Source of the DNA: Bordetella bronchialis
Lineage (GTDB): Bacteria > Pseudomonadota > Gammaproteobacteria > Burkholderiales > Burkholderiaceae_B
Direction: 5' to 3'
Length of the DNA: 64,000 nt
Assembly (NCBI RefSeq): GCF_001676705.1
Contig: NZ_CP016170.1
Location: 5,270,001-5,334,000, forward strand
Every line of letters starts with the position of its first letter. Positions within the stretch are counted from its first letter, which is position 1. The notes under the pieces are model-generated. The model did no database searches and had not been told where the DNA came from. It saw only the letters and a program-made list of their open reading frames with translations. The position numbers and the translations under genes were made by a program. This document shows, piece by piece, positions 1-64,000 of this stretch.

Positions 1-1538
1 GTGAAGGGCGCGTGGCCCAGCCAGGGCACGCCTTCCCCGCCCATGTGCGTATAAAGATCGGTTTGGCGGCCCATCCAGCGCACCATGTAATGGCAACCGA
101 TGCCGGCCATGCCGCGCGATCCTTCCGGCACGCGCGTGGACGTATTGTGCGGACAGCCCGAGCAGAACCAGGGCTTGCGTTCCGCCACCACGCGCGGGCG
201 GGCCAGCGCCCGCTCGCGGGCCTCGATGAAGGCCAGCCGGGCCTCGATGCCGGCGCGCACATCGGCCGGCAGTTCGAATTTCAGCAGCCGCGCGCCGATG
301 GCCTTGGCCACGATGGCCGGAGAGAATTCATAATGCGCGGGCAGCAGCCAGTTGCCCTGGGGCACGGCCCATTCGCCGCCGTCCTTGTCGTCGAACTTGC
401 CGACGACGCGCGGGATCTTCTTGCCACTGCCTATCCAGCTGAACAGTTCTTCCTTGAGCTGGTATTCCAGCACCTGGCGCTTTTCCTCCACCACCAGGAT
501 CTCGTCCAGGCCCTCGGCGAAGGCCTGCATGCCCGTCGCTTCCAGCGGCCATACCATGCCTACCTTGAAGAGCCGCACGCCGATGCGGCGGCAGGTGTCT
601 TCGTCCAGCCCCAGGTCGGACAGCGCCTGCCGCGTGTCCAGATACGCCTTGCCGGAGGTCATGATGCCGAAGCGGGCGGACTCGCGCGGCACCTGCCAGA
701 GTTCACGGTTCAAGCCATTGGCCCGCGCATAGGCCAGCGCCGCATACAGCTTGAAGTCCAGCAGGCGCGCTTCCTGTTCCAGCGGGGTATCGGGCAGGCG
801 GATGTTCAGCCCGTCGGGCGGCATCTGGAAGTCGTGCGGCAGTACGATGCGCACGCGCTCGGGATCGACCTCTACCGAGGCCGAGACTTCCACGATATCG
901 GTGATGCATTTCATGCCGACCCATACGCCGGCGTAGCGGCTCATGGCCCAGCCGTGCAGGCCGTAGTCCAGGACCTCCTGCACCGTGGACGGGAACAGCA
1001 CCGGGATCAGGCAGGCCTTGAGCAAATGATCGCTCTGGTGCGGCAGGGTCGACGACTTGGCGGGATGGTCGTCGCCGGCCACCACCAGCACGCCGCCGTG
1101 GCGCGACGTGCCCGCGGCGTTGGCGTGCTTGAAGACATCGCCGCACCGGTCCACGCCTGGCCCCTTGCCGTACCACATGCCGAACACGCCGTCATAGCGC
1201 GCCCCCGGGAACAGGTTGACCTGCTGGGAACCCCACACCGCGGTGGCCGCGAGATCCTCGTTCACCCCCGGCTGGAACACCACGTGGTGGGCCTTGAGAT
1301 ACTTGGCCGCCTTCCACATATTCAGGTCCACGCCGCCAAGCGGCGAGCCGCGATACCCGGAGATAAAACCCGCGGTATTGAGGCCGGCGCGCGCATCGCG
1401 GGTGCGCTGCATCATGGGCAGGCGCACCAGCGCATGGATGCCGCTCATCCAGGCACGTCCGGTTTCCAGGGAATATTTGTCGTCCAGCTGGACGGAGTCG
1501 AGCGCGGCGCGCTGCGCCGGCGTTAGGGGGGCGTTCAT
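1..1538 (-). CDS. Indolepyruvate ferredoxin oxidoreductase family protein, N-terminal part (runs off the window)
   Basis: Only the first 512 codons are visible; the frame is open to the window edge, so the C-terminal part is missing. The protein begins MNAPLTPAQRAALDSVQLDD and continues into a pyruvate/2-ketoacid oxidoreductase-type fold with the motifs GYRGSPLGG and PGVNEDLAATA. Near residue 460-485 a CSGCPHNTS motif and GIGCHYM mark the start of the thiamine-diphosphate-binding part. This matches the large fused (about 1150-residue) indolepyruvate oxidoreductase family, which decarboxylates aryl 2-oxoacids to acyl-CoA in the cytosol. The start is supported by a GGAG box about 7 bases upstream. 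It is divergent from mutY. The substrate is inferred from family only. Confidence 0.88.
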   Translation of the reverse strand, partial: MNAPLTPAQRAALDSVQLDDKYSLETGRAWMSGIHALVRLPMMQRTRDARAGLNTAGFISGYRGSPLGGVDLNMWKAAKYLKAHHVVFQPGVNEDLAATAVWGSQQVNLFPGARYDGVFGMWYGKGPGVDRCGDVFKHANAAGTSRHGGVLVVAGDDHPAKSSTLPHQSDHLLKACLIPVLFPSTVQEVLDYGLHGWAMSRYAGVWVGMKCITDIVEVSASVEVDPERVRIVLPHDFQMPPDGLNIRLPDTPLEQEARLLDFKLYAALAYARANGLNRELWQVPRESARFGIMTSGKAYLDTRQALSDLGLDEDTCRRIGVRLFKVGMVWPLEATGMQAFAEGLDEILVVEEKRQVLEYQLKEELFSWIGSGKKIPRVVGKFDDKDGGEWAVPQGNWLLPAHYEFSPAIVAKAIGARLLKFELPADVRAGIEARLAFIEARERALARPRVVAERKPWFCSGCPHNTSTRVPEGSRGMAGIGCHYMVRWMGRQTDLYTHMGGEGVPWLGHAPF

Positions 1539-1765
1539 GCAGTCTCCGTTTGTTTTGGATGGCCCACGCCGGCTGGGGGAGCGCCTCTTGTGAAGGCTTG
1601 CCGGCCGGCATGAACAGTCAAGCAGGCTTTTGCGTCCCAGCCTGTATCGGTCTTTTACTCCTGGCACAGCAGCGGCGCAATTGGTGTTCCCGCTGAGTAT
1701 GTCGCGTCAGGCCGGGCCGCGCTAGGCCGGGCCCAGGGCCGCGTCGCGGTGCAATAATCCCGCCC

Positions 1766-2845
1766 ATGGACTTCGCAACCCGTATCGCCACGTGGCAGCA
1801 GCGCCACGGGCGCCACGATCTTCCGTGGCAGAACACCCGGGACCCCTACCGCATCTGGCTGTCGGAAATCATGCTGCAGCAGACCCAGGTGAGCACGGTC
1901 ATCCCCTATTACCAGCGCTTCCTGGAACGCTTCCCAGACCTGCATGCCCTGGCCGCCGCGGACCAGGAAGCGGTCATGCCATACTGGGCCGGCCTGGGCT
2001 ACTACGCGCGCGCCCGCAACCTGCATCGCTGCGCGCAGGAAATCGCGCGCGACTGGGGCGGACGCTTTCCCCCGGACGCGGCCGCCATCGCGACATTGCC
2101 GGGCATCGGGCGCTCCACCGCGGCGGCCATCGCCGCCTTCGCCTACGGCGAGCGATCGCCCATCATGGACGGCAACGTCAAGCGCGTTTTCGCCCGGCAT
2201 TTCGGCATAGCCGGCGACCCGGCACGGCGCGAGACGGAAACCCGGCTGTGGGCGCTGGCGGACGCGCAATTGCACGACGGCGCGGGTCACGGCGTCGATA
2301 TGCCGGCCTATACGCAGGGATTGATGGACCTGGGCGCGACCGTCTGCATACGCGGCAAGCCGCTGTGCGAACGCTGCCCCGTCAACGAAACCTGTATCGC
2401 GCGGCGCGAGGGCCGCCAGGCGGAACTGCCCACCCCGAAGGCGCGCAAACCCTCTCCCGAACGCAGCACCGGGATGCTGGTCCTGCGCCACGAAGGCCGG
2501 ATATTGCTCGAACAGAGGCCGGCAACGGGAATCTGGGGCGGTCTTTGGAGCCTGCCGGAATTCGACATCGCGCAGGATGCGCGCTCGGCCTGCCAGGCCC
2601 TGGGCGCGACCCCGGCGCAGGCCTTCGAGCTGGCGGCGTTTTCGCATACGTTCACGCATTTCCGCCTGCACGTCCGGCCCTGGTACGTGGTCCTGGCGGC
2701 GCCGCCTTCCAAAGACGATCGCGCATGGCGATGGGTGGACGCATTCCAGACCGCCCAGGTCGCGCTGCCCGCGCCGGTTCGCAAGCTGATCGACGGTTTG
2801 TTCGCGGCAGGGCTGCCGGAAGACGCCATGGCGCCGGCGGCCTAG
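1766..2845 (+). CDS. mutY: A/G-specific adenine glycosylase MutY
   Basis: This base-excision repair enzyme removes adenine mispaired with 8-oxoguanine or G. The 359-residue length is usual for the family. The helix-hairpin-helix catalytic domain contains SEIMLQQTQV (catalytic Glu34), LPGIGRSTAAAI and IMDGNVKRV (catalytic Asp135). A 4Fe-4S cluster loop is complete, with Cys194, Cys201, Cys204 and Cys210 in C-x6-C-x2-C-x5-C spacing. The C-terminal part from about residue 230 is the Nudix-like 8-oxoG recognition domain. It is transcribed divergently from the oxidoreductase gene and converges on rodA, with 10 bases between the stop codons. Confidence 0.96.
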   Translation: MDFATRIATWQQRHGRHDLPWQNTRDPYRIWLSEIMLQQTQVSTVIPYYQRFLERFPDLHALAAADQEAVMPYWAGLGYYARARNLHRCAQEIARDWGGRFPPDAAAIATLPGIGRSTAAAIAAFAYGERSPIMDGNVKRVFARHFGIAGDPARRETETRLWALADAQLHDGAGHGVDMPAYTQGLMDLGATVCIRGKPLCERCPVNETCIARREGRQAELPTPKARKPSPERSTGMLVLRHEGRILLEQRPATGIWGGLWSLPEFDIAQDARSACQALGATPAQAFELAAFSHTFTHFRLHVRPWYVVLAAPPSKDDRAWRWVDAFQTAQVALPAPVRKLIDGLFAAGLPEDAMAPAA

Positions 2846-2855
2846 CCGCGCCGGC

Positions 2856-3992
2856 CTAGGCCTTCACGGAACGATGCCGGTTGACACTCATCAGCATGCC
2901 GCAGGCGACACCCACGGTAAGCAAGGCTGTCCCGCCATAGCTCATGAATGGCAACGGCACCCCCACCACGGGCAGGATCCCCGTCACCATGCCGATGTTC
3001 ACGAACACATAGATGAAGAACATCATGGTCAGCGATCCGCTGAGCAGCCGGCCGAATTGTGAGGTGGCCCGCGTGGCGATAGTCAGCCCGCGCGCGATCA
3101 GCAGCCCGTACAGCACCAGGATCAGCACGCCGCCATATAGGCCGAACTCCTCGGCATAGACCGCGAAGATGAAGTCGGTGGTGCGTTCCGGGATGAAGTC
3201 CAGGTGCGTCTGGGTGCCCTTCATGTAGCCCTTGCCATACAGGCCGCCCGAGCCCACCGCGATCATGGACTGGATGGTATGGAAGCCCTTCCCCAGGGGA
3301 TCGGAACTGGGATCCAGCAGGGTGCACACGCGGTGCTTCTGGTAGTCGTGCAGGACCACCCAGTCCACCTCGGGCTGGCAAAGCTGGCCTTCGTAGCTGA
3401 CCAGCGTGCCGATGCCGATGACGCCGGCCAGCACCACGGGTATCAGCAGCTTGAACGACAAGCCGGCGAAGTAGATGACGCAGAAGCCGGCGCCGAACAC
3501 CAGCAAGGCGGTGCCCAGGTCGGGCTGCCGAACGATCAGCAGGAAGGGCACGCCCAGGAGCACCGCGGCGAACAGGAAGTCCCGTATGCGGACCTGCCCT
3601 TCGTGCCGCTGGAAGTACCAGGCCAGCATCAGCGGCAGCGCGATCTTCATCATCTCGGAAGGCTGGATGCGCGTGACGCCCAGGTTCAGCCACCGCGTGG
3701 CGCCCTTGCTGGTTTCGCCGAACAGCTCCACGGCCAGCAGCAGCGCCACGCCCAGCACATAGGCGGGCGGCGCCAGCTTCATCAGCATCTTGGGCGGAAT
3801 CAGCGCCACCGCCCACATGGCGAAGAAGGCGATGATGAAATTGCGCGACTGGTCCGCGAAGCGCCAGTCGGTACTGCCGACCGCGGAATGCATGACCGTC
3901 AGGCCCAGGGCCGTCAACAGCAACAGGATGAACAGCAGCGGCCAGTCGAAAACCGTGACCACGCGCAGCAGGATCAGCGCCAGGCGTTTCAT
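2856..3992 (-). CDS. rodA: Peptidoglycan glycosyltransferase RodA (SEDS family)
   Basis: This inner-membrane SEDS glycosyltransferase polymerises lipid II during cell elongation together with PBP2. The 378 residues are mostly hydrophobic and form about ten membrane segments, starting with FDWPLLFILLLLTALGL. Family signatures visible include RIQPSEMMKIALPL, VRQPDLGTALL and the C-terminal PLPFMSYGGTALL. The ATG overlaps the stop of mrdA by four bases (ATGA), indicating translational coupling. It is the last gene of the mreB-mreC-mreD-mrdA-rodA operon. Confidence 0.96.
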   Translation of the reverse strand: MKRLALILLRVVTVFDWPLLFILLLLTALGLTVMHSAVGSTDWRFADQSRNFIIAFFAMWAVALIPPKMLMKLAPPAYVLGVALLLAVELFGETSKGATRWLNLGVTRIQPSEMMKIALPLMLAWYFQRHEGQVRIRDFLFAAVLLGVPFLLIVRQPDLGTALLVFGAGFCVIYFAGLSFKLLIPVVLAGVIGIGTLVSYEGQLCQPEVDWVVLHDYQKHRVCTLLDPSSDPLGKGFHTIQSMIAVGSGGLYGKGYMKGTQTHLDFIPERTTDFIFAVYAEEFGLYGGVLILVLYGLLIARGLTIATRATSQFGRLLSGSLTMMFFIYVFVNIGMVTGILPVVGVPLPFMSYGGTALLTVGVACGMLMSVNRHRSVKA

Positions 3993-6052
3993 CGATTGCT
4001 CTCCTGCGCGGCGGCGCCCGCATTGACCGCGGTGCCGGGCTGGCGCGGCGGCATGTCGGTCGTGTTGACCGCCACGTCGGGACGCCGAGGCGGCGTTCCC
4101 GGCTTGCGCGCGGGCGCGGGAGGCGTGGCCGCCGAGGCCACCGCGCGCGGCGCCGCGGCCCCGGGCTGGCCGGCGGCGACATCGGGCTGCCGCGGCGGCG
4201 TGTCGGGCTGGTCGCGCAGCAGCCAGGCATCGAACACCTTGCGCGCGATCGGCGCGGCCGCGCTGGCGCCCCAGCCGGCGTTTTCCACGATCAGCGCCAC
4301 GGCGATGCGGGGATGGTCCACCGGCGCGAAGCCCATGAACAAGGCGTGGTCGCGCAGGCGCTCGTCCACCGAGCTGGCGTGGTAGCGGGCGCCGCGCAGG
4401 CTGTACACCTGGGCGGTGCCGGTCTTGCCCGCCGCCTGGTAGGCGGCGCCCCGGAACGCCTGCCGGGCGGTCCCCACGCGCACTACGTCGGCCATGGCGT
4501 TCTTGACGACATCCAGGTTGGCCTGGTGCAGCGGTATCTGGTAATTGGGCGTACTGGGCGTGTCGGCGAAGGCGCCCGTGCGGGGATCTTCCACCGCGTG
4601 CACCAGGTGCGGCTTGCGGTACAGGCCATTATTGGCCAGCGTGGACGTGGCCTGCGCCAGCTGCAGGATGGTAAAGGCGTTGTAGCCCTGGCCCACCGCC
4701 ACGGACACCGATTCGCCGGCATACCAGCGCTGCTTGTCCTTGTCCTTGTAGGCGCTGCGCTTCCAGGCGGTAGACGGCAGCACGCCGCGCTTTTCCCCGT
4801 CCAGGTCGATGCCGGTGATCTGGCCGAAGCCGAACTGCTTGGTGAAATCGTGCAAGGCATCCACGCCGATTTCGGGCCCCAGCGAAAAGAAATAGGTATC
4901 CGAGGACACCACCAGCGCCTTGTGCATATCGGTGGGACCGAACACCGCGCCGGCGGCATTGCGGAACTTCTGTCCGCCGAACTCGAAATAGCCGGGATCG
5001 GGAATGCGGTCGGTGGCGCGGCGCTTGCCCAGCTCCAGCGCCGCCATGGCGACGAAGGGCTTGTACGTGGAACCGATCGGGTAGGTGCCGTAGATGGGGC
5101 GGTTGATCAGGGGATGGTCCGGCGATTCGTTCAGCATGCGCCAGTTGTCGACGTCGATGCCATCCACGAACAGGTTGGGGTTGAACGAAGGCTGCGAGAC
5201 GAAGGCCAGGACTTCGCCCGTGTCCGGATCGATGGCGACCAGGGCGCCGCGCTGGTCGCCGAAGGCTTCCTCGGCCACTTTCTGCAGGCGCAGGTCGATG
5301 GACAGTTCGATGTCGGAGCCGGGCACGGGATCGATGCGCCGCAGGGTGCGCACCGGGCGGCCGCCCGCCGTGACCTCGACTTCCTCCAGGCCGGTGCGGC
5401 CGTGCAGTTGGGCTTCCCAGCTTTTCTCTATGCCCTTCTTGCCGATGACATCGGTGCCGCGATAGTTGCCGAGCTGGCCGCTGGCTTCCAGTTCTTCGAT
5501 ATCGCCTTCGGAAATGCGGCCGATATAGCCGACCACATGCGCGGCGGATTGGCCCTCCGGGTACTCCCGCACCCAGCGCGCGCGCAGCTCCACGCCGGGA
5601 AACTGGAACGCGTGCGCGGCGAACCAGGCGGCTTCCGTGTCGTTCAGGTTGTCGCGCAGCGTCAGCGTGGCGTAGCGGCTGTTTTCCGCGATGCGGCGCT
5701 TCAGCCTGCGCTGGTCGGCGGGGCTGATGTACACGACCGGGGTCAGCGCCTTGAACAGCGCATCGATGCTGCCCACCTGGGCCGGGACGATCTCCAGGGT
5801 GTAGGTGCGGTAGTTGCGCGCCAGGACCGTGCCGTTACGGTCCAGGATCTCGCCGCGCCGGGGCGGGATGGGCACCACCGCGATGCGGTTGCGGTCCGCC
5901 CGCTCGGACAGGCCTTCATAGCGGTCCACCTGCAGCATCCAGAAGCGACCGATGAGCAGCGCGAAGCACAGCAGCGCCGCCAGGCCGCCCACCCAGGCCC
6001 GGAGCCGGAAGCGCTGCTTCTGCTGGGCGCCGGTTTTTTTGAATTCGAACAT
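3989..6052 (-). CDS. mrdA: Penicillin-binding protein 2 (elongation transpeptidase)
   Basis: This monofunctional DD-transpeptidase of the rod complex has one N-terminal membrane anchor (about residues 22-40) and a periplasmic body. The dimerisation domain is followed by the transpeptidase domain with GSTYKPF (nucleophile Ser328), SSD at 383-385 and KTGTAQ at 543-545, so all active-site motifs are intact. The protein is 687 residues, longer than the usual 620-640, because about 75 residues after the transpeptidase domain form a Pro/Ala/Arg-rich tail with repeats of the type TPPRQPDVA. The start lies 15 bases after the mreD stop, and rodA overlaps its end. Confidence 0.96.
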   Translation of the reverse strand: MFEFKKTGAQQKQRFRLRAWVGGLAALLCFALLIGRFWMLQVDRYEGLSERADRNRIAVVPIPPRRGEILDRNGTVLARNYRTYTLEIVPAQVGSIDALFKALTPVVYISPADQRRLKRRIAENSRYATLTLRDNLNDTEAAWFAAHAFQFPGVELRARWVREYPEGQSAAHVVGYIGRISEGDIEELEASGQLGNYRGTDVIGKKGIEKSWEAQLHGRTGLEEVEVTAGGRPVRTLRRIDPVPGSDIELSIDLRLQKVAEEAFGDQRGALVAIDPDTGEVLAFVSQPSFNPNLFVDGIDVDNWRMLNESPDHPLINRPIYGTYPIGSTYKPFVAMAALELGKRRATDRIPDPGYFEFGGQKFRNAAGAVFGPTDMHKALVVSSDTYFFSLGPEIGVDALHDFTKQFGFGQITGIDLDGEKRGVLPSTAWKRSAYKDKDKQRWYAGESVSVAVGQGYNAFTILQLAQATSTLANNGLYRKPHLVHAVEDPRTGAFADTPSTPNYQIPLHQANLDVVKNAMADVVRVGTARQAFRGAAYQAAGKTGTAQVYSLRGARYHASSVDERLRDHALFMGFAPVDHPRIAVALIVENAGWGASAAAPIARKVFDAWLLRDQPDTPPRQPDVAAGQPGAAAPRAVASAATPPAPARKPGTPPRRPDVAVNTTDMPPRQPGTAVNAGAAAQESNR

Positions 6053-6067
6053 GTTCGGAAAAGACGA

Positions 6068-6628
6068 TCAGACCGATGCCGATTCGGCATCGTCGGCGCC
6101 GCGCGTGGGCAGGTGCAGCAGCCAGCCGACCAGGGGCCAGAGGGCCGCCGTCAGGGCCGCGCCCACCGCCCAGTCCCAGCCGGGCCATCTGCCGGCGATC
6201 CAGGCCTTGATCAGGACGGTGACCAGCCGCGCCACGAAAAAAATCGGCAGCATGTGCATCGCCTGGCTCCAGAGATCGAAGCGCTGCAGCCGGCGATGCA
6301 GGATGACGGCGCCGTAGGCGACCAGGGTATAGGACAGCGCATTGCCGCCCAGCACGCCGGCGTCATGCACGTCCATCAGCAGTCCGAACACGAAGGCGGT
6401 GACCATGCCGATGCGCCGCGGCTCGTGCACGCACCAGAAGGCGATGACCAGGATCAGGATGTCGGGCGCCTGCGCCCACAGGCGCCAGGGCAGCAGCGAG
6501 ATCATCCACACCAGCAGCACCGAGCCCCACACCATGACGGCGTGGGCCGGACGCGCGACCCGTTCCGGCTCGACCGTCCGGCGCGGACGCACCACCGAGC
6601 GGGGTTCACTCCGGTTTATCGGACTCAC
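6068..6628 (-). CDS. mreD: Rod shape-determining protein MreD
   Basis: This small integral membrane protein of the elongasome has 186 residues with five or six predicted membrane segments, e.g. AVMVWGSVLLVWMISLLPW. I place the start at a GTG at 6628 because an ideal AGGAGG lies nine bases before it; the first codons then overlap the 3' end of mreC by 23 bases. Reading further upstream in frame is possible but has no ribosome site. The N-terminus before the first helix is unusually basic and hydrophilic (about 30 residues). The final residues DDAESASV end 15 bases before mrdA. Confidence 0.9.
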   Translation of the reverse strand: MSPINRSEPRSVVRPRRTVEPERVARPAHAVMVWGSVLLVWMISLLPWRLWAQAPDILILVIAFWCVHEPRRIGMVTAFVFGLLMDVHDAGVLGGNALSYTLVAYGAVILHRRLQRFDLWSQAMHMLPIFFVARLVTVLIKAWIAGRWPGWDWAVGAALTAALWPLVGWLLHLPTRGADDAESASV

Positions 6629-7505
6629 TGGAATCGGCCTCCTGGCGGTTGACTTCGGCGCGCTTGACGTCGACCTGCAAAACAAGGAAGTGGCGATACC
6701 GTTCCGGATGGGCCAGCGGCTCGGCCATGGCGCGCGCGAAACCGGATGCGGTATCGCGCTCCACCTTGGTCACCTTGGCCACCGGCAGGCCGGCCGGGAA
6801 CAGGCCGCCCACGCCGCTGGTGATAATAGTATCGCCCTCTTTGATGTCGGCGTTCGCGGCCAGGTAGCGCACTTCCATGCGCCCCGGCTGGTTGCTGCCG
6901 AACGCGATCAGCCGCAAGCCGTTGCGCAGGATCTGCACGGGGATGGAGACCTGCTCATCGGTGACCAGGGCCGCCTCGGCCGTCATGGGGGTGACGCGCA
7001 CGATCTGGCCGACCACGCCGCCTTCGTCGATCACCGGCATGCCCGGCGCCAGCCCCTGCCTGCTGCCCTTGTTGAATACCAGCCGCTGATTGAAGGCGTT
7101 GGGCGGCTCGTAGAGCACTTCCACGACCACCGCCTGCTGCGCCAGGGTGTCGGTCACGCCCAGCAAGCGGCGCAGCTGGGCGTTTTCCGCGGCCAGCTGT
7201 GCCGCGTGGGTGGCGACCTGCGCGAGTTCGATGCGCTGGCGTTGCAGGGCTTCGTTTTCCGACCGCACCAGGTTGGCGGCGTTGTACCACTCGTTGACCT
7301 GCTGCACGATGTCGCGCGGCAGCAGCACGGCGCGCTGGAAGGGATACAGCGCGACGGAGACGGCGCGCCGCACGGGCTCCAGCATGCGCCATTGCGAATC
7401 GCCCACCAATAGCGCCAGGGCCAGAACGACCAGGATGGCCAGCCTTGCCTCGGCGGGCAGGCCATGTCGGAACAGCCGCGGTGTGGTGGCGTTAAGTTGG
7501 GGCAT
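6606..7505 (-). CDS. mreC: Rod shape-determining protein MreC
   Basis: This bitopic periplasmic scaffold links MreB filaments to PBP2. It has one membrane helix near residues 20-38 (ILVVLALALLVGD), then a coiled coil rich in Asn, Glu and Leu (NEALQRQRIELAQVATHAAQ, about residues 80-110), then the two beta-barrel domains, with conserved motifs including GVTDTLAQQAVVVEV and GMPVIDEGGVVGQI. The length of 299 residues is typical. It sits between mreB (80-base gap) and mreD (overlap). The acidic C-terminal tail ESSESDKPE is encoded by the DNA that also carries the mreD start. Confidence 0.95.
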   Translation of the reverse strand: MPQLNATTPRLFRHGLPAEARLAILVVLALALLVGDSQWRMLEPVRRAVSVALYPFQRAVLLPRDIVQQVNEWYNAANLVRSENEALQRQRIELAQVATHAAQLAAENAQLRRLLGVTDTLAQQAVVVEVLYEPPNAFNQRLVFNKGSRQGLAPGMPVIDEGGVVGQIVRVTPMTAEAALVTDEQVSIPVQILRNGLRLIAFGSNQPGRMEVRYLAANADIKEGDTIITSGVGGLFPAGLPVAKVTKVERDTASGFARAMAEPLAHPERYRHFLVLQVDVKRAEVNRQEADSSESDKPE

Positions 7506-7585
7506 GGATACTCACGGGCTTATGGCCCGGTGCCGGCCGCCCACCGTAGCCGCTCAGGCAAAGCGGCCGCGGCCAGGGGCATGAA

Positions 7586-9153
<1,568 letters not shown>

Positions 9154-9155
9154 CC

Positions 9156-10691
9156 ATGACCAAACCCGCCCTGCATACCGAATTCGCCGATATCGCCGCG
9201 CTGCGCCTGGCCCTGGACCGGCGCCAGGTCAGCGCCGTCGAACTCGCTTCCAGCGCGCTGGAAGCGGCCCAGGCCGCCTCGACGCTGAACGCCTTCCTGC
9301 ACATCGAGCCGGAGCTGACCCTGCAACAGGCGCGCGCGGCCGACGCCGCGCTGGCCGACGGCACGGCGGGGCCCCTGACCGGCGTGCCCATCGCCCACAA
9401 GGACGCCTTCGTCACCCGCGGCTGGCGCACCACGGCGGGCAGCCGCATGCTGGAAGGCTATGTCAGCCCCTTCGACGCCACGGTGGTGGAACGCCTGCGG
9501 CAGGCCGGCGCCGTGTCCATCGGCAAGCTGAACTGCGATGAGTTCGCCATGGGTTCGGGCAACGAGAACTCCGCCTACGGCCCCGTGCGCAACCCCTGGG
9601 ACACGGACGCCGTGCCCGGCGGCTCGTCCGGCGGATCGGCGGCCGCCGTGGCGGCGCGGCTGGTGCCGGCCGCCACGGGCACCGACACCGGCGGCTCCGT
9701 GCGGCAGCCGGCTTCCCTGTGCGGGGTGACGGGCATCAAACCGACCTACGGCACGGTCTCGCGCTTCGGCATCGTGGCGTTCGGCTCCAGCCTGGACCAG
9801 GCCGGCCCGCTGGCCGCCAGCAGCCGCGACGCCCTGGCCCTGCTCGACGCCATGGCCGGCTTCGACCCGCGCGACGCCACCAGCGTGGAACGCTGCGGCA
9901 AGGACGCCAACGAGCCGGGCCGGGTCAGGCGCGATTTCGACGCCGCCCAGGCCGCCCATGACGCGGCCGGCGCCAAGCCGCTGGACGGCCTGCGCATCGG
10001 CGTGCCGGCGGAATACTTCGGCGACGGCCTGACCGACGAAGTCCGCGCCGCCGTGGAGGCCGCCCTGGCCCAATTCGAGGCGCTCGGCGCCCGGCGCGTG
10101 GAAATTTCCCTGCCGCGCACCGAACTGGCCATCCCGGCCTATTACGTCATCGCGCCGGCGGAGGCCTCCAGCAACCTGGCGCGCTACGACGGCGTGCGCT
10201 ATGGCCACCGCGCGGCGCAGTACGGCGACCTGACCGAAATGATCAGCCGCTCCCGCGCGGAAGGCTTCGGCGACGAAGTCCGCCGCCGCATCCTGATCGG
10301 CACCTACGTGCTGTCGCACGGCTATTACGACGCCTACTACCTGCAGGCGCAGCGCCTGCGCCGCCTGATCGCGCAGGACTTCCAGCGCGCGCTGGCGCAG
10401 TGCGACGTCATCATGGGGCCGGTGGCGCCCACCGTGGCCAAGAACATCGGCGAAAACCGCGACGACCCGACCGCCGACTGGCTGGCCGACGTCTACACGC
10501 TGGGCGTCAGCCTGGCGGGCCTGCCGGCGATGTCCGTGCCCTGCGGCTTCGGCACGGGCGCGCATGAACGGCGCCCGGTCGGCCTGCAAATCATCGGCAA
10601 CTATTTCGACGAAGGCCGCCTGCTGGCCATCGCCGACCGTTACCAGCAGGTGACGGACTGGCACCAGCGCGTAGCGCGGTGGAGCAACTGA
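9156..10691 (+). CDS. gatA: Glutamyl-/aspartyl-tRNA amidotransferase subunit A
   Basis: This is the amidase subunit that releases ammonia from glutamine for tRNA-dependent amidation. The 511-residue length is normal. The amidase-signature Ser-cisSer-Lys triad is visible: Lys in [10 protein letters not shown] (near residue 80) and the two serines in [14 protein letters not shown] and [11 protein letters not shown] (residues about 152-180). The C-terminal [14 protein letters not shown] is characteristic. It starts two bases after gatC and ends one base before gatB. Confidence 0.97.
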
Positions 10692-10692
10692 C

Positions 10693-12147
10693 ATGGAATG
10701 GGAAATCGTCATCGGGCTGGAAACGCATACCCAGCTTTCCACCGAATCCAAGATTTTTTCGGGCAGCAGCACCCGCTTCGGCGCCGCGCCCAATACGCAG
10801 GCGAACCTGGTGGACCTGGCGCTGCCCGGCAGCCTGCCGGTCATGAACCGCGCCGCCGCGGAACGCGCCATCCGCTTCGGGCTGGCCGTCGGCGGCCAGG
10901 TCGCGCCCCGCTCCATCTTCGCGCGCAAGAATTACTTCTACCCCGACCTGCCCAAGGGCTACCAGATCAGCCAGTACGAGATCCCGGTGGTCAGCGGCGG
11001 CACGATTTCCTTCTTCGTCGGCGAAACGCCCAAGACGGTGCGCCTGACCCGCGCCCACCTGGAGGAAGACGCCGGCAAGTCGCTGCACGACGAATTCCAC
11101 CTGGCCAACGGCGCGCCGGCCAGCGGCATCGACCTGAACCGCGCCGGCACGCCCCTGCTGGAAATCGTCAGCGAGCCTGAAATGCGTTCCGCGGCCGAGG
11201 CCGTCGCCTACGCCCGCGCGCTGCACAGCCTGGTGGTGTGGCTTGGCATCTGCGACGGCAACATGCAGGAAGGCTCGTTCCGCTGCGACGCCAACGTATC
11301 GGTGCGCCCCATGGGACAGAAGGAATTCGGCACCCGCACCGAGATCAAGAACGTCAACTCCTTCCGCTTCCTGGAACGCGCCATCGTCTACGAGGCGCGG
11401 CGCCAGATCGAGCTGATCGAGGACGGCGGCACGGTCGTGCAGGAAACCCGCCTGTACGACGCGGACCGCGACGAAACGCGCAGCATGCGCAGCAAGGAAG
11501 ACGCGCACGACTACCGCTACTTCCCGGATCCGGACTTGCCGCCGCTGGTAATTTCCCAGGCCTGGGTCGACGAAGTGCGCGCCACCATGCCAGAGCTGCC
11601 CGCCGACAAGCGCGCCCGCTTCGAAAGCCAGTACGGCCTGTCCGCATACGATGCCGCGCAGCTCACCACCAGCCGTGGCATGGCGGATTACTTCGAAGCC
11701 GTGGCGCGTGCCCTGCCGGACGGCCAGGCCAAGCAGGCGGCCAACTGGATCATGGGCGAACTGGCCGCGGCGCTGAATCGTTCCGAGATCGACGTGGCGG
11801 CATCGCCCGTGGCCGCGCCCGCGCTGGCCGCGCTGATCGCCCGCATCCTGGACGGCACTATCTCCAACAAGATCGCCCGCGAGGTCTTCGCCGGCATGTG
11901 GGCAGGCGAGCAAGGCGGCCAGCCCGACGCCATCATCGAAGCGCGCGGCCTGAAGCAGATCAGCGACACCGGCGCCATCGGCGCCATGATCGACGAGGTG
12001 CTCGCGGCCAACCCTGCCGTGGTAGAGGAATACCGCGCCGGCAAGCAGAAGGCCTTCAACAGCCTGGTCGGCCAGATCATGAAGGCCGCCAAGGGCAAGG
12101 CCAATCCGCAGCAAGTCAACGAGCTGCTGAAGCAGAAGCTGGGCTGA
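10693..12147 (+). CDS. gatB: Glutamyl-/aspartyl-tRNA amidotransferase subunit B
   Basis: This kinase/transamidase subunit of GatCAB phosphorylates the tRNA-bound Glu or Asp and binds the tRNA. The 484 residues open with [20 protein letters not shown] and contain [18 protein letters not shown] and [15 protein letters not shown], the family hallmarks. The C-terminal YqeY/tail domain ends with [14 protein letters not shown]. The stop codon lies inside the first unit of a 15-bp tandem repeat, so the repeat begins within the last two codons. Confidence 0.97.
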
Positions 12148-12199
12148 CCCGCCCGGGGCTGACCTGCCCGGGGCTGACCCGCCCGGGGCTGACCCCAGG
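12141..12199. repeat. 15-bp GC-rich tandem repeat at the end of gatB
   Basis: Three full units and a partial fourth follow one another at 12141, 12156, 12171 and 12186, with consensus GGGCTGACCYGCCCG. The second unit differs by one C-to-T change. The first unit contains the gatB stop codon. After about 12195 the pattern decays but related CCCGGG-containing pieces continue to about 12250, close to the pyrE stop. No coding role is visible; it fills the convergent gatB/pyrE gap. Confidence 0.85.
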
Positions 12200-12260
12200 G
12201 GTCACCTGCCCGGGCCGAGCCGCCCGGGACTGGCCGGCCCGGGCGTCACGCGCCGATCTC

Positions 12261-12941
12261 TCAGGCCGTGACGCCGTACTTCTGGCGATAGGCCAGCACC
12301 GCCTGCCGGTGCTCGGCGAAGTCCGCCGCATTGTCCAGCAGCTTCAGGATATCGGCCAGCGAGGCGATGCTGACCACGGGGATGCCGTAGGTGCGCGCGA
12401 CGTCCTGCACGGCGGAGTGCGCGGACAGCGCATCGTCCGGTCCCGCGCGCTCCATGCGGTCCAGCGCGATCAGGACCGCCGCCGGTTCGGCGCCGGCGGC
12501 GCGGATGATGTCCACGGACTCGCGCACCGAGGTGCCGGCGGTGATGACGTCATCGATGATCACCACCTTGCCCTTGAGCGGCGCGCCCACCAGTACGCCG
12601 CCCTCGCCATGGTCCTTGGCTTCCTTGCGGTTGTAGGCGAAGGGGATGGCGCGGCCGCCCGCGCGGGGATCGGCCGCCAGCGCCATGGCCGTCGCCGTGG
12701 CCAGGGGGATGCCCTTGTAGGCCGGCCCGAACAGCATGTCGAAGGACAGGCCCGAATCCAGCAGCGCCCCTGCGTAGAAGGCGCCCAGGCGATTCATGGA
12801 GGCGCCGTCGCTGAACAGGCCGGCGTTGAAGAAATACGGGCTGATGCGCCCCGATTTGACCTTGAAGCTGCCGAAACGCAGCACGCCCTGGTCCAGGGCG
12901 AAACGGACAAACTCGACGGAAGGGGCGGCGGAAGCGGTCAT
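12261..12941 (-). CDS. pyrE: Orotate phosphoribosyltransferase
   Basis: This enzyme makes orotidine 5'-phosphate from orotate and PRPP in de novo pyrimidine synthesis. The 226-residue protein has the PRPP-binding motif [13 protein letters not shown] (about residues 127-139), an orotate-site segment [12 protein letters not shown] and [10 protein letters not shown] near the N-terminus. The gene converges on gatB and is divergent from the exonuclease III gene, with 111 bases between the two starts. Confidence 0.96.
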
Positions 12942-13052
12942 ACGGTCACCGGAAAAACGGGGGGAAATCGGCGGAAACCGGAATTATGCCTGCTCCGCGG
13001 CGGACAGCCATTTCGAGTACGCTAGCGGCCTTGTTCCAACTTCCCCTCCGCC

Positions 13053-13835
13053 ATGCTGCGCATCATCTCCGCCAACCTGAACGGCATCCGTTCCGCCGCC
13101 AACAAAGGCTTTTTCCCCTGGATCGCCAAACAGAACGCCGATTTCATCTGCCTGCAGGAACTGAAGGCCCAGGCCGCCGACATGACGCTGGAAATGCTGA
13201 ACCCGCCGGGCCTCTATGGCTACTTCCACTACGCGGAAAAAAAGGGCTACAGCGGCGTGGGGATCTATGCCCGCACCCAGCCGCTGCAGGTAATCGAAGG
13301 GCTGGGCGTCCCCGAGATCGACAGCGAAGGCCGCTACCTGGAACTGGTCTACGACCGCCACTCCATTATTTCGGTCTACCTGCCCTCCGGCTCCAGCGGC
13401 GAACACCGCCAGACCGCCAAGTTCGCCTTCATGGAGCATTTCTACAGCCACCTGGCCACGTTGGTGAAATGCGGGCGCCAGGTAGTCCTGTGCGGCGACT
13501 GGAACATCGCCCACCAGGAAATCGACCTGAAGAACTGGAAGGGCAACATGAAGAACAGCGGCTTTCTTCCGGAGGAGCGCGCCTGGCTCACCAAGGTATT
13601 CGCCGACCTGGGCTGGACGGACGTCTACCGCCGCCTGCACCCCGAGACGACCGGAGAAGCCTATACCTGGTGGAGCAACCGCGGCCAGGCCTATGCCAAG
13701 AACGTGGGCTGGCGCATCGACTACCAGATCGCCACGCCGGAGATCGCCGCCACCGCCACGGCGGCCGCGATCTACAAGGAAGAACGCTTCAGCGACCATG
13801 CGCCGCTGACGATCGACTACGACACCTCCCTGTAG
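13053..13835 (+). CDS. xth: Exodeoxyribonuclease III (AP endonuclease family)
   Basis: This protein hydrolyses DNA at abasic sites and digests 3' ends during repair. The 260 residues carry the EEP-fold motifs: SANLNGIRSA at the N-terminus, LQELKAQ (metal-binding Glu), GDWNIAHQEIDLKN, and the C-terminal RIDYQIATPE and RFSDHAPLTIDYD (catalytic Asp-His). The length is typical. It stands alone and converges on the GGDEF/EAL gene. A GC-rich inverted repeat (13876-13884 with 13894-13902) in the gap might end both transcripts. Confidence 0.94.
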   Translation: MLRIISANLNGIRSAANKGFFPWIAKQNADFICLQELKAQAADMTLEMLNPPGLYGYFHYAEKKGYSGVGIYARTQPLQVIEGLGVPEIDSEGRYLELVYDRHSIISVYLPSGSSGEHRQTAKFAFMEHFYSHLATLVKCGRQVVLCGDWNIAHQEIDLKNWKGNMKNSGFLPEERAWLTKVFADLGWTDVYRRLHPETTGEAYTWWSNRGQAYAKNVGWRIDYQIATPEIAATATAAAIYKEERFSDHAPLTIDYDTSL

Positions 13836-13885
13836 CCCGTCGCGCCCGCGCTGTTCCGGACCGCCGTACGCGGCGGGCGGCGCGC

Positions 13886-15967
13886 CTAGGCGACGCGCCG
13901 CCCCGCCACGCCGGCGACACTGTGCAGGAATTCCTCCGGCGCCATCGGTCGGCCCAGCAGGAAACCCTGCAGCGAGTTGCAGCCCAGCCGCGTCAGGAAC
14001 TCCTGCTGCTCCTGCGTCTCCACGCCCTCGGCGACGATCTGCAGATTCAGCGTCTGGCCCAGGGCCACGATGGCCGAGACGATGGCGGCATCCTCGGTAT
14101 CCCGTTCCAGTTCGCGCACGAAACCGCGATCGATCTTCAATTCGCTGGCGGGCAGGCGCTTCAGGTACATCAGGCTGGAATAGCCCGTGCCGAAATCGTC
14201 GATGGAAATCTTCACCCCCATCTCGTGCAGCTGCTCCAGTTTGGCCATGGTGGCGTCCACGTCCCGCATCGCCGTCGATTCGGTGATCTCCAGCGTCAGG
14301 CTGGGCGCGGGCAAGCCGTACCGGGCCAACGCGCCACGGACCGCCTGCACCAGGCCGGCATGATTGAACTGCTGCAGGGACAGGTTGACCGCGACGGACC
14401 AGTCGGGATGGCCGGCGTCGTTCCACGACTTCATCTGCCGGCAGGCTTCATCCAGCACCCACTCGCCGATATGGATGATCAGGCCGGTCTTTTCCGCCAG
14501 GGGGATAAAAACCGCCGGCTGCACCATGCCCCGCACGGGGTGGTTCCAGCGCAGCAGGGCTTCCGCGCCGATCACCGCGCCGGAAATCGCATCGAACTTG
14601 GGCTGGTACTGCAATAGCAACTCGTTGCGCGCCAGCGCATGGCGCAGGTCGCGCAGCATCTCCACCTGGTTCTGCACGTCCTGGTTCATGGACGCTTCGA
14701 AATAGCAGTACGTGTTGCGCCCGGACGACTTGGCGAAATACATGGCGGCATCCGCATTGGCCAGCAGCTCATGCTGGTCCCGTCCGTCGCCGGGGTAGAC
14801 GGCGATGCCAACGCTGGCGGACACATGCAACTGGTGCCCCTCCACGTCGAAGTCGTCCTCGATGATTCTTACCAGCTTGGCGGCGACGGTCGCGGCGTCG
14901 GCGGGGTCGTCGATCTGCGTCACCAGGACGAACTCGTCACCGCCCAGGCGCGCGACGGTGTCCTGGGCCCGCACGTTGGCGCGTATCCGTGCCGCCACCC
15001 CGACCAGCAGCAGATCGCCGATGTGATGGCCATAGGCGTCGTTCACCGGCTTGAAGCCGTCCAGGTCCATGAACATCACGGCGAAGTACGTCCGCTCGCG
15101 GGCGGCGGTATGCATCGCCTGATGCAGGCGGTCTTCCAGCAGTAGGCGGTTGGGCAGCTTGGTCAGGTTGTCGTGCAGGGCCAGATAGGTCAGCTCTTCG
15201 TTGGCCTGCGCCAATGAAGACGTCAGCACGGACGTACGCGCTTCCAGCCGCAAGTCCAGCACGGAGATGATCAGCGCGATGGCAATGACCGACAGCGTGA
15301 CGACGATGATGACGATGGCCAGCCAGTTGCTGTCCACGCCGCCGCGCGCCGCGCCGCACAGGCTGCCCAAGGGAAACCGCGCCGCCGCCATACCGGTGTA
15401 GTGCATGCCCACGATGGCGCCGCCCATCACCAGCGCCGCCCCGGCCCGCAGCAGCCGGACCCGGCGGCGCGCCTGGCGCAGCTTGAAGGCGATCCACATG
15501 GCGCAGCCGGAGGCCAGCACGGCGATCAGCACGGACAGCACGAACAGCGCCGGCTGGTAATCGATGCCCGGCGTCATCCGCAATGCGGCCATGCCGGTGT
15601 AGTGCATGCCCGCCACGCCGGCGCCCATCAGCAGCGCGCCGCCCGCCAGGCGGCTCCACGGCAGGGTGTCCTGGCAAATCATCCACAGGGCGAAAGCCGC
15701 GGATACGATGGCGATCAGCAGGGACGCCGCGGTCAGGAACAAGTCGTATCCCAGCGGAATGGGCAGGCTGAAGGCCAGCATGCCGACGAAATGCATGGAC
15801 CATATCCCCACCCCGATGGCGCAGGCGCCGCCGGCCAGCCACCAGCGCGCCGCCTTGCCGCGCGCGGTAGCGGTGCGGCTTGCCATGTCCAGCGCGGTCC
15901 AGGAGGCGAGCACCGCCACCGCCATCGAGCACAGCACCAGCGCGCTGTTATAGCTGCCCACGTACAT
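13886..15967 (-). CDS. Membrane MHYT-GGDEF-EAL cyclic-di-GMP signalling protein
   Basis: This 693-residue protein is predicted to sense a ligand in the membrane and control cyclic-di-GMP. Residues 1-235 form an MHYT sensor with seven or so helices and three copies of the signature (SMHFVGM near 57, GMHYTGM near 120 and 187), a domain proposed to bind a metal and sense O2, CO or NO. The diguanylate cyclase domain has an intact GGDEF (342-346). The phosphodiesterase domain has EAL (469-471) and DDFGTGYSS (590-598). Both active sites therefore look intact, so the net direction of activity cannot be told from sequence. An AT-rich stretch at 16030-16100, upstream of the start, is a likely promoter region. 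Two universal stress genes follow on the same strand. Confidence 0.95.
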   Translation of the reverse strand: MYVGSYNSALVLCSMAVAVLASWTALDMASRTATARGKAARWWLAGGACAIGVGIWSMHFVGMLAFSLPIPLGYDLFLTAASLLIAIVSAAFALWMICQDTLPWSRLAGGALLMGAGVAGMHYTGMAALRMTPGIDYQPALFVLSVLIAVLASGCAMWIAFKLRQARRRVRLLRAGAALVMGGAIVGMHYTGMAAARFPLGSLCGAARGGVDSNWLAIVIIVVTLSVIAIALIISVLDLRLEARTSVLTSSLAQANEELTYLALHDNLTKLPNRLLLEDRLHQAMHTAARERTYFAVMFMDLDGFKPVNDAYGHHIGDLLLVGVAARIRANVRAQDTVARLGGDEFVLVTQIDDPADAATVAAKLVRIIEDDFDVEGHQLHVSASVGIAVYPGDGRDQHELLANADAAMYFAKSSGRNTYCYFEASMNQDVQNQVEMLRDLRHALARNELLLQYQPKFDAISGAVIGAEALLRWNHPVRGMVQPAVFIPLAEKTGLIIHIGEWVLDEACRQMKSWNDAGHPDWSVAVNLSLQQFNHAGLVQAVRGALARYGLPAPSLTLEITESTAMRDVDATMAKLEQLHEMGVKISIDDFGTGYSSLMYLKRLPASELKIDRGFVRELERDTEDAAIVSAIVALGQTLNLQIVAEGVETQEQQEFLTRLGCNSLQGFLLGRPMAPEEFLHSVAGVAGRRVA

Positions 15968-16105
15968 TTCCGATCCTCGATAAACGGCTGATGGCGCGGG
16001 TGCGCCCCCCCGAGGTCCGGCGGGAATGACCGTTTACGGGATATCGGCAAAATCCAAAACAAATTTAGGAAAATTTACATAATGTTGTAATTTTTACGCG
16101 TCTAC

Positions 16106-16960
16106 CTACACTTGCGCGCGGGGCAGCTGCCGCACCACCAGCACATCGCAGGGCGCCTTTTCGATCAAGGCGTCGGCCACGCTGCCGATGGCCGTGCGCA
16201 TGAGCCCGGTGGCGCCATGCGTGCCGGTGACCAGCAGCTCGCAGTCGGTCTGGTCGGCATAGGCGATGAGGACGCGCTCGGCCAGGCCCGCCGCCACCTG
16301 GATACGCGGTTTCTCCCGGCCATGCAGCTCGGGCGTGCTGTCCAGGAACTGCGCCGCGGCCTCTTCCGCCGTGCGCTGGAAGCCCTTCGCCGTGACCTCG
16401 TCCTTGCGGCTGCCAGGCATGTCGAAGGCATGGAAAAGCGTGATGTCGGACACCGGCAATAAAGCCAGGGCGGCCCGCAAGGCCGGGCGTCCGCCCTCGG
16501 AGAAGTCGCTGGCCACCAAGGCGCTGCGATACGGCCGCCGCGCCCGGCGCTTGACCACCAGGACCGGCGCCGTCGACTCGCGTACCAGCTTTTCCACGGT
16601 CGTGCCCAGCAGGATGCGGCCCAGCGTCTCGTCGCGCGCCACGCCGGCGACGGTGAGCGAGCATCCGTTCTCGTCGGCGACCTCGCGCAGCAGGCGCACC
16701 GGGTCCCCGCAACGGACCATGACCTCGACATTCACATCCAGGCCATCCAGATCGCGCAGCAAGGTGCGCCGGGCTTGCGCTTCCCTTTCCCCCGCGTGGT
16801 GCTGTGGCGCCAGCAGGGCCCGCACCTGGGATTCGATGACGTGCAGGGCGATGACGGACGTACCGAACTGCCGGGCCAGCAGCATCGCGCGATCCAGCGC
16901 GCGATCGCCACGCGCGCTCAGGTCCGTGGCGAGCAGAATGGGCCCCGAAAAGCTATGCAT
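16106..16960 (-). CDS. Universal stress protein with two Usp domains
   Basis: This 284-residue cytosolic protein consists of two tandem UspA folds. Domain 1 starts PILLATDLSARGDRALDRAM; domain 2 starts about residue 150. ATP-type G-2x-G-9x-G(S/T) loops are visible (VAGVARDETLGRILLGTT in domain 1 and THGATGLMRTAIGSV in domain 2). The start at 16960 is chosen because GGGAGA lies ten bases upstream; a longer reading to 16999 has no ribosome site. It is closely related to the gene just upstream at 17049-17930 and probably arose by tandem duplication. Confidence 0.92.
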   Translation of the reverse strand: MHSFSGPILLATDLSARGDRALDRAMLLARQFGTSVIALHVIESQVRALLAPQHHAGEREAQARRTLLRDLDGLDVNVEVMVRCGDPVRLLREVADENGCSLTVAGVARDETLGRILLGTTVEKLVRESTAPVLVVKRRARRPYRSALVASDFSEGGRPALRAALALLPVSDITLFHAFDMPGSRKDEVTAKGFQRTAEEAAAQFLDSTPELHGREKPRIQVAAGLAERVLIAYADQTDCELLVTGTHGATGLMRTAIGSVADALIEKAPCDVLVVRQLPRAQV

Positions 16961-17048
16961 GATTTGTCTCCCGGAATGATTCCCCGCCCCAAGGTCCATT
17001 CTCGTTCTGTCTGGCGCGGCCTCTTCGGGCCGGCCGGGCGGCGCGCGA

Positions 17049-17930
17049 CTACGGCGCCGCCTGTCCCCGCACGAGCATCACATCGCTGGGCAGCGATTCC
17101 AGCAGCCTTTCGGCCACGCTGCCGACCATCGCGCCCATGAGCCCTTTCATGCGCTGCGCGCCCGCCACCACCAGATCGCAGCGCGACTGGAACGCGTAAT
17201 CCGACAATAGCGTTTCGGGCTCGCCATAGCGCACCGCCGTGTCCGCCGGCACACCGGGCGGCAAATCGGCGATGCCTTCCAGGAAGCGCCGCATCTCGCC
17301 GTCCAGGTCGCGTTGCAGCGACTCGGGCGCGCGGGCCGCATCGCCCGGTATGCCCAGCACGGTGTCGCAGGCATGGAACAGCGTCAACGGCGTGCCGGGC
17401 AGCAGCCGCGCCGCCTGGCGCAGCGCCAGGCCGGACTCCGGTGAAAAATCCGTCGCCACCACGGCGCTGGGATAGGCGCCATGCGGCCTGTTCTTGACCA
17501 CCAGCACCGGCACGGCCAATTGCCGCACCAGTTTCCTGACGGTGGATCCCAACAGCAACTTGCCCAGCGACTCATTGCGCCCGACGCCGGTGACCACGAC
17601 TCCGCACCCCGACGCCTGCGCATGCTGCAAGATCTGTTCCGCCGCGTCGCCCGTTTCCACCCGGATTTCGTGATCGACGCCGGCCCCGTCCAGATCCAGG
17701 CCCAGGCGATAGCGGGCCCACAGACGGTGATCTTCGCTAAGCCTGTGCCACGATGGCGTGCCACCCGCGCCAGCGGGCACGCCGGGCTCCAGCACATGCA
17801 GCGCGACCAGCCGCGTTTCCAGCGTGCGGGCCAGCACCACGGCCCGGTCCAGGGCGCGGTCGCCCTGCGCGCTAAGGTCGGTGGCCAGCAGGATGGGGGC
17901 TACGGACGGACGGTGCGCGGACGTCGACAT
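17049..17930 (-). CDS. Universal stress protein with two Usp domains (paralogue)
   Basis: This 293-residue paralogue of the neighbouring stress gene begins MSTSAHRPSVAPILLATDLS, with a GGAGA ribosome site upstream. Both domains keep the Usp order, but the second-domain loop reads VAGAQRMKGLMGAMVGSV, a weaker nucleotide-loop match than in its paralogue. The spacing to the next Usp start is 88 bases, so the pair probably forms one transcript. In related bacteria such double-domain Usps accumulate under low oxygen or stationary phase; here that is an inference from family only. Confidence 0.92.
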   Translation of the reverse strand: MSTSAHRPSVAPILLATDLSAQGDRALDRAVVLARTLETRLVALHVLEPGVPAGAGGTPSWHRLSEDHRLWARYRLGLDLDGAGVDHEIRVETGDAAEQILQHAQASGCGVVVTGVGRNESLGKLLLGSTVRKLVRQLAVPVLVVKNRPHGAYPSAVVATDFSPESGLALRQAARLLPGTPLTLFHACDTVLGIPGDAARAPESLQRDLDGEMRRFLEGIADLPPGVPADTAVRYGEPETLLSDYAFQSRCDLVVAGAQRMKGLMGAMVGSVAERLLESLPSDVMLVRGQAAP

Positions 17931-18039
17931 GGAGGTCTCCGGGTTTGCCTTGGACCATTATCGCGCGCCGCCGGCGCAAAACAATGCGCTCAGGCCGCGC
18001 GACCGGCGGTTGGATCCCGCGGCCGGACCGCCATGGCGC

Positions 18040-19314
18040 CTAAGCCTGGTCGAGCGCCCGGATTTCCGTCCGCCGCAGATACAGCAATACCAGGCCCGGC
18101 AGCGCGATCAGCACCGTGGCCAGGAAGAACGCCGCCCATCCCACGTGCTCGACCAGCACGGGCGTCAGCGGGCCGGCCAGATAGGTGCGGCCCACCGCCG
18201 CCATCGCCGAGAGCAGCGCGAACTGGGTTGCCGAGAACTCCTGCCGGCACAAGGCCATGACCAGGGCGACGAAGGCGGCCGTCCCCAGGCCGCCGCACAG
18301 GTTTTCCATGCCGACGGCGCCCACCATCAGGGCCAGGACGCCCGGCTTGACGGCTACCAGCCAGTAGCCCAGGTTGGACACGGCCTGCAGCACGCCGAAC
18401 AGCATCAGCGATCGGTACAGGCCCATGCGCGCCATGAGGGAGCCGCCCGCCAGCGCGCCGGCGATGGTGGCCCCCAGCCCCAGCACCTTGTTCACGGTAC
18501 CGACTTCGGTGGGCGTGAAGCCGCCGCCACGCAGCAGGAAGGTGGTCGACAGGGCGCCCGCGAAGGCGTCGCCCAGCTTGTACAGCACGATCAGGATCAG
18601 CAGCCCCATGGCGCCGCGCCGCGAAAAGAACTCGCGCAAGGGTTCGGACACCGCGTCGGCCAGGCTGCGCGGCGAGGGCGCCGGCCGGTCGGGCTCGGGC
18701 GCCCAGACGGTGGCCAGTATGCACAACGCCATCAGGCCGCCCATCAATACATAGGTGTTGCCCCAGCCCAGCCAGCCGTCTGCCAATACCAGGGCGAGCC
18801 CGCCCGACACCAGCATGGCGATGCGATAGCCCAGCACCTTGACCGCCGCGCCGGCGCCGCGTTCTTCCTTGTGCAGGACGTCGGTGCTGTAGGCATCGAA
18901 GGCGATGTCCTGGGTGGCGGAGAAAAAGGCCACCGCGACCGCCAGCAGGGCCAGCGGCATCAGGGCCCGGTCGGGCGACAGCAATCCCATGCCGGCGATG
19001 CCGGCCGCCAGCGCCAGCTGCGTCGCCAGCATCCAGCCGCGGCGCCGTCCCAGCACCGGCACGGCGTAGCGGTCGACCAGGGGCGCCCACAGGAATTTCA
19101 AGGTGTAGGCGGTGCCCACCAGCGTGAGAAAACCGATGTCCTGCAGCGATACGCCGGCCACCGTGGCCCAGGCCTGCAGCGTCCCGCTGGTCAGCGCCAG
19201 CGGCAAGCCGCTGGAAAATCCCAGCGCCAGCAAGGGCGCCACGCGGCGGCTGGCATAAAGATGGACGGTAGAAATACGCGGTCTCCGTGACGGGATGGAC
19301 TTAGCCGGCGGCAA
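18040..19314 (-). CDS. ampG: AmpG-like MFS permease
   Basis: This 12-helix major-facilitator protein of about 424 residues resembles the AmpG muropeptide permease. The signature region reads LLALGFSSGLPLALTSGTLQ followed by GFLTLVGTAYTLKFLWAPLVD and a GRRRGWM loop, all typical of AmpG. It would import anhydro-muropeptides for cell-wall recycling. The start is uncertain: the reading shown uses a TTG that overlaps metW by 14 bases and lacks a ribosome site; a GGAGA lies closer to residue 14, where only an ATT is available. The gene follows metW on the same strand. Confidence 0.87.
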   Translation of the reverse strand: MPPAKSIPSRRPRISTVHLYASRRVAPLLALGFSSGLPLALTSGTLQAWATVAGVSLQDIGFLTLVGTAYTLKFLWAPLVDRYAVPVLGRRRGWMLATQLALAAGIAGMGLLSPDRALMPLALLAVAVAFFSATQDIAFDAYSTDVLHKEERGAGAAVKVLGYRIAMLVSGGLALVLADGWLGWGNTYVLMGGLMALCILATVWAPEPDRPAPSPRSLADAVSEPLREFFSRRGAMGLLILIVLYKLGDAFAGALSTTFLLRGGGFTPTEVGTVNKVLGLGATIAGALAGGSLMARMGLYRSLMLFGVLQAVSNLGYWLVAVKPGVLALMVGAVGMENLCGGLGTAAFVALVMALCRQEFSATQFALLSAMAAVGRTYLAGPLTPVLVEHVGWAAFFLATVLIALPGLVLLYLRRTEIRALDQA

Positions 19315-19894
19315 AGCGGTAGACCGCCAGCGTGCTGCGCCAGCCCGGCAGCAGGCGTATTTCGCGGTCGTCGTTGAAGGTGGCGCGCTGCAGGATGCGC
19401 AATCCCAGCTTGGCGGCCAGGGCTTCGAAATCCCGCAGGGTGCACAGGTGGATGTTGGGCGTGTTGTACCACTCGTAGGGCATTTGTCCGGTCACGGGCA
19501 TGCGCCCGCGCAGGATGGACCAGCCGTGCGGCCAATAGCCGAAATTCGGGAAGGACACCACGCCGTAGCGCGCCACCCGGGCCATTTCCCGCAGGATATG
19601 CTCGCTGCGATGCATGGACTGCAGGGTTTGCGACAGCACCACCGTGTCGAACTGGCCTTCGTCGAACAGGGCCAGGCCATCTTCCAGGTTCTGCTGGATG
19701 ACGTCAACGCCGCGACGCACGCAGGCGATCACGTAGTTGTCATCGATTTCAACGCCGGCGCCACGGACCTGGCGCTCGTCGCGCAGCCAGGCCAGCAGTT
19801 CCCCGTCTCCGCATCCCAGGTCCAGCACGCGCGACCCCGGCGTGATCCAGCTGGCGATGCGGGCCAGGTCGACGCGCAGTACCGCTTTGCTCAT
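19301..19894 (-). CDS. metW: Methionine biosynthesis protein MetW
   Basis: This 197-residue class I methyltransferase-like protein works with MetX in methionine synthesis. The SAM-binding motif [15 protein letters not shown] is at about residue 23, and SQTLQSMHR and [12 protein letters not shown] are family signatures. Its ATG overlaps the metX stop (ATGA), so translation is coupled. The biochemical role of MetW is not settled in most species. Confidence 0.96.
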
Positions 19895-21276
19895 TCCGCC
19901 CCCCTGTGCTCGATCGCGCGCGGGGGCAGCCCCAGTTCATGCGCGATACGGTCGTAGTAGGCGCGCACCACTGCGTGATAGCGCGCGTCGTCCAGCAGAA
20001 AGGCATCGTGGCCATGCGGCGCATCGATTTCCGCATAGGTGACCGGACGCCCGTTCTTCAACAGCGCGCGCACGATCTCGCGCGAGCGCTCCGGCGGGAA
20101 GCGCCAGTCCGTGCTGAACGAAACCAGCAGGAAGCCCGCCTGCGCCGGCGCCAGCGCGCGCGCCAGGTCGCCGCCGTGCGTGCGCGAAGGATCGAAATAA
20201 TCCAGCGCGCGCGTGATCAGCAGGTAGGTGTTGGCGTCGAAATAGCGCGAGAACTTTTCGCCCTGGTAGCGCAGGTAGGACTCCACTTCGAACTCGACGT
20301 CGTAGCCGTAGCGGTACTCGCCGTTGGCGCCCGGCTCGCGCTGCGTGCGGCCGAATTTCTCGGCCATGTCGTCCTGGGACAGGTAGGTGATGTGGCCGAT
20401 CATGCGCGCTACCGCCAGGCCCCGGCGCGGGACCGTGTTGTGCGCGTAGTAATCGCCGCCGTGGAAATCGGGATCGGTGATGATCGCGCGCCGCGCCACC
20501 TCGTTGAAGCCGATGTTCTGCGCGGACAGCCGCGGCGTGCTGGCGATCACCACGCAGTGCGCCACGCGTTCCGGACAGGCGGTGGCCCAGCTCAGGGCCT
20601 GCATCCCGCCCAGCGAACCGCCCATCACGGCGGCAAAGCGCTCGATGCCGAAATGGTCGGCCACCCGTGCCTGGGCGTGCACCCAGTCTTCCACGGTGAG
20701 CACGGGAAACGCGGCGCCCCAGGGCCTGCCGGTCTCGGGATTGATGCTGGCCGGTCCCGTCGAGCCGAAGCACGAACCCAGGTTGTTGATGCCGATCACG
20801 AAAAACCGGTCGGTGTCCACGGGCTTGCCCGGACCGACCATGTTGTCCCACCAGCCGATATCGCCAGGGTCGTCGGCGGCGATGCCGGCGACGTGGTGCG
20901 ATGCATTCAGCGCATGGCACACCAGCACCGCGTTGCTGCGCTGCGCGTTCAGGGTGCCGTAGGTTTCGACCGCCAGCTCGTAGGACGGCAAGGACTGGCC
21001 GCTGGCAAGCGGCAGCGGTTCGGAGAACTTCAGGAAGACCGGCGCCACGACGCCCACCGAGCGGCCGGCGGCCGCGGCTTGGCCGGGCGCTTCGCCGCGG
21101 GGCGCCGGCGCGGCGGCCGGGCCAGCGGGCGGAGTTGCCTGGGCAAGGGCGTCAAGGGTGCCGAGGGGACCGCCGGGGTCGACGGGGGCAGGCGCGGAGG
21201 GGGCCGGCGGGACAGGTGTGCCGGTGGATGGCGCGCGGACGGGCGCGTCGGCGGAATGCTCGATGGTTGCAGTCAT
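19891..21276 (-). CDS. metX: Homoserine O-acyltransferase (MetX) with N-terminal expansion
   Basis: This alpha/beta-hydrolase activates homoserine with an acyl group for methionine synthesis. The nucleophile elbow [12 protein letters not shown] and the C-terminal [10 protein letters not shown] supply the Ser and His of the triad. Proteobacterial MetX proteins may use acetyl-CoA or succinyl-CoA, and I cannot tell which from sequence. At 461 residues it is about 70 longer than usual: residues about 9-72, between MTATIEHS and SVGVVAP, are an Ala/Pro/Gly-rich insertion. An AGAGG ribosome site precedes the ATG, which argues for the long form. It forms an operon with metW. Confidence 0.95.
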
Positions 21277-21520
21277 GCAGACCTCTTTAGCTGGATTTAT
21301 CAGGCGCCCGCAAGCGGATCAGGCAAATCGGCGCCAATCGAATGGAACGCAGATTCTAGCACCGGCACAAGACCCGCTCCGGACACGCGGGCGCCTGCGC
21401 GGAATCGCCGTCCCAATTCCCATTCGTTTCATCGCTGGGCCGCGCCGATCCGCTACGGCACCATCCCGGGGTATTTCCGCCCCTCTCCCGCCTATCCCGC
21501 CGCCACGGCGGCGATCCCCG

Positions 21521-21751
21521 ATGCCAGAAAAGAAGTTGTCAGAACGCGAGGCGGCCTGCCTGCAGTGGGCCGCCGCCGGCAAGACCAGCCGGGAAACGGC
21601 CATGATTCTGGGCGTCAGCGAGCGAACGGTGAACTTCCACCTGCAGAATGCCTGCCGGAAACTGTGCGCGCGCAACCGGCGCGCGGCCGTGGCCACGGCA
21701 CTGACCTGCGGCCTGCTCGCGGCATGCCACGTCGGGGGCGGCGGCCGCTGA
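21521..21751 (+). CDS. Stand-alone LuxR-type helix-turn-helix protein
   Basis: This 76-residue protein is almost only a LuxR/GerE DNA-binding domain: KLSEREAACLQWAAAGKTS, then the recognition region GVSERTVNFHLQNACRKL. There is no autoinducer or receiver domain before it. It resembles the C-terminal domain of quorum-sensing-type regulators of beta-proteobacteria. A short hydrophobic Cys-containing tail (ALTCGLLAACHV) follows. The ATG lies after a Pro-rich untranslated stretch; no strong ribosome site is seen, so the exact start is uncertain. It could be a truncated regulator or a small autonomous DNA-binding protein. Confidence 0.7.
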   Translation: MPEKKLSEREAACLQWAAAGKTSRETAMILGVSERTVNFHLQNACRKLCARNRRAAVATALTCGLLAACHVGGGGR

Positions 21752-21823
21752 TTCGTTTTCGCCGGCCACCACGGGTCCGGCGGCGGCGTGGTCCCGCCCG
21801 CCCATGCGGCGGGCGGGCCGCCT

Positions 21824-22498
21824 TCAACGGCCTTCGAAGCGCAGGGATCCCACGAACTCGCGGGCCGCGTCGCGCGGCAAGCCCTTCTCCGATCCCGTCG
21901 CCACGGCCTCCAGCAGCAGGCCGGACTGCACCCAGACGCGGGCCAGGGCCCAGACCGCATGGCCTCCCGCCTGGCCGTGGACTTCTATATCCGTTCCGTA
22001 GTCCGGCGCGGCGGCCGGCGCGGCGGCATGCAGGGTTTCATGCAAGGCCCGCACCAGCGCGCCGGCCAGCTCCCGCTGGCCCGCCGGATCGCTCGCCAGC
22101 GCGGGCGGCAAGGGCGCATATCCCACGGCGAATACCGCATCGCCGACACGGGCCGACGTCAAGGTAAAGCGCAGCGATTGGCCGGCCAGGCCGATGTCCC
22201 GCGTATCGCTGGCGACCCGTGCCGGAAACGCCGCGCGCGCGACGCCATCGGCGATGGGAAGCTCCCGCCAGTTGTAGCTGGGGGTGCACCCGCCCACCAG
22301 CGCGGCGCATAGGGCCGCCAGGCACGCCGCCCGCCTGGCCGGCGAAGCCGGCGCCATGCGAGCCGGGGCGGCGGCGAAAGGCGTGGTCCACACGGCGGCG
22401 CCCGCGGCTCGCACGGCGGCATGGGCGGCATGGGCTCCCGTGGCGCCCGCGCGGTCGTCGGAAATCCTTGCATTCATCGCGGTAGATTCGTGCGGCAT
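21824..22498 (-). CDS. Putative lipoprotein of unknown function
   Basis: I do not recognise a family. The frame encodes an N-terminal hydrophobic stretch ending AALCAALVGGC, a plausible lipobox, followed by CTPSYNWRELPIADGVA and a mixed alpha/beta region to FVGSLRFEGR. The start at 22498 has AGGA eight bases before it but puts the signal peptide near residue 48; an internal ATG at 22357 would give a normal-length signal peptide. Which is used is open. It is transcribed divergently from gshA. Confidence 0.65.
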   Translation of the reverse strand: MPHESTAMNARISDDRAGATGAHAAHAAVRAAGAAVWTTPFAAAPARMAPASPARRAACLAALCAALVGGCTPSYNWRELPIADGVARAAFPARVASDTRDIGLAGQSLRFTLTSARVGDAVFAVGYAPLPPALASDPAGQRELAGALVRALHETLHAAAPAAAPDYGTDIEVHGQAGGHAVWALARVWVQSGLLLEAVATGSEKGLPRDAAREFVGSLRFEGR

Positions 22499-22689
22499 CG
22501 ATTTATCCTGGTCCGCGCGGCGGCCCCGGCCCACCCGGCGGTATAACGGTCACGGTGCATTGTCGCCCAAGCCGCCGGCACGCATGAGGACGGCGCGCGA
22601 TTCCCCCGTCCGGCGCGGGTTACTCCACGCGCCCCCCGGCGCAGCCCGTAAAATCAGCTTCCATCAACCTGGACCATAAGAAGCCCGCC

Positions 22690-24276
22690 GTGACCGATAT
22701 TTCCGCTCGTCGCCTTGCCCGCCTGGATGCCAACCGGGATCTGCTAGTCCGTACCCTGCGCGGCATCGAAAAAGAAGGCCTGCGGGTCGATGGCCAGGGC
22801 CGGCTCGCGCGTACGCCTCATCCGGCGGCATTGGGTTCCGCGCTGACCAACGAGCACATCACCACCGACTATTCCGAAGCCTTGCTGGAGTTGATCACCG
22901 GCACCCATGCCGACGTCGCCGGCCTGATGGGCGAACTCCAGGACATCCATCGCTTCGTCGGCGCCAACCTCGGCGACGAATTGATCTGGAACCAATCCAT
23001 GCCCGCGGCGCTGCCGGACGAAGCCGAGATCCCCATCGCGTGGTACGGCACCTCCAATACCGGCATGCTCAAGCACGTTTACCGCCGCGGCCTGGCCCAC
23101 CGCTATGGCAAGACCATGCAGTGCATTGCCGGCGTGCACTACAACTTCTCGCTGGACGACCGCCTATGGAGCCTGCTGGAACAGCCCGGCGCCAGCGAGC
23201 AGGACCGCCGGTCCGCAGGCTACATTGGCCTGATCCGCAATTTCACGCGCTACTCCTGGCTGCTGATGTACCTGTTCGGCGCAGCGCCGGCCCTGTCGCG
23301 CGACTTCCTGCGCGGCCGCGACCACCCGCTGCAGTCGCTGGACAGCGACACGCTTTACCTGCCCCATGCCACCAGCCTGCGCATGGGCGACCTGGGCTAT
23401 CACAATCCGGCCCAGTCCCAGCTCAAGCCCTGCTACAACGACCTGTCCACTTTCCTGCAGCGCCTGTATTCCGCGGTCACCATGCCCTGGCCGGCGTACG
23501 AGGCGATCGGCACACGGCGCGACGGCGAATGGCTCCAGCTGAACACCAATATCCTGCAGATCGAAAACGAGTACTACTCCAGCATCCGCCCCAAGCGCGC
23601 CACCGGCCGCTGCGAACGGCCGATCACCGCGCTCGCCGAGCGCGGCGTGCAGTACGTGGAAGTGCGCTGCCTGGATATCGACCCTTACGAGCCCGCCGGC
23701 ATCGCAGCCGAAACCGCCCGCTTTGTCGATGCCTTCCTGCTGTTCTGTGCGGCCAGCGACAGTCCCTACTTCGACGAGGCCGGGTTCTGCAGCAATAGCG
23801 CGGGCAACTTCAACCGCGTCGTGAACGAAGGCCGCCGGCCCGGCCTGGCGCTGTTGCGCGACGGGGTCTCCGTGCCGCTGGCGCAGTGGGGCAAGGAGCT
23901 GCTGGACCGCATCGCCCCCTATGCCGAACTGCTGGATGCCGCCTATGGCGGACAGGCGTACCGGCAGGCGGTGCGGGCCCAGGCCGGCAAGATGGACGAA
24001 CCGGACGCGACGCCATCGGCGCGCCTGCTGGCCGATATCCGGCGCAGCGGCGCCAGCTTCCGGGAATACACCCTGGCCCAAAGCCGGGCCCACGCGCAGG
24101 CCCTGCTCGCGACGCCGCTGCCGGCCGCGAAGACGGCGGCCTACCAGGAGACGGCGCGCGCTTCCCTGGCCGAACAGGCGGCGATCGAAGCCGCCGACTC
24201 GATAGATTTCGATGCCTACGTGCTGCGCTACCACCAGGCCCTGAAGCCGCCCGTGACGCCGGTTCCGGGGGTATGA
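22690..24276 (+). CDS. gshA: Glutamate-cysteine ligase
   Basis: This ATP-dependent enzyme joins glutamate and cysteine in the first step of glutathione synthesis. The 528-residue length and motifs ([48 protein letters not shown]) match the gamma-proteobacterial GshA type. Translation starts at a GTG with an AAGAAG stretch seven bases upstream. It stands alone between the divergent lipoprotein gene and a lipocalin gene 60 bases downstream. Confidence 0.96.
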
Positions 24277-24336
24277 TCGGCAGCGGCGCCGGGCCTTTCC
24301 GACTGGCCGGCCCTCGTTCCACCCGCGAGGAGCCCC

Positions 24337-24888
24337 ATGAATCTTCGGGCGTGTATCGCCAGCCTGTATCTGGCCGCACTGTGCGGCGCGGCGCCGGCGC
24401 AAGCCGAGCCGCAGGCCGTTCCGCGGGCAGTCCCGTCCGTGGATCTGCGCAGCTACCTGGGCAAGTGGTACGAAATCGCGCGCCTGCCCCGCTTCTACCA
24501 GCGCTATTGCGTCAGCGACAGCATCGCGCTGTATACCCAGCGCGATGCCCATACGATCGCCATCGAAAACAGCTGCCGCACCGAGAACGGCGACATCCGC
24601 ACCGCGCACGGTACCGCCGAGCCGGTATCCGGCAGCAATAACGCCAAGCTGCAGGTCACCTTCCTGCCCCCGTTCAGTGCCGACTACTGGATCATCGGGC
24701 TGGCGCCGGACTACAGCTGGTCCGTGGTGGGTTCCCCGGGCCGCAAATCCCTGTGGATACTGTCGCGCACGCCCCAATTGGCCCCGGCGGCCCTGGACCA
24801 GGCCCGTGCCATCGCCAAGGCCGAGGGCTACCCCATCGACCGTTTGGTCTATACCCCGCAGACCGGTGGCCAGGCGCCTTCGCGCTAG
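24337..24888 (+). CDS. blc: Blc-type bacterial lipocalin
   Basis: This 183-residue secreted lipocalin has a Sec signal peptide (MNLRACIASLYLAALCGAA, likely cleaved after AQA), then the lipocalin box SYLGKWYEIARLPRFYQ with the invariant G-x-W. PFSADYWIIGLAPDYSWSVVG and SLWILSRTP are the other structural regions. Unlike E. coli Blc it has no lipobox Cys, so it is probably soluble in the periplasm. Family members bind lysophospholipids or fatty acids. It may be co-transcribed with gshA. Confidence 0.88.
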   Translation: MNLRACIASLYLAALCGAAPAQAEPQAVPRAVPSVDLRSYLGKWYEIARLPRFYQRYCVSDSIALYTQRDAHTIAIENSCRTENGDIRTAHGTAEPVSGSNNAKLQVTFLPPFSADYWIIGLAPDYSWSVVGSPGRKSLWILSRTPQLAPAALDQARAIAKAEGYPIDRLVYTPQTGGQAPSR

Positions 24889-25173
24889 CGGGCCAGGCGC
24901 ACTAGTGCGCGACCCCGCGCTTGCCGGCCGGCTCTCCTGGGAAGCGCGCGTGCGGCTCAACCGATAGTCATCCCCCGGCTGGCTTCGCCGATAGGACATC
25001 GGGTCGACCCGCTTCGGGTTAATCCCAACGTTCAGCCAATTGTCAACTGACCGGCATGCGCGTGTAATTCCTCGCATACGAGCTGGCACGAACAAAAGAA
25101 ACGACACAGCGCGGTTGGGGAGTGGGATTCCATAACAGGATGGTTCTCAAGCAGCCACCAGGAGACATAAGCC

Positions 25174-26295
25174 ATGCAACGCCAGACTCGTTCTCGTCGC
25201 ACATTCCTAACGGGCGCCACCGCCGCCGCGGGGGCCGCGGCCCTGGGCTTGCCCGCGGTCGCCCCGGCGCAAGCGCCCATTACGCTCCGGTTCCAGAGTA
25301 CCTGGCCGGCAAAAGACATCTTCCATGAGTTCGCGCAGGATTACGCCCGCAAGGTCAACGACATGGCGGGCGGGCAACTGCGCATCGAAGTCCTGCCCGC
25401 CGGCGCGGTGGTCAAGGCCTTCGACCTGCTGGACGCGGTATCGGCCGGCACCCTGGACGGCGGCCATGGCGTGGTCGCCTATTGGTACGGCAAGAACACC
25501 GCCGTGGCCCTGTGGGGATCCGGTCCGGCCTTCGGCATGGACGCCAATATGCTGCTGGCCTGGCACGAATACGGCGGCGGCAAGGAATTGCTGGAGGAAA
25601 TCCAGAAAGCCATGGGCGTGAATGTGGTGTCGCTGATGTATGGCCCGATGCCTACCCAGCCCTTCGGCTGGTTCAAGAAGCCCGTAACGCGGGTCGACGA
25701 GATGAAAGGCCTGAAGTTCCGCACCGTCGGGCTGGCCATCGATATGTACACCGCGATGGGCGCGGCCGTGAATGCGCTGCCGGGCGGCGAGATCGTGCCG
25801 GCCCTGGATCGCGGGCTGCTGGACGGCGCGGAATTCAACAACGCGTCCTCGGACCTGGCGCTGGGCTTCGCCGACGTATCCAAGGTCTGCATGCTGCAGA
25901 GCTTCCACCAGTGCGCGGAACAGTTCGAAATCCTGTTCAACAAGGACAAGTACAACGCCCTGCCGGAACATCTGAAGCATCTGCTGCGCTATGCGGCCCA
26001 GGCGTCCAGCGCCGATATGTCCTGGAAGGCCACGCATCGCTACTCGGAAGACTATCTGGTGCTGCAGAACGACCGCAAGGTCAGGTTCTACAAGACGCCG
26101 GACGCCATCCTGCAGCAGCAGCTGAAGATCTGGGACGAGATGATCGCTCGGCGGTCGGCGGAAAACCCACTGTTCAAGAAAGTGCTGGACTCGCAAAAAG
26201 CCTTTGCCCAGCGCGCCGGCAAATGGCAAGGCGATACGCAGGTCAATTACCGCATGGCCTACAACCACTACTTCACGACGCCGTCCAAGGCTTGA
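25174..26295 (+). CDS. dctP: TRAP transporter solute-binding subunit (DctP family)
   Basis: This periplasmic receptor of a tripartite ATP-independent transporter has 373 residues. The N-terminus has a twin-arginine signal (SRRTFLTGATAAAGAAA), suggesting export in folded form, a trait of TRAP receptors for 2-oxoacid-type ligands. GLKFRTVGLAIDMYTAMGA contains the conserved Arg that usually grips a substrate carboxylate. An AGGAGA ribosome site precedes the ATG. dctQ and dctM follow. Confidence 0.93.
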   Translation: MQRQTRSRRTFLTGATAAAGAAALGLPAVAPAQAPITLRFQSTWPAKDIFHEFAQDYARKVNDMAGGQLRIEVLPAGAVVKAFDLLDAVSAGTLDGGHGVVAYWYGKNTAVALWGSGPAFGMDANMLLAWHEYGGGKELLEEIQKAMGVNVVSLMYGPMPTQPFGWFKKPVTRVDEMKGLKFRTVGLAIDMYTAMGAAVNALPGGEIVPALDRGLLDGAEFNNASSDLALGFADVSKVCMLQSFHQCAEQFEILFNKDKYNALPEHLKHLLRYAAQASSADMSWKATHRYSEDYLVLQNDRKVRFYKTPDAILQQQLKIWDEMIARRSAENPLFKKVLDSQKAFAQRAGKWQGDTQVNYRMAYNHYFTTPSKA

Positions 26296-26350
26296 GCGCC
26301 GCAAGCCGCCGGCATTCCGCCATGCCCGACCGCAGGAGCGCGCCTTTCCC

Positions 26351-26974
26351 ATGATGGACTTCATCCGTTTCGTCGACCGGCTGTCGACCGCCGTGGGAAA
26401 GGCCTTCGCCTGGCTGATCGTGGCGCTGACGCTGCACATCGCCTGGGAGGTCCTGGCGCGTTACCTGTTCCATCGCCCCAGCGCCTGGGCCTTCGATATG
26501 CAGATGATGTACTACGGCATCATGTTCATGATGGCCGGCGCCTATACGCTGGCCAAGAATGGCCATGTGCGCGGCGACATCCTCTACGGTTTCCTGCCGC
26601 CGCGCGTGCAGGCCGGCCTGGACATGGCGCTGTACCTGGTGTTTTTCGTGCCGGGCGTCACCGCGCTGGTATGGGCGGGCTGGTACTACGCGGGGGAATC
26701 CATCGCCATCCGCGAGCATTCCTCGCTGATGGCCGACGGCCCGCCCATCTACCCCTTCAAGGTCTTCATTCCCGTCGCGGGCGCCATCCTGCTGCTGCAG
26801 GGCCTGGCGGAGATCTGCCGCTGCGCGCTCTGCCTGCGCGACGGCGCCTGGCCGCGCCGCGCCGACGACGTCGAGGAGGTCGACGTCGACAAGCTGAAGG
26901 AAATGGTGCACGTCAAGGACGCAGACATCGCCGGGCTGGATCGCTACGCCGCCGGACAAGGACACCGTTCATGA
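26351..26974 (+). CDS. dctQ: TRAP transporter small permease (DctQ family)
   Basis: This 207-residue membrane subunit has four predicted helices and joins the receptor to the large permease. WEVLARYLFHRPSAWAFD is the conserved DctQ region. The cytoplasmic C-terminus is charged (RRADDVEEVDVDKLKEMV). The start is the first of two adjacent ATG codons. Its stop overlaps the dctM start (ATGA). Confidence 0.92.
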   Translation: MMDFIRFVDRLSTAVGKAFAWLIVALTLHIAWEVLARYLFHRPSAWAFDMQMMYYGIMFMMAGAYTLAKNGHVRGDILYGFLPPRVQAGLDMALYLVFFVPGVTALVWAGWYYAGESIAIREHSSLMADGPPIYPFKVFIPVAGAILLLQGLAEICRCALCLRDGAWPRRADDVEEVDVDKLKEMVHVKDADIAGLDRYAAGQGHRS

Positions 26975-28980
26975 AAACCAACAGGGCTGTCTGGTTCGGC
27001 TTCTCCTGCATCGGCATCGTGATCGCCATGATCGCCTTCCTGACGCCCTGGGGCAGCCTGACCTCCGGCCACATCGGATTGCTGATGCTGGCCCTGATCG
27101 TGGTGGCCATCATGCTGGGCTTTCCCACGGCATTCACGCTGATGGGCATGGGCGTGCTCTTCACCTTCTTTTCGTATTCGATGCAGGGCGACGGCTTCTC
27201 GCCGCGCGCCGTACGGCAGACGCTGGACCTGATGGTGCAGCGGACCTACGCCACCATGACCAACGAGTCGCTCATCTCCATTCCGCTGTTCGTGTTCATG
27301 GGCTACCTGGTGGAGCGCGCCAACCTGATAGAGAAACTGTTCCGCTCCATGCACCTGGCCCTGGCGCGCCTGCCCGGCGCGCTGGCGGTGGCCACCCTGG
27401 TCACTTGCGCCATCTTCGCCACCGCCACCGGCATCGTGGGCGCGGTCGTGACCCTGATGGGATTGCTCGCGATGCCGGCGATGCTGAAAGCGGGCTATAG
27501 CACCGGGTTGACGTCGGGGTCCATCACCGCGGGCGGTTGCCTGGGCATCCTCATCCCGCCTTCCGTGATGCTGATCGTCTACGGCGCGACCACGGGCGTC
27601 TCGGTGGTGCAGCTTTACGCGGGTGCGCTGTTCCCGGGCATCATGCTGGCGGGCCTGTATGTGGTGTACGTGATTATCGTGTCGGCCTTGCGGCCCGATC
27701 TGGCGCCGCCCCTGCCCGCCGCCGAACGGCAGATCCCGCTGCCGGAAGACGCCGCCCGTGTCGCGCGCGCCCATCCGGGCAATGCGATGGCGGGCCTGCT
27801 GAGCGCGCTGTTCCGCCCGCGTCCGGGCTCCGCGGCGGCCTCGCGTCCGTTCCTGTGGACCCATCTGGCGGTGGCGCTGGCCCCGGTCGTGCTGTTCGCC
27901 GCCGTGCTGGGCGTCACCCACGACATCGTGACGACGCCGGCGGCCACCTACGACATTCCCGATGAACTGCGCCTGGAATCGGCGCAGGGCATGGCCGACG
28001 GCGGTGGGCTGGCCGAACCGGGGGGACTGGCGGAGCCGCCCGGCGCGGGGGGATTGGCCGAACCGCCCGCCACGGGCGCCCTGGCGGAGCCGCCCGTGGA
28101 AGGCGGGCCAGCCGAACCCGCGGCAGGCGCGCTGATGGAACCGCCAGGCACGCAAGCGCCGCCGGCCGCACAGGCGCAGCCCGTCGCGGCCGGCGGCGCC
28201 GGGACCGGCACCGATACCGCACGGCTGCCAGCACCCTACGGCTACTGGATAGGCTTCGGCGTATGCGCCGCCATCGTTGCCATCTTCTACCTGCTGCTGA
28301 ACTGGCAGCGCCTGCTGGTCTTCCGGATGCTGATGGAGTCTTTCTTCCCCTTGGCCATCATGATCGCCGCGGTGCTGGGGTCGATCACCTTCGGCCTGGC
28401 CACGCCCAGCGAAGCCGCGGCCATGGGTGCGCTGGGCGGCGCCCTGCTGGCCCTGGCCTACCGGCGGCTGAACATGCCGGTGCTGAAGGAGTCGGTGTAC
28501 CTGACCGCCAAGACCACGGCCATGGTGTGCTGGCTCTTCGTGGGTTCGTCTATTTTTTCCGCGGCCTTCGCCCTGCTGGGCGGGCAGGCCATCGTGGAAT
28601 CCTGGGTGCTGTCCCTGGGCCTGAGCAAGCTGGAATTCCTGATCCTGGCGCAGATCATCATCTTCCTGCTGGGCTGGCCGCTGGAATGGACGGAGATCAT
28701 CGTCATCTTCATGCCCATCTTCGTGCCCTTGCTGACGGCCTTCGATATCGACCCGCTGTTCTTCGGCCTGCTGGTGGCGCTGAACCTGCAGACCGCCTTC
28801 CTGTCGCCGCCGGTGGCCATGTCGGCCTTCTACCTGAAAGGCGTGGCGCCGCCGCAGGTCACCTTGAACCAGATTTTCCTGGGCATGATGCCCTTCATGG
28901 GCATACAGATCGTGGCGATCTTCCTGCTGTATGTCTTTCCCGGCATCGGCCTGTGGCTGCCGAAACTGTTGTACAACTGA
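26971..28980 (+). CDS. dctM: TRAP transporter large permease (DctM family) with Pro/Glu-rich loop insertion
   Basis: This ion-coupled transport subunit has two blocks of membrane helices: residues about 1-320 (including GGCLGILIPPSVMLIVYG) and about 420-669 (including SITFGLATPSEAAAMGALGG). At 669 residues it is well above the usual 430. The extra length comes largely from a loop at about residues 326-420 rich in GGLAEPP-type repeats (at least five units in DNA 28003-28160). The helices on both sides look intact, so the gene is probably functional. Confidence 0.93.
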   Translation: MKTNRAVWFGFSCIGIVIAMIAFLTPWGSLTSGHIGLLMLALIVVAIMLGFPTAFTLMGMGVLFTFFSYSMQGDGFSPRAVRQTLDLMVQRTYATMTNESLISIPLFVFMGYLVERANLIEKLFRSMHLALARLPGALAVATLVTCAIFATATGIVGAVVTLMGLLAMPAMLKAGYSTGLTSGSITAGGCLGILIPPSVMLIVYGATTGVSVVQLYAGALFPGIMLAGLYVVYVIIVSALRPDLAPPLPAAERQIPLPEDAARVARAHPGNAMAGLLSALFRPRPGSAAASRPFLWTHLAVALAPVVLFAAVLGVTHDIVTTPAATYDIPDELRLESAQGMADGGGLAEPGGLAEPPGAGGLAEPPATGALAEPPVEGGPAEPAAGALMEPPGTQAPPAAQAQPVAAGGAGTGTDTARLPAPYGYWIGFGVCAAIVAIFYLLLNWQRLLVFRMLMESFFPLAIMIAAVLGSITFGLATPSEAAAMGALGGALLALAYRRLNMPVLKESVYLTAKTTAMVCWLFVGSSIFSAAFALLGGQAIVESWVLSLGLSKLEFLILAQIIIFLLGWPLEWTEIIVIFMPIFVPLLTAFDIDPLFFGLLVALNLQTAFLSPPVAMSAFYLKGVAPPQVTLNQIFLGMMPFMGIQIVAIFLLYVFPGIGLWLPKLLYN

Positions 28981-29065
28981 AAGCCAGCGCACACCCGAGA
29001 CCGCCGACCCCGATTCCCGTATGCCGCCGCCCGCGCGCGCGGCGCGACCGACCCGGAGACGCACC

Positions 29066-29452
29066 ATGACATCCTTACGCTCCATCGCCGCCCGTAGCGC
29101 GGCGATTGCCTTGCCGCTCGTCCTGGCCGGCACCGCCGGCGCCCATCATGGCTGGTCCTGGGCGGATAGCGAACAGATCCAGCTGACCGGCGTCGTGCAA
29201 ACGGTGGTGATCGCGCCGCCTCACCCTTACCTGGATGTGCGGACCAAGGACGACGGACTGTGGCGCGTGGAGCTGGGCAATCCCACGCAAACGCGCGAAT
29301 CCGGCTTCAACGACCAATCCGCCAAGGCCGGGCAGTCCATCACGGCCATTGGCAACCGCGCCAGGGACCATGCGGAAAAGCGCATGAAGGCGGTGCAGAT
29401 TTCCGTGGGCGGCAAGACCTACGACATCTACCCGGAACGGATCCGGCGATAA
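29066..29452 (+). CDS. Small exported protein, DUF6152-like
   Basis: This 128-residue protein has a Sec signal peptide (SIAARSAAIALPLVLAGTAG) followed by AHHGWSWADSEQ, typical of the HHGW family of small periplasmic proteins (DUF6152), then an OB-like beta-rich region QLTGVVQTVVIAPPHPYLDV. The function is unknown; the paired histidines after the signal peptide suggest metal binding but this is inference. GGAGA precedes the ATG. The next gene, a membrane protein, follows 39 bases later; the two often travel together. Confidence 0.8.
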   Translation: MTSLRSIAARSAAIALPLVLAGTAGAHHGWSWADSEQIQLTGVVQTVVIAPPHPYLDVRTKDDGLWRVELGNPTQTRESGFNDQSAKAGQSITAIGNRARDHAEKRMKAVQISVGGKTYDIYPERIRR

Positions 29453-29491
29453 GGCCGGGGGCGCCGCGCCCCATCGCGAGAGGCCACCACC

Positions 29492-29971
29492 ATGAACCTG
29501 GATGCCTACGCCCAATGGATAGCGGGCCTGCCGCCCGCCGTATTCCTGCGCGATTCCAGCATCGGGTATCTGCTGGTCAATGCCGCGCATATCGCCGCGC
29601 TGGGCACCTTGCTGGGCTCCATCATGGCGCTGGACCTGCGCCTGCTGCGGCGCGCCGGCACCCTGCCGCTGCGCGAATTCGGTCCCTACCTTTCCCGCCT
29701 TGCCGCCGTCGCGCTGGCGATCGCGATCGTCACCGGATTGATGCTGTTTTCCGTGAAGCCGGACGAATACCTGCGCAACCCCGCCTTCCTGGCCAAGCTG
29801 GCGGTCGTGGCGCTGGGCATCGCCAATGCGGTCTGGCTGCACGCGGGCAAGAACTGGCGGCGCGCGCTGCAGGAACCGCAAATCCCGCCCGCGCTGCGCA
29901 TGCATGCCGCGGCATCGCTGCTCTTCTGGCTGGGCGCCATCGTGGCGGGCCGCTGGATCGGCTTTCTATGA
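29492..29971 (+). CDS. Small integral membrane protein, DUF6644-like
   Basis: This 159-residue protein has four predicted membrane helices (VNAAHIAALGTLLGSIMALD, RLAAVALAIAIVTGLMLFS, KLAVVALGIANAVWL, ASLLFWLGAIVAGRW). A HIAAL motif in helix 1 and LHAGKNW after helix 3 are the most conserved-looking parts. No function is known. It probably forms a transcriptional pair with the small exported protein upstream and lies downstream of the TRAP genes, converging on leuB. Confidence 0.78.
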   Translation: MNLDAYAQWIAGLPPAVFLRDSSIGYLLVNAAHIAALGTLLGSIMALDLRLLRRAGTLPLREFGPYLSRLAAVALAIAIVTGLMLFSVKPDEYLRNPAFLAKLAVVALGIANAVWLHAGKNWRRALQEPQIPPALRMHAAASLLFWLGAIVAGRWIGFL

Positions 29972-30110
29972 GACGCATGCCCAACGCAGCCGGCGCGCGG
30001 CCCGGCGGAGATGCGCCCAAGCCGGACCGCGGCCGGCTCCCAACACTGATGTCCGGCCGCACGACCGGACACCAGCTCAGCGCATCTTCCGCCGCGGCGG
30101 TTTTTCCGCA

Positions 30111-31187
30111 TCAGCGGCTTTTCTTCACCGCCATCGCCACGGCGTCGCCCATTTCCTCCGTGCCGACACGCTGGCAGCCAGGCTGCATGATGTCGCCCGT
30201 GCGCAGGCCGTCGGCCAGCACCTGGCGCACCGCGGCCTCCACGCGGTCCGCGTTCGCCGCCTGGTCGAAGCTGTAGCGCAGCATCATCGCCATGGACAGG
30301 ATGGAGGCGATGGGATTGGCCAGGTTTTTGCCGGCGATATCCGGGGCGGTGCCGTGCACCGGCTCGTACAGGCCCTTCTGGCCATAGCTGAGCGAGGCCG
30401 AGGGCAGCATGCCGATGGATCCGGTCAGCATCGCGGCCGCATCCGACAGGATGTCGCCGAAGATATTGCCCGTGACCATCACGTCGAACTGCTTCGGCGC
30501 CCGCATCAACATCATGGCCGCGGCGTCGACGAACAAATGCGTCAGCTCGACGTCCGGATACTCCTTGCCTACGCGGGTCACGACGTCCCGCCACAGCTGG
30601 CCGACTTCCAGCACATTGGCCTTTTCCACGGAGCACACCTTGCGGCGGCGGCCGCGGGCGGCCTTGAAAGCCACATGGGCGATGCGCTCCACCTCCGATT
30701 CGCTGTAGCGCATGGTGTTATAGCCTTCGCGCTCGCCTTTCTCGTTGACGCGGATGCCGCGCGGCTCGCCGAAATACGCATCGCCGTTCAGCTCGCGCAG
30801 GATCAGCATGTCCAGGCCTTCGATGACCTCCGGCTTCAGCGTAGAGGCCTCGATCAATTCGGGAAACAGGAATACGGGACGGAAATTGGCGAAGATCTCC
30901 AGCTCCTTGCGCAGGCGCAGCAGGCTGGCGCCGGGCCGCATCGCGTAGGGGATGGCTTCGTCGCCGGGCATGCCGGCGGCGCCGAACAGGATGGCATCGG
31001 CCTTGCGCGCGATCTCCGACGTGGCCGCCGGCAACGGATCGCCGGCCGCGTCCACACCGGCGCCGCCGATGGCGGCCTCGACCAATTCCAGGTTGGCGCC
31101 GGAGCCGAGGACGGCATGCAACACCTTGACGGCTTGCGCCGTGACTTCCTTGCCGATGCCGTCGCCCGGCATGACTGCGATCTTCAT
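30111..31187 (-). CDS. leuB: 3-isopropylmalate dehydrogenase or close paralogue
   Basis: This NAD-dependent beta-decarboxylating dehydrogenase has 358 residues. [37 protein letters not shown] and [19 protein letters not shown] define the family. It differs from most LeuB proteins in two places: the substrate region reads [19 protein letters not shown] rather than the common GGPKWD form, and ELNGDAYFG replaces ELTGD/GxYFG. It could therefore be LeuB of leucine synthesis or act on a related malate. AAGGA precedes the ATG. It is the last gene of the set with leuC and leuD. Confidence 0.85.
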
Positions 31188-31214
31188 GGATGTTCCTTCT
31201 TTGGGAGTGTCGGG

Positions 31215-31814
31215 CTAGGCGGCGGAGGCGTCGTGCCGCCGTTCGAATTCGGCGATCCGTTCGCCCAGCGTAAGGGTGTAATCGAGCTCGTCCATGCCTT
31301 CCAGCAGGCATTTTTTGGAGAACGGATCGACCTGGAATGCGTGCTGGCTGCCGTCCGGCGCCGTCACGGTCTGCGACACCAGGTCCACGCCGATGCGCGA
31401 TCCCGGCGCGGCCTGCACCGCCTGCAGCAGCGAGGCCACGGTGTCTTCGGGCAGCACGATGGGCAGCAGGCCGTTCTTCAGCGAGTTGGAGAAAAAGATA
31501 TCGCCGAAGCTGGGCGCGATGACCGCGCGCACGCCGTAGTCGTACAGGGCCCACACGGCATGTTCGCGCGACGAGCCGCAACCGAAGTTGCGCTGGGCGA
31601 CCACGATGCGCGCGGGCCGGTACGGGGCCTGGTTCAGGATGAACTGCGGATTCTCCGAACCGTCCTTGGCAAAGCGCAGGTCGCGGAACAGGTAGGCGCC
31701 GAAGTCGTCGCTGCGCGGCTTCTGCAGATAGCGCGCCGGCACGATCTGGTCGGTGTCCACATTGGCGCGTGGCACGGGCAGCGCCACGGCATCGAGGCGT
31801 TGAAAGGCTTCCAT
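31215..31814 (-). CDS. leuD: 3-isopropylmalate dehydratase small subunit
   Basis: This swivelling small subunit of the aconitase-type isomerase has 199 residues. It begins MEAFQRLDAVALPVPRANVD; the NVDTDQIVPARYL and NFGCGSSREHAVWAL motifs are invariant family features, and SIGDIFFSNS-type sequence (ITFGDIFFSNSLKNG region) follows. It starts two bases after the leuC stop and is followed 27 bases later by leuB. Longer in-frame starts overlap leuC and are unlikely. Confidence 0.93.
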   Translation of the reverse strand: MEAFQRLDAVALPVPRANVDTDQIVPARYLQKPRSDDFGAYLFRDLRFAKDGSENPQFILNQAPYRPARIVVAQRNFGCGSSREHAVWALYDYGVRAVIAPSFGDIFFSNSLKNGLLPIVLPEDTVASLLQAVQAAPGSRIGVDLVSQTVTAPDGSQHAFQVDPFSKKCLLEGMDELDYTLTLGERIAEFERRHDASAA

Positions 31815-31816
31815 CC

Positions 31817-33241
31817 TTAGTTCCTTTCCAGCAAGGGGCGCGGATCCGCCAGGTGCCCGCTGACGGCCGCGGCGGCGGCCATCGCGGGGCTCATCAAGTG
31901 GGTGCGCGAGCCCGGCCCTTGCCGTCCCACGAAATTGCGGTTGGACGTGGACGCGCAGCGCTGCCCCGGCGCCACCTGGTCGCCATTGGTGGCCAGGCAC
32001 ATCGAACAGCCGGCAAAGCGCCACTCGAAACCGGCCTCGCGGAAGACGCGGTCCAGCCCTTCCTGTTCGGCCTGCAGCTTGACCTGCTGCGAGCCCGGCA
32101 CCACCCAGGCTTGCACACCGGGCGCGACGCGCTTGCCCCGGGCCACCGCGGCCGCCTGCCGCAGGTCCTCGATGCGGCCATTGGTGCAGGAGCCGATGAA
32201 GACACGATCCACGGCCACGTCGGTCAAGGGCATGCCCGGCTTCAGCCCCATGTAGTCCAGGGTGCGGGCCATCGCGGCGCGCCGGCCGGCGTCGCTCGCG
32301 CTATCCGGATCCGGCACCCGGCCGGAGATCGGCAGCGCATCCTCGGGGCTGTTCCCCCAGGTCACCATGGGCTGCAGCGCCGACCCATCCAGCACCACTT
32401 CGCGATCGAAGGCCGCGCCCGCATCGGTGGGCAGCGCGCGCCAGCGGGCAACGGCCTGGTCCCATTCCACGCCCGAGGGCGCGTAAGGCCGTCCATGCAG
32501 CCAGGCGAAGGTGGTGTCGTCCGGCGCCACCATCCCGGCACGCGCGCCTGCCTCGATCGACATATTGCAGACCGTCATGCGGCCTTCCATCGACAGCGCC
32601 TGGATGGCGGGGCCGGCGTACTCGATGACATGCCCCGTGGCGCCGGCCGCGCCGATCTTGGCGATGATGCCCAGGATGATGTCCTTGGCCGCCACGCCCG
32701 GCTGCAGGCGCCCTTCCACGACCACGCGCATGGTCGGCGGCTTGCGCTGCCAGATGGACTGCGTCGCAAGCACGTGGGCGACTTCCGAGGCGCCGATACC
32801 GAACGCGAAGGCGCCCATCGCGCCATGCGTGGCGGTATGGCTGTCGCCGCAGACGATCAGCATGCCGGGCAGGCTCAGGCCCTGCTCGGGCCCGACCACG
32901 TGGATGATGCCCTGACGTGGATCGTCCAGGCCGAAGAACTGCATGCCGGCTTCCTTGGCATCCTGCCGCAGGGCATCGGCCATGGCCCGCTTTTCCGGAT
33001 CGGCGATCGTTGCCAGGTCGCGCGTATCGGTGGGCACGTAGTGGTCCGGGGTGGCGAAGCTGCGCTGCGGGCTGCGCACCTTCAGGCCGCGTTGCCGCAG
33101 CATCGCGAAGGCGGGCGCCGAGCCATCCTGGACCAGATGGCGATCGACGTAGAGCAGGCTGGTGCCGTCGTCACGCCGCAGGATCTGGTGCGTGGACCAG
33201 ATCTTGTCGAACAGCGTGCGGGGCGCGGAGTCAGAGGACAT
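31817..33241 (-). CDS. leuC: 3-isopropylmalate dehydratase large subunit
   Basis: This 474-residue [4Fe-4S] hydro-lyase subunit begins [20 protein letters not shown]. Cluster cysteines are in [12 protein letters not shown] and [30 protein letters not shown] is the aconitase signature. The sequence [17 protein letters not shown] is typical of bacterial LeuC. It follows a Bug receptor gene on the same strand by 53 bases, which is not the usual leucine-operon arrangement, and no asd gene follows leuB. Confidence 0.94.
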
Positions 33242-33294
33242 GGATCGATGTCTGAGTAAGGTTGAATGGGAACCGGCGCGTAGGCGTCGGCCGC

Positions 33295-34254
33295 CTAATC
33301 GAGCTTGGCGCCGGACAGTTCCACGATGGGCTTGTAGCGCTTGATCTCTTCGTCAATGAAGGTGGCGTACTCCTGGGGGGTGCCGCCGCCGATCTCGGCG
33401 CCGTAGTCCAGCATGCGCTGGCGGATTTCCGGATTCTTCAGCACGGCGTTGGTCGCCTTGTTGAGCTTCTCGACCACGTCCTTGGGCATGCCCTTGGGCC
33501 CCATCAGGCCGTACCAGGAAGAGGCATACACGTTCGGTACGCCCAGCTCGTCCAGCGTCGGCACGTCGGGCAGTTGGGCATTGCGCTGGCGCGACGCCAC
33601 CGCCAGCGCACGCAGCTTGCCCGACTTGACCAGCGGCAGGCAGGTGGTGGTGTCCAGCATCAGCGACACATGGCCGGCCATCAAGTCCGCCTCGGCCGGC
33701 GACGTGCCTTTATAGGGGACGTGCACGATATTGATCTTCGTGGCCGCCATGAACTGCACGGCGGCCAGGTGCTGCGACGATCCCACGCCCGCCGACCCGT
33801 AGTTCAGCTTGCCCGGGTTGGCCTTGGCGTAGTCGACCAGTTCCTTCATGGTCTTGAAGGGCGACGATGCCGGCACCACCAGGATATTGGGCACCGCGGA
33901 CACATAGGTGATGGGCGTGAAGTCCTTCACCGGGTCGAAGCCCAGGTGGGAATACAGGTAGACGTTGATGGCGTTGGGGCTGATGGAACCCATCAGCAGG
34001 TTGTAGCCGTCGGCGGGCTGGCGCGCGGCCAGCTCGGTGCCGATATTGCCACCGGCGCCGGCGCGGTTGTCCACGATGACGGGCTGGCCCAGTTCCTGGG
34101 ACAAGCCCTGCGCCACCAGGCGACCCATGGTGTCGACGCCGCCGCCCGGCGGCCAGGGCACGATCATCTTGATGGGGTGGTCGGGGTACTCGGCGTGGGC
34201 CATGCCACAGGCCGCCAGCAACACGGCGGCCAGCCAGCCATGCAGTTTATTCAT
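33295..34254 (-). CDS. Bug-family (TctC) periplasmic solute-binding protein
   Basis: This 319-residue receptor has a Sec signal ([21 protein letters not shown]) and the two-lobed Bug fold: [19 protein letters not shown], the beta-loop [14 protein letters not shown], and [20 protein letters not shown]. Bug receptors bind small carboxylates, often with a tripartite tricarboxylate transporter; none is in this window, so it is an orphan here. It lies upstream of leuCDB on the same strand and divergently from a LysR regulator, which suggests a ligand related to that pathway. The cysteine in the signal peptide does not form a clear lipobox. Confidence 0.92.
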
Positions 34255-34390
34255 GATCGTCTCCGTATTTTTTATTGAAATACGGCGCTATTCTTGGCGT
34301 TTGCCTGCCAGCCAGCAAGGCAAATTAAGGCATGTCAGGTATGATCAGGACTCATGCCTGACGCACGCACTGGCTTGCATGGAGAAAACC

Positions 34391-35299
34391 GTGAGTCGTC
34401 GTCTTCCGCCCCTGAACGCCCTGCGCGCCTTCGAAGCCTCGGCCCGCAACGCCAGCTTCACGCGCGCCGCCGAAGAGCTCTGCGTTACCCAGGGAGCCGT
34501 CAGCCGCCATGTCGCCTCGCTGGAGGACTGGACCAAGGCGCAGCTGTTCGTGCGCGGGCGCCACGGGATCGAACTGACCGGACCGGGACAGGTGTACTTC
34601 CGCACCATCAAGGCCGCCCTGGACCAGATCGAACAGGCGACCCGGCAATTGCAGCAGCAGCCGGACGAACGCTGCCTGCGCATCAAGCTGCCGCCCACCT
34701 TCGCCATCAAATGGCTGGTGCCGCGCCTGGCGCGCTTCCATGCGGCGCGGCGCGATATCGACGTGCAGATCACCACCTCGCACCTGCGCGCCGACTTCGA
34801 CCGGGAAGACGTGGACGTCAGCATCCATTCGGAAGCCCAGCCGCCGTCGGGCCCGGGCTACCGCCGCCTGTTCGGCGAGACCTTGCTGCCCGTCTGCGCC
34901 CCCGGGCTGCTCGGCAAGGAGCCGCGCCTGGAACGCCCGGAAGACCTGGCGAACCACGTCCTGCTGTGTTCGCTGAACCGGCCCCATGACTGGCCGACCT
35001 GGCTGGCGGCCGCCGGCGTCGGGCATATCGACGGCAACAGCGGCCTGAAATTCGAGAACGCCGCCCTGGCCTACCAGGCCGCCATCGACCAGCTGGGCGT
35101 CATGGTCGCGCAGCTGGCCTTCGTCAGCGACGACCTGCTGGCCGGCCGGCTGGTGGCGCCCTTCCCGCAACGCACCGACACCGGCGGCGCCTACGTGCTG
35201 GCCTACCGCAGCGACCGCCCCAAGCCCGAGCGCGTCCAGGCCTTCGAGGAGTGGATCGTGCAGGAAGCCCGGGAGATGGAAGCGCGGCGGCTGCTGTGA
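34391..35299 (+). CDS. LysR-type regulator, GcvA-like
   Basis: This 302-residue LysR protein has an N-terminal winged helix (PPLNALRAFEASARNASFTRA, ELCVTQGAVSRHVASLE) followed by a co-inducer-binding domain of the GcvA/TrpI group. I chose the GTG at 34391 because GGAGA lies seven bases before it; an ATG four codons upstream at 34379 lacks one. It is divergent from the Bug-leuCDB genes and most likely controls them from the shared 136-base gap. Confidence 0.9.
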   Translation: MSRRLPPLNALRAFEASARNASFTRAAEELCVTQGAVSRHVASLEDWTKAQLFVRGRHGIELTGPGQVYFRTIKAALDQIEQATRQLQQQPDERCLRIKLPPTFAIKWLVPRLARFHAARRDIDVQITTSHLRADFDREDVDVSIHSEAQPPSGPGYRRLFGETLLPVCAPGLLGKEPRLERPEDLANHVLLCSLNRPHDWPTWLAAAGVGHIDGNSGLKFENAALAYQAAIDQLGVMVAQLAFVSDDLLAGRLVAPFPQRTDTGGAYVLAYRSDRPKPERVQAFEEWIVQEAREMEARRLL

Positions 35300-35401
35300 T
35301 CGACCGGGTTTCCAGGCCGCGGAGCATGGGTATTCCGTGGCGGGGGTCGAGGCTTGAAGCCGCCAGCGTCGGCGACCGCCTTGTCCGCGCGAACGCGCGG
35401 T

Positions 35402-35485
35402 CCATGTGAACGTTCAGTCCGTGTGAACGTTCAGTCGTGTGAATGCTCTGCCCGCGTGAATGCTCAGCACGTGTGTATGCTCAGT
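35402..35485. repeat. 17-bp tandem repeat overlapping the end of a Bug gene
   Basis: Five units of 16-17 bp follow one another at 35402, 35419, 35436, 35452 and 35469, consensus CCGTGTGAAYGYTCAGT. Units 1 and 2 carry ACGTTCAG while units 3 to 5 carry ATGCTC(A/T)G, so the array has diverged in halves. The last unit overlaps the stop codon of the Bug gene on the minus strand. No reading frame or RNA structure is obvious. Confidence 0.85.
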
Positions 35486-36470
35486 CCGGGCGTATATCGG
35501 CAGCGCGTATCACGGCCGACCATCGCAGTTCCTCTTCGTGGATATACCGCGCGTAATCCTCCGGCGTCGATCCAAGGATGCGCGCGCCGCGCTGCACCAG
35601 CTGCGCCTGCACATCCTGCGACGCCAATGCCGCGCGTATGGCCGAGTTCAGCTGCTGGACGACGGGTGCCGGCGTGCCCTTGGGAACGACCACGCCATGC
35701 CATGCCTGCACCTCGAACCCGGCGATGCCCAGTTCTGCGACTGTCGGCACGCCGGGCAACACGCCGACCCGCTGCGTTGACGTCACCGCGAGCGCACGCA
35801 ATCTGCCCGCTTGGACATGCGGCAGCGCGTCGCAGAGCGGATTGACCATGAATTGCGCCTGCTTGCCCATCAAGCCCGCCAGCGCAGGCGCGCTGCCGCG
35901 ATACGGCACATGCATGGCGCTGATACCGGTGGCCTGCAGCAGCAGCACGGTCGCAAGATGCGTGACATTGCCGCCGCCGGCGGAGGCATACGATAGATTT
36001 CCCGCCCTCTGCCTGGCGTAGCGCACGAACGTATGGAAGTCCTGCGCGGGGACATCCGGATGCACGACCAAGACCAGGGGCATCGCGACCGTGGACGAGA
36101 CCGCATCGAAATCCTTGGCCGGATCGAAGCCCGGGTCGACGTACAGGCTGGGACTGAGCACCAGCGATGAGGTGTTGAATAGAACGGTATAGCCGTCCGC
36201 CTTCGCGCCCGCCACGCTTCTCATCCCCACGATGCCGTTCGCGCCAGGAATGTTCTGGACCACCACCATGGTTTGTAGCTGGCGAGCGATCTGCCCCGCA
36301 AGCAAGCGTGCAACCAGGTCGGTCGGACCGCCAGGCGGAAAAGGAACCACCATCTTGATCGGCGCCGCGGGCCATTTGGCATCGGGCGTGGATTGGCTGC
36401 GCCATGGATACATCGCGGCCACCGCGCCGGCCAGCGTGGCGGCCAGCGCCTTTCGGCGACGTTCGAACAT
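35481..36470 (-). CDS. Bug-family (TctC) periplasmic solute-binding protein
   Basis: This 329-residue Bug receptor contains KMVVPFPPGGPTDLVARLL, IPGANGIVGMRSVAGAKADG and MHVPYRGSAPALAGLMG. The start at 36470 has AGGAG nearby; a longer reading has none. The signal sequence is atypical (MFERRRKALAATLAGAVAAM, then YPWRSQSTPDAK) with a weak cleavage site. It follows a broken MaoC-like gene on the same strand, a pairing seen in Bug loci that handle acyl or carboxylate substrates. Confidence 0.87.
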   Translation of the reverse strand: MFERRRKALAATLAGAVAAMYPWRSQSTPDAKWPAAPIKMVVPFPPGGPTDLVARLLAGQIARQLQTMVVVQNIPGANGIVGMRSVAGAKADGYTVLFNTSSLVLSPSLYVDPGFDPAKDFDAVSSTVAMPLVLVVHPDVPAQDFHTFVRYARQRAGNLSYASAGGGNVTHLATVLLLQATGISAMHVPYRGSAPALAGLMGKQAQFMVNPLCDALPHVQAGRLRALAVTSTQRVGVLPGVPTVAELGIAGFEVQAWHGVVVPKGTPAPVVQQLNSAIRAALASQDVQAQLVQRGARILGSTPEDYARYIHEEELRWSAVIRAADIRPD

Positions 36471-36507
36471 CGGGGGGGCTCCTGTCTTTGAGTCTGGGCT
36501 GCCGAAG

Positions 36508-36777
36508 TCAGCCGGCCGGCTTTCCGGCCAACAGGCGGACAGCGATGTACCGCATGACTTCAACGCTGTGCTGGTTCTTCACGCTTACCGCTGAAGTCAC
36601 GCCAGCCCGATTGTGCTTGGCGGTCCTGCATATACCGACGACTCCCAGGTCTGCACCGATGGTGTCGCCCGCTATGACGGGACCAACGATGCTCGTCCCG
36701 GTAACCGTACGGCGGAACGTGCTCTGGAACCGTTGGCCCAGCGTCAGTTCCAGCACCACCCGGACACCCAGACGCAA
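36508..36777 (-). pseudogene. Remnant of a MaoC-like hydratase gene with an internal deletion
   Basis: The frame reads LELTLGQRFQSTFRRTVTGT, which resembles the N-terminus of MaoC/hot-dog hydratases, and jumps directly to GPVIAGDTIGADLGVVG and a tail VMRYIAVRLLAGKPAG, which resembles the C-terminal half. The central catalytic region of about 70 residues is missing. A stop codon lies seven codons upstream in frame, and no ATG with a ribosome site is present. It precedes the Bug gene on the same strand. The match is by eye and moderate. Confidence 0.5.
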
Positions 36778-37846
36778 ACTGCATTGAACCGCCCGTCATG
36801 CTGCGGGACCCGACCAATCCCACCTTGCACCGCCTCCGCCAGGTCATGCTGGAAGCGGTGTCGCGGCATCCGGGACGCGCCGGGTTCAAAACATCGCTCA
36901 AGAACCCACGAAGAGGCGAGAGCGGACCGAGGAATGGGGTCCATCCCGGATCCACTCGCGCAAGCCCACGGCTATAGTAGACCGCTCTCACCGTCAGAAA
37001 GCGCACGTACTGCGGTCCGTCCTGATAGGTCCAGCCGCGCGGCGACAGCGCCCCCTAGGTATCGCAATGCCGGCGCAGGCGCCGGCTCTCGCGCCGATAG
37101 GTTTCTAGGGTTTGGCGCGACATGGGCCTGGCTCGCAGCACCGCAAGCCATACGTCTGCCGCGTGCCAGTCGGCGGTAACCTGGCCTAAGCTTGGACCGG
37201 CTCCGGCGAGCCTTCGGTGCCGCTGTCGTGGCAATCTCGCTCGTCATGGGCATGGGGTGCGCTCCTGGCGAGCGCTGTCACCAAGCTACAGCCGTAGCAG
37301 GCATGAAACTCCGCGCTCCGCGCAAGTCTTTGAACGGCTGATCCAATTCCGCATGCAGCGCCTTATTCTCGGCAATCGTGTCGAGCGCTTCCGTGCGAGA
37401 GATGGTTCGTGGCCGCGGGGCATGGCCGCCGACCCTATGTTCAGCATCCGATTCAGCCGTTCCCGGTGGCGGCGCGCCACTTGGGGCCAGGCCGAAGTGG
37501 CGGCAATCGCGGCGCGGGCCAGCCAGGTCGCGGGTGTGTTCGGCAAGGAATCGCCGGCCGAGGTCAACGATCCGCTGTACTTGGCCGCGGCGCTGGTGGC
37601 CTACGGGGAAGCGCCCGGCAATCGGACTCCGAGCCTTACATGGGTCGCACATCCAGCAGGTGCATCGCTTCGCGTGGCGGCCAGGTCGCCGCCCGCTGGA
37701 CGCGGCGATGGGGAACAGCGGCCGGCCTGGCTCGATCGCCCGTGACCGAATCTGGCGGCGGGAGGCTGGGATTATGGTCTGACGCCGACGCGCGCAAGAC
37801 CCCGCCCGTCCGGCGCCGAGTTTTTTTGTCACGGCGACGCTATACG
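36778..37846. other. Decayed stretch with no convincing gene
   Basis: About 1.07 kb between the MaoC remnant and a hairpin. Several frames stay open for 90-200 codons on both strands, but none begins with a ribosome site, shows a recognisable domain or has convincing codon use. A plus-strand frame at 37409-37745 and a minus-strand frame at 37278-37832 are the longest. The composition is less GC-biased at third positions than in the flanks. I read this as eroded accessory DNA. Confidence 0.55.
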
Positions 37847-37881
37847 GGTACGTAGCGCCTGCATCCGCAGGGGCACGTACC
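37847..37881 (+). other. Hairpin upstream of a small membrane-peptide gene
   Basis: GGTACGT at 37847-37853 pairs with ACGTACC at 37875-37881, and inside it CCTGC pairs with GCAGG around an ATCC loop. It lies 15 bases before the ATG at 37896. There is no U-tract on the plus strand, so it is not a clear terminator; it could be a 5' leader structure or a mobile-element end. Confidence 0.5.
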
Positions 37882-37895
37882 TAAGGTTTCTAACC

Positions 37896-38075
37896 ATGAA
37901 GCAGTTTTTTATCTTCGCAATCTGCGGCGCGGTGGTCTTCACCGCGCTGGCCAGGAACGGTCGTCGTTGGCTGTGGTGCCCCGCCATCCTGACGTGGGCC
38001 CTCCTCTGCCAGCAGGCACTTGCTTGCACTGGCGAGCTGGTGGCCGCCGCCTGGTCGGCCGTCTCCGGCGTCTGA
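37896..38075 (+). CDS. Small hydrophobic peptide (59 residues)
   Basis: The frame reads MKQFFIFAICGAVVFTALAR, a short basic loop NGRRWLWCP, then AILTWALLCQQALACTGEL and ends WSAVSGV. It therefore contains two hydrophobic segments separated by a positive turn, a plausible small hairpin membrane protein. An AAGG lies nine bases before the ATG. I recognise no family. It lies between decayed DNA and a toxin-antitoxin pair, so it could be a phage- or plasmid-derived gene or a chance frame. Confidence 0.4.
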   Translation: MKQFFIFAICGAVVFTALARNGRRWLWCPAILTWALLCQQALACTGELVAAAWSAVSGV

Positions 38076-38118
38076 GGGGCCCCCGTGCCCGCGCCGGCGC
38101 GCGGGCACGGTTCCTATG

Positions 38119-38246
38119 GTTTCAAACCCTGGATCGCTACCTGGTCGCTCAGTGTGCCAGGCTTTTCGGTTGCGCCACCAGGCGCACTCCCAACGCCGCG
38201 CATACGCGGCTAATCGTTTCAAACCGCGGATCGCTACCAGGACGCA
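38119..38246. repeat. Partial duplication of the antitoxin 3' segment
   Basis: A 31-bp element at 38119-38149 and one at 38216-38246 match at 26 of 31 positions and begin with the identical GTTTCAAACC. The second copy is inside the antitoxin gene and encodes RPGSDPRFETIS on the minus strand; the first, just after the antitoxin stop, would encode RPGSDPGFETIG. This looks like a leftover of a second antitoxin copy. Confidence 0.7.
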
Positions 38247-38457
38247 GCGCCTTGTACAAAGCTTCCCGCGCGATACCGGCGTCTTTCGCCACCTGAGTCA
38301 TCCCCCGGGCGCGCGCAATGTTACCGAGAGCGACCGCAAGAAGCGCTGGATCGTCATCTTCCAGCACGGTTGTCAGGTACGCGGCTATGTCTTCTTCGCT
38401 ATTCAAGAATTCAGCTGCGTCGAATTCAGGAAGCTCGGAAATCTTATTTTTGGTCAT
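38149..38457 (-). CDS. Antitoxin of a HigA-like addiction module
   Basis: This 102-residue protein has an N-terminal region (SELPEFDAAEFLNSEEDIAA) and a helix-turn-helix of the addiction-module antidote type (GNIARARGMTQVAKDAGIAR, ALYKALRPG). It would bind and neutralise the upstream toxin and repress the shared promoter. A strong GGAGG nine bases before the ATG lies within the last codons of the toxin gene. Toxin comes first, antitoxin second, as in higBA-type loci. Confidence 0.88.
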   Translation of the reverse strand: MTKNKISELPEFDAAEFLNSEEDIAAYLTTVLEDDDPALLAVALGNIARARGMTQVAKDAGIAREALYKALRPGSDPRFETISRVCAALGVRLVAQPKSLAH

Positions 38458-38460
38458 GGT

Positions 38461-38760
38461 TCAGTCCTCCAAAGACTCGGCAAGCGCGATTGCGCGTCGA
38501 ATATCGGCTTGTTGGCTTCGCTTGTTCCCACCGGCCAGCATCACTACTACGGTATTGCCGCGCTGAACGTAATACATGCGCCACCCGGGGCCGAAGTCTT
38601 CTCGCATTTCAGAGACGCCATTCCCTACAGGCTTCACCTCTCCCAGGTTTCCCAATCGAGCCTTATCAAGGCGCTTGACCAAGCGTTGCCGGGTTACGGG
38701 ATCCTTGAGACCTTTGAGCCAGTCGGAGAATCCGGGGAGAAGTTTTACGATGTAGGCCAT
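38461..38760 (-). CDS. RelE/ParE-superfamily toxin (HigB-like, phage Gp49-like)
   Basis: This 99-residue protein has the pattern FSDWLKGLKDPVTRQRLVKR, GNLGEVKPVGNGVSEMRED, GWRMYYVQRGNTVVVMLAGG and KRSQQADIRRA, diagnostic of the HigB-like Gp49 family of ribosome-dependent mRNA interferases. No ribosome-binding site precedes the ATG; the predicted promoter lies so close that the message may be leaderless. The antitoxin gene begins four bases after the stop codon. Confidence 0.9.
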   Translation of the reverse strand: MAYIVKLLPGFSDWLKGLKDPVTRQRLVKRLDKARLGNLGEVKPVGNGVSEMREDFGPGWRMYYVQRGNTVVVMLAGGNKRSQQADIRRAIALAESLED

Positions 38761-38767
38761 ACGGAAC

Positions 38768-38795
38768 TGTAATCGAACGATTACACCATGTCAAC
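38768..38795 (-). promoter_or_regulatory. Promoter and operator of the toxin-antitoxin pair
   Basis: On the minus strand TTGACA (38795-38790) is followed 17 bases later by TACAGT, giving a good sigma-70 promoter. The spacer and -10 contain a perfect 8-bp inverted repeat TGTAATCG/CGATTACA at 38768-38785 with a 2-base centre, well placed for repression by the antitoxin. Transcription would begin within a few bases of the toxin ATG. Confidence 0.75.
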
Positions 38796-38936
38796 CTAAA
38801 TTTAGCCGCTCCCGGCTGTGTATGCTGGGCGGCCGAACGCGCGACGGTGGCCGCCTTACTCCGCGCCGGCCTCGTTCCAAAGACCAACGGCACTCGCGCA
38901 TGCAGCGGCGGCGGCGTGCAATAACGGAGACCAAGC

Positions 38937-39497
38937 ATGAAGATGGCGTATCGAGAGCGATGGCAGGCTGAGATTGCCGAGCTGCAAAAGATCTTGTCCC
39001 GGTTCGACCTGGAAGAGGAGTGCAAGTGGGGCAAGCCCTGCTACACACTGGATGGCAAAAACATCGTCATCATTCAGGGCTTCAAGGACTATTGCGCCTT
39101 GTGCTTCTTCCAGGGCGCGCTGCTGGACGACCCCGAGAAACTGCTGGTGCGGCTCGGGCGCGTCCAGGCCGCACGGGTGATGAAATTCACCAACGCCAGG
39201 GAGATTGCCGCAAGAACGGCCACCATCGAAGCCTACGTGCGCGAGGCCATGGCCGCCGCGAAGGCGGGGTTGAAGGTCGAGACGAAGCCCCCGGAGCTTC
39301 CCATCCCCGAAGAGCTGAAAAAGAAGTTCCAGAACGATCCACGGTTCAAGCGCGCATTCGAAGCGCTAACGCCCGGCCGGCAAAGGGGATACTTATTTCA
39401 CTTCGGCGACGCAAAACGGCCTGAAACGCGCATCGCACGAATCGAAAAGGCGACACCCGCGATCCTGGAAGGACGGGGGCTGCTGGAGCGGCGATAG
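38937..39497 (+). CDS. YdeI/OmpD-associated family protein (DUF1801-like)
   Basis: This 186-residue cytosolic protein has the N-terminal DUF1801 fold: WKWGKPCYTLDGKNIV-type sequence (ECKWGKPCYTLDGKNIVIIQ region, residues about 27-46) and CALCFFQGALLDDPEKLL. The C-terminal bacteriocin-protection YdeI/OmpD-like segment contains PIPEELKKKF, FEALTPGRQRGYLFHF and RETRIARIEK-type sequence. GGAG precedes the ATG. Function is poorly known; relatives are linked to stress and antimicrobial-peptide resistance. Confidence 0.85.
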   Translation: MKMAYRERWQAEIAELQKILSRFDLEEECKWGKPCYTLDGKNIVIIQGFKDYCALCFFQGALLDDPEKLLVRLGRVQAARVMKFTNAREIAARTATIEAYVREAMAAAKAGLKVETKPPELPIPEELKKKFQNDPRFKRAFEALTPGRQRGYLFHFGDAKRPETRIARIEKATPAILEGRGLLERR

Positions 39498-39578
39498 ATG
39501 GGGGTGGGGAATGGGGCGAGGCCCCAGGCGCCTATGGCGCCGCTGCCGAGACCTTGCGTGAGGGCAGGACAGGAATCT

Positions 39579-39653
39579 TGGCGCGCCCGACAGGAATCGA
39601 ACCTGTATCAAGAGCTTCGGAAACTCTCATTCTATCCATTGAACTACGGGCGC
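39579..39653 (-). tRNA. tRNA-Arg (anticodon CCG)
   Basis: On the minus strand the cloverleaf reads GCGCCCG (acceptor), D-arm GTTC/GAAT, anticodon stem AGAGT/GCTCT with loop TTCCGAA, T-arm ACAGG-TTCGATT-CCTGT, acceptor CGGGCGC, discriminator G and an encoded CCA. The anticodon CCG (39618-39620) reads the Arg codon CGG. A possible -10 box TACAAT lies at 39665-39670 on the minus strand. Confidence 0.95.
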
Positions 39654-40050
39654 GAAGAGGCAGTATTGTACCCAAAACAGGATTACGTGCTTGGCGACCC
39701 GGCTTGCTGGCATCCGGGCGTGTTCGCCAAGGGGCCGATCGACGCGGCCGTGGACACGCCGGTACGCCGCTCTGCGCCGACAACCCGCCGCCCGCGCCGG
39801 CCGCGCCAGGTCTATTGGCAGACGGGGACCGCTTCCCATCGGCGGCCCCGAGCCAAGCCATCGCAGGCGGATTGCTGCGGCGCCACGAAGGCCAGCCGGA
39901 TGGGCAACGGCCATCATGAAAGGCGGCCCTACCCCCGCGTTATATAATCCAGCGTTTGCACGCGTGCTGGCGAAGAACTGAGGAGGTCTTCGCTTGCCGT
40001 AGTACTTTATCCGCCCCAGGCGCCCCGGTACCCGACAGCAGGATTAGGTT
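39654..40050. other. Intergenic region between tRNA-Arg and cytochrome c5 gene
   Basis: This 397-bp gap holds the tRNA promoter at its left end (TACAAT, minus strand) and a likely promoter for the cytochrome gene at its right: TATAAT at 39943-39948 on the plus strand, without a good -35 at standard spacing. Open frames in the middle have no ribosome sites or known domains and I reject them as genes. Confidence 0.5.
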
Positions 40051-40965
40051 ATGAGCAAAGAGCAGGAACACGTACAAGAACACGCCTCACTCATCAAGAC
40101 CCCGAAGCAGTTGATCGTCACGGTCGTTCTGGCATTCCTAGTACCGATCATCATCATCCTGATGCTGGTCAATATGGTGGCTTCCTACGGCCGCAGCGGC
40201 GTGGGATCCAACGCCCTGACGCCAGAGGCCATCGAAAAGCGGATCGCCCCCGTGGCCGGCTTCGACCTGGTCGACGCCAACGCGCCCAAAGTCTTCAAGA
40301 CCGGCGAGCAGGTTTTTAGTTCCGTCTGTATGTCCTGCCACGCGGCGGGCGTGGCCGGTGCGCCCAAGGTCGGCGACAACGCGGCCTGGGCGCCGCGCAT
40401 CAAGGAAGGCCTGGAAGCGATGTACAACATCGCCATCCACGGCAAGGGCGCGATGCCGCCCAAGGGTGGCAATCCCTCGCTGAGCGACTACGAAGTCCAG
40501 CGCGCCGTGGTCTTCATGGCCAACAAGTCCGGCGGCAACTTCAAGGAACCGGAAGCGCCGGCCCAAGGCGCCGCGGGCCAGGGTCAAGCCCAGGCCGCTC
40601 CGGCCGCTGCCGCGCCGGCTCCGGCCGCCCAAGCGCCCGCCCCCGCTGCCCAGGCGCCCGCTCCCCAGGCCCAGGCCCAAGCCCCCGCGGCGGCGCCCGC
40701 TCCGGCGCAGCAAGCCACTGTGAACCCGGCCGGCGAAAAACTCTACAAGACGACCTGCTTCGCCTGCCATGGCACCGGCGTTGCGGGTGCCCCCAAGTTC
40801 GGCAGCAAGGCGGATTGGGACAAATACATCCAGACCGGCATGGACGCGATGGTCAAGACGGCGATTACCGGCAAGGGCGCGATGCCGCCCAAGGGCGGTG
40901 CCGCCAACGCGTCGGAAGCCGATATCCGGGCTGCCGTGGAATACATGGTGCAGTCCGTGAAGTAA
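40051..40965 (+). CDS. Membrane-anchored di-haem cytochrome c5
   Basis: This 304-residue electron carrier has one N-terminal membrane anchor (about residues 22-45, VTVVLAFLVPIIIILMLVNM) and two c5-type haem domains: CMSCH with GAMPPKGG and CFACH with GAMPPKGG (Met ligand in each). The domains are joined by an Ala/Pro/Gln-rich linker of about 60 residues. It would carry electrons in the periplasm, probably to a terminal oxidase or reductase. A strong terminator follows. Confidence 0.93.
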   Translation: MSKEQEHVQEHASLIKTPKQLIVTVVLAFLVPIIIILMLVNMVASYGRSGVGSNALTPEAIEKRIAPVAGFDLVDANAPKVFKTGEQVFSSVCMSCHAAGVAGAPKVGDNAAWAPRIKEGLEAMYNIAIHGKGAMPPKGGNPSLSDYEVQRAVVFMANKSGGNFKEPEAPAQGAAGQGQAQAAPAAAAPAPAAQAPAPAAQAPAPQAQAQAPAAAPAPAQQATVNPAGEKLYKTTCFACHGTGVAGAPKFGSKADWDKYIQTGMDAMVKTAITGKGAMPPKGGAANASEADIRAAVEYMVQSVK

Positions 40966-41027
40966 AGCGGCCGCCACCGCTTGGATTAAACGCCGGCATC
41001 AAGCCGGCGCAGCTTGCGCAGGCTTAT

Positions 41028-41066
41028 AAATCCCTACCGGACACCAAACCGGTAGGGATTTGTGTT
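41028..41066 (+). terminator. Rho-independent terminator of the cytochrome c5 gene
   Basis: AAATCCCTACCGG (41028-41040) pairs perfectly with CCGGTAGGGATTT (41049-41061) around an 8-base loop, followed by TGTGTTT. It lies about 60 bases after the stop codon. The leading A-run would also allow some termination from the other strand. Confidence 0.92.
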
Positions 41067-41075
41067 TATGGCGGG

Positions 41076-41173
41076 CCGCGTAGGCCGGGCCGCGTAGGCC
41101 GACCCGCGCAGGCCGGGCCGCGTAGGCCGCGCCGCGCAGGCCGCGCCGCGTAGGCCGACCCGCGCAGGTCGGA
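41076..41173. repeat. 14-bp GC-rich tandem repeat after the cytochrome c5 terminator
   Basis: Seven units of exactly 14 bp with consensus CCGCGYAGGCCGRS run from 41076 to 41173, and an eighth decayed unit follows. Position 6 alternates between T and C, and the last two bases between GG, AC and CG, so the array seems to have grown by unit and two-unit duplication. No frame or RNA structure is obvious. Confidence 0.88.
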
Positions 41174-41282
41174 CCGCATGGGGGCATCGTGTACGCAGCG
41201 CGGCGTAGAAGGACGTGTGGATTCGGCCGCGCGGACCGGCTCGCAGGCCTGGCGTCCGGACGCGAACTGAAGGCGACGGTGG

Positions 41283-42527
41283 TCAGGCAGCCAGAAGCTG
41301 GAAGGCGAACTCGCGGGCGCAAGGCTCCGGCTGGAGAGTCGCTTGCATGGATGGACGCAGCGCTTTATGCGTGGGCAACAAGGACTTAGGGATGGGCGGT
41401 TGGGCAGTCTGCCTGCGCGGTGCCGGCAGGCGGGAGGCAAGCGAGGATGGCGTTACGGTCAAGGACTCGGCGAACAGGTATCCGCAGCCGCGTACGGCCA
41501 GCAGCGGAAGCTGGATACCGGCATCGCGCGCCTTGCGTCGCAGGCGCGATACCAACACGTCCATACTGCGCGGATCCAGTTCGCCGGCCGGCGGCTCGCC
41601 GTGGGCGTCATCGGCGGACGAAGCGGGTCGCCGGCGTCGGAGCAACTGGCCTTCGCTGGCTGCGATACGCATGAGGAAGGCGTTTTCCGCCGCCGTGACG
41701 AAAAGCGTGCGATCGCGCGGGCATGCGAGCACGCGGCAGTGCGCATCGAGGCGCCATCCGCTGCCCAGGCGCGAAACCCGAAGAACAGGCTGTCCGTATG
41801 CATGCCCGGGGGCATGGCCGGATGAATGCATGGCCGGGTGCCTGGCCCGCTCCAGGGATGAAGCACTGAACGACTCGGCCGGTACGGTCCGGCGGTGGGC
41901 GCCGGAAACGCCAGACCCGGACAACGTGTATTCCATTCCCGTGCGAGCCGGCCCCGCGCGCGGCGCGGAGGGCATGTGATCCACGGGGCGATACACATCG
42001 CCTGCCCCGGCATCGCGCGCCGATTCCGGGGCGTACGCGCGAGCATGCCCACGCGCCCGTGCATGCGGATGTTGAAGGGAATGCGGATGGGAATGCTGAT
42101 GACCGTGCTGAAGGGCGCGATCAGGCCCATGACCACGGACAGGCTCGAAGCCATGCCGTGCCCCCGCATGCCGCGCCCACGACAGCAGGATCGCGGCGAG
42201 TTCCCCGATGTCGACGGAGGCGGCGTGGCAGGCGTCCGCGCCCGCTGCCATGACGTGCAAGCGCCATGCGGTATCGGTGGCCGTCCCGAGCGCGATGATG
42301 ACGGCGCCAGGCGCCGCCGCGCGCGCGCTTTGCGCGTCGCAGGCAAGGTCGTCGGACTCGCCCGTAAGTACGACCAGGGGCGACGGCTGCATGGCATACA
42401 GATGCCGGAAGCCGGCGAGGCTACCGCACGAGCGCACCGCGAAGCCGCGTTTCGCGAGCTCCTGCGCCAGGTTGTCCCTGACCGCGCGTGCGTCCTGCAG
42501 CACGATGACGCTTCGGTAATCGATCAT
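41283..42527 (-). CDS. Atypical response regulator: pseudo-receiver, His-rich linker, OmpR-type DNA-binding domain
   Basis: This 414-residue protein starts MIDYRSVIVLQDARAVRDNL with a near-ideal GGAGG upstream. Residues about 5-118 have the receiver fold pattern, but the phosphoacceptor position reads LVVLTGESDD (no Asp after the third strand) and the Lys site is lost, so it is unlikely to be phosphorylated. Residues about 120-165 are His-rich (GHQHSHPHSLQHPHARARGH), with further His at 228-245. Residues about 248-355 match the OmpR/PhoB winged helix (SMDVLVSRLRRKARDAGI, LAVRGCGYLFAE). It lies divergent from an XRE regulator. Metal or pH sensing by the linker is inference. Confidence 0.82.
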   Translation of the reverse strand: MIDYRSVIVLQDARAVRDNLAQELAKRGFAVRSCGSLAGFRHLYAMQPSPLVVLTGESDDLACDAQSARAAAPGAVIIALGTATDTAWRLHVMAAGADACHAASVDIGELAAILLSWARHAGARHGFEPVRGHGPDRALQHGHQHSHPHSLQHPHARARGHARAYAPESARDAGAGDVYRPVDHMPSAPRAGPARTGMEYTLSGSGVSGAHRRTVPAESFSASSLERARHPAMHSSGHAPGHAYGQPVLRVSRLGSGWRLDAHCRVLACPRDRTLFVTAAENAFLMRIAASEGQLLRRRRPASSADDAHGEPPAGELDPRSMDVLVSRLRRKARDAGIQLPLLAVRGCGYLFAESLTVTPSSLASRLPAPRRQTAQPPIPKSLLPTHKALRPSMQATLQPEPCAREFAFQLLAA

Positions 42528-42610
42528 GTTTTTCCTCCTGCACACGACAAAACCACGAACGTGATTTATATAAACACCAACGTGGCAACGGTGCAAGCTT
42601 CAATCGGTCC

Positions 42611-43072
42611 GTGAAGAAATTTTCAGACCGTTTGAGGCACGTTCGTACACTGCGAGGCTACACGCAGGCCGAGCTGGCGCGCCTGGCAGGCCTGTCGCAA
42701 AGCGCGGTGGCCAGCTACGAAAGCGGTGAACGCAAGTCCAGCCGGGGCTTGTTCAAACTGGCCGCGGCGCTGCGCATCGAGGCGCAATGGCTGGACACGG
42801 GCAAGGGCCCGATGGAACGCCCCGCCGACCTCTATGCCAACGCCATGGGCGGCCAGCGCTACGCCGTGATGGAAGACGGCGCGCAGGGCGGCTTCGCCGA
42901 TGGCGGCCGGGACCCGGCCTGGCCATTCCAGAATATCCCGCGCGGCCGCTACGAGACCCTGACGACGCGCGACAAGCGCTTGCTGGAAAACATGGTGGCC
43001 GCCTTCATCGAGACGTGCCACGGCAACTACGCGCCGCCCAAGCCCAAAAGCAAATCGCGCCGCGGCGAATGA
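42611..43072 (+). CDS. XRE-family helix-turn-helix regulator
   Basis: This 153-residue protein has an N-terminal Cro/CI-type domain (FSDRLRHVRTLRGYTQAELA, SQSAVASYESGERKSSRG) followed by EAQWLDTGKGPM, as in phage-repressor-like regulators, and a short uncharacterised C-terminus ending in basic residues (PKPKSKSRRGE). Translation seems to start at GTG 42611; no ribosome site is clear. It is divergent from the pseudo-receiver regulator by 83 bases, so the two may regulate each other. Confidence 0.83.
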   Translation: MKKFSDRLRHVRTLRGYTQAELARLAGLSQSAVASYESGERKSSRGLFKLAAALRIEAQWLDTGKGPMERPADLYANAMGGQRYAVMEDGAQGGFADGGRDPAWPFQNIPRGRYETLTTRDKRLLENMVAAFIETCHGNYAPPKPKSKSRRGE

Positions 43073-43130
43073 CGCCGGGCGCGATTCTGGTGCTTGATGC
43101 AGCCGCGCCGGTCGACCGGCGCGGGCCTCC

Positions 43131-43805
43131 CTAGCGGCCGGTGCTGCCGGTGCCCGAAGCAGGCGCGTTGCGATCGGAGGCCGGCGGCACGGCGGGCGCG
43201 CCGTTACCGGAGGATCCCGACGTGCCCGCGCCGGGGGTACGGGCCCCGGCAGCCGGCGCATCGCCGCGCACGCGCGCGGCGATCTCGGTGGCCGTCTGGG
43301 CCGAATCCACGCCAAAGGCCAGCACGCCGCGATTCAAGGGTTCGGCGATGCGCGGGGCCGCCACCAATTGTCCATTGATGACCAGCACCAGCAGCTTGCC
43401 GACATTCTGCGAACTGACCTGGGCCAGCTTGCGCGCGCCTTCCGGGCTGAAGCGCAGGCCGACGAAATTCTGGCCTTGGCGGTCCACCAGCGCCGCGGCC
43501 TCGGTCAGGTCCGCGCGCGTGAGCACGGGTTGCCGCTGCACGTAGACGGTGGCGTCGCTCAGCTTGACTTCCATCAGGTCCGGCGCCGAGTCGGTCTGGG
43601 CGATGTAGAAGCCCACCGAGGAGGCCGCGGGCGCCGTGGACGGCGCGGGCGCGCCCGGCGCGCCGGGTGGCGTGGTACCGGCAGGCGCAGTCGTGCCGCT
43701 GGAAGCCGTGCCCGTGCCGGTCTTGTTGCCAGGCGTCTGGCAACCCGCCAGAAGGACCGTAGCCATCAATACCAGGGGTGCGATCGTGCGGAATCCGATG
43801 TGCAT
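43131..43805 (-). CDS. Lipoprotein with a SecD P1-head-like domain
   Basis: This 224-residue lipoprotein starts MHIGFRTIAPLVLMATVLLAGC; LLAGC is a clear lipobox. After a Gly/Thr/Pro-rich spacer, residues about 70-185 resemble the periplasmic head subdomain of SecD (LTRADLTEAAALVD, VGLRFSPEGARKLAQVSSQN, LLVLVINGQLVAAPRI). The C-terminus is again Gly/Ala/Pro/Ser-rich. AGGA precedes the ATG. It is not part of a sec operon. The function is unknown; such free SecD-head lipoproteins may act as extracytoplasmic chaperone-like factors. Confidence 0.8.
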   Translation of the reverse strand: MHIGFRTIAPLVLMATVLLAGCQTPGNKTGTGTASSGTTAPAGTTPPGAPGAPAPSTAPAASSVGFYIAQTDSAPDLMEVKLSDATVYVQRQPVLTRADLTEAAALVDRQGQNFVGLRFSPEGARKLAQVSSQNVGKLLVLVINGQLVAAPRIAEPLNRGVLAFGVDSAQTATEIAARVRGDAPAAGARTPGAGTSGSSGNGAPAVPPASDRNAPASGTGSTGR

Positions 43806-43887
43806 AGCAGGTTTTCCTATTGGGGGAGTTTGCAAGAAAAAGTGTACAGGTGACGTAGGTCACGGCCCAGCGCAGACTGCTTCCAGA

Positions 43888-43916
43888 TGTAATGTCTCCT
43901 TCATGTCTTCTATACT
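43888..43916 (+). promoter_or_regulatory. Likely thiC promoter
   Basis: TATACT at 43911-43916 is a good -10 element and would place the start of transcription just before the TPP riboswitch. The -35 region (TGTAAT near 43888) is weak, so this rests mainly on the -10 and its position. Confidence 0.4.
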
Positions 43917-43927
43917 GTCGCATGCAC

Positions 43928-46018
<2,091 letters not shown>

Positions 46019-46078
46019 AGCGCCGGCCAGGGGCGCGGCCGGTGCGCGTGCGCGCGCCGGCCACCGATGGACAATGCA

Positions 46079-46924
46079 ATGAGCTTACTGAAACGCCTGT
46101 TGACCCCGCGCACCGCGCGCCCGCTCGATGCCCGCGAGTTCGCAAGGGCTTATGCCGATGCCGCCCGGGCGCGGTTTCCCAAGGAAGGCGTCGGCGTGGA
46201 AGCCGATGCCGAAGGCGACGGCATACAGGTCCGCTGGTCGCTGCCGGACGGCCAGCAGGTCACGCAGTCGCTGGGTAACGCCTACGCGGCCTATGCCAAG
46301 GCGCCCGCCGATCTGGACGCCATTCTTGCGGCCCACCTGGACGCCGCCCCGGCGGGCGCCAAGCCCGACGCGGCCAGCCGCCGCGCGGCCATCCTGCCCG
46401 TGGTCAAGACCCGCATGTGGCTGACGGCCAGCACCCGCCAGCTGCAGTCCGCCGGCGCGGGCGATGGCGAGCGCTTCGTCGCCGAACCGCTGACGCAAGA
46501 CCTGATGACGGTGTACGTGGAAGACCGCCCCGACGCCATGAGCTATGTCGCGCCGGATCACCTGGCGGACCTGGGCCTCGCGCGCGAGGCCTTGCCGCCG
46601 CTGGCACGGGAGAACCTGCGCCGCCTGCTGCCGCAGCTGACCATCGAAGGCGAGGATGGCTGCTATGGCGTGCGGCTGGACGGCAACTATGACGCCAGCC
46701 TGGTCTTCCTGACCGACGAATGGCGCGACCGCGTGGAGATCGAAGGCGACCCGGTGGTCGCGATCCCGGCGCGCGAGGAGCTGCTGGTCTGCGGCACCAA
46801 GGACCGCCACGGCCAGAACCGCATCCGCAACATCGCGGCCCACATCATGGCCCGTTCGCCCTATGGCCTCTCGGCGATGCTGTACGTCTGGCGCGACGGC
46901 GTATTGACGCCCTACGAGAACTGA
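46079..46924 (+). CDS. DUF1444-family protein (YtpQ-like)
   Basis: This cytosolic protein of about 281 residues contains the DUF1444 features TRMWLTASTRQL (central), DLMTVYVEDRPDAMSYV, and FLTDEWRDRVEIEGDPVVAI. Its function is unknown. Two in-frame ATGs (46067, 46079) are close together and neither has a ribosome site. It lies 60 bases after thiC and may share its transcript. Confidence 0.8.
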   Translation: MSLLKRLLTPRTARPLDAREFARAYADAARARFPKEGVGVEADAEGDGIQVRWSLPDGQQVTQSLGNAYAAYAKAPADLDAILAAHLDAAPAGAKPDAASRRAAILPVVKTRMWLTASTRQLQSAGAGDGERFVAEPLTQDLMTVYVEDRPDAMSYVAPDHLADLGLAREALPPLARENLRRLLPQLTIEGEDGCYGVRLDGNYDASLVFLTDEWRDRVEIEGDPVVAIPAREELLVCGTKDRHGQNRIRNIAAHIMARSPYGLSAMLYVWRDGVLTPYEN

Positions 46925-47073
46925 CGCGCCGCAGGCGCGGCCTGCATGGCATCCGGCCTCGCACGGCCGGGTGCCCATGAGCCGGACGAATTCCGGCTGC
47001 CGCCAGGGAATCCCTTTCGGGCTGGTGATACGAAGGCAGCTCCATGCCACAGATCACTTCGACGGAGATTCCC

Positions 47074-47913
47074 ATGCCATCCACCATCCAGGCCGGCGGT
47101 AACGCTGCTCCCTACGGCGCCAACGCGCCGGCGCCCATCCCGGCCGCGCGTAGCGGCGCGGGGGACGCCACGTCGGCAGGGCCGTCCACCGGGACTGGAC
47201 TGCGCGAGATCCAGGAAATCATCTATCGCTTCCGGCGGGACGGCGACGCCGCCGCCGTATACGGCAGTCGCTCGACCGCCGGCCACCCGCCCGCCCGCGA
47301 GGCCGTCTTCCAGGCCATCCAGCACCAGCTCAAGGCAATCTGCGCGCAGGAGCACGCCCAGCAATGGAAGCCCGTGCCCGGCGTGGCCGAAACGCTGGAC
47401 CTGGTGGCCCATTATGTGAAGGGCGCCTCCGACGTTGAAACGCAGGGCCTGGACGCCATGCTGAACGACGTCCTGGCGCAGGCCATATCGGCCACGCCGG
47501 TCAACGAAGCCGTGGCCACGCACCGGGTCAGGGATATCCTGCTCCTGTCGATAGCCCTGCAACGCGTCCAGGAAGGCGAAGACCCCCGCGACTTCCTGGC
47601 CGGGTTCGCCGAAGACAATCTGGAATTGGGCAACTTCCGCATCCGGGGCGAAGGGCTGGAAGAACCGTCCAGCCGCCAGTTCGACAGCACGTTGCCGGTC
47701 TTTGCCGGCGCCACCTACCGCTTCGGCCCGCTGGGGCGCACCTTGATGCTGGAAGGGGCTCGCGCGTGCTTCGCCGGCCCCAGCCAGGCGCAGCGTGGGG
47801 ACAAGCTGCGCGACATCATCTTCGCCCTGCCCTATCCGCCGGAATCCGGCCCGCCCCTGGAATACGACTGCGACCGTTTCGCCGCGCTGCTCGAAATGGG
47901 CTTCGACCTGTAA
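47074..47913 (+). CDS. Uncharacterised soluble protein
   Basis: I do not recognise a family. The 279-residue product has a Gly/Ala/Pro/Ser-rich N-terminus without a signal peptide (about 40 residues), then an apparently helical body (GLREIQEIIYRFRRDGDAAA, HQLKAICAQEHAQQW, LLSIALQRVQEGEDPRDF) and a C-terminus ending CDRFAALLEMGFDL. The ATG at 47074 is preceded by GGAG; an upstream ATG at 47044 is not. The disordered N-terminus followed by a folded body recalls secreted effectors, but no secretion genes are nearby. It converges on the MmyB-type regulator. Confidence 0.7.
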   Translation: MPSTIQAGGNAAPYGANAPAPIPAARSGAGDATSAGPSTGTGLREIQEIIYRFRRDGDAAAVYGSRSTAGHPPAREAVFQAIQHQLKAICAQEHAQQWKPVPGVAETLDLVAHYVKGASDVETQGLDAMLNDVLAQAISATPVNEAVATHRVRDILLLSIALQRVQEGEDPRDFLAGFAEDNLELGNFRIRGEGLEEPSSRQFDSTLPVFAGATYRFGPLGRTLMLEGARACFAGPSQAQRGDKLRDIIFALPYPPESGPPLEYDCDRFAALLEMGFDL

Positions 47914-47915
47914 GC

Positions 47916-48761
47916 CTAGGCCGGCGGCTGGGGCAGCGTCGCGCGCTCCTCCAGCAGCATGATCAGCTTCAGATCGGCATGCGTGGCCAGCCGGAAAGTG
48001 ACCTGCTGGAATTGCAGCAGGCCCCGGCGGGGATGCTGGAATTCACGCAATCCCCCTTCGCGTTCGACCACCGCATGGCGCGTCCACCAGTGCTCGAAGG
48101 CGGGACTATCGCGCAGCAGCGGCTCCAGCAGGTCGCGGACATCCTTTTCGTCCAGGTGCGGCCCCGCGTCGTGGCGGAACTCGGCGACGGCGCGGCGGGC
48201 GCGCTGCTCCCAGTCGACCACCAGGTCGCGGGCCGCCGGGTCCAGGAAGATATAGCGCAACAGGTTGGGCGCGGGATCCACCACCGGCCAATCGTCGAAC
48301 AGCTCACGCATGGCCGCGTTGAAGGCCATGACGTTCCAGGCGCGGTCCAGCACATAGGCCGGCGCATCGATCGCATCCACACAGGCGTTGAGGATGCCCG
48401 ACACGCCGGAGGGCTCGTCGCGCGGATGCTGCGGATCGGCGCACTCGGCCAGTTCGAAAAGATAGGTGCGCTCGGCGCGCGCCAGTTGCAGGACGCTGGC
48501 GATGCGGGCCCACACCGCCGGCGAAACCGAGACTTCGCGCCCCTGCTCGATCCAGGTGTACCAAGTGACGCTGATCCCGCACAGCTGGGCGACCTCTTCC
48601 CGGCGCAGGCCAGGCGTGCGCCGGCGCAGGCCGGGCGGCAGGCCGGCCATCTGCGGCGTTATGCGGGCGCGGGCGTTGCGCACGAAGTCGCCCAGGGTGC
48701 GGCGGCGCAGGGTAGCGCCATCGGCCTGCAGGGCGGACGAGTCTGGCGTGGCGGGTGTCAT
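47916..48761 (-). CDS. XRE regulator with MmyB-like ligand-binding domain
   Basis: This 281-residue regulator has an N-terminal helix-turn-helix (LGDFVRNARARITP, GLRREEVAQLCGISVTWYTW) and a C-terminal MmyB-type PAS-like domain (NVMAFNAAMRELF, NLLRYIFLDPAARDLV, FQHPRRGLLQFQQVTFRLA). This family in actinobacteria and proteobacteria binds small or fatty-acid-like ligands. Its target genes are not evident; it converges with the unknown gene upstream (stop codons two bases apart) and lies downstream of the aldolase. Confidence 0.9.
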   Translation of the reverse strand: MTPATPDSSALQADGATLRRRTLGDFVRNARARITPQMAGLPPGLRRRTPGLRREEVAQLCGISVTWYTWIEQGREVSVSPAVWARIASVLQLARAERTYLFELAECADPQHPRDEPSGVSGILNACVDAIDAPAYVLDRAWNVMAFNAAMRELFDDWPVVDPAPNLLRYIFLDPAARDLVVDWEQRARRAVAEFRHDAGPHLDEKDVRDLLEPLLRDSPAFEHWWTRHAVVEREGGLREFQHPRRGLLQFQQVTFRLATHADLKLIMLLEERATLPQPPA

Positions 48762-48825
48762 ACCAGGATAGGAGATGCGGGGTACCTGTATGGAAACCCC
48801 TATCTTACCCCCGGCCCCGCCCGCC

Positions 48826-49509
48826 TTACTTCTGGACGGCCTGCGCGTAGTGGGGGCTTTGCAGGTCGTGGTAGCGGAACTTCCGGCGCGCTTCGTCCAT
48901 GCGCATGCCGCCTCGGATGGCATCGCGCAGCTGGCGTTCCTGGCTGGCGATGTGCTCGGCCACGTCCAGCAATTCATCCTCGCGCACCTTGGGCAGCACC
49001 ACGACGCCGTCGGCGTCGCCGCGCAGGATATCGCCCGGATTGACGACCACCCCGCCGATGATGACCGGGACTTCCAGCGCCTTGAGCTGGATGCGGCCCT
49101 TGCCGGTGCGCATCCACGTATCGTGGCTGAAAATGGGGTAACCGAGCTCGCGGCACAAGGCGACATCGCGATTGTTGCCGTCGATGACCGTGCCGGCCAT
49201 GCCGCGATGGTGCGCCAGCTCCGTCAGGATATTGCCCCAGGTGCCCATTTCATCGCGGCCGCGGTTGTCGATGACGATGACGCGGCCAGGCGGGACGTCG
49301 TCCATGTACTCGCCGACATTGCCGGTTTCGATGGTGGTGGGTTCATACAGGACGGTGAAGGCGCGCCCGGCCAGGCGAAAGGACGGGTCGCAAGGCTTGA
49401 TCTTGTAGCACTGGCCCACGATGCCCAGGCGATCCAGTGCGTCGCTCAGCGCGCCGCAATCCAGCCTGGAGGCCCGTACGACATTGGCGTCGCTGGTGTC
49501 GATATTCAT
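48826..49509 (-). CDS. RraA-family protein, probable 4-hydroxy-4-methyl-2-oxoglutarate aldolase type
   Basis: This 227-residue protein begins MNIDTSDANVVRASRLDCGA and has AAGGAG seven bases before the ATG. The motif GTVIDGNNRDVALCRELGYP includes the Arg-Asp pair of the class II HMG/CHA aldolases, and DIVHGDADGV-like sequence (ILRGDADGVVVLP) follows. True RraA RNase E inhibitors share the fold but usually lack aldolase context. Its neighbours are a Bug receptor and GntR regulator, which favour a carboxylate catabolism role. Confidence 0.88.
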   Translation of the reverse strand: MNIDTSDANVVRASRLDCGALSDALDRLGIVGQCYKIKPCDPSFRLAGRAFTVLYEPTTIETGNVGEYMDDVPPGRVIVIDNRGRDEMGTWGNILTELAHHRGMAGTVIDGNNRDVALCRELGYPIFSHDTWMRTGKGRIQLKALEVPVIIGGVVVNPGDILRGDADGVVVLPKVREDELLDVAEHIASQERQLRDAIRGGMRMDEARRKFRYHDLQSPHYAQAVQK

Positions 49510-49535
49510 GCATAACTCCTTGGGCGTGGCGCCCG

Positions 49536-50513
49536 CTACTCGACGGTAATGTTGGCCTTGCGGATGACCGGCTGCCAGTAATCGATATCCTTGCGCACCT
49601 GCGTGTCCAGCTGCGCCGGCGTCAGGTACCAGGCCGATACGCCCGCGGCGGCCAGCGCCTCCTTGACCTTGTCGGTCTGCAGCGACTTCTGCGCCGCCTC
49701 GCTGATGGCCGCGACGACGTCCTTGGGCGTGCCGGCAGGCGCGAACAGGGCTACCCAGGCCTCCAGCTCGAATCCCGGAAAGCCGGCTTCGGCGGTGGTG
49801 GGCACGTCGGGCAGCATGGGAATGCGGGATTTGGCGGCGATGGCCAGCGGACGCAGGCGGCCCGTGGTGACGAAGCCCGCCAACGAAGGCGGCGTGGCCA
49901 CGGTCATCTGGACGTTGCCGCTCAGGACGTCCTGCACCGCCGGGCCTGCTCCCTTGTACGGCACGTGGGTGATTTGCGCGCCGGTCTTCTGCTTGAACAA
50001 TTCCATGCCGATATGCGGCACCGAGCCGTTGCCCGAGGTCGCGTAGTTCAGTTCCCCGGGGTGGGCCTGGGCGTACTCCACCAGCTCCTTCAGCGTGCGT
50101 ACGGGCAGCTTGGGGTTGACGGCGATCACGTGTGGCGAGGAAACCAGCATGGCGACCGGCGCGAAATCCTTGACCGGATCCCAATCCAGCTTATGGAACA
50201 TCACCGGGTTGCCGACGTGGAACATGGAGTAGCCCGCCAGCAGGGTATAGCCGTCCGGCGTCGAGCGCGCCACATAGGAAGCCGCGATGTTGCCGCTGGC
50301 GCCGGCCCGGTTTTCCACGATGATGGACTGCTTGAGCATTTCCGCCATGGGCGGCGTAATGATGCGGACGACCTGGTCGATAATGCCACCCGGAGGAACC
50401 GGAACCACGATACGCAGGGGCCGTTCCGGGAAGGCCGCATGGGAGGGGCCCCCCGCGAGGGTAGCCGCCAGGGCGGCGCCGGCCAGGACGGCAGCGTTCA
50501 GGACGCGTTTCAT
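49536..50513 (-). CDS. Bug-family (TctC) periplasmic solute-binding protein
   Basis: This 325-residue receptor has a Sec signal (LNAAVLAGAALAATLAGGPS) and Bug motifs LRIVVPVPPGGIIDQVVRII, NRAGASGNIAASYVARSTPD and THVPYKGAGPAVQDVLSG. It starts 44 bases from the divergent GntR gene and is followed 26 bases later by the aldolase, so receptor and aldolase share an operon. It is an orphan, with no tripartite transporter genes in the window. Confidence 0.93.
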   Translation of the reverse strand: MKRVLNAAVLAGAALAATLAGGPSHAAFPERPLRIVVPVPPGGIIDQVVRIITPPMAEMLKQSIIVENRAGASGNIAASYVARSTPDGYTLLAGYSMFHVGNPVMFHKLDWDPVKDFAPVAMLVSSPHVIAVNPKLPVRTLKELVEYAQAHPGELNYATSGNGSVPHIGMELFKQKTGAQITHVPYKGAGPAVQDVLSGNVQMTVATPPSLAGFVTTGRLRPLAIAAKSRIPMLPDVPTTAEAGFPGFELEAWVALFAPAGTPKDVVAAISEAAQKSLQTDKVKEALAAAGVSAWYLTPAQLDTQVRKDIDYWQPVIRKANITVE

Positions 50514-50557
50514 GGTGTCTCCTTGTTAGAGTAATAATTTAGGCGTCTTCTGTAATT

Positions 50558-51247
50558 ATGAGCAGTGCAGCTAAAATAATCAACATGGAGCAGTCCACTG
50601 CGGCGGTCAATACGCCCGAACGTATCCGCGCCCTGATCGAACGCGACATCGCCGACGGCGTCCTGCCCCCGGGCATGCCGTTGGACGAGAAGGCCCTGGC
50701 GGCCCGGTTCGATGTCTCGCGCACACCGGTGCGCGAGGCCCTGCTGATGCTGGCCGCCCGCAAACTGGTGGCCATCGTTCCGCGCGCCGGCACCTTCGTC
50801 TACAAGCCGGGGCCCGCCGAGCTGATCGCCCTGCTGGAATACCTGGGCGAGCTGGAAGGCGTGTCCGCGCGCCTGGCCGCCCTGCGCATGAGCGCGGCGC
50901 AGCGCGACGAACTGGGGGCGCTGCACGAGAAGGCAATGGCACTGGCGGGCGACGACGACCGTCCCGGCTACGAGGCCTGCAACCTGGCCCTGCACCAATT
51001 GATCTACGCGGGCAGCGGCAACGCCATCGTGCGCGACGAAATCAACGACGCGCGGCTGCGCCTGAGCAACTTCCGCCGCAATGTCTTCGACCAGCCCGGC
51101 CGCCTGAAGGTGTCCTGCGCCGAACACGAAGCCATCGTGCGCGCCATCCGCGCCGGCGATGGCGAGGCGGCGGCCCAGGCGATGCGGGATCACATCATCG
51201 GCAAGGGCAAGGCCTTCGCGGACCTGGTGCTGGCCAATGCGCAGTAA
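50558..51247 (+). CDS. GntR-family regulator (FCD domain)
   Basis: This 229-residue regulator has a winged helix (NTPERIRALIERDIADG, ALAARFDVSRTPVREALLML) and an FCD ligand domain with metal-ligand histidines in NLALHQLIYAG, SCAEHEAIVRAIRAGD and AMRDHIIG. The first ATG is used here; a second at 50585 is possible, and neither has a ribosome site. It is divergent from the Bug-aldolase pair; the short AT-rich gap 50514-50557 probably holds its operator. Confidence 0.9.
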   Translation: MSSAAKIINMEQSTAAVNTPERIRALIERDIADGVLPPGMPLDEKALAARFDVSRTPVREALLMLAARKLVAIVPRAGTFVYKPGPAELIALLEYLGELEGVSARLAALRMSAAQRDELGALHEKAMALAGDDDRPGYEACNLALHQLIYAGSGNAIVRDEINDARLRLSNFRRNVFDQPGRLKVSCAEHEAIVRAIRAGDGEAAAQAMRDHIIGKGKAFADLVLANAQ

Positions 51248-51351
51248 ACGAATGGGCTGTAAGCGCATGCGCAGTGAACGAAGGGGCAGCGCTCCCACGG
51301 CCGCGGCAAGCGGGGGAAGGTCCGTCACGGCCCGGCGCGGGGGGTGGACCG

Positions 51352-52335
51352 ATGCGGCATGAACGGACCACCGCAGCAGGCACCGGGCGCGCCATGAACG
51401 GCGGCCTGTTGCTGGCCCTGCTCCTGCCGCCCTTGCTCTGGGGCAGCAATGCCATCGTGGGCAAGATGGCCGCCGGCCTGATTCCGCCTGTCACCTTGAA
51501 CACCCTGCGCTGGCTGATGGCGCTGGCCGTGCTGCTGCCTTTCGTGCTGCGGCGCGTGGCACGCCATCGCGCGGCGGTGCGCGCGGAATGGCGCGCCATC
51601 GTCATCGGCGGATTCTGGGGCATCACCTGCTATAACGCCCTGCAGTATCTGGCGCTGACGACGTCCAACCCGATCAATACCTCGCTGATCGGATCCTCCG
51701 CGCCCGTGTTCATCCTGCTGCTGGGCCGCGTGCTGTTCGGCGCGCCCATCGGTGCGCGCAGCGCCTGCGGTGCCGCGCTGTCCGTGGTGGGCGTAGCCTG
51801 GGTCATGCTGGGCGGCAGGCTGGACGGCCTGGACGCCATCCACTTCGTGCGCGGCGATCTTTTCATGCTGGCGGGCACCTGCGCCTGGAGCCTCTACACC
51901 TGGCTGCTGAAACGCCATCCGACGCGGCTGCCGACGGACGTGCTGCTGGCCGCGCAGATCGTCGCCGGCCTGGCCTGGAGCCTGCCTTTCGTCCTGGCCG
52001 AACATGCATGGGGCGGCTATGCGCCCATGGCCATCGACGGGAAGACCGCCGCCATCGTCGCCTATATCGGCATCTTCCCCTCGCTGGTGGCGTTTTTCTG
52101 CTGGCAGACCGCGGTGGCGCGCACCAGCCCGCAGCTGCCGATCTTCTTCATGAACCTGACGCCCATCTTCACCGTCCTGCTGTCGGTACTGCTGCTGGGC
52201 GTGGCGCCGCAGCCCTACCACGCGGTCGGACTGGCCCTGATACTGGGCGGCATCTTCCTGGCCCGGCCGCGGCCGGCGGCGGGCCAGCCCTTGGCGAAAC
52301 ACACCGCCGCATCGCCGCCGCGCGCACCCCGCTGA
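51352..52335 (+). CDS. EamA-family (DMT) membrane transporter
   Basis: This membrane protein of about 327 residues has ten predicted helices in two EamA repeats. GLLLALLLPPLLWGSNAIVG opens the first repeat; FMLAGTCAWSLYTWLLKRH opens the second. It likely exports small metabolites or amino acids. Three in-frame starts are possible (51274, 51352, 51394); none has a strong ribosome site. The C-terminal tail is Ala/Pro-rich and short. Confidence 0.85.
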   Translation: MRHERTTAAGTGRAMNGGLLLALLLPPLLWGSNAIVGKMAAGLIPPVTLNTLRWLMALAVLLPFVLRRVARHRAAVRAEWRAIVIGGFWGITCYNALQYLALTTSNPINTSLIGSSAPVFILLLGRVLFGAPIGARSACGAALSVVGVAWVMLGGRLDGLDAIHFVRGDLFMLAGTCAWSLYTWLLKRHPTRLPTDVLLAAQIVAGLAWSLPFVLAEHAWGGYAPMAIDGKTAAIVAYIGIFPSLVAFFCWQTAVARTSPQLPIFFMNLTPIFTVLLSVLLLGVAPQPYHAVGLALILGGIFLARPRPAAGQPLAKHTAASPPRAPR

Positions 52336-52516
52336 CCGCCGTCTCGCCGGCGATGGCGCCAGCGACCGGCAATCCCCTCGCGCCCACGCCGCGATCGCCA
52401 GATCGGTGCGCGCGCACCGTTGCGGCGCACGGCACGCCCCTGATCGGGGCGGGCCGTTCCGTTCACCTTCGCATCCCTCCAGCGACCGGAATTGGCATGC
52501 ATGTTGCTTGATAGGC

Positions 52517-52533
52517 ATGCAAGTGACTTGCAT
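52517..52533. promoter_or_regulatory. Operator palindrome upstream of the ABC importer operon
   Basis: ATGCAAGT (52517-52524) and ACTTGCAT (52526-52533) form a perfect inverted repeat with one central base. Related half-sites flank it: GGCATGCA just upstream and ACTTGCA just downstream. It lies about 75 bases before the receptor gene start. The XRE-cupin regulator encoded in the same operon is the most likely protein to bind it. Confidence 0.65.
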
Positions 52534-52604
52534 GGCAAACATTTCACTTGCACCGATTCCATATCTCCCGCCTGCCGGCGGGCATCGCTATCAAGGGGTT
52601 AATC

Positions 52605-53435
52605 ATGCTGCGCAGTCGTTTGATCATGGCCGTCATGGCCTTTGCCGCGGCCGGTGCCGCGCATGCGGATCTGCTGGACAACATCAAGCAGAAGAAGGAA
52701 ATCGTCATCGGGACCGAAGCGCAGTTCGCGCCCTTCGAGTACCTGCAGGACGGCAAGATCGTCGGCTACGGCCCGGACCTGATGAACATGATCATGAGCG
52801 GGCTGCCCGGCGTGAAGGTCAAGCAGCTGGACGTGCCGTTCCAGGGCATCCTGCCCGGCCTGGCGACGCGCAAGTTCGACTTCATCGTGACCTCGGTCAC
52901 CATGACCGGCGAGCGCGCCGCCAAGTTCGCCTTCACGGTGCCCATCGCCGACGCCACCACGGCCCTGGTCAAGCGCAAGGCCGACACCGCCCTGGCCAGC
53001 GCCGACGGCATCGCCGGCAAGACGGTGGGTTCGCAGACCGGCTCCGCGCAGCTGAAAGCCCTGCAGGCGTATTCCGACAAGCTCAAGGCCGCCGGCAAGC
53101 CGGCGGTGAATATCCGCGAGTACGTCAGTTTCGACGAGGCCTATGCCGACCTCGCCGCCGGGCGGCTGGATGCCGTGGCGCAGTCGCTGGCCAATCTGGC
53201 CACGCTGGTCAAGACCCGTGGCGATGTCTATGCCGTGATCGACGGCCCGATCGGTCCCAAGACCTATTTCGGCTGGGTGGGCCGCAAGGACGCCGACAGC
53301 GCCAGCCTGGTGAAGTTCTTCAGCGACGGCATCGCCCGCGCGCAGCAGACCGGCGAGCTGCAGAAGCTGCAGATGAAGTGGTTCGGCTTCACCATGGACG
53401 TACCCACCGACAAGGTCCCGACGCCCGAGATGTGA
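52605..53435 (+). CDS. ABC importer periplasmic receptor, polar amino-acid type
   Basis: This 276-residue receptor (SBP family 3) has a short Sec signal (MLRSRLIMAVMAFAAAGAA, cleavage after AHA) and starts its mature part with DLLDNIKQKKEIVIGTEAQF. AGRLDAVAQSLANLATLVKT and FGWVGRKDADS are typical. AAGGGG lies eight bases before the ATG. It is the first gene of an operon with two permeases, an ATPase and three enzymes, so its ligand should be their substrate. Confidence 0.93.
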   Translation: MLRSRLIMAVMAFAAAGAAHADLLDNIKQKKEIVIGTEAQFAPFEYLQDGKIVGYGPDLMNMIMSGLPGVKVKQLDVPFQGILPGLATRKFDFIVTSVTMTGERAAKFAFTVPIADATTALVKRKADTALASADGIAGKTVGSQTGSAQLKALQAYSDKLKAAGKPAVNIREYVSFDEAYADLAAGRLDAVAQSLANLATLVKTRGDVYAVIDGPIGPKTYFGWVGRKDADSASLVKFFSDGIARAQQTGELQKLQMKWFGFTMDVPTDKVPTPEM

Positions 53436-53444
53436 GCACGCGCC

Positions 53445-54158
53445 ATGAATGACGCCACCCTGCTCGAACGCCTGGCTGCCTATGCTCCCGTCCTGGGCAA
53501 CGGCGCCGTCATGACCCTGCTGGTGGCGGCGGTGGCCATCGTCGGCGGTTTTCTGCTGGGCGCCGTGCTGCTGGGGCTGACGCTGACCGGCGGCCGGCGC
53601 AGTCCCTTGCGGCTGGCGGTGGTGGCCTACATCAGCTTCTTTCGCGGCACGCCCATGCTGGTGCAGCTGCTGATGCTGTTCTACCTGCCCAGCGCGCTGG
53701 GCGTGGACCTGCCGCCATTGCTGGCCGCGATGGCGGCGATGGCGCTGAATTCCGCCGCCTTCCAGTGCGAGATCCTGCGCGGCGGACTGACCGCCGTCGG
53801 GCAGGGCCAGCTGGAGGCCGGCGCGGTGTTCGGGCTGACGCCGCGGCAGGTATTCCGCCACATCCAGCTGCCGCAGATGGCGCGTGCGGTGTGGCCCGCG
53901 GTGGTGTCGGAAGCCATCGACGTCATCAAGAACTCGGCCATTGTCTCGGTCATCGCCGTGGCCGACCTGGCGCGTGCCGCGCGGCAGATCGTGGCGTCCA
54001 ACTACCGGCCGCTGGAAGTCTACGTCGCCACCGGCCTGGTGTACCTGGTGCTGACCGCCGCCGTGTTCCTGCTGGGCACTTGGCTGGCACGGCGCATGGC
54101 GGGCAGCCGCCACGCCAGCCGTGCCGTCATCCGGCGCAACGCCATCCGGAAAACATGA
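53445..54158 (+). CDS. ABC importer permease, HisM/GlnP type (first)
   Basis: This 237-residue inner-membrane protein has five or so helices and the EAA-type coupling loop QLEAGAVFGLTPRQVFRHIQ, by which it contacts the ATPase. SFFRGTPMLVQLLMLFYLPS is the conserved early region. It begins nine bases after the receptor gene; its stop overlaps the second permease gene (ATGA). Confidence 0.93.
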   Translation: MNDATLLERLAAYAPVLGNGAVMTLLVAAVAIVGGFLLGAVLLGLTLTGGRRSPLRLAVVAYISFFRGTPMLVQLLMLFYLPSALGVDLPPLLAAMAAMALNSAAFQCEILRGGLTAVGQGQLEAGAVFGLTPRQVFRHIQLPQMARAVWPAVVSEAIDVIKNSAIVSVIAVADLARAARQIVASNYRPLEVYVATGLVYLVLTAAVFLLGTWLARRMAGSRHASRAVIRRNAIRKT

Positions 54159-54799
54159 TGGATATCGACCTGCTGTTTACGCTGCTGCCGCAATTCGGTC
54201 CCGGCCTGCTGCACACCGTCGGCCTGGTGCTGGCCGCGCTGGCGGGCGGCCTGCTCGCCGGCTTCATCGCGCACGTGCTGCGCGAGACCGGCTGGCGGCC
54301 GTTCACCTGGTTCTACTGGGCCTACACGGTGGTGTGGCGCGGCGTCCCCTTCCTGATCCATCTGTTCATCGTTTACTTCGGCCTGCCCAGCGCGGGGATT
54401 TCGCTGGACCCCTACGCCGCGGCAGCCCTCACGCTGTCGATCTACAGCGGCGCCTACTTCGCCGAGATTTTCCGCGCCTGCTGGGAAGCCATCCCGCGCG
54501 GCCAGGTCGAGGCGGCACAGGTCATGGGGCTAGACCGCGGCCAGATCTTCCGCCATATCCAGCTGCCCCAGGCCTTGCGCGCCGCGCTGCCGCTGATCGC
54601 CCACCAGACCGTCCTGCTGGTGAAGGAGTCCGCGTTGGCCTCGGTGATCACCTATCCGGAATTGACCTTGACGGCATCGCGCATCGTCTCCGAACAATTC
54701 GTCTACATCGAACCCTACATCCTGCTGGCCGCCTGCTATTGGCTGCTGGCGCTGGCGATCGGCCGGCTTTCGCGCTTGCTGGCGCGGCGGCTGGCCTGA
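54155..54799 (+). CDS. ABC importer permease, HisM/GlnP type (second)
   Basis: This 214-residue partner permease has the early motif TVVWRGVPFLIHLFIVYFGL and the coupling loop QVEAAQVMGLDRGQIFRHIQ. KESALASVITYPELTLTA follows, as in HisQ/GlnP-type permeases. The gene starts with two ATGs in frame, the first overlapping the stop of the previous permease gene. Confidence 0.93.
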   Translation: MMDIDLLFTLLPQFGPGLLHTVGLVLAALAGGLLAGFIAHVLRETGWRPFTWFYWAYTVVWRGVPFLIHLFIVYFGLPSAGISLDPYAAAALTLSIYSGAYFAEIFRACWEAIPRGQVEAAQVMGLDRGQIFRHIQLPQALRAALPLIAHQTVLLVKESALASVITYPELTLTASRIVSEQFVYIEPYILLAACYWLLALAIGRLSRLLARRLA

Positions 54800-54815
54800 T
54801 ATCCGCGGACGCCCC

Positions 54816-55673
54816 ATGCAACCGGATCCCTCCATGACCGATACCCTACCGCCCCCCGGCGCGGCGCTGCCCATGATTTCCCTGCGTGGCGTCGGCAAGT
54901 CCTTCGGCAGCCATCGCGTGCTGGCCGGCATCGACCTGGACATCGCCCGCGGCGAAGTGGTCACCCTGATCGGCCCGTCCGGCTCCGGCAAGACCACCCT
55001 GCTGCGCTGCATGAACTTCCTGGACGCCTACGACGAAGGCGAAGTCCAGATCCGCGGCGCCTTGCTGGGCTACCGGCGCAACGGCGCCGGAGCACTGGTG
55101 CGCGACAGCGACCGTGCCGTCGCGGAGGTGCGCGCGCCGCTGGCCATGGTGTTCCAGCACTTCAACCTGTGGCCCCACATGACGGTGCTGGCCAATGTCA
55201 TGGCGCCGCTGACGCTGGCACGCGCCAAGCCCGCCGCCCAGGCGCGTCAGATCGCCTTGCAGGCGCTGGACCGCGTCGGCCTGGCCGACAAGGCCGGCAT
55301 GCTGCCCGCCCGCCTGAGCGGCGGCCAGCAGCAGCGCGTGGGCATCGCCCGCGCCCTGGCCGTATCGCCGGAAGCGATGCTGCTGGACGAGCCCACGTCC
55401 GCCCTGGATCCCGAACTGGTGGACGAGGTCCTGGCGGTCATCCAATCGCTGTCGCGCGAGGGCATGACGATGGTGATGGTCACGCACGAGATGAGCTTCG
55501 CCGCCGAGGTCTCGGACCGTATCGTCTTCATGGAACAGGGCCGCATCCTGGCCACGGGCAGTGCGGAGGAAATCATCCGCCGGCCGTCCCACCCTCGCAT
55601 CAGGAGTTTCCTGCAACCCTGGATACGACGCAGCCTGGCCCTGCCCGCGGGAGACGACGATGCACGCGGCTGA
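54816..55673 (+). CDS. ABC importer ATP-binding protein, polar amino-acid type
   Basis: This 285-residue ATPase energises the importer. Walker A is IGPSGSGKTTLLR, the signature LSGGQQQRVGIARAL, Walker B AMLLDEPTSALD, with the switch histidine in MVTHEMSFAAEV. All are intact. Two ATGs (54816 and 54834) could start it. The 3' end overlaps the M20 amidohydrolase gene by 14 bases. Confidence 0.94.
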   Translation: MQPDPSMTDTLPPPGAALPMISLRGVGKSFGSHRVLAGIDLDIARGEVVTLIGPSGSGKTTLLRCMNFLDAYDEGEVQIRGALLGYRRNGAGALVRDSDRAVAEVRAPLAMVFQHFNLWPHMTVLANVMAPLTLARAKPAAQARQIALQALDRVGLADKAGMLPARLSGGQQQRVGIARALAVSPEAMLLDEPTSALDPELVDEVLAVIQSLSREGMTMVMVTHEMSFAAEVSDRIVFMEQGRILATGSAEEIIRRPSHPRIRSFLQPWIRRSLALPAGDDDARG

Positions 55674-57051
55674 TGCCAACGACCGCGTGGCGCGTGCCGT
55701 GGACGGCGGCCGCCTGCAAGCAAGACTGGAAGGCCTGGCCGCCTTTGGCGCGGCCGTGCCGGGTACGCATCGGGGCGGCGTGGCGCGGCAGGCGCTGACC
55801 GCGCAGGAACTGCTGGCGCGCCGCTGGCTGGCGGCCGCGTTCGGCGGCCGGCCGGGCTACGCGGTGGGCATCGACGAAGCGGCCAATGTGTATATCCGGC
55901 GCCAGGGCAGCGACGCCGGCGCGCCACCCGTCCTGACGGGCAGCCACGCCGATACGCAACCGCTGGGCGGATGGCTGGACGGCGCCTATGGCGTGGCGGC
56001 GGGACTGGAGGTATTCGACGCGCTGGACGCCGCGGGCGTGCGCACGCGCCGCGCCATCGAAACGGTGATGTGGACCAACGAGGAAGGCTCGCGCTTCGCG
56101 CCGGGGCTGATGGGATCGGTGGCCTATGTATCGCCCGGCCGCCTGGCGGAATTCCGCGACGCCCGCGACGCGCGGGGCGTAACCTTCGGGCAGGCCTGCG
56201 CGGATGCCCGGGAGGACTTCGCGACAGCGGCGCGCACCGCGGGCTGGCAATGGTTCGACACCCCCCTGGCGCGCCCGCTGCATGCCTATATCGAGGCCCA
56301 TATCGAACAAGGCCCCATCATGGAGGCGCGCGGCCTGCAGGTGGGCTGCGTCACGGCCATACAAGGCGTGCGCTGGTTCCGCGTGACCGTGCCCGGCCGC
56401 AGCGCCCACGCCGGCACCACGCCGGCATCGGCGCGCGACGACGCGCAGGCCAAGGCCATCGCGCTGGCCCACGTGCTTCTGGATTACGGCCGGGCGCAAG
56501 AGGACGATCGGCTGCGCCTGACCATCGGCCGCTGGCAGTGCCGGCCGGACTCCATCAACACCATCGCCGATCAGGTGGTCTTCACCGTCGATACGCGGCA
56601 CCCGGACGCACGGGTGCTCGACGCGCTGCAGGCACGGCTGCAGGCCCTGCTGCCCCCCGGCGCCACGGTCGATACCTTGCAGCACAAGCCCACCGTAGCC
56701 TTCGACGCCGGCCTGGTGGCGCTGGCGCGGCAAGCCTGCCGCGCGTTGGGACTGGCGCACGACGACATGCTGTCGGGCGCCTTTCACGACGCGATGCCGC
56801 TGGCGGGCTTCTGTCCCACGGCGATGCTGTTCGCGCCCAGCATCGCGGGCATCAGCCACCACCCAGAGGAACACACCGGTATCGAGGACCTGACGGCCTG
56901 CACCCGGGCGCTGGCCTGGTGCCTGGCCGAACTGGCCGGAAACGCCGATGCCGCCCCCGCTTTGTTCACCCCACCCCGCAAGGAATCATCACGATGCAAA
57001 CGCTATCCAGCACTACGCAGGTCGCCGATAACGGCGAACCCGTCGGCCTGA
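55660..57051 (+). CDS. M20-family amidohydrolase (N-carbamoyl amino acid / allantoate amidohydrolase type)
   Basis: This 463-residue metallo-amidase belongs to the hydantoinase/carbamoylase group (Zn-dependent). Metal ligands are in GSHADTQPLGGWLDGAYGV, TNEEGSRFAP and the C-terminal GISHHPEEHT; the dimerisation lid carries HAGTTPA. It would release ammonia and CO2 from an N-carbamoyl or ureido compound. GGAGA precedes the ATG, which lies within the end of the ABC ATPase gene. The end overlaps the next gene by 58 bases. Which substrate it uses cannot be read from the sequence. Confidence 0.9.
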   Translation: MHAADANDRVARAVDGGRLQARLEGLAAFGAAVPGTHRGGVARQALTAQELLARRWLAAAFGGRPGYAVGIDEAANVYIRRQGSDAGAPPVLTGSHADTQPLGGWLDGAYGVAAGLEVFDALDAAGVRTRRAIETVMWTNEEGSRFAPGLMGSVAYVSPGRLAEFRDARDARGVTFGQACADAREDFATAARTAGWQWFDTPLARPLHAYIEAHIEQGPIMEARGLQVGCVTAIQGVRWFRVTVPGRSAHAGTTPASARDDAQAKAIALAHVLLDYGRAQEDDRLRLTIGRWQCRPDSINTIADQVVFTVDTRHPDARVLDALQARLQALLPPGATVDTLQHKPTVAFDAGLVALARQACRALGLAHDDMLSGAFHDAMPLAGFCPTAMLFAPSIAGISHHPEEHTGIEDLTACTRALAWCLAELAGNADAAPALFTPPRKESSRCKRYPALRRSPITANPSA

Positions 57052-57695
57052 ACAACACCCATCTGGAACCGATCTCGCCCGACGGACGCGCGGAACCGGG
57101 CAAGGTGTACGAGGTCCCGGCCCGCCAGGGGCGCGCGGTCCGGCTATCCAAGGGCCAGGTGATCCGCATCATCAACACCCATGGCAGCCAGGTGTGCGAC
57201 ACCTGGGCGTTCAAGGCCGACGACCTGAGCGAGTTCATGTCCATGGAACATGCGCGCGCGATGATCGACCGCATCATCCCCAAGGTGGGCGACCCGCTGG
57301 GCAGCAACCGCCGCCGGCCCATCATGACGCTGACGGCGGATACCTCGCCGGGCGTGCACGACACGCTGATGGCCGCCTGCGACGCCTACCGCTACCGCAA
57401 CCTGGGCGTGGAGCACTACCACGACAACTGCGCCGACAATATGCGCATGGCGCTGAAGGCCATCGGCCTGCGCGCCCGCGAGGTGCCGCAACCGCTGAAC
57501 CTGTGGATGAATATCCCGGTGGGACCGGACGCCGGCGTGCAGTGGCTGGCGCCGGTGTCGAAGGCCGGCGACTACGTGGACCTGCGCGCCGAGATGGACT
57601 GCGTGGTGGTCATGTCGGCCTGCCCGCAGGACATCATCCCGATCAATGACAACCGGCCGGTGGAAGTGCACTTCCAGGTGCTGGAGCAAGCATAA
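56994..57695 (+). CDS. DUF1989-family protein (urea carboxylase-associated type)
   Basis: This 233-residue protein belongs to the family that includes the two subunits of carboxyguanidine deiminase (CgdA/CgdB) beside urea carboxylase. Visible features are GSQVCDTWAF, SMEHARAMIDRI, a conserved YHDNCADNMRMAL segment and LNLWMNIPV. Here a single copy occurs and no urea carboxylase is present, so its reaction is probably different. AAGGA precedes the ATG. The start lies in the last codons of the amidohydrolase gene. Confidence 0.87.
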   Translation: MQTLSSTTQVADNGEPVGLNNTHLEPISPDGRAEPGKVYEVPARQGRAVRLSKGQVIRIINTHGSQVCDTWAFKADDLSEFMSMEHARAMIDRIIPKVGDPLGSNRRRPIMTLTADTSPGVHDTLMAACDAYRYRNLGVEHYHDNCADNMRMALKAIGLRAREVPQPLNLWMNIPVGPDAGVQWLAPVSKAGDYVDLRAEMDCVVVMSACPQDIIPINDNRPVEVHFQVLEQA

Positions 57696-57703
57696 TATCC
57701 GCC

Positions 57704-58306
57704 ATGGCTATCCGCAGATCCCTTCCGTCGACGCCGGAGCGCGGGCTTGCCGCGCTGGGCCCGCGCGTCAAGCATGCCCGCATGGTGCATAACCTGACGC
57801 TCAAGGCACTGGCCGAGGCGGCCGGGTGCTCGGAAAGCCTGCTGTCCCGCATCGAACGCGGCCAGACCATGCCGTCGCTGGCGACCCTGCATCGCCTGGC
57901 CCGGGCGCTGGATACCAACGTGGCGGAGCTCACCGCCGCCGACGCGCCGCCTGCCTCGCCGGTGACGCGCGCCGCGGATCGGCCCGTGCTGGCATTCAGC
58001 CCGGCGCGCGGCCGCAAGGGCGGCGTCAAGCTGGAACGCGTGATCGTGCCGATGCGGGGCCAGCTGCTGCAGGCCGATATCCATGTGCTGGCGCCTTTGG
58101 CCGAAAGCCTGGAACAGATCGCGCATGCGGGCGAAGAGATGGGCTACGTCATCGAAGGCCGCTTCGAGTTGCGGCTGGGATCCGAGATCCACCAGCTGGA
58201 TGCCGGCGATTCCTTCTATTTCTCCAGCGATGTTCCACACAGCTACCGCAATCCGGGCAAGACGGTGACGCGCGTGCTGTGGGTGAATACGCCCACGACC
58301 TTCTGA
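57704..58306 (+). CDS. XRE-cupin transcriptional regulator
   Basis: This 200-residue regulator joins an N-terminal helix-turn-helix (GPRVKHARMVHNLTLKALAE, CSESLLSRIERGQTMPSLAT) to a C-terminal cupin sensor (GEEMGYVIEGRFELRLG, DAGDSFYFSSDVPHSYRNPG). This architecture (PuuR/SutR-like) often controls polyamine or amino-acid catabolism. The gene is inside the operon between the DUF1989 gene and the ureohydrolase, so it probably regulates the operon through the palindrome at 52517. Confidence 0.92.
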   Translation: MAIRRSLPSTPERGLAALGPRVKHARMVHNLTLKALAEAAGCSESLLSRIERGQTMPSLATLHRLARALDTNVAELTAADAPPASPVTRAADRPVLAFSPARGRKGGVKLERVIVPMRGQLLQADIHVLAPLAESLEQIAHAGEEMGYVIEGRFELRLGSEIHQLDAGDSFYFSSDVPHSYRNPGKTVTRVLWVNTPTTF

Positions 58307-58308
58307 AC

Positions 58309-59262
58309 ATGTCTCTTTCCGCCACCGATACCCGCGCCCAGGCCCTGCCCCGGTACAGCGGCATTCCAACCTTTATGCGGGTTCCCCACGCCACGCGGCT
58401 GGAGGACTTCGATATCGCCATCGTGGGCGTGCCCTTCGACGGCGGGGTGACCGCCCGTCCGGGCGCCCGCTACGGCCCCCGCGAGATGCGCAATATGTCG
58501 TCGATGACCCGGGCGATCCATCACGTGACGGGCTTCAATCCCTTCACGGCCTGCCGCGTGGCGGACGTGGGGGACGTACCGTTCACGGATGTTTTCCATC
58601 TGGAAAACTCGCATGCGGATATCCGGCGCTTCCTGGAGCCGCTGTATGCCGCGGGCAAGCGCACGCTGGTGGCCGGCGGCGATCATTCCATCACCTTCCC
58701 GATCTTCCAGGCGATGGCGCCGCGGCCGCCGCTGGGTATGGTGCACATAGACGCCCATACGGATACCTGGGACGATTTCATCGGCTCGAAGTTCAGCCAC
58801 GGGTCACCATTCCGGCGCGCGGTGGAAGCGGGCCTGCTGGATCCCCGGCGCACGGTGCAGATCGGCATACGGGGGGCGCAGAATTCGGACGAGGGATGGC
58901 GTTACTCGCGGGAGACGGGCATGCGGGTAATCTTCATCGAGGAGTTCGACCGTATGGGCGTGGATGCCGCGATCGCGGAGGCGCGCCGGGTGGTCGGCGA
59001 TGGGCCTGCTTATCTATCCGTCGATGTCGACGGGCTGGATCCGGTGTACGCGCCGGGAACGGGGACACCGGAAATCGGCGGGCTGTCGACGCGGGAAACA
59101 CTATCGCTGCTGCGTGGACTGGACGGGCTGGATTTGCTCGGCGCGGACGTTGTGGAAGTGGCGCCGCCTTATGATCCCAGCGGGAATACCGCGCTGCTGG
59201 GGGCTACGTTGATGTATGAATGCTTGTGCTTATTGGCACGGGGGTGGATCGGGCGGGGGTGA
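58309..59262 (+). CDS. Ureohydrolase of the agmatinase/guanidinobutyrase family
   Basis: This 317-residue Mn-dependent enzyme releases urea from a guanidino compound. The three metal motifs GGDHSITFP, DAHTDTWDD and SVDVDGLDP are complete, and GTGTPEIGGLSTRETLSLLR is typical of agmatinase-like members rather than arginase. Candidate substrates are agmatine, guanidinobutyrate, guanidinopropionate or guanidine itself. It starts two bases after the regulator and is the last gene of the operon. Confidence 0.92.
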   Translation: MSLSATDTRAQALPRYSGIPTFMRVPHATRLEDFDIAIVGVPFDGGVTARPGARYGPREMRNMSSMTRAIHHVTGFNPFTACRVADVGDVPFTDVFHLENSHADIRRFLEPLYAAGKRTLVAGGDHSITFPIFQAMAPRPPLGMVHIDAHTDTWDDFIGSKFSHGSPFRRAVEAGLLDPRRTVQIGIRGAQNSDEGWRYSRETGMRVIFIEEFDRMGVDAAIAEARRVVGDGPAYLSVDVDGLDPVYAPGTGTPEIGGLSTRETLSLLRGLDGLDLLGADVVEVAPPYDPSGNTALLGATLMYECLCLLARGWIGRG

Positions 59263-59655
59263 TGCTGGCGGCCGGATGGATGGATGGATGGCGCTGCGAC
59301 GGTTGTCTTGCTCATGGCGTTCCTTTGATCCTGCGTCGGTTGTCTTGCTCATGCCGTCCGTCGGGGGAGATGCCTGTCGTGTCCGGCCCGCTCGGACGGT
59401 CCAGGGCCTTCGCCCTGGACTGCCGCTTCGCCTTCCTCCTTCGGCGGCCGAAGTGGCGGTGTTTTTCTTGCGCCTTTTTTGCCCGGCCGTCCTACGTACG
59501 GAAGCCCTCGCGCGCCCTCGGACGGGCCGGCCCCGACAGGCATCTCCCCCGCCGGACTCACGGGGTGCCTTAGAGTCGGTCGCTGGGACGGTATGTGTGC
59601 TTGGCACTTCGTGGGGCGTTTGTCGCTTGATAAGAAGAATCTTCGGGTGCCCGCC

Positions 59656-59686
59656 GGTTCGGAGCCGCCCTGCGCGGCTCCGAACC
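59656..59686 (+). other. Hairpin in the left arm
   Basis: GGTTCGGAGCCGC pairs with GCGGCTCCGAACC around the loop CCTGC; the pairing extends three more bases on each side. The mirrored hairpin at 60317-60347 keeps the loop and inner stem but has a different outer stem. Confidence 0.85.
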
Positions 59687-59784
59687 GGCTACGCGGCGGT
59701 GGCTTGCGGCGGGTGCACGCCTGCGATGGTTCTGCGCCCGGAGTGGAAGCGTTGCCTGCGCAGATTGGGGGGAGAAACAAGTCG

Positions 59785-60077
59785 GTGTGGCGGGCCGCCA
59801 GCCGGCCCGCCACACCGTAGGCACCGTGGCATGCCGCGGATGCTGGCGTAGGTGCCACGCGCCGCTAGCGCGATTGCACGCACCGTTTCCTATCGAATCG
59901 CGGCCGGGCCACCCCCAATGCCGAGGGTGTCAGAAATTTTGTGTGCGGGCCGCCAGCCGGCCCGCCACACCGTAGGCATCGTGGCATGCCACGGATGCTG
60001 GCGTAGGTACCATGCGCCGCTAGCGCGATTGCACGCACCGTTTCCTATCGAATCGCGGCCGGGCCACCCCCAATGCC
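59785..60077 (+). repeat. Direct repeat, two copies of about 137 bp at the centre of the palindrome
   Basis: Copy 1 (59785-59922) and copy 2 (59941-60077) differ by one deletion and about four transitions. Each opens with a hairpin of GGGCCGCCAGCCGGCCC type within GTGTGGCGGG/CCCGCCACAC flanks and ends CGGCCGGGCCACCCCCAATGCC. A third start of the unit occurs at 60100 as hairpin only, giving a period of about 157 bases. Confidence 0.88.
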
Positions 60078-60188
60078 CGTGGCAAGGCACGGTGCTACGG
60101 TGTGGCGGGCCGGCGGGCGGCCCGCCACACCGCCTTGTTTCCCCCCACCCTGCGCGGGCCGAGATTCCACTTTGATTCCCCGACCTAC

Positions 60189-60295
60189 GCATTACCAGCA
60201 ACCGTTGCATCACCAGCAACCGTCGGATTACCAGCAACCGTCCATTACAGACAACCGTCGCATTACCTGCGACCGTGGCGTTACCGGCAACCACC
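60189..60295 (+). repeat. 18-bp tandem array inside the palindrome
   Basis: Six units with consensus GCATTACCAGCAACCGTC run from 60189 to 60295, the fourth one base short. Similarity is highest in the first three and decays to the right. It is present only in the right arm and accounts for most of the length difference of the inner arms. There are no non-repeat spacers, so it is not a CRISPR array. Confidence 0.85.
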
Positions 60296-60316
60296 GCATG
60301 CCCTGACCGCGTAGGC

Positions 60317-60347
60317 GTTTTAGGGCCGCGCAGGGCGGCCCTAAAAC
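60317..60347 (-). other. Hairpin in the right arm, stem changed by compensatory substitutions
   Basis: On the minus strand GTTTTAGGGCCGC pairs with GCGGCCCTAAAAC around the loop CCTGC. It is the mirror partner of 59656-59686: at six or more stem positions both sides differ, yet pairing is complete. The inner CCGC/GCGG and loop are identical. Confidence 0.85.
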
Positions 60348-60648
60348 GACGGGCAACAGAAGCTCTTTCCTACCCCGAAAACGCGACCCACGAAGGGCCA
60401 AGAACAAAGACCGCCCCAGCGACCGGCTCTAAGGCACCCCGTGAGTCCGGCGGGGGAGATGCCTGGCGGGGCCGGCCCGTCCGAGGGCGCGCGAGGGCTT
60501 CCGTACGTAGGACGGCCGGGCAAAAAAGCCGCAAGAAAAACACCGCCCCTTCGGCCGCCGAAGGAGGAAGGCGAAGCGGCAGTCCAGGGCGAAGGCCCTG
60601 GACCGCCCGAGCGGGCCGGACACGACAGGCATCTCCACCGACGGACGG

Positions 60649-60730
60649 CATGAGCAAGACAACCGACGCAGGCACCATCAAAGGAACGCCATGAGCAAGA
60701 CAACCAACGCAGGCACCATCAAGGGAACGG
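60649..60730 (+). repeat. 41-bp tandem repeat at the right edge of the palindrome
   Basis: Two units start at 60649 and 60690 with CATGAGCAAGACAACC and are followed by a third start CATGAAGCC at 60731. They differ at a few positions. The left edge of the palindrome (59301-59355) holds a mirrored, partly deleted version. From 60731 to 60870 I see no gene or further repeat. Confidence 0.8.
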
Positions 60731-60870
60731 CATGAAGCCCCCCACCGACAGCACTCAACCAGAACGGCCGTAGCAAGACGCCCCGCGACACCCCCGCCCC
60801 CCGCATCTCCAAGCCGCTAAGAGCAGTACAGCCCCCCGACGGCCATTGACCGCGATGACAGCAAGGACCG

Positions 60871-63800
60871 TCAGCCCAAGACCGGTCCCAATGTGCGCCG
60901 TACGTCTTCCTCGCTGCGTCCGCTGCGCGCGATGTAGTCGCGCAGCTGATCTTCCCCTATGGTGCCGACGTTGAAGTATTGGGAATCGGGGTGGCTGAGA
61001 TAGAAGCCGCAGACGCTGGAAGCAGGGAACATCGCGTAGCTCTCGGTCAGGTCGATGCCGACATCGGCCGCATCCAGGACCTCGAACATCTCGCGCTTGA
61101 CCACGTGTTCCGGGCAGGCGGGATAACCCGGCGCGGGCCGGATGCCCACGTATTTTTCGGCGATCAGCGCGTTGTTGTCGAGCGACTCGTCCGCCGCATA
61201 GCCCCACAGGTCGCGCCGCACCCGCGCGTGCAGGCATTCGGTATAGGCCTCGGCCAGGCGGTCCGCCAGCGCCTTCAGCATGATGCTGGAATAGTCGTCG
61301 TTCGCCGCCGCGAACTCGGCTTCCTTCTTCTCGATTCCCAAGCCGGCGGTCACCGCGAACAGCCCGATGTAGTCGGCCACGCCGCTTTCCTTCGGCGCGA
61401 CATAGTCAGCCAGGCACTTGTTGGACACGCCTTCGCGCTTGGCACCCTGCTGCCGCAGATTGCGCCACGTGAACAGCACGCGCGAGCGGCTGTCGTCGGC
61501 GTAGACCTCGATGTCCTCGTCGTTCACGCGGTTGGCCGGATAGAAGGCGATCACGCCGTTGGCGGTCAGCCAGCGGCCCTCGACGATGCGCTTGAGCATC
61601 GCTTGCGCGTCCGCGTACACCTTGCGGGCCTGCTCGCCCACCACCTTGTCGTCCAGGATGGCCGGGAACTGGCCGAACAGGCTCCAGGTCTGGAAGAACG
61701 GCGTCCAGTCGATATAGGTCGCGATCTCGGCCAGGTCGTAGTGCTTGAACGTGCGGCGGCCGATGTACTTCGGCCGTGGCGGCACATAGGCGGACCAGTC
61801 GATGGCCGGGCGCGCCGCGCGGGCCTCCGCCAGCGGGATCAGCGGCGTCGCCTTGCGGTTCGCATGGCGGCGGCGCACGTCTTCGTACTCGCGCTTCAGG
61901 TCGTCGATAAAGGCCTGCGCCTGGTCGGACACCAGATTGGTCGCCACCCCCACCGCACGGCTGGCGTCCGGTGTGTAGACGACCGGCCCTTCGTAATTGG
62001 GCGCGATCTTCACCGCCGTATGCACGCGGCTCGTCGTCGCCCCGCCTATCATCAGCGGAATGCGGCGCTCGCGGAAGTATTCGTCGCGCTGCATCTCGCT
62101 GGCGACGTAGGCCATTTCCTCCAGGCTGGGCGTGATCAGGCCCGACAGGCCGATGATGTCCGCGTTCTCCTGCTTGGCTTTCTCCAGGATCTGCGCGCAG
62201 GGCACCATCACGCCCATGTTCACGACCTCGAAGTTATTGCACTGGAGGACCACCGACACGATATTTTTGCCGATGTCGTGCACATCGCCCTTGACCGTGG
62301 CAATGACCATTTTGCCCTTGGCGCGCACATCGCCGCCCGCGGCGGCGATCTGGCGTTTTTCTTCCTCGATGAAGGGCACCAGGTGGGCCACGGCCTGCTT
62401 CATCACGCGGGCGGATTTCACCACCTGCGGCAGGAACATTTTGCCCTCGCCGAACAGGTCGCCGACGATATTCATGCCGTCCATCAGCGGGCCTTCGATC
62501 ACCTCGATCGGGCGGCCGCCGCGCCCGGCGATCTGCTGCCGCACCTCTTCGGTGTCCTCGACGATGAAAGTCGTGATGCCATGCACCAGCGCGTGCGCCA
62601 GCCGCTGTTCGACCGGCTGGGCGCGCCAGGCCAGGTCTTCTTCCTTCTTGGCGCCGCTGCCCTTGATGGTGTCGGCGAACTGCACCAGGCGTTCCGTGGG
62701 CGTGCGGTCGTCGGCATCGTCGGTCTTGCCCAGCGGCTCGGCGCGGTCCAGCACCACGTCCTCTACCAGGTCGCGCAGCTTGGGATCCAGGTCGGCATAC
62801 ACGCCCAGCTGGCCGGCATTGACGATGCCCATCGTCAGGCCCTCGCGGATCGCGTAGTACAGGAACACCGTGTGGATGGCCTCGCGCATCGGCTCGTTGC
62901 CGCGGAACGAAAAACTGACGTTCGAGATACCGCCCGACAGGCGGGCATGCGGCAGGTTCTGGCGGATCCAGGTGACGCTTTCGATGAAATCCAGCGCGTA
63001 GCGGTTGTGCTCTTCGATCCCCGTGGCCACGGCGAACACGTTGGGATCGAAAATGATGTCCTCGGGATTGAAGCCTTCCTGATTGACCAGCAGGTCATAG
63101 GCGCGGCCGCAGATTTCCTTGCGGCGCTCCAGCGTATCGGCCTGGCCCTGCTCGTCGAAGGCCATGACCACCATGGCGGCGCCGTAGCGGCGGCACAGGC
63201 GCGCGTGATGAAGGAAGGGCTCGATGCCTTCTTTCATCGAGATGGAATTGACCACGGCCTTGCCCTGCACGCACTTCAGCCCGGCCTCGATCACTTCCCA
63301 CTTGGAGCTGTCTATCATCACCGGCACGCGGGCAATATCCGGCTCGGAAGCGATCAGGTTCAGGAAACGCGTCATGCAGGCCACCGAATCCAGCATGGCC
63401 TCGTCCATGTTGACGTCGATGATCTGCGCGCCGTTTTCCACCTGCTGGCGCGCCACCGCCAGCGCCTCGTCGTATTTTTCCTCGCGGATCAGGCGCGCGA
63501 ACATCTTGCTGCCCGTCACGTTGGTGCGCTCGCCGACGTTGACGAACAGCGTGTCCTCGTCGATGTTCAGCGGCTCCAGCCCCGACAGGCGCGTCTTGAC
63601 CGGCACCTCGGGCACCGCGCGGGGCGTCAGGTTCACCACGCGGCGCGCGATGGCGGCGATGTGGTCCGGCGTCGTGCCGCAGCAGCCGCCCGCCATGTTC
63701 ACCAGGCCGGCGCGCGCGAACTCTTCCAGCAGGCCGGAGGTGTCGTCCGGCGACTCGTCGAAGCCGGTATCGCTCATGGGATTGGGCAGGCCGGCGTTCG

Positions 63801-64000
63801 GGTACACGCAAACGTAGGTGTCGCAGATCTTCGACAATTCGGCGACATAGGGGCGCATCAGCGCCGCGCCCAGCGCGCAGTTCAGGCCGATGGTCACGGG
63901 CCGCGCGTGGCGCACCGAATTCCAGAAGGCCTCCACCGTCTGGCCGGACAGGATGCGGCCGGAGGCGTCCGTCACCGTGCCGGAGATCATCACGGGCAGG
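60871..64000 (-). CDS. metH: Cobalamin-dependent methionine synthase MetH (N-terminus beyond the window)
   Basis: About 1043 codons are visible; the frame is open to the right edge, so roughly the first 200 residues are missing. The homocysteine domain has its zinc cysteines in [10 protein letters not shown] and [12 protein letters not shown]. The pterin domain follows ([29 protein letters not shown]). The cobalamin domain has the base-off motif [11 protein letters not shown] and [10 protein letters not shown]. The reactivation domain has [20 protein letters not shown]. It makes methionine from homocysteine and methyl-THF, complementing metX-metW in this genome. It ends at the palindrome. Confidence 0.97.

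Follow-up and report, generated by a model that had tools for sequence, protein, structure and literature searches.

The palindrome between an arginase-family gene and metH in the 64,000-nt stretch of Bordetella bronchialis DNA analysed here (the window) consists of two copies, placed back to back, of a dispersed, multi-copy, structured chromosomal element, each arm being one copy. Because most element loci in two related genomes, G028 and G057, contain only one copy of the large stem (24 of 32 and 16 of 22 loci, respectively), the unit is taken to be a single arm and the palindrome a pair of units. The sequence-only reading of this DNA had treated the long palindrome as the functional unit, a view that is not supported. 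Its suggestion that selection or an element with its own biology accounts for the persistence of the palindrome fared better, as the local stems covary and the family recurs in many genomes.

Architecture of the palindrome

Self-BLAST confirmed that the palindrome is real. The full arms (Table 1) align over 437 columns with 88.8% identity, and this pair has an E value of 3e-160 in an inverted-repeat scan that covered the window completely in 6-kb tiles; all 7 of its hits with a bit score of at least 45 fall within the palindrome structure. The two near-identical inverted arms in register that the sequence-only reading described, with coordinates correct to within a few bases, were recovered as ungapped inner blocks of 289 nt each, 96% complementary and separated by a spacer of 765 nt. 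A further inner inverted pair, 59742-59839 with 60077-60171 (84.7%), was detected by both self-BLAST and the tiled scan. The centre is filled with repeats, as had been claimed, and consists of a direct duplication of 133 nt (97%; spacing 155 nt), a hairpin present three times and 18-nt tandem repeats, and the two neighbouring genes do converge on it. At its outer end each arm carries a short tandem duplication of 37 nt on the left and 41 nt on the right (window 59294-59357 and 60645-60726). An assembly artefact is very unlikely as the source of the palindrome, judging from the equal architecture found at many loci of other genomes.

Hereafter, the strand that leads from the middle of the palindrome to the neighbouring gene is called the outward strand, the large gene-adjacent stem of an arm is called P1, and the small hairpin further in is called P3. 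An arm of about 350-430 bp thus comprises a P1 stem of about 34 bp around a core, the P1 domain being 160-200 nt, followed by P3 towards the centre.

Table 1. Features of the palindrome and its neighbours (window coordinates)
Feature	Position	Strand	Basis or remark
Arginase-family (ureohydrolase) gene, left convergent neighbour	58309..59262	+	PF00491; open frame; stop at 59262
Left arm, one element copy, read from the arginase-family gene inwards	59287..59716	+	self-BLAST; homologous to dispersed arms of G105 and G106
Left-arm ungapped 96% block	59330..59618		partner 60384-60672
P1 domain, left arm, outward strand	59356..59557	-	stem halves 59356-59390 and 59523-59557; R1 158.4 bits (row belongs to the building set of R1); covariation
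Inner hairpin of left P1 core	59399..59420		read from sequence
P3 hairpin, left arm, 16-bp stem	59653..59689		P3 covariation in 32 arms
Central hairpin, 15-bp stem	59783..59817		related copies 59938-59972 and 60098-60132
Central direct duplication	59790..60077	+	59790-59922 and 59945-60077, 97%
18-nt tandem repeats (family D1), central hairpin to right arm	60183..60317	+	
Right arm, second copy, inverted, read from metH inwards	60287..60720	-	self-BLAST; homologous to dispersed arms
P3 hairpin, right arm, 14-bp stem, sequence unlike left P3	60316..60348		inverted-repeat scans
Right-arm ungapped 96% block	60384..60672		partner 59330-59618
P1 domain, right arm, outward strand	60445..60646	+	stem halves 60445-60479 and 60612-60646; R1 148.5 bits (row belongs to the building set of R1)
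Inner hairpin of right P1 core	60582..60603		read from sequence
metH (B12-dependent methionine synthase), right convergent neighbour	60871..63993	-	stop at 60871; 5' end may extend past the window

Copies and pairs in related genomes

A scan for the arginase-family protein gave 33 loci, including Achromobacter marplatensis (L001, genome G001) and three Bordetella (G002-G004). The arm had no DNA match in these four genomes, nor did the palindrome match in any of 15 genomes belonging to the same genus as G002. Judged by the end of metH, the nearest of 268 family genomes are G105 (metH 88%) and G106 (84%), in which BLAST of the arm gave 62 and 26 matches, respectively (both strands counted). Among six other genomes, three gave one weak match and three gave none. 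In the comparison of an arm with relatives, which the sequence-only reading had proposed, the arm is dispersed in G105 and G106, and is absent by DNA match from G001-G004.

Copies were then counted with two covariance models of P1, R1 and R2. With R1, 24 P1 domains scored above 100 bits in G105, forming 10 pairs and 4 lone P1, one of which (L092) has a partner split by an insertion sequence; in G106 the same threshold gave 17 domains in 6 pairs and 5 singles. With R2, at least 40 P1 (8 pairs and 24 singles) were found in G028 and at least 28 (6 pairs and 16 singles) in G057, these counts being lower bounds as 150 of more than 11,000 candidates were scored per genome. For the single loci the search was repeated at E 0.001 using R1 as well as R2. 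Across the family, scoring 9 candidates per genome gave matches at E 1e-4 in 63 of 268 genomes, with A. marplatensis accounting for 8 matches. R2 matched in 0/15 genomes of the G002 genus. A second P1 was present in 11 of the 28 loci L106-L133, and in all 11 the P1 point outward; one locus (L123) duplicates a G057 pair.

The arrangement of neighbouring copies is strict. All 31 close pairs of five genomes (31/31) have the same orientation, with P1 outward, and no listed element of G105, G106, G028 or G057 has a neighbour within 4 kb that is oriented in a different way. Since the pairs share one orientation, they are not random double insertions. The sequence-only reading had held that arms occurring as dispersed repeats would mean two independent insertions; the dispersal proved correct, and the independence did not.

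Some further observations were made on the distribution. Element loci lie in the origin-proximal half of the chromosome in 12 of 14 cases in G105, 17 of 22 in G057 and 28 of 32 in G028, but in 5 of 11 in G106, with the origin placed by the dnaA motif at the contig start in G105, G057 and G106 and by synteny in G028 (dnaA was not seen in L196). The gatB-pyrE junction carries an element pair in G106 and short GC-rich repeats in the window (12147-12261). A separate repeat family occurs in L093 of G105 (656-999 and 3375-3500), where three direct repeats of about 105 bp have an inverted relative about 2.4 kb off. A lack of SbcCD was considered in connection with palindrome stability, and the SbcD profile TIGR00619 matched in 4/4 genomes, above its cut-off in 0/4. 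At G105:C1:399957-404000 (L187), an ORF of 384 aa that matches SbcD below the cut-off precedes a large ORF; the two may encode an SbcCD-like exonuclease, and by eye they resemble a YhaO/YhaN-type pair.

Structure and strand of the element

The fold was determined from an alignment of 32 arms (A1), which excluded the L086 and L092 arms and one L095 arm. P1 is formed by columns 17-51 with 186-220 and P3 by columns 323-333 with 339-349. In this alignment 229 cells had changed on both sides of a pair, compared with 69.2 in shuffles, and the covariation score was 0.348 versus 0.099, a value reached by 0 of 500 shuffles, which take no account of kinship among the arms. The named structure also scored above slid controls. 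Further pair types were slightly more frequent than in shuffles (58 versus 50.2; 3 of 500 as high). Pairing was retained in 97.0% of cells in the P1 helix and 95.5% in P3, the overall value of 92.2% being lowered by helix 2, which was set one column off.

The sequence of the stem is free, although its pairing is kept. In G028 and G057, stems taken from different loci have a mean similarity of 47-50%, yet 20 of the 68 stems of these genomes have no non-Watson-Crick position at all, with 28 having one. When arms were compared between G057 and G028 (12 comparisons; in nine, from seven locus pairs, both flanks match, and in three one flank does), stem identity was 0.55-0.74 (median 0.60) and core identity 0.73-0.97 (median 0.82), and both stems were nearly fully paired in each comparison. 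The intergenic DNA next to the stems also aligns poorly between the two genomes, and for this reason the stem seems to drift like unconstrained DNA yet to stay paired; exchange with other loci could contribute to the divergence. Wide variation between loci, maintained pairing and covariation together point to selection on structure.

Homogenization of the two arms of a pair was considered and is not supported. Partner arms are 63-96% alike in 16 pairs (80-96% in 13 of them), and the partner is the closest arm of the genome for only 5 of 20 arms in G105 and 1 of 10 in G106; identity within pairs and between loci is 0.834 versus 0.811 in G106 and 0.841 versus 0.764 in G105. The high arm identity in the window may be a local event. 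Protein coding was rejected: overlapping ORFs are present on both strands of the arms, but the paired length changes of the core break the frame (A4, by eye).

The stems themselves are neutral as to RNA or DNA, and we examined their mismatches for an indication of strand. Read on the outward strand, 111 stems contain 3626 Watson-Crick positions, 43 G-U, 8 A-C and 81 other mismatches, every mismatch type having been penalized equally in stem finding. The wobbles are thus scarce and are exceeded by the other mismatches, which weakens the indication. Counted per element, G-U prevails in 34 and A-C in 6, with 71 ties. The asymmetry is seen in the BLAST-found arms of A1 (30 G-U versus 2 A-C) and is weaker in L106-L133 (38 versus 22), where the finder ran into the core. 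The outward strand also folds lower in 90 of the 111 elements, but in only 14 of 24 and 9 of 17 when G105 and G106 are taken alone. A replication bias should cancel, because the arms of a pair occupy opposite chromosome strands. The flanks are skewed too: the first 40 nt past 87 element-bearing stop codons contain 39% G, 34% T, 19% C and 8% A on the gene strand, and are thus C- and A-rich on the outward strand, a skew not present at 123 control stops. If deamination of the gene strand had produced this skew, it should tilt the stems the other way, so that the simpler explanation is selection acting on an RNA of the outward strand. The wobble counts favour an RNA read from the centre outwards, while leaving room for DNA-level roles.

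Possible role of the element and comparison with known systems

Placement relative to genes was classified at 80 loci of five genomes with our own codon-based gene caller, unchecked against annotation. The context is convergent at 52 of the 80 loci (pairs 22/31, singles 30/49) and divergent at 3. In 88 of 111 arms (p 4e-10 versus one half) the outer gene has its 3' end towards the element, usually at 20-110 bp, and in the other 23 it does not. For 16 single copies the two neighbouring genes point the same way; their direction of transcription agrees with the outward strand at 11 of these loci and opposes it at 5.

The placement, the constant orientation and the favoured strand agree with one idea, in which each copy would be the last sequence transcribed before a gene is entered in antisense. 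The reading that we tentatively prefer is that these are paired RNA elements marking 3' boundaries, which would guard convergent genes against antisense read-through. The functional form would be an RNA read from the centre outwards, made just before RNA polymerase would enter the gene in antisense. Its long P1 stem would give the read-through transcript a stable 3' end, as an exonuclease barrier, an RNase III site or both, and Rho would be able to end the transcript in the stretch from P1 to the stop codon, which is rich in C and poor in G and U. Two facing genes would each receive a guard, giving two inverted copies and hence a palindrome, and one copy would suffice where one guard is enough. 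The anatomy, the recurrence and the covariation are shown by the sequences, whereas the existence of the RNA, the action of Rho or an RNase on it and the curbing of antisense transcription are what we infer. P1 is no intrinsic terminator in the outward direction, since the stem lacks a following U-tract (T is 9% in the next 30 nt). A transcript-protecting structure, one of the options of the sequence-only reading, is compatible with the evidence and has become the leading functional class, with guarding as its putative form.

The same hairpins might instead act as ordinary terminators or mRNA stabilizers of the sense transcripts of the flanking genes, read inwards. Every arm starts shortly past a stop codon, the stem can form on either strand, and the terminator-like sites of the window stretch (6 versus 1.2 expected) lie partly on the inward strand of both arms (59458-59474 on the + strand and 60566-60546 on the - strand), which speaks for sense transcripts. 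However, the wobble bias and the flank composition indicate the other strand, and the need for a conserved unit of 350 nt would be left unexplained, so we regard this as improbable. Nearly the same low standing is given to two divergent small RNAs expressed from the centre as independent genes, for example sponging a protein with affinity for the purine-rich core. A conserved core on a variable stem, the preference for the outward strand and copies without a fixed neighbour gene would agree with such genes, but a search for sigma-70-like promoters in the window stretch found none, and P1 hugs the stop codon; at the singles L140 and L155 the other gene ends 55-66 bp away, leaving little room for a promoter.

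An element acting as DNA, either as a BIME-like site for nucleoid proteins or gyrase or as a cruciform handling supercoils between convergent genes, is less probable than guarding but deserves serious consideration. Pairing would then be kept by selection on the DNA hairpin together with template-directed correction of imperfect palindromes, in agreement with the very few wobbles and the many pure Watson-Crick double changes. Convergent placement, the origin-proximal bias in three of four genomes and a weak, sub-threshold match of the central hairpin (59784-59835) to the nucleoid-associated RNA naRNA4 (25.7 bits, cut-off 59.5, E 0.063) point the same way. Against it, the bias of G-U over A-C follows the outward strand in both arms, that is, on opposite chromosome strands, and the flanks are strand-skewed.

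The mobile non-coding repeat proposed by the sequence-only reading, in the form of a MITE- or REP-like repeat moved by a transposase in trans and paired by insertion near an older copy, is the explanation to which we give least credence. It would account for the occupied junctions that differ between the window, G105 and G106, for the pair and single copies found at orthologous loci of G028 and G057, for the two unlike copies at each of L085 and L087, and for the GTAG and CGTC-like tags read by eye beside P3. However, the RAYT/Y1 transposase PF01797 was not found in G105 and G106 (0/2), plasmid and phage searches with the element gave no match, and no target duplication is recognizable, the empty and filled junctions not aligning. 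The conserved terminal inverted repeats of a MITE were likewise not found, the outer stem sequence being variable and no transposase site evident. One 30-base core pattern, the only one tried, had no exact match in viral contigs.

The element is itself a target of insertion. G105 contains a 1382-bp IS256-family element (PF00872), whose 12 matches, with 40 of 74 candidates scored, represent 11 copies, one being interrupted by another. All 11 copies found sit inside element loci. Of the 14 loci, which together span about 20 kb of 5.5 Mb by a rough estimate, 10 are occupied; all of these are pair loci (10 of 11), and the 3 singles carry no copy. The 9 sites examined show 8-bp target duplications without a common motif. 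At L084 (4749-7520), an element pair contains one copy nested, in reverse orientation, in another. A single 201-bp remnant was found in G106, inside the pair at 2687263-2688342. It is conceivable, though less likely than not, that all these features define a new class of boundary element, in which a conserved RNA core on a sequence-free stem, present singly or as mirror pairs, would stop antisense invasion and would serve as the exclusive target of an IS256-family element through its structure or a bound protein. If the guarding role is true, convergent genes in these bacteria would have a dedicated and widespread 3'-boundary structure, and dozens of natural stems per genome would separate pairing from sequence. 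The family would also offer a natural system for long inverted repeats that persist in bacteria and for a transposon apparently choosing structure over sequence.

Rfam gave 8 hits up to E 1 for window 59000-61000, none above its own cut-off (the best, MIR1437, had 44.2 bits versus a cut-off of 168, E 1e-5), and nothing at E 0.01 or better for seven further loci. Searches of the open-licence PMC literature showed no description of the element or its pairs, and on these searches and Rfam rests our statement that it is uncatalogued. The Bor repeats and the Bor-1 and Bor-2 stem-loops of Bordetella, as described in excerpts of PMC1590033 and PMC2267715, are likewise structured repeats near coding ends, Bor-2 being 167 bp with 17 copies; the likeness is one of description, and those excerpts mention no mirror pairs. 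REP-targeting insertion sequences (ISPsy8, ISPa11, ISPpu9/10, ISRm22 and ISRm19) resemble the IS256-family element in having all copies in one kind of palindromic repeat but, according to the available portion of PMC1525189, they insert at a fixed point of the REP, whereas the G105 element inserts at varied places with motif-free duplications. A close parallel is with REP sequences and BIMEs, GTAG- or CGTC-tagged, which in the partial text of PMC3733652 are also intergenic, multi-copy and palindromic and often occur as inverted dimers near convergent 3' ends. By eye, P3 resembles a tagged REP hairpin, and alone it would fit the REP unit of 20-40 bp given there, in contrast to the present element of about 350 nt with its free-sequence stem of about 34 bp and conserved core. 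The CGTC families are said to lack a RAYT transposase too. Multi-copy intergenic palindromes are ordinary, and what is unusual here is a stem free in sequence but paired, a strict mirror pairing and an insertion sequence found only within the element.
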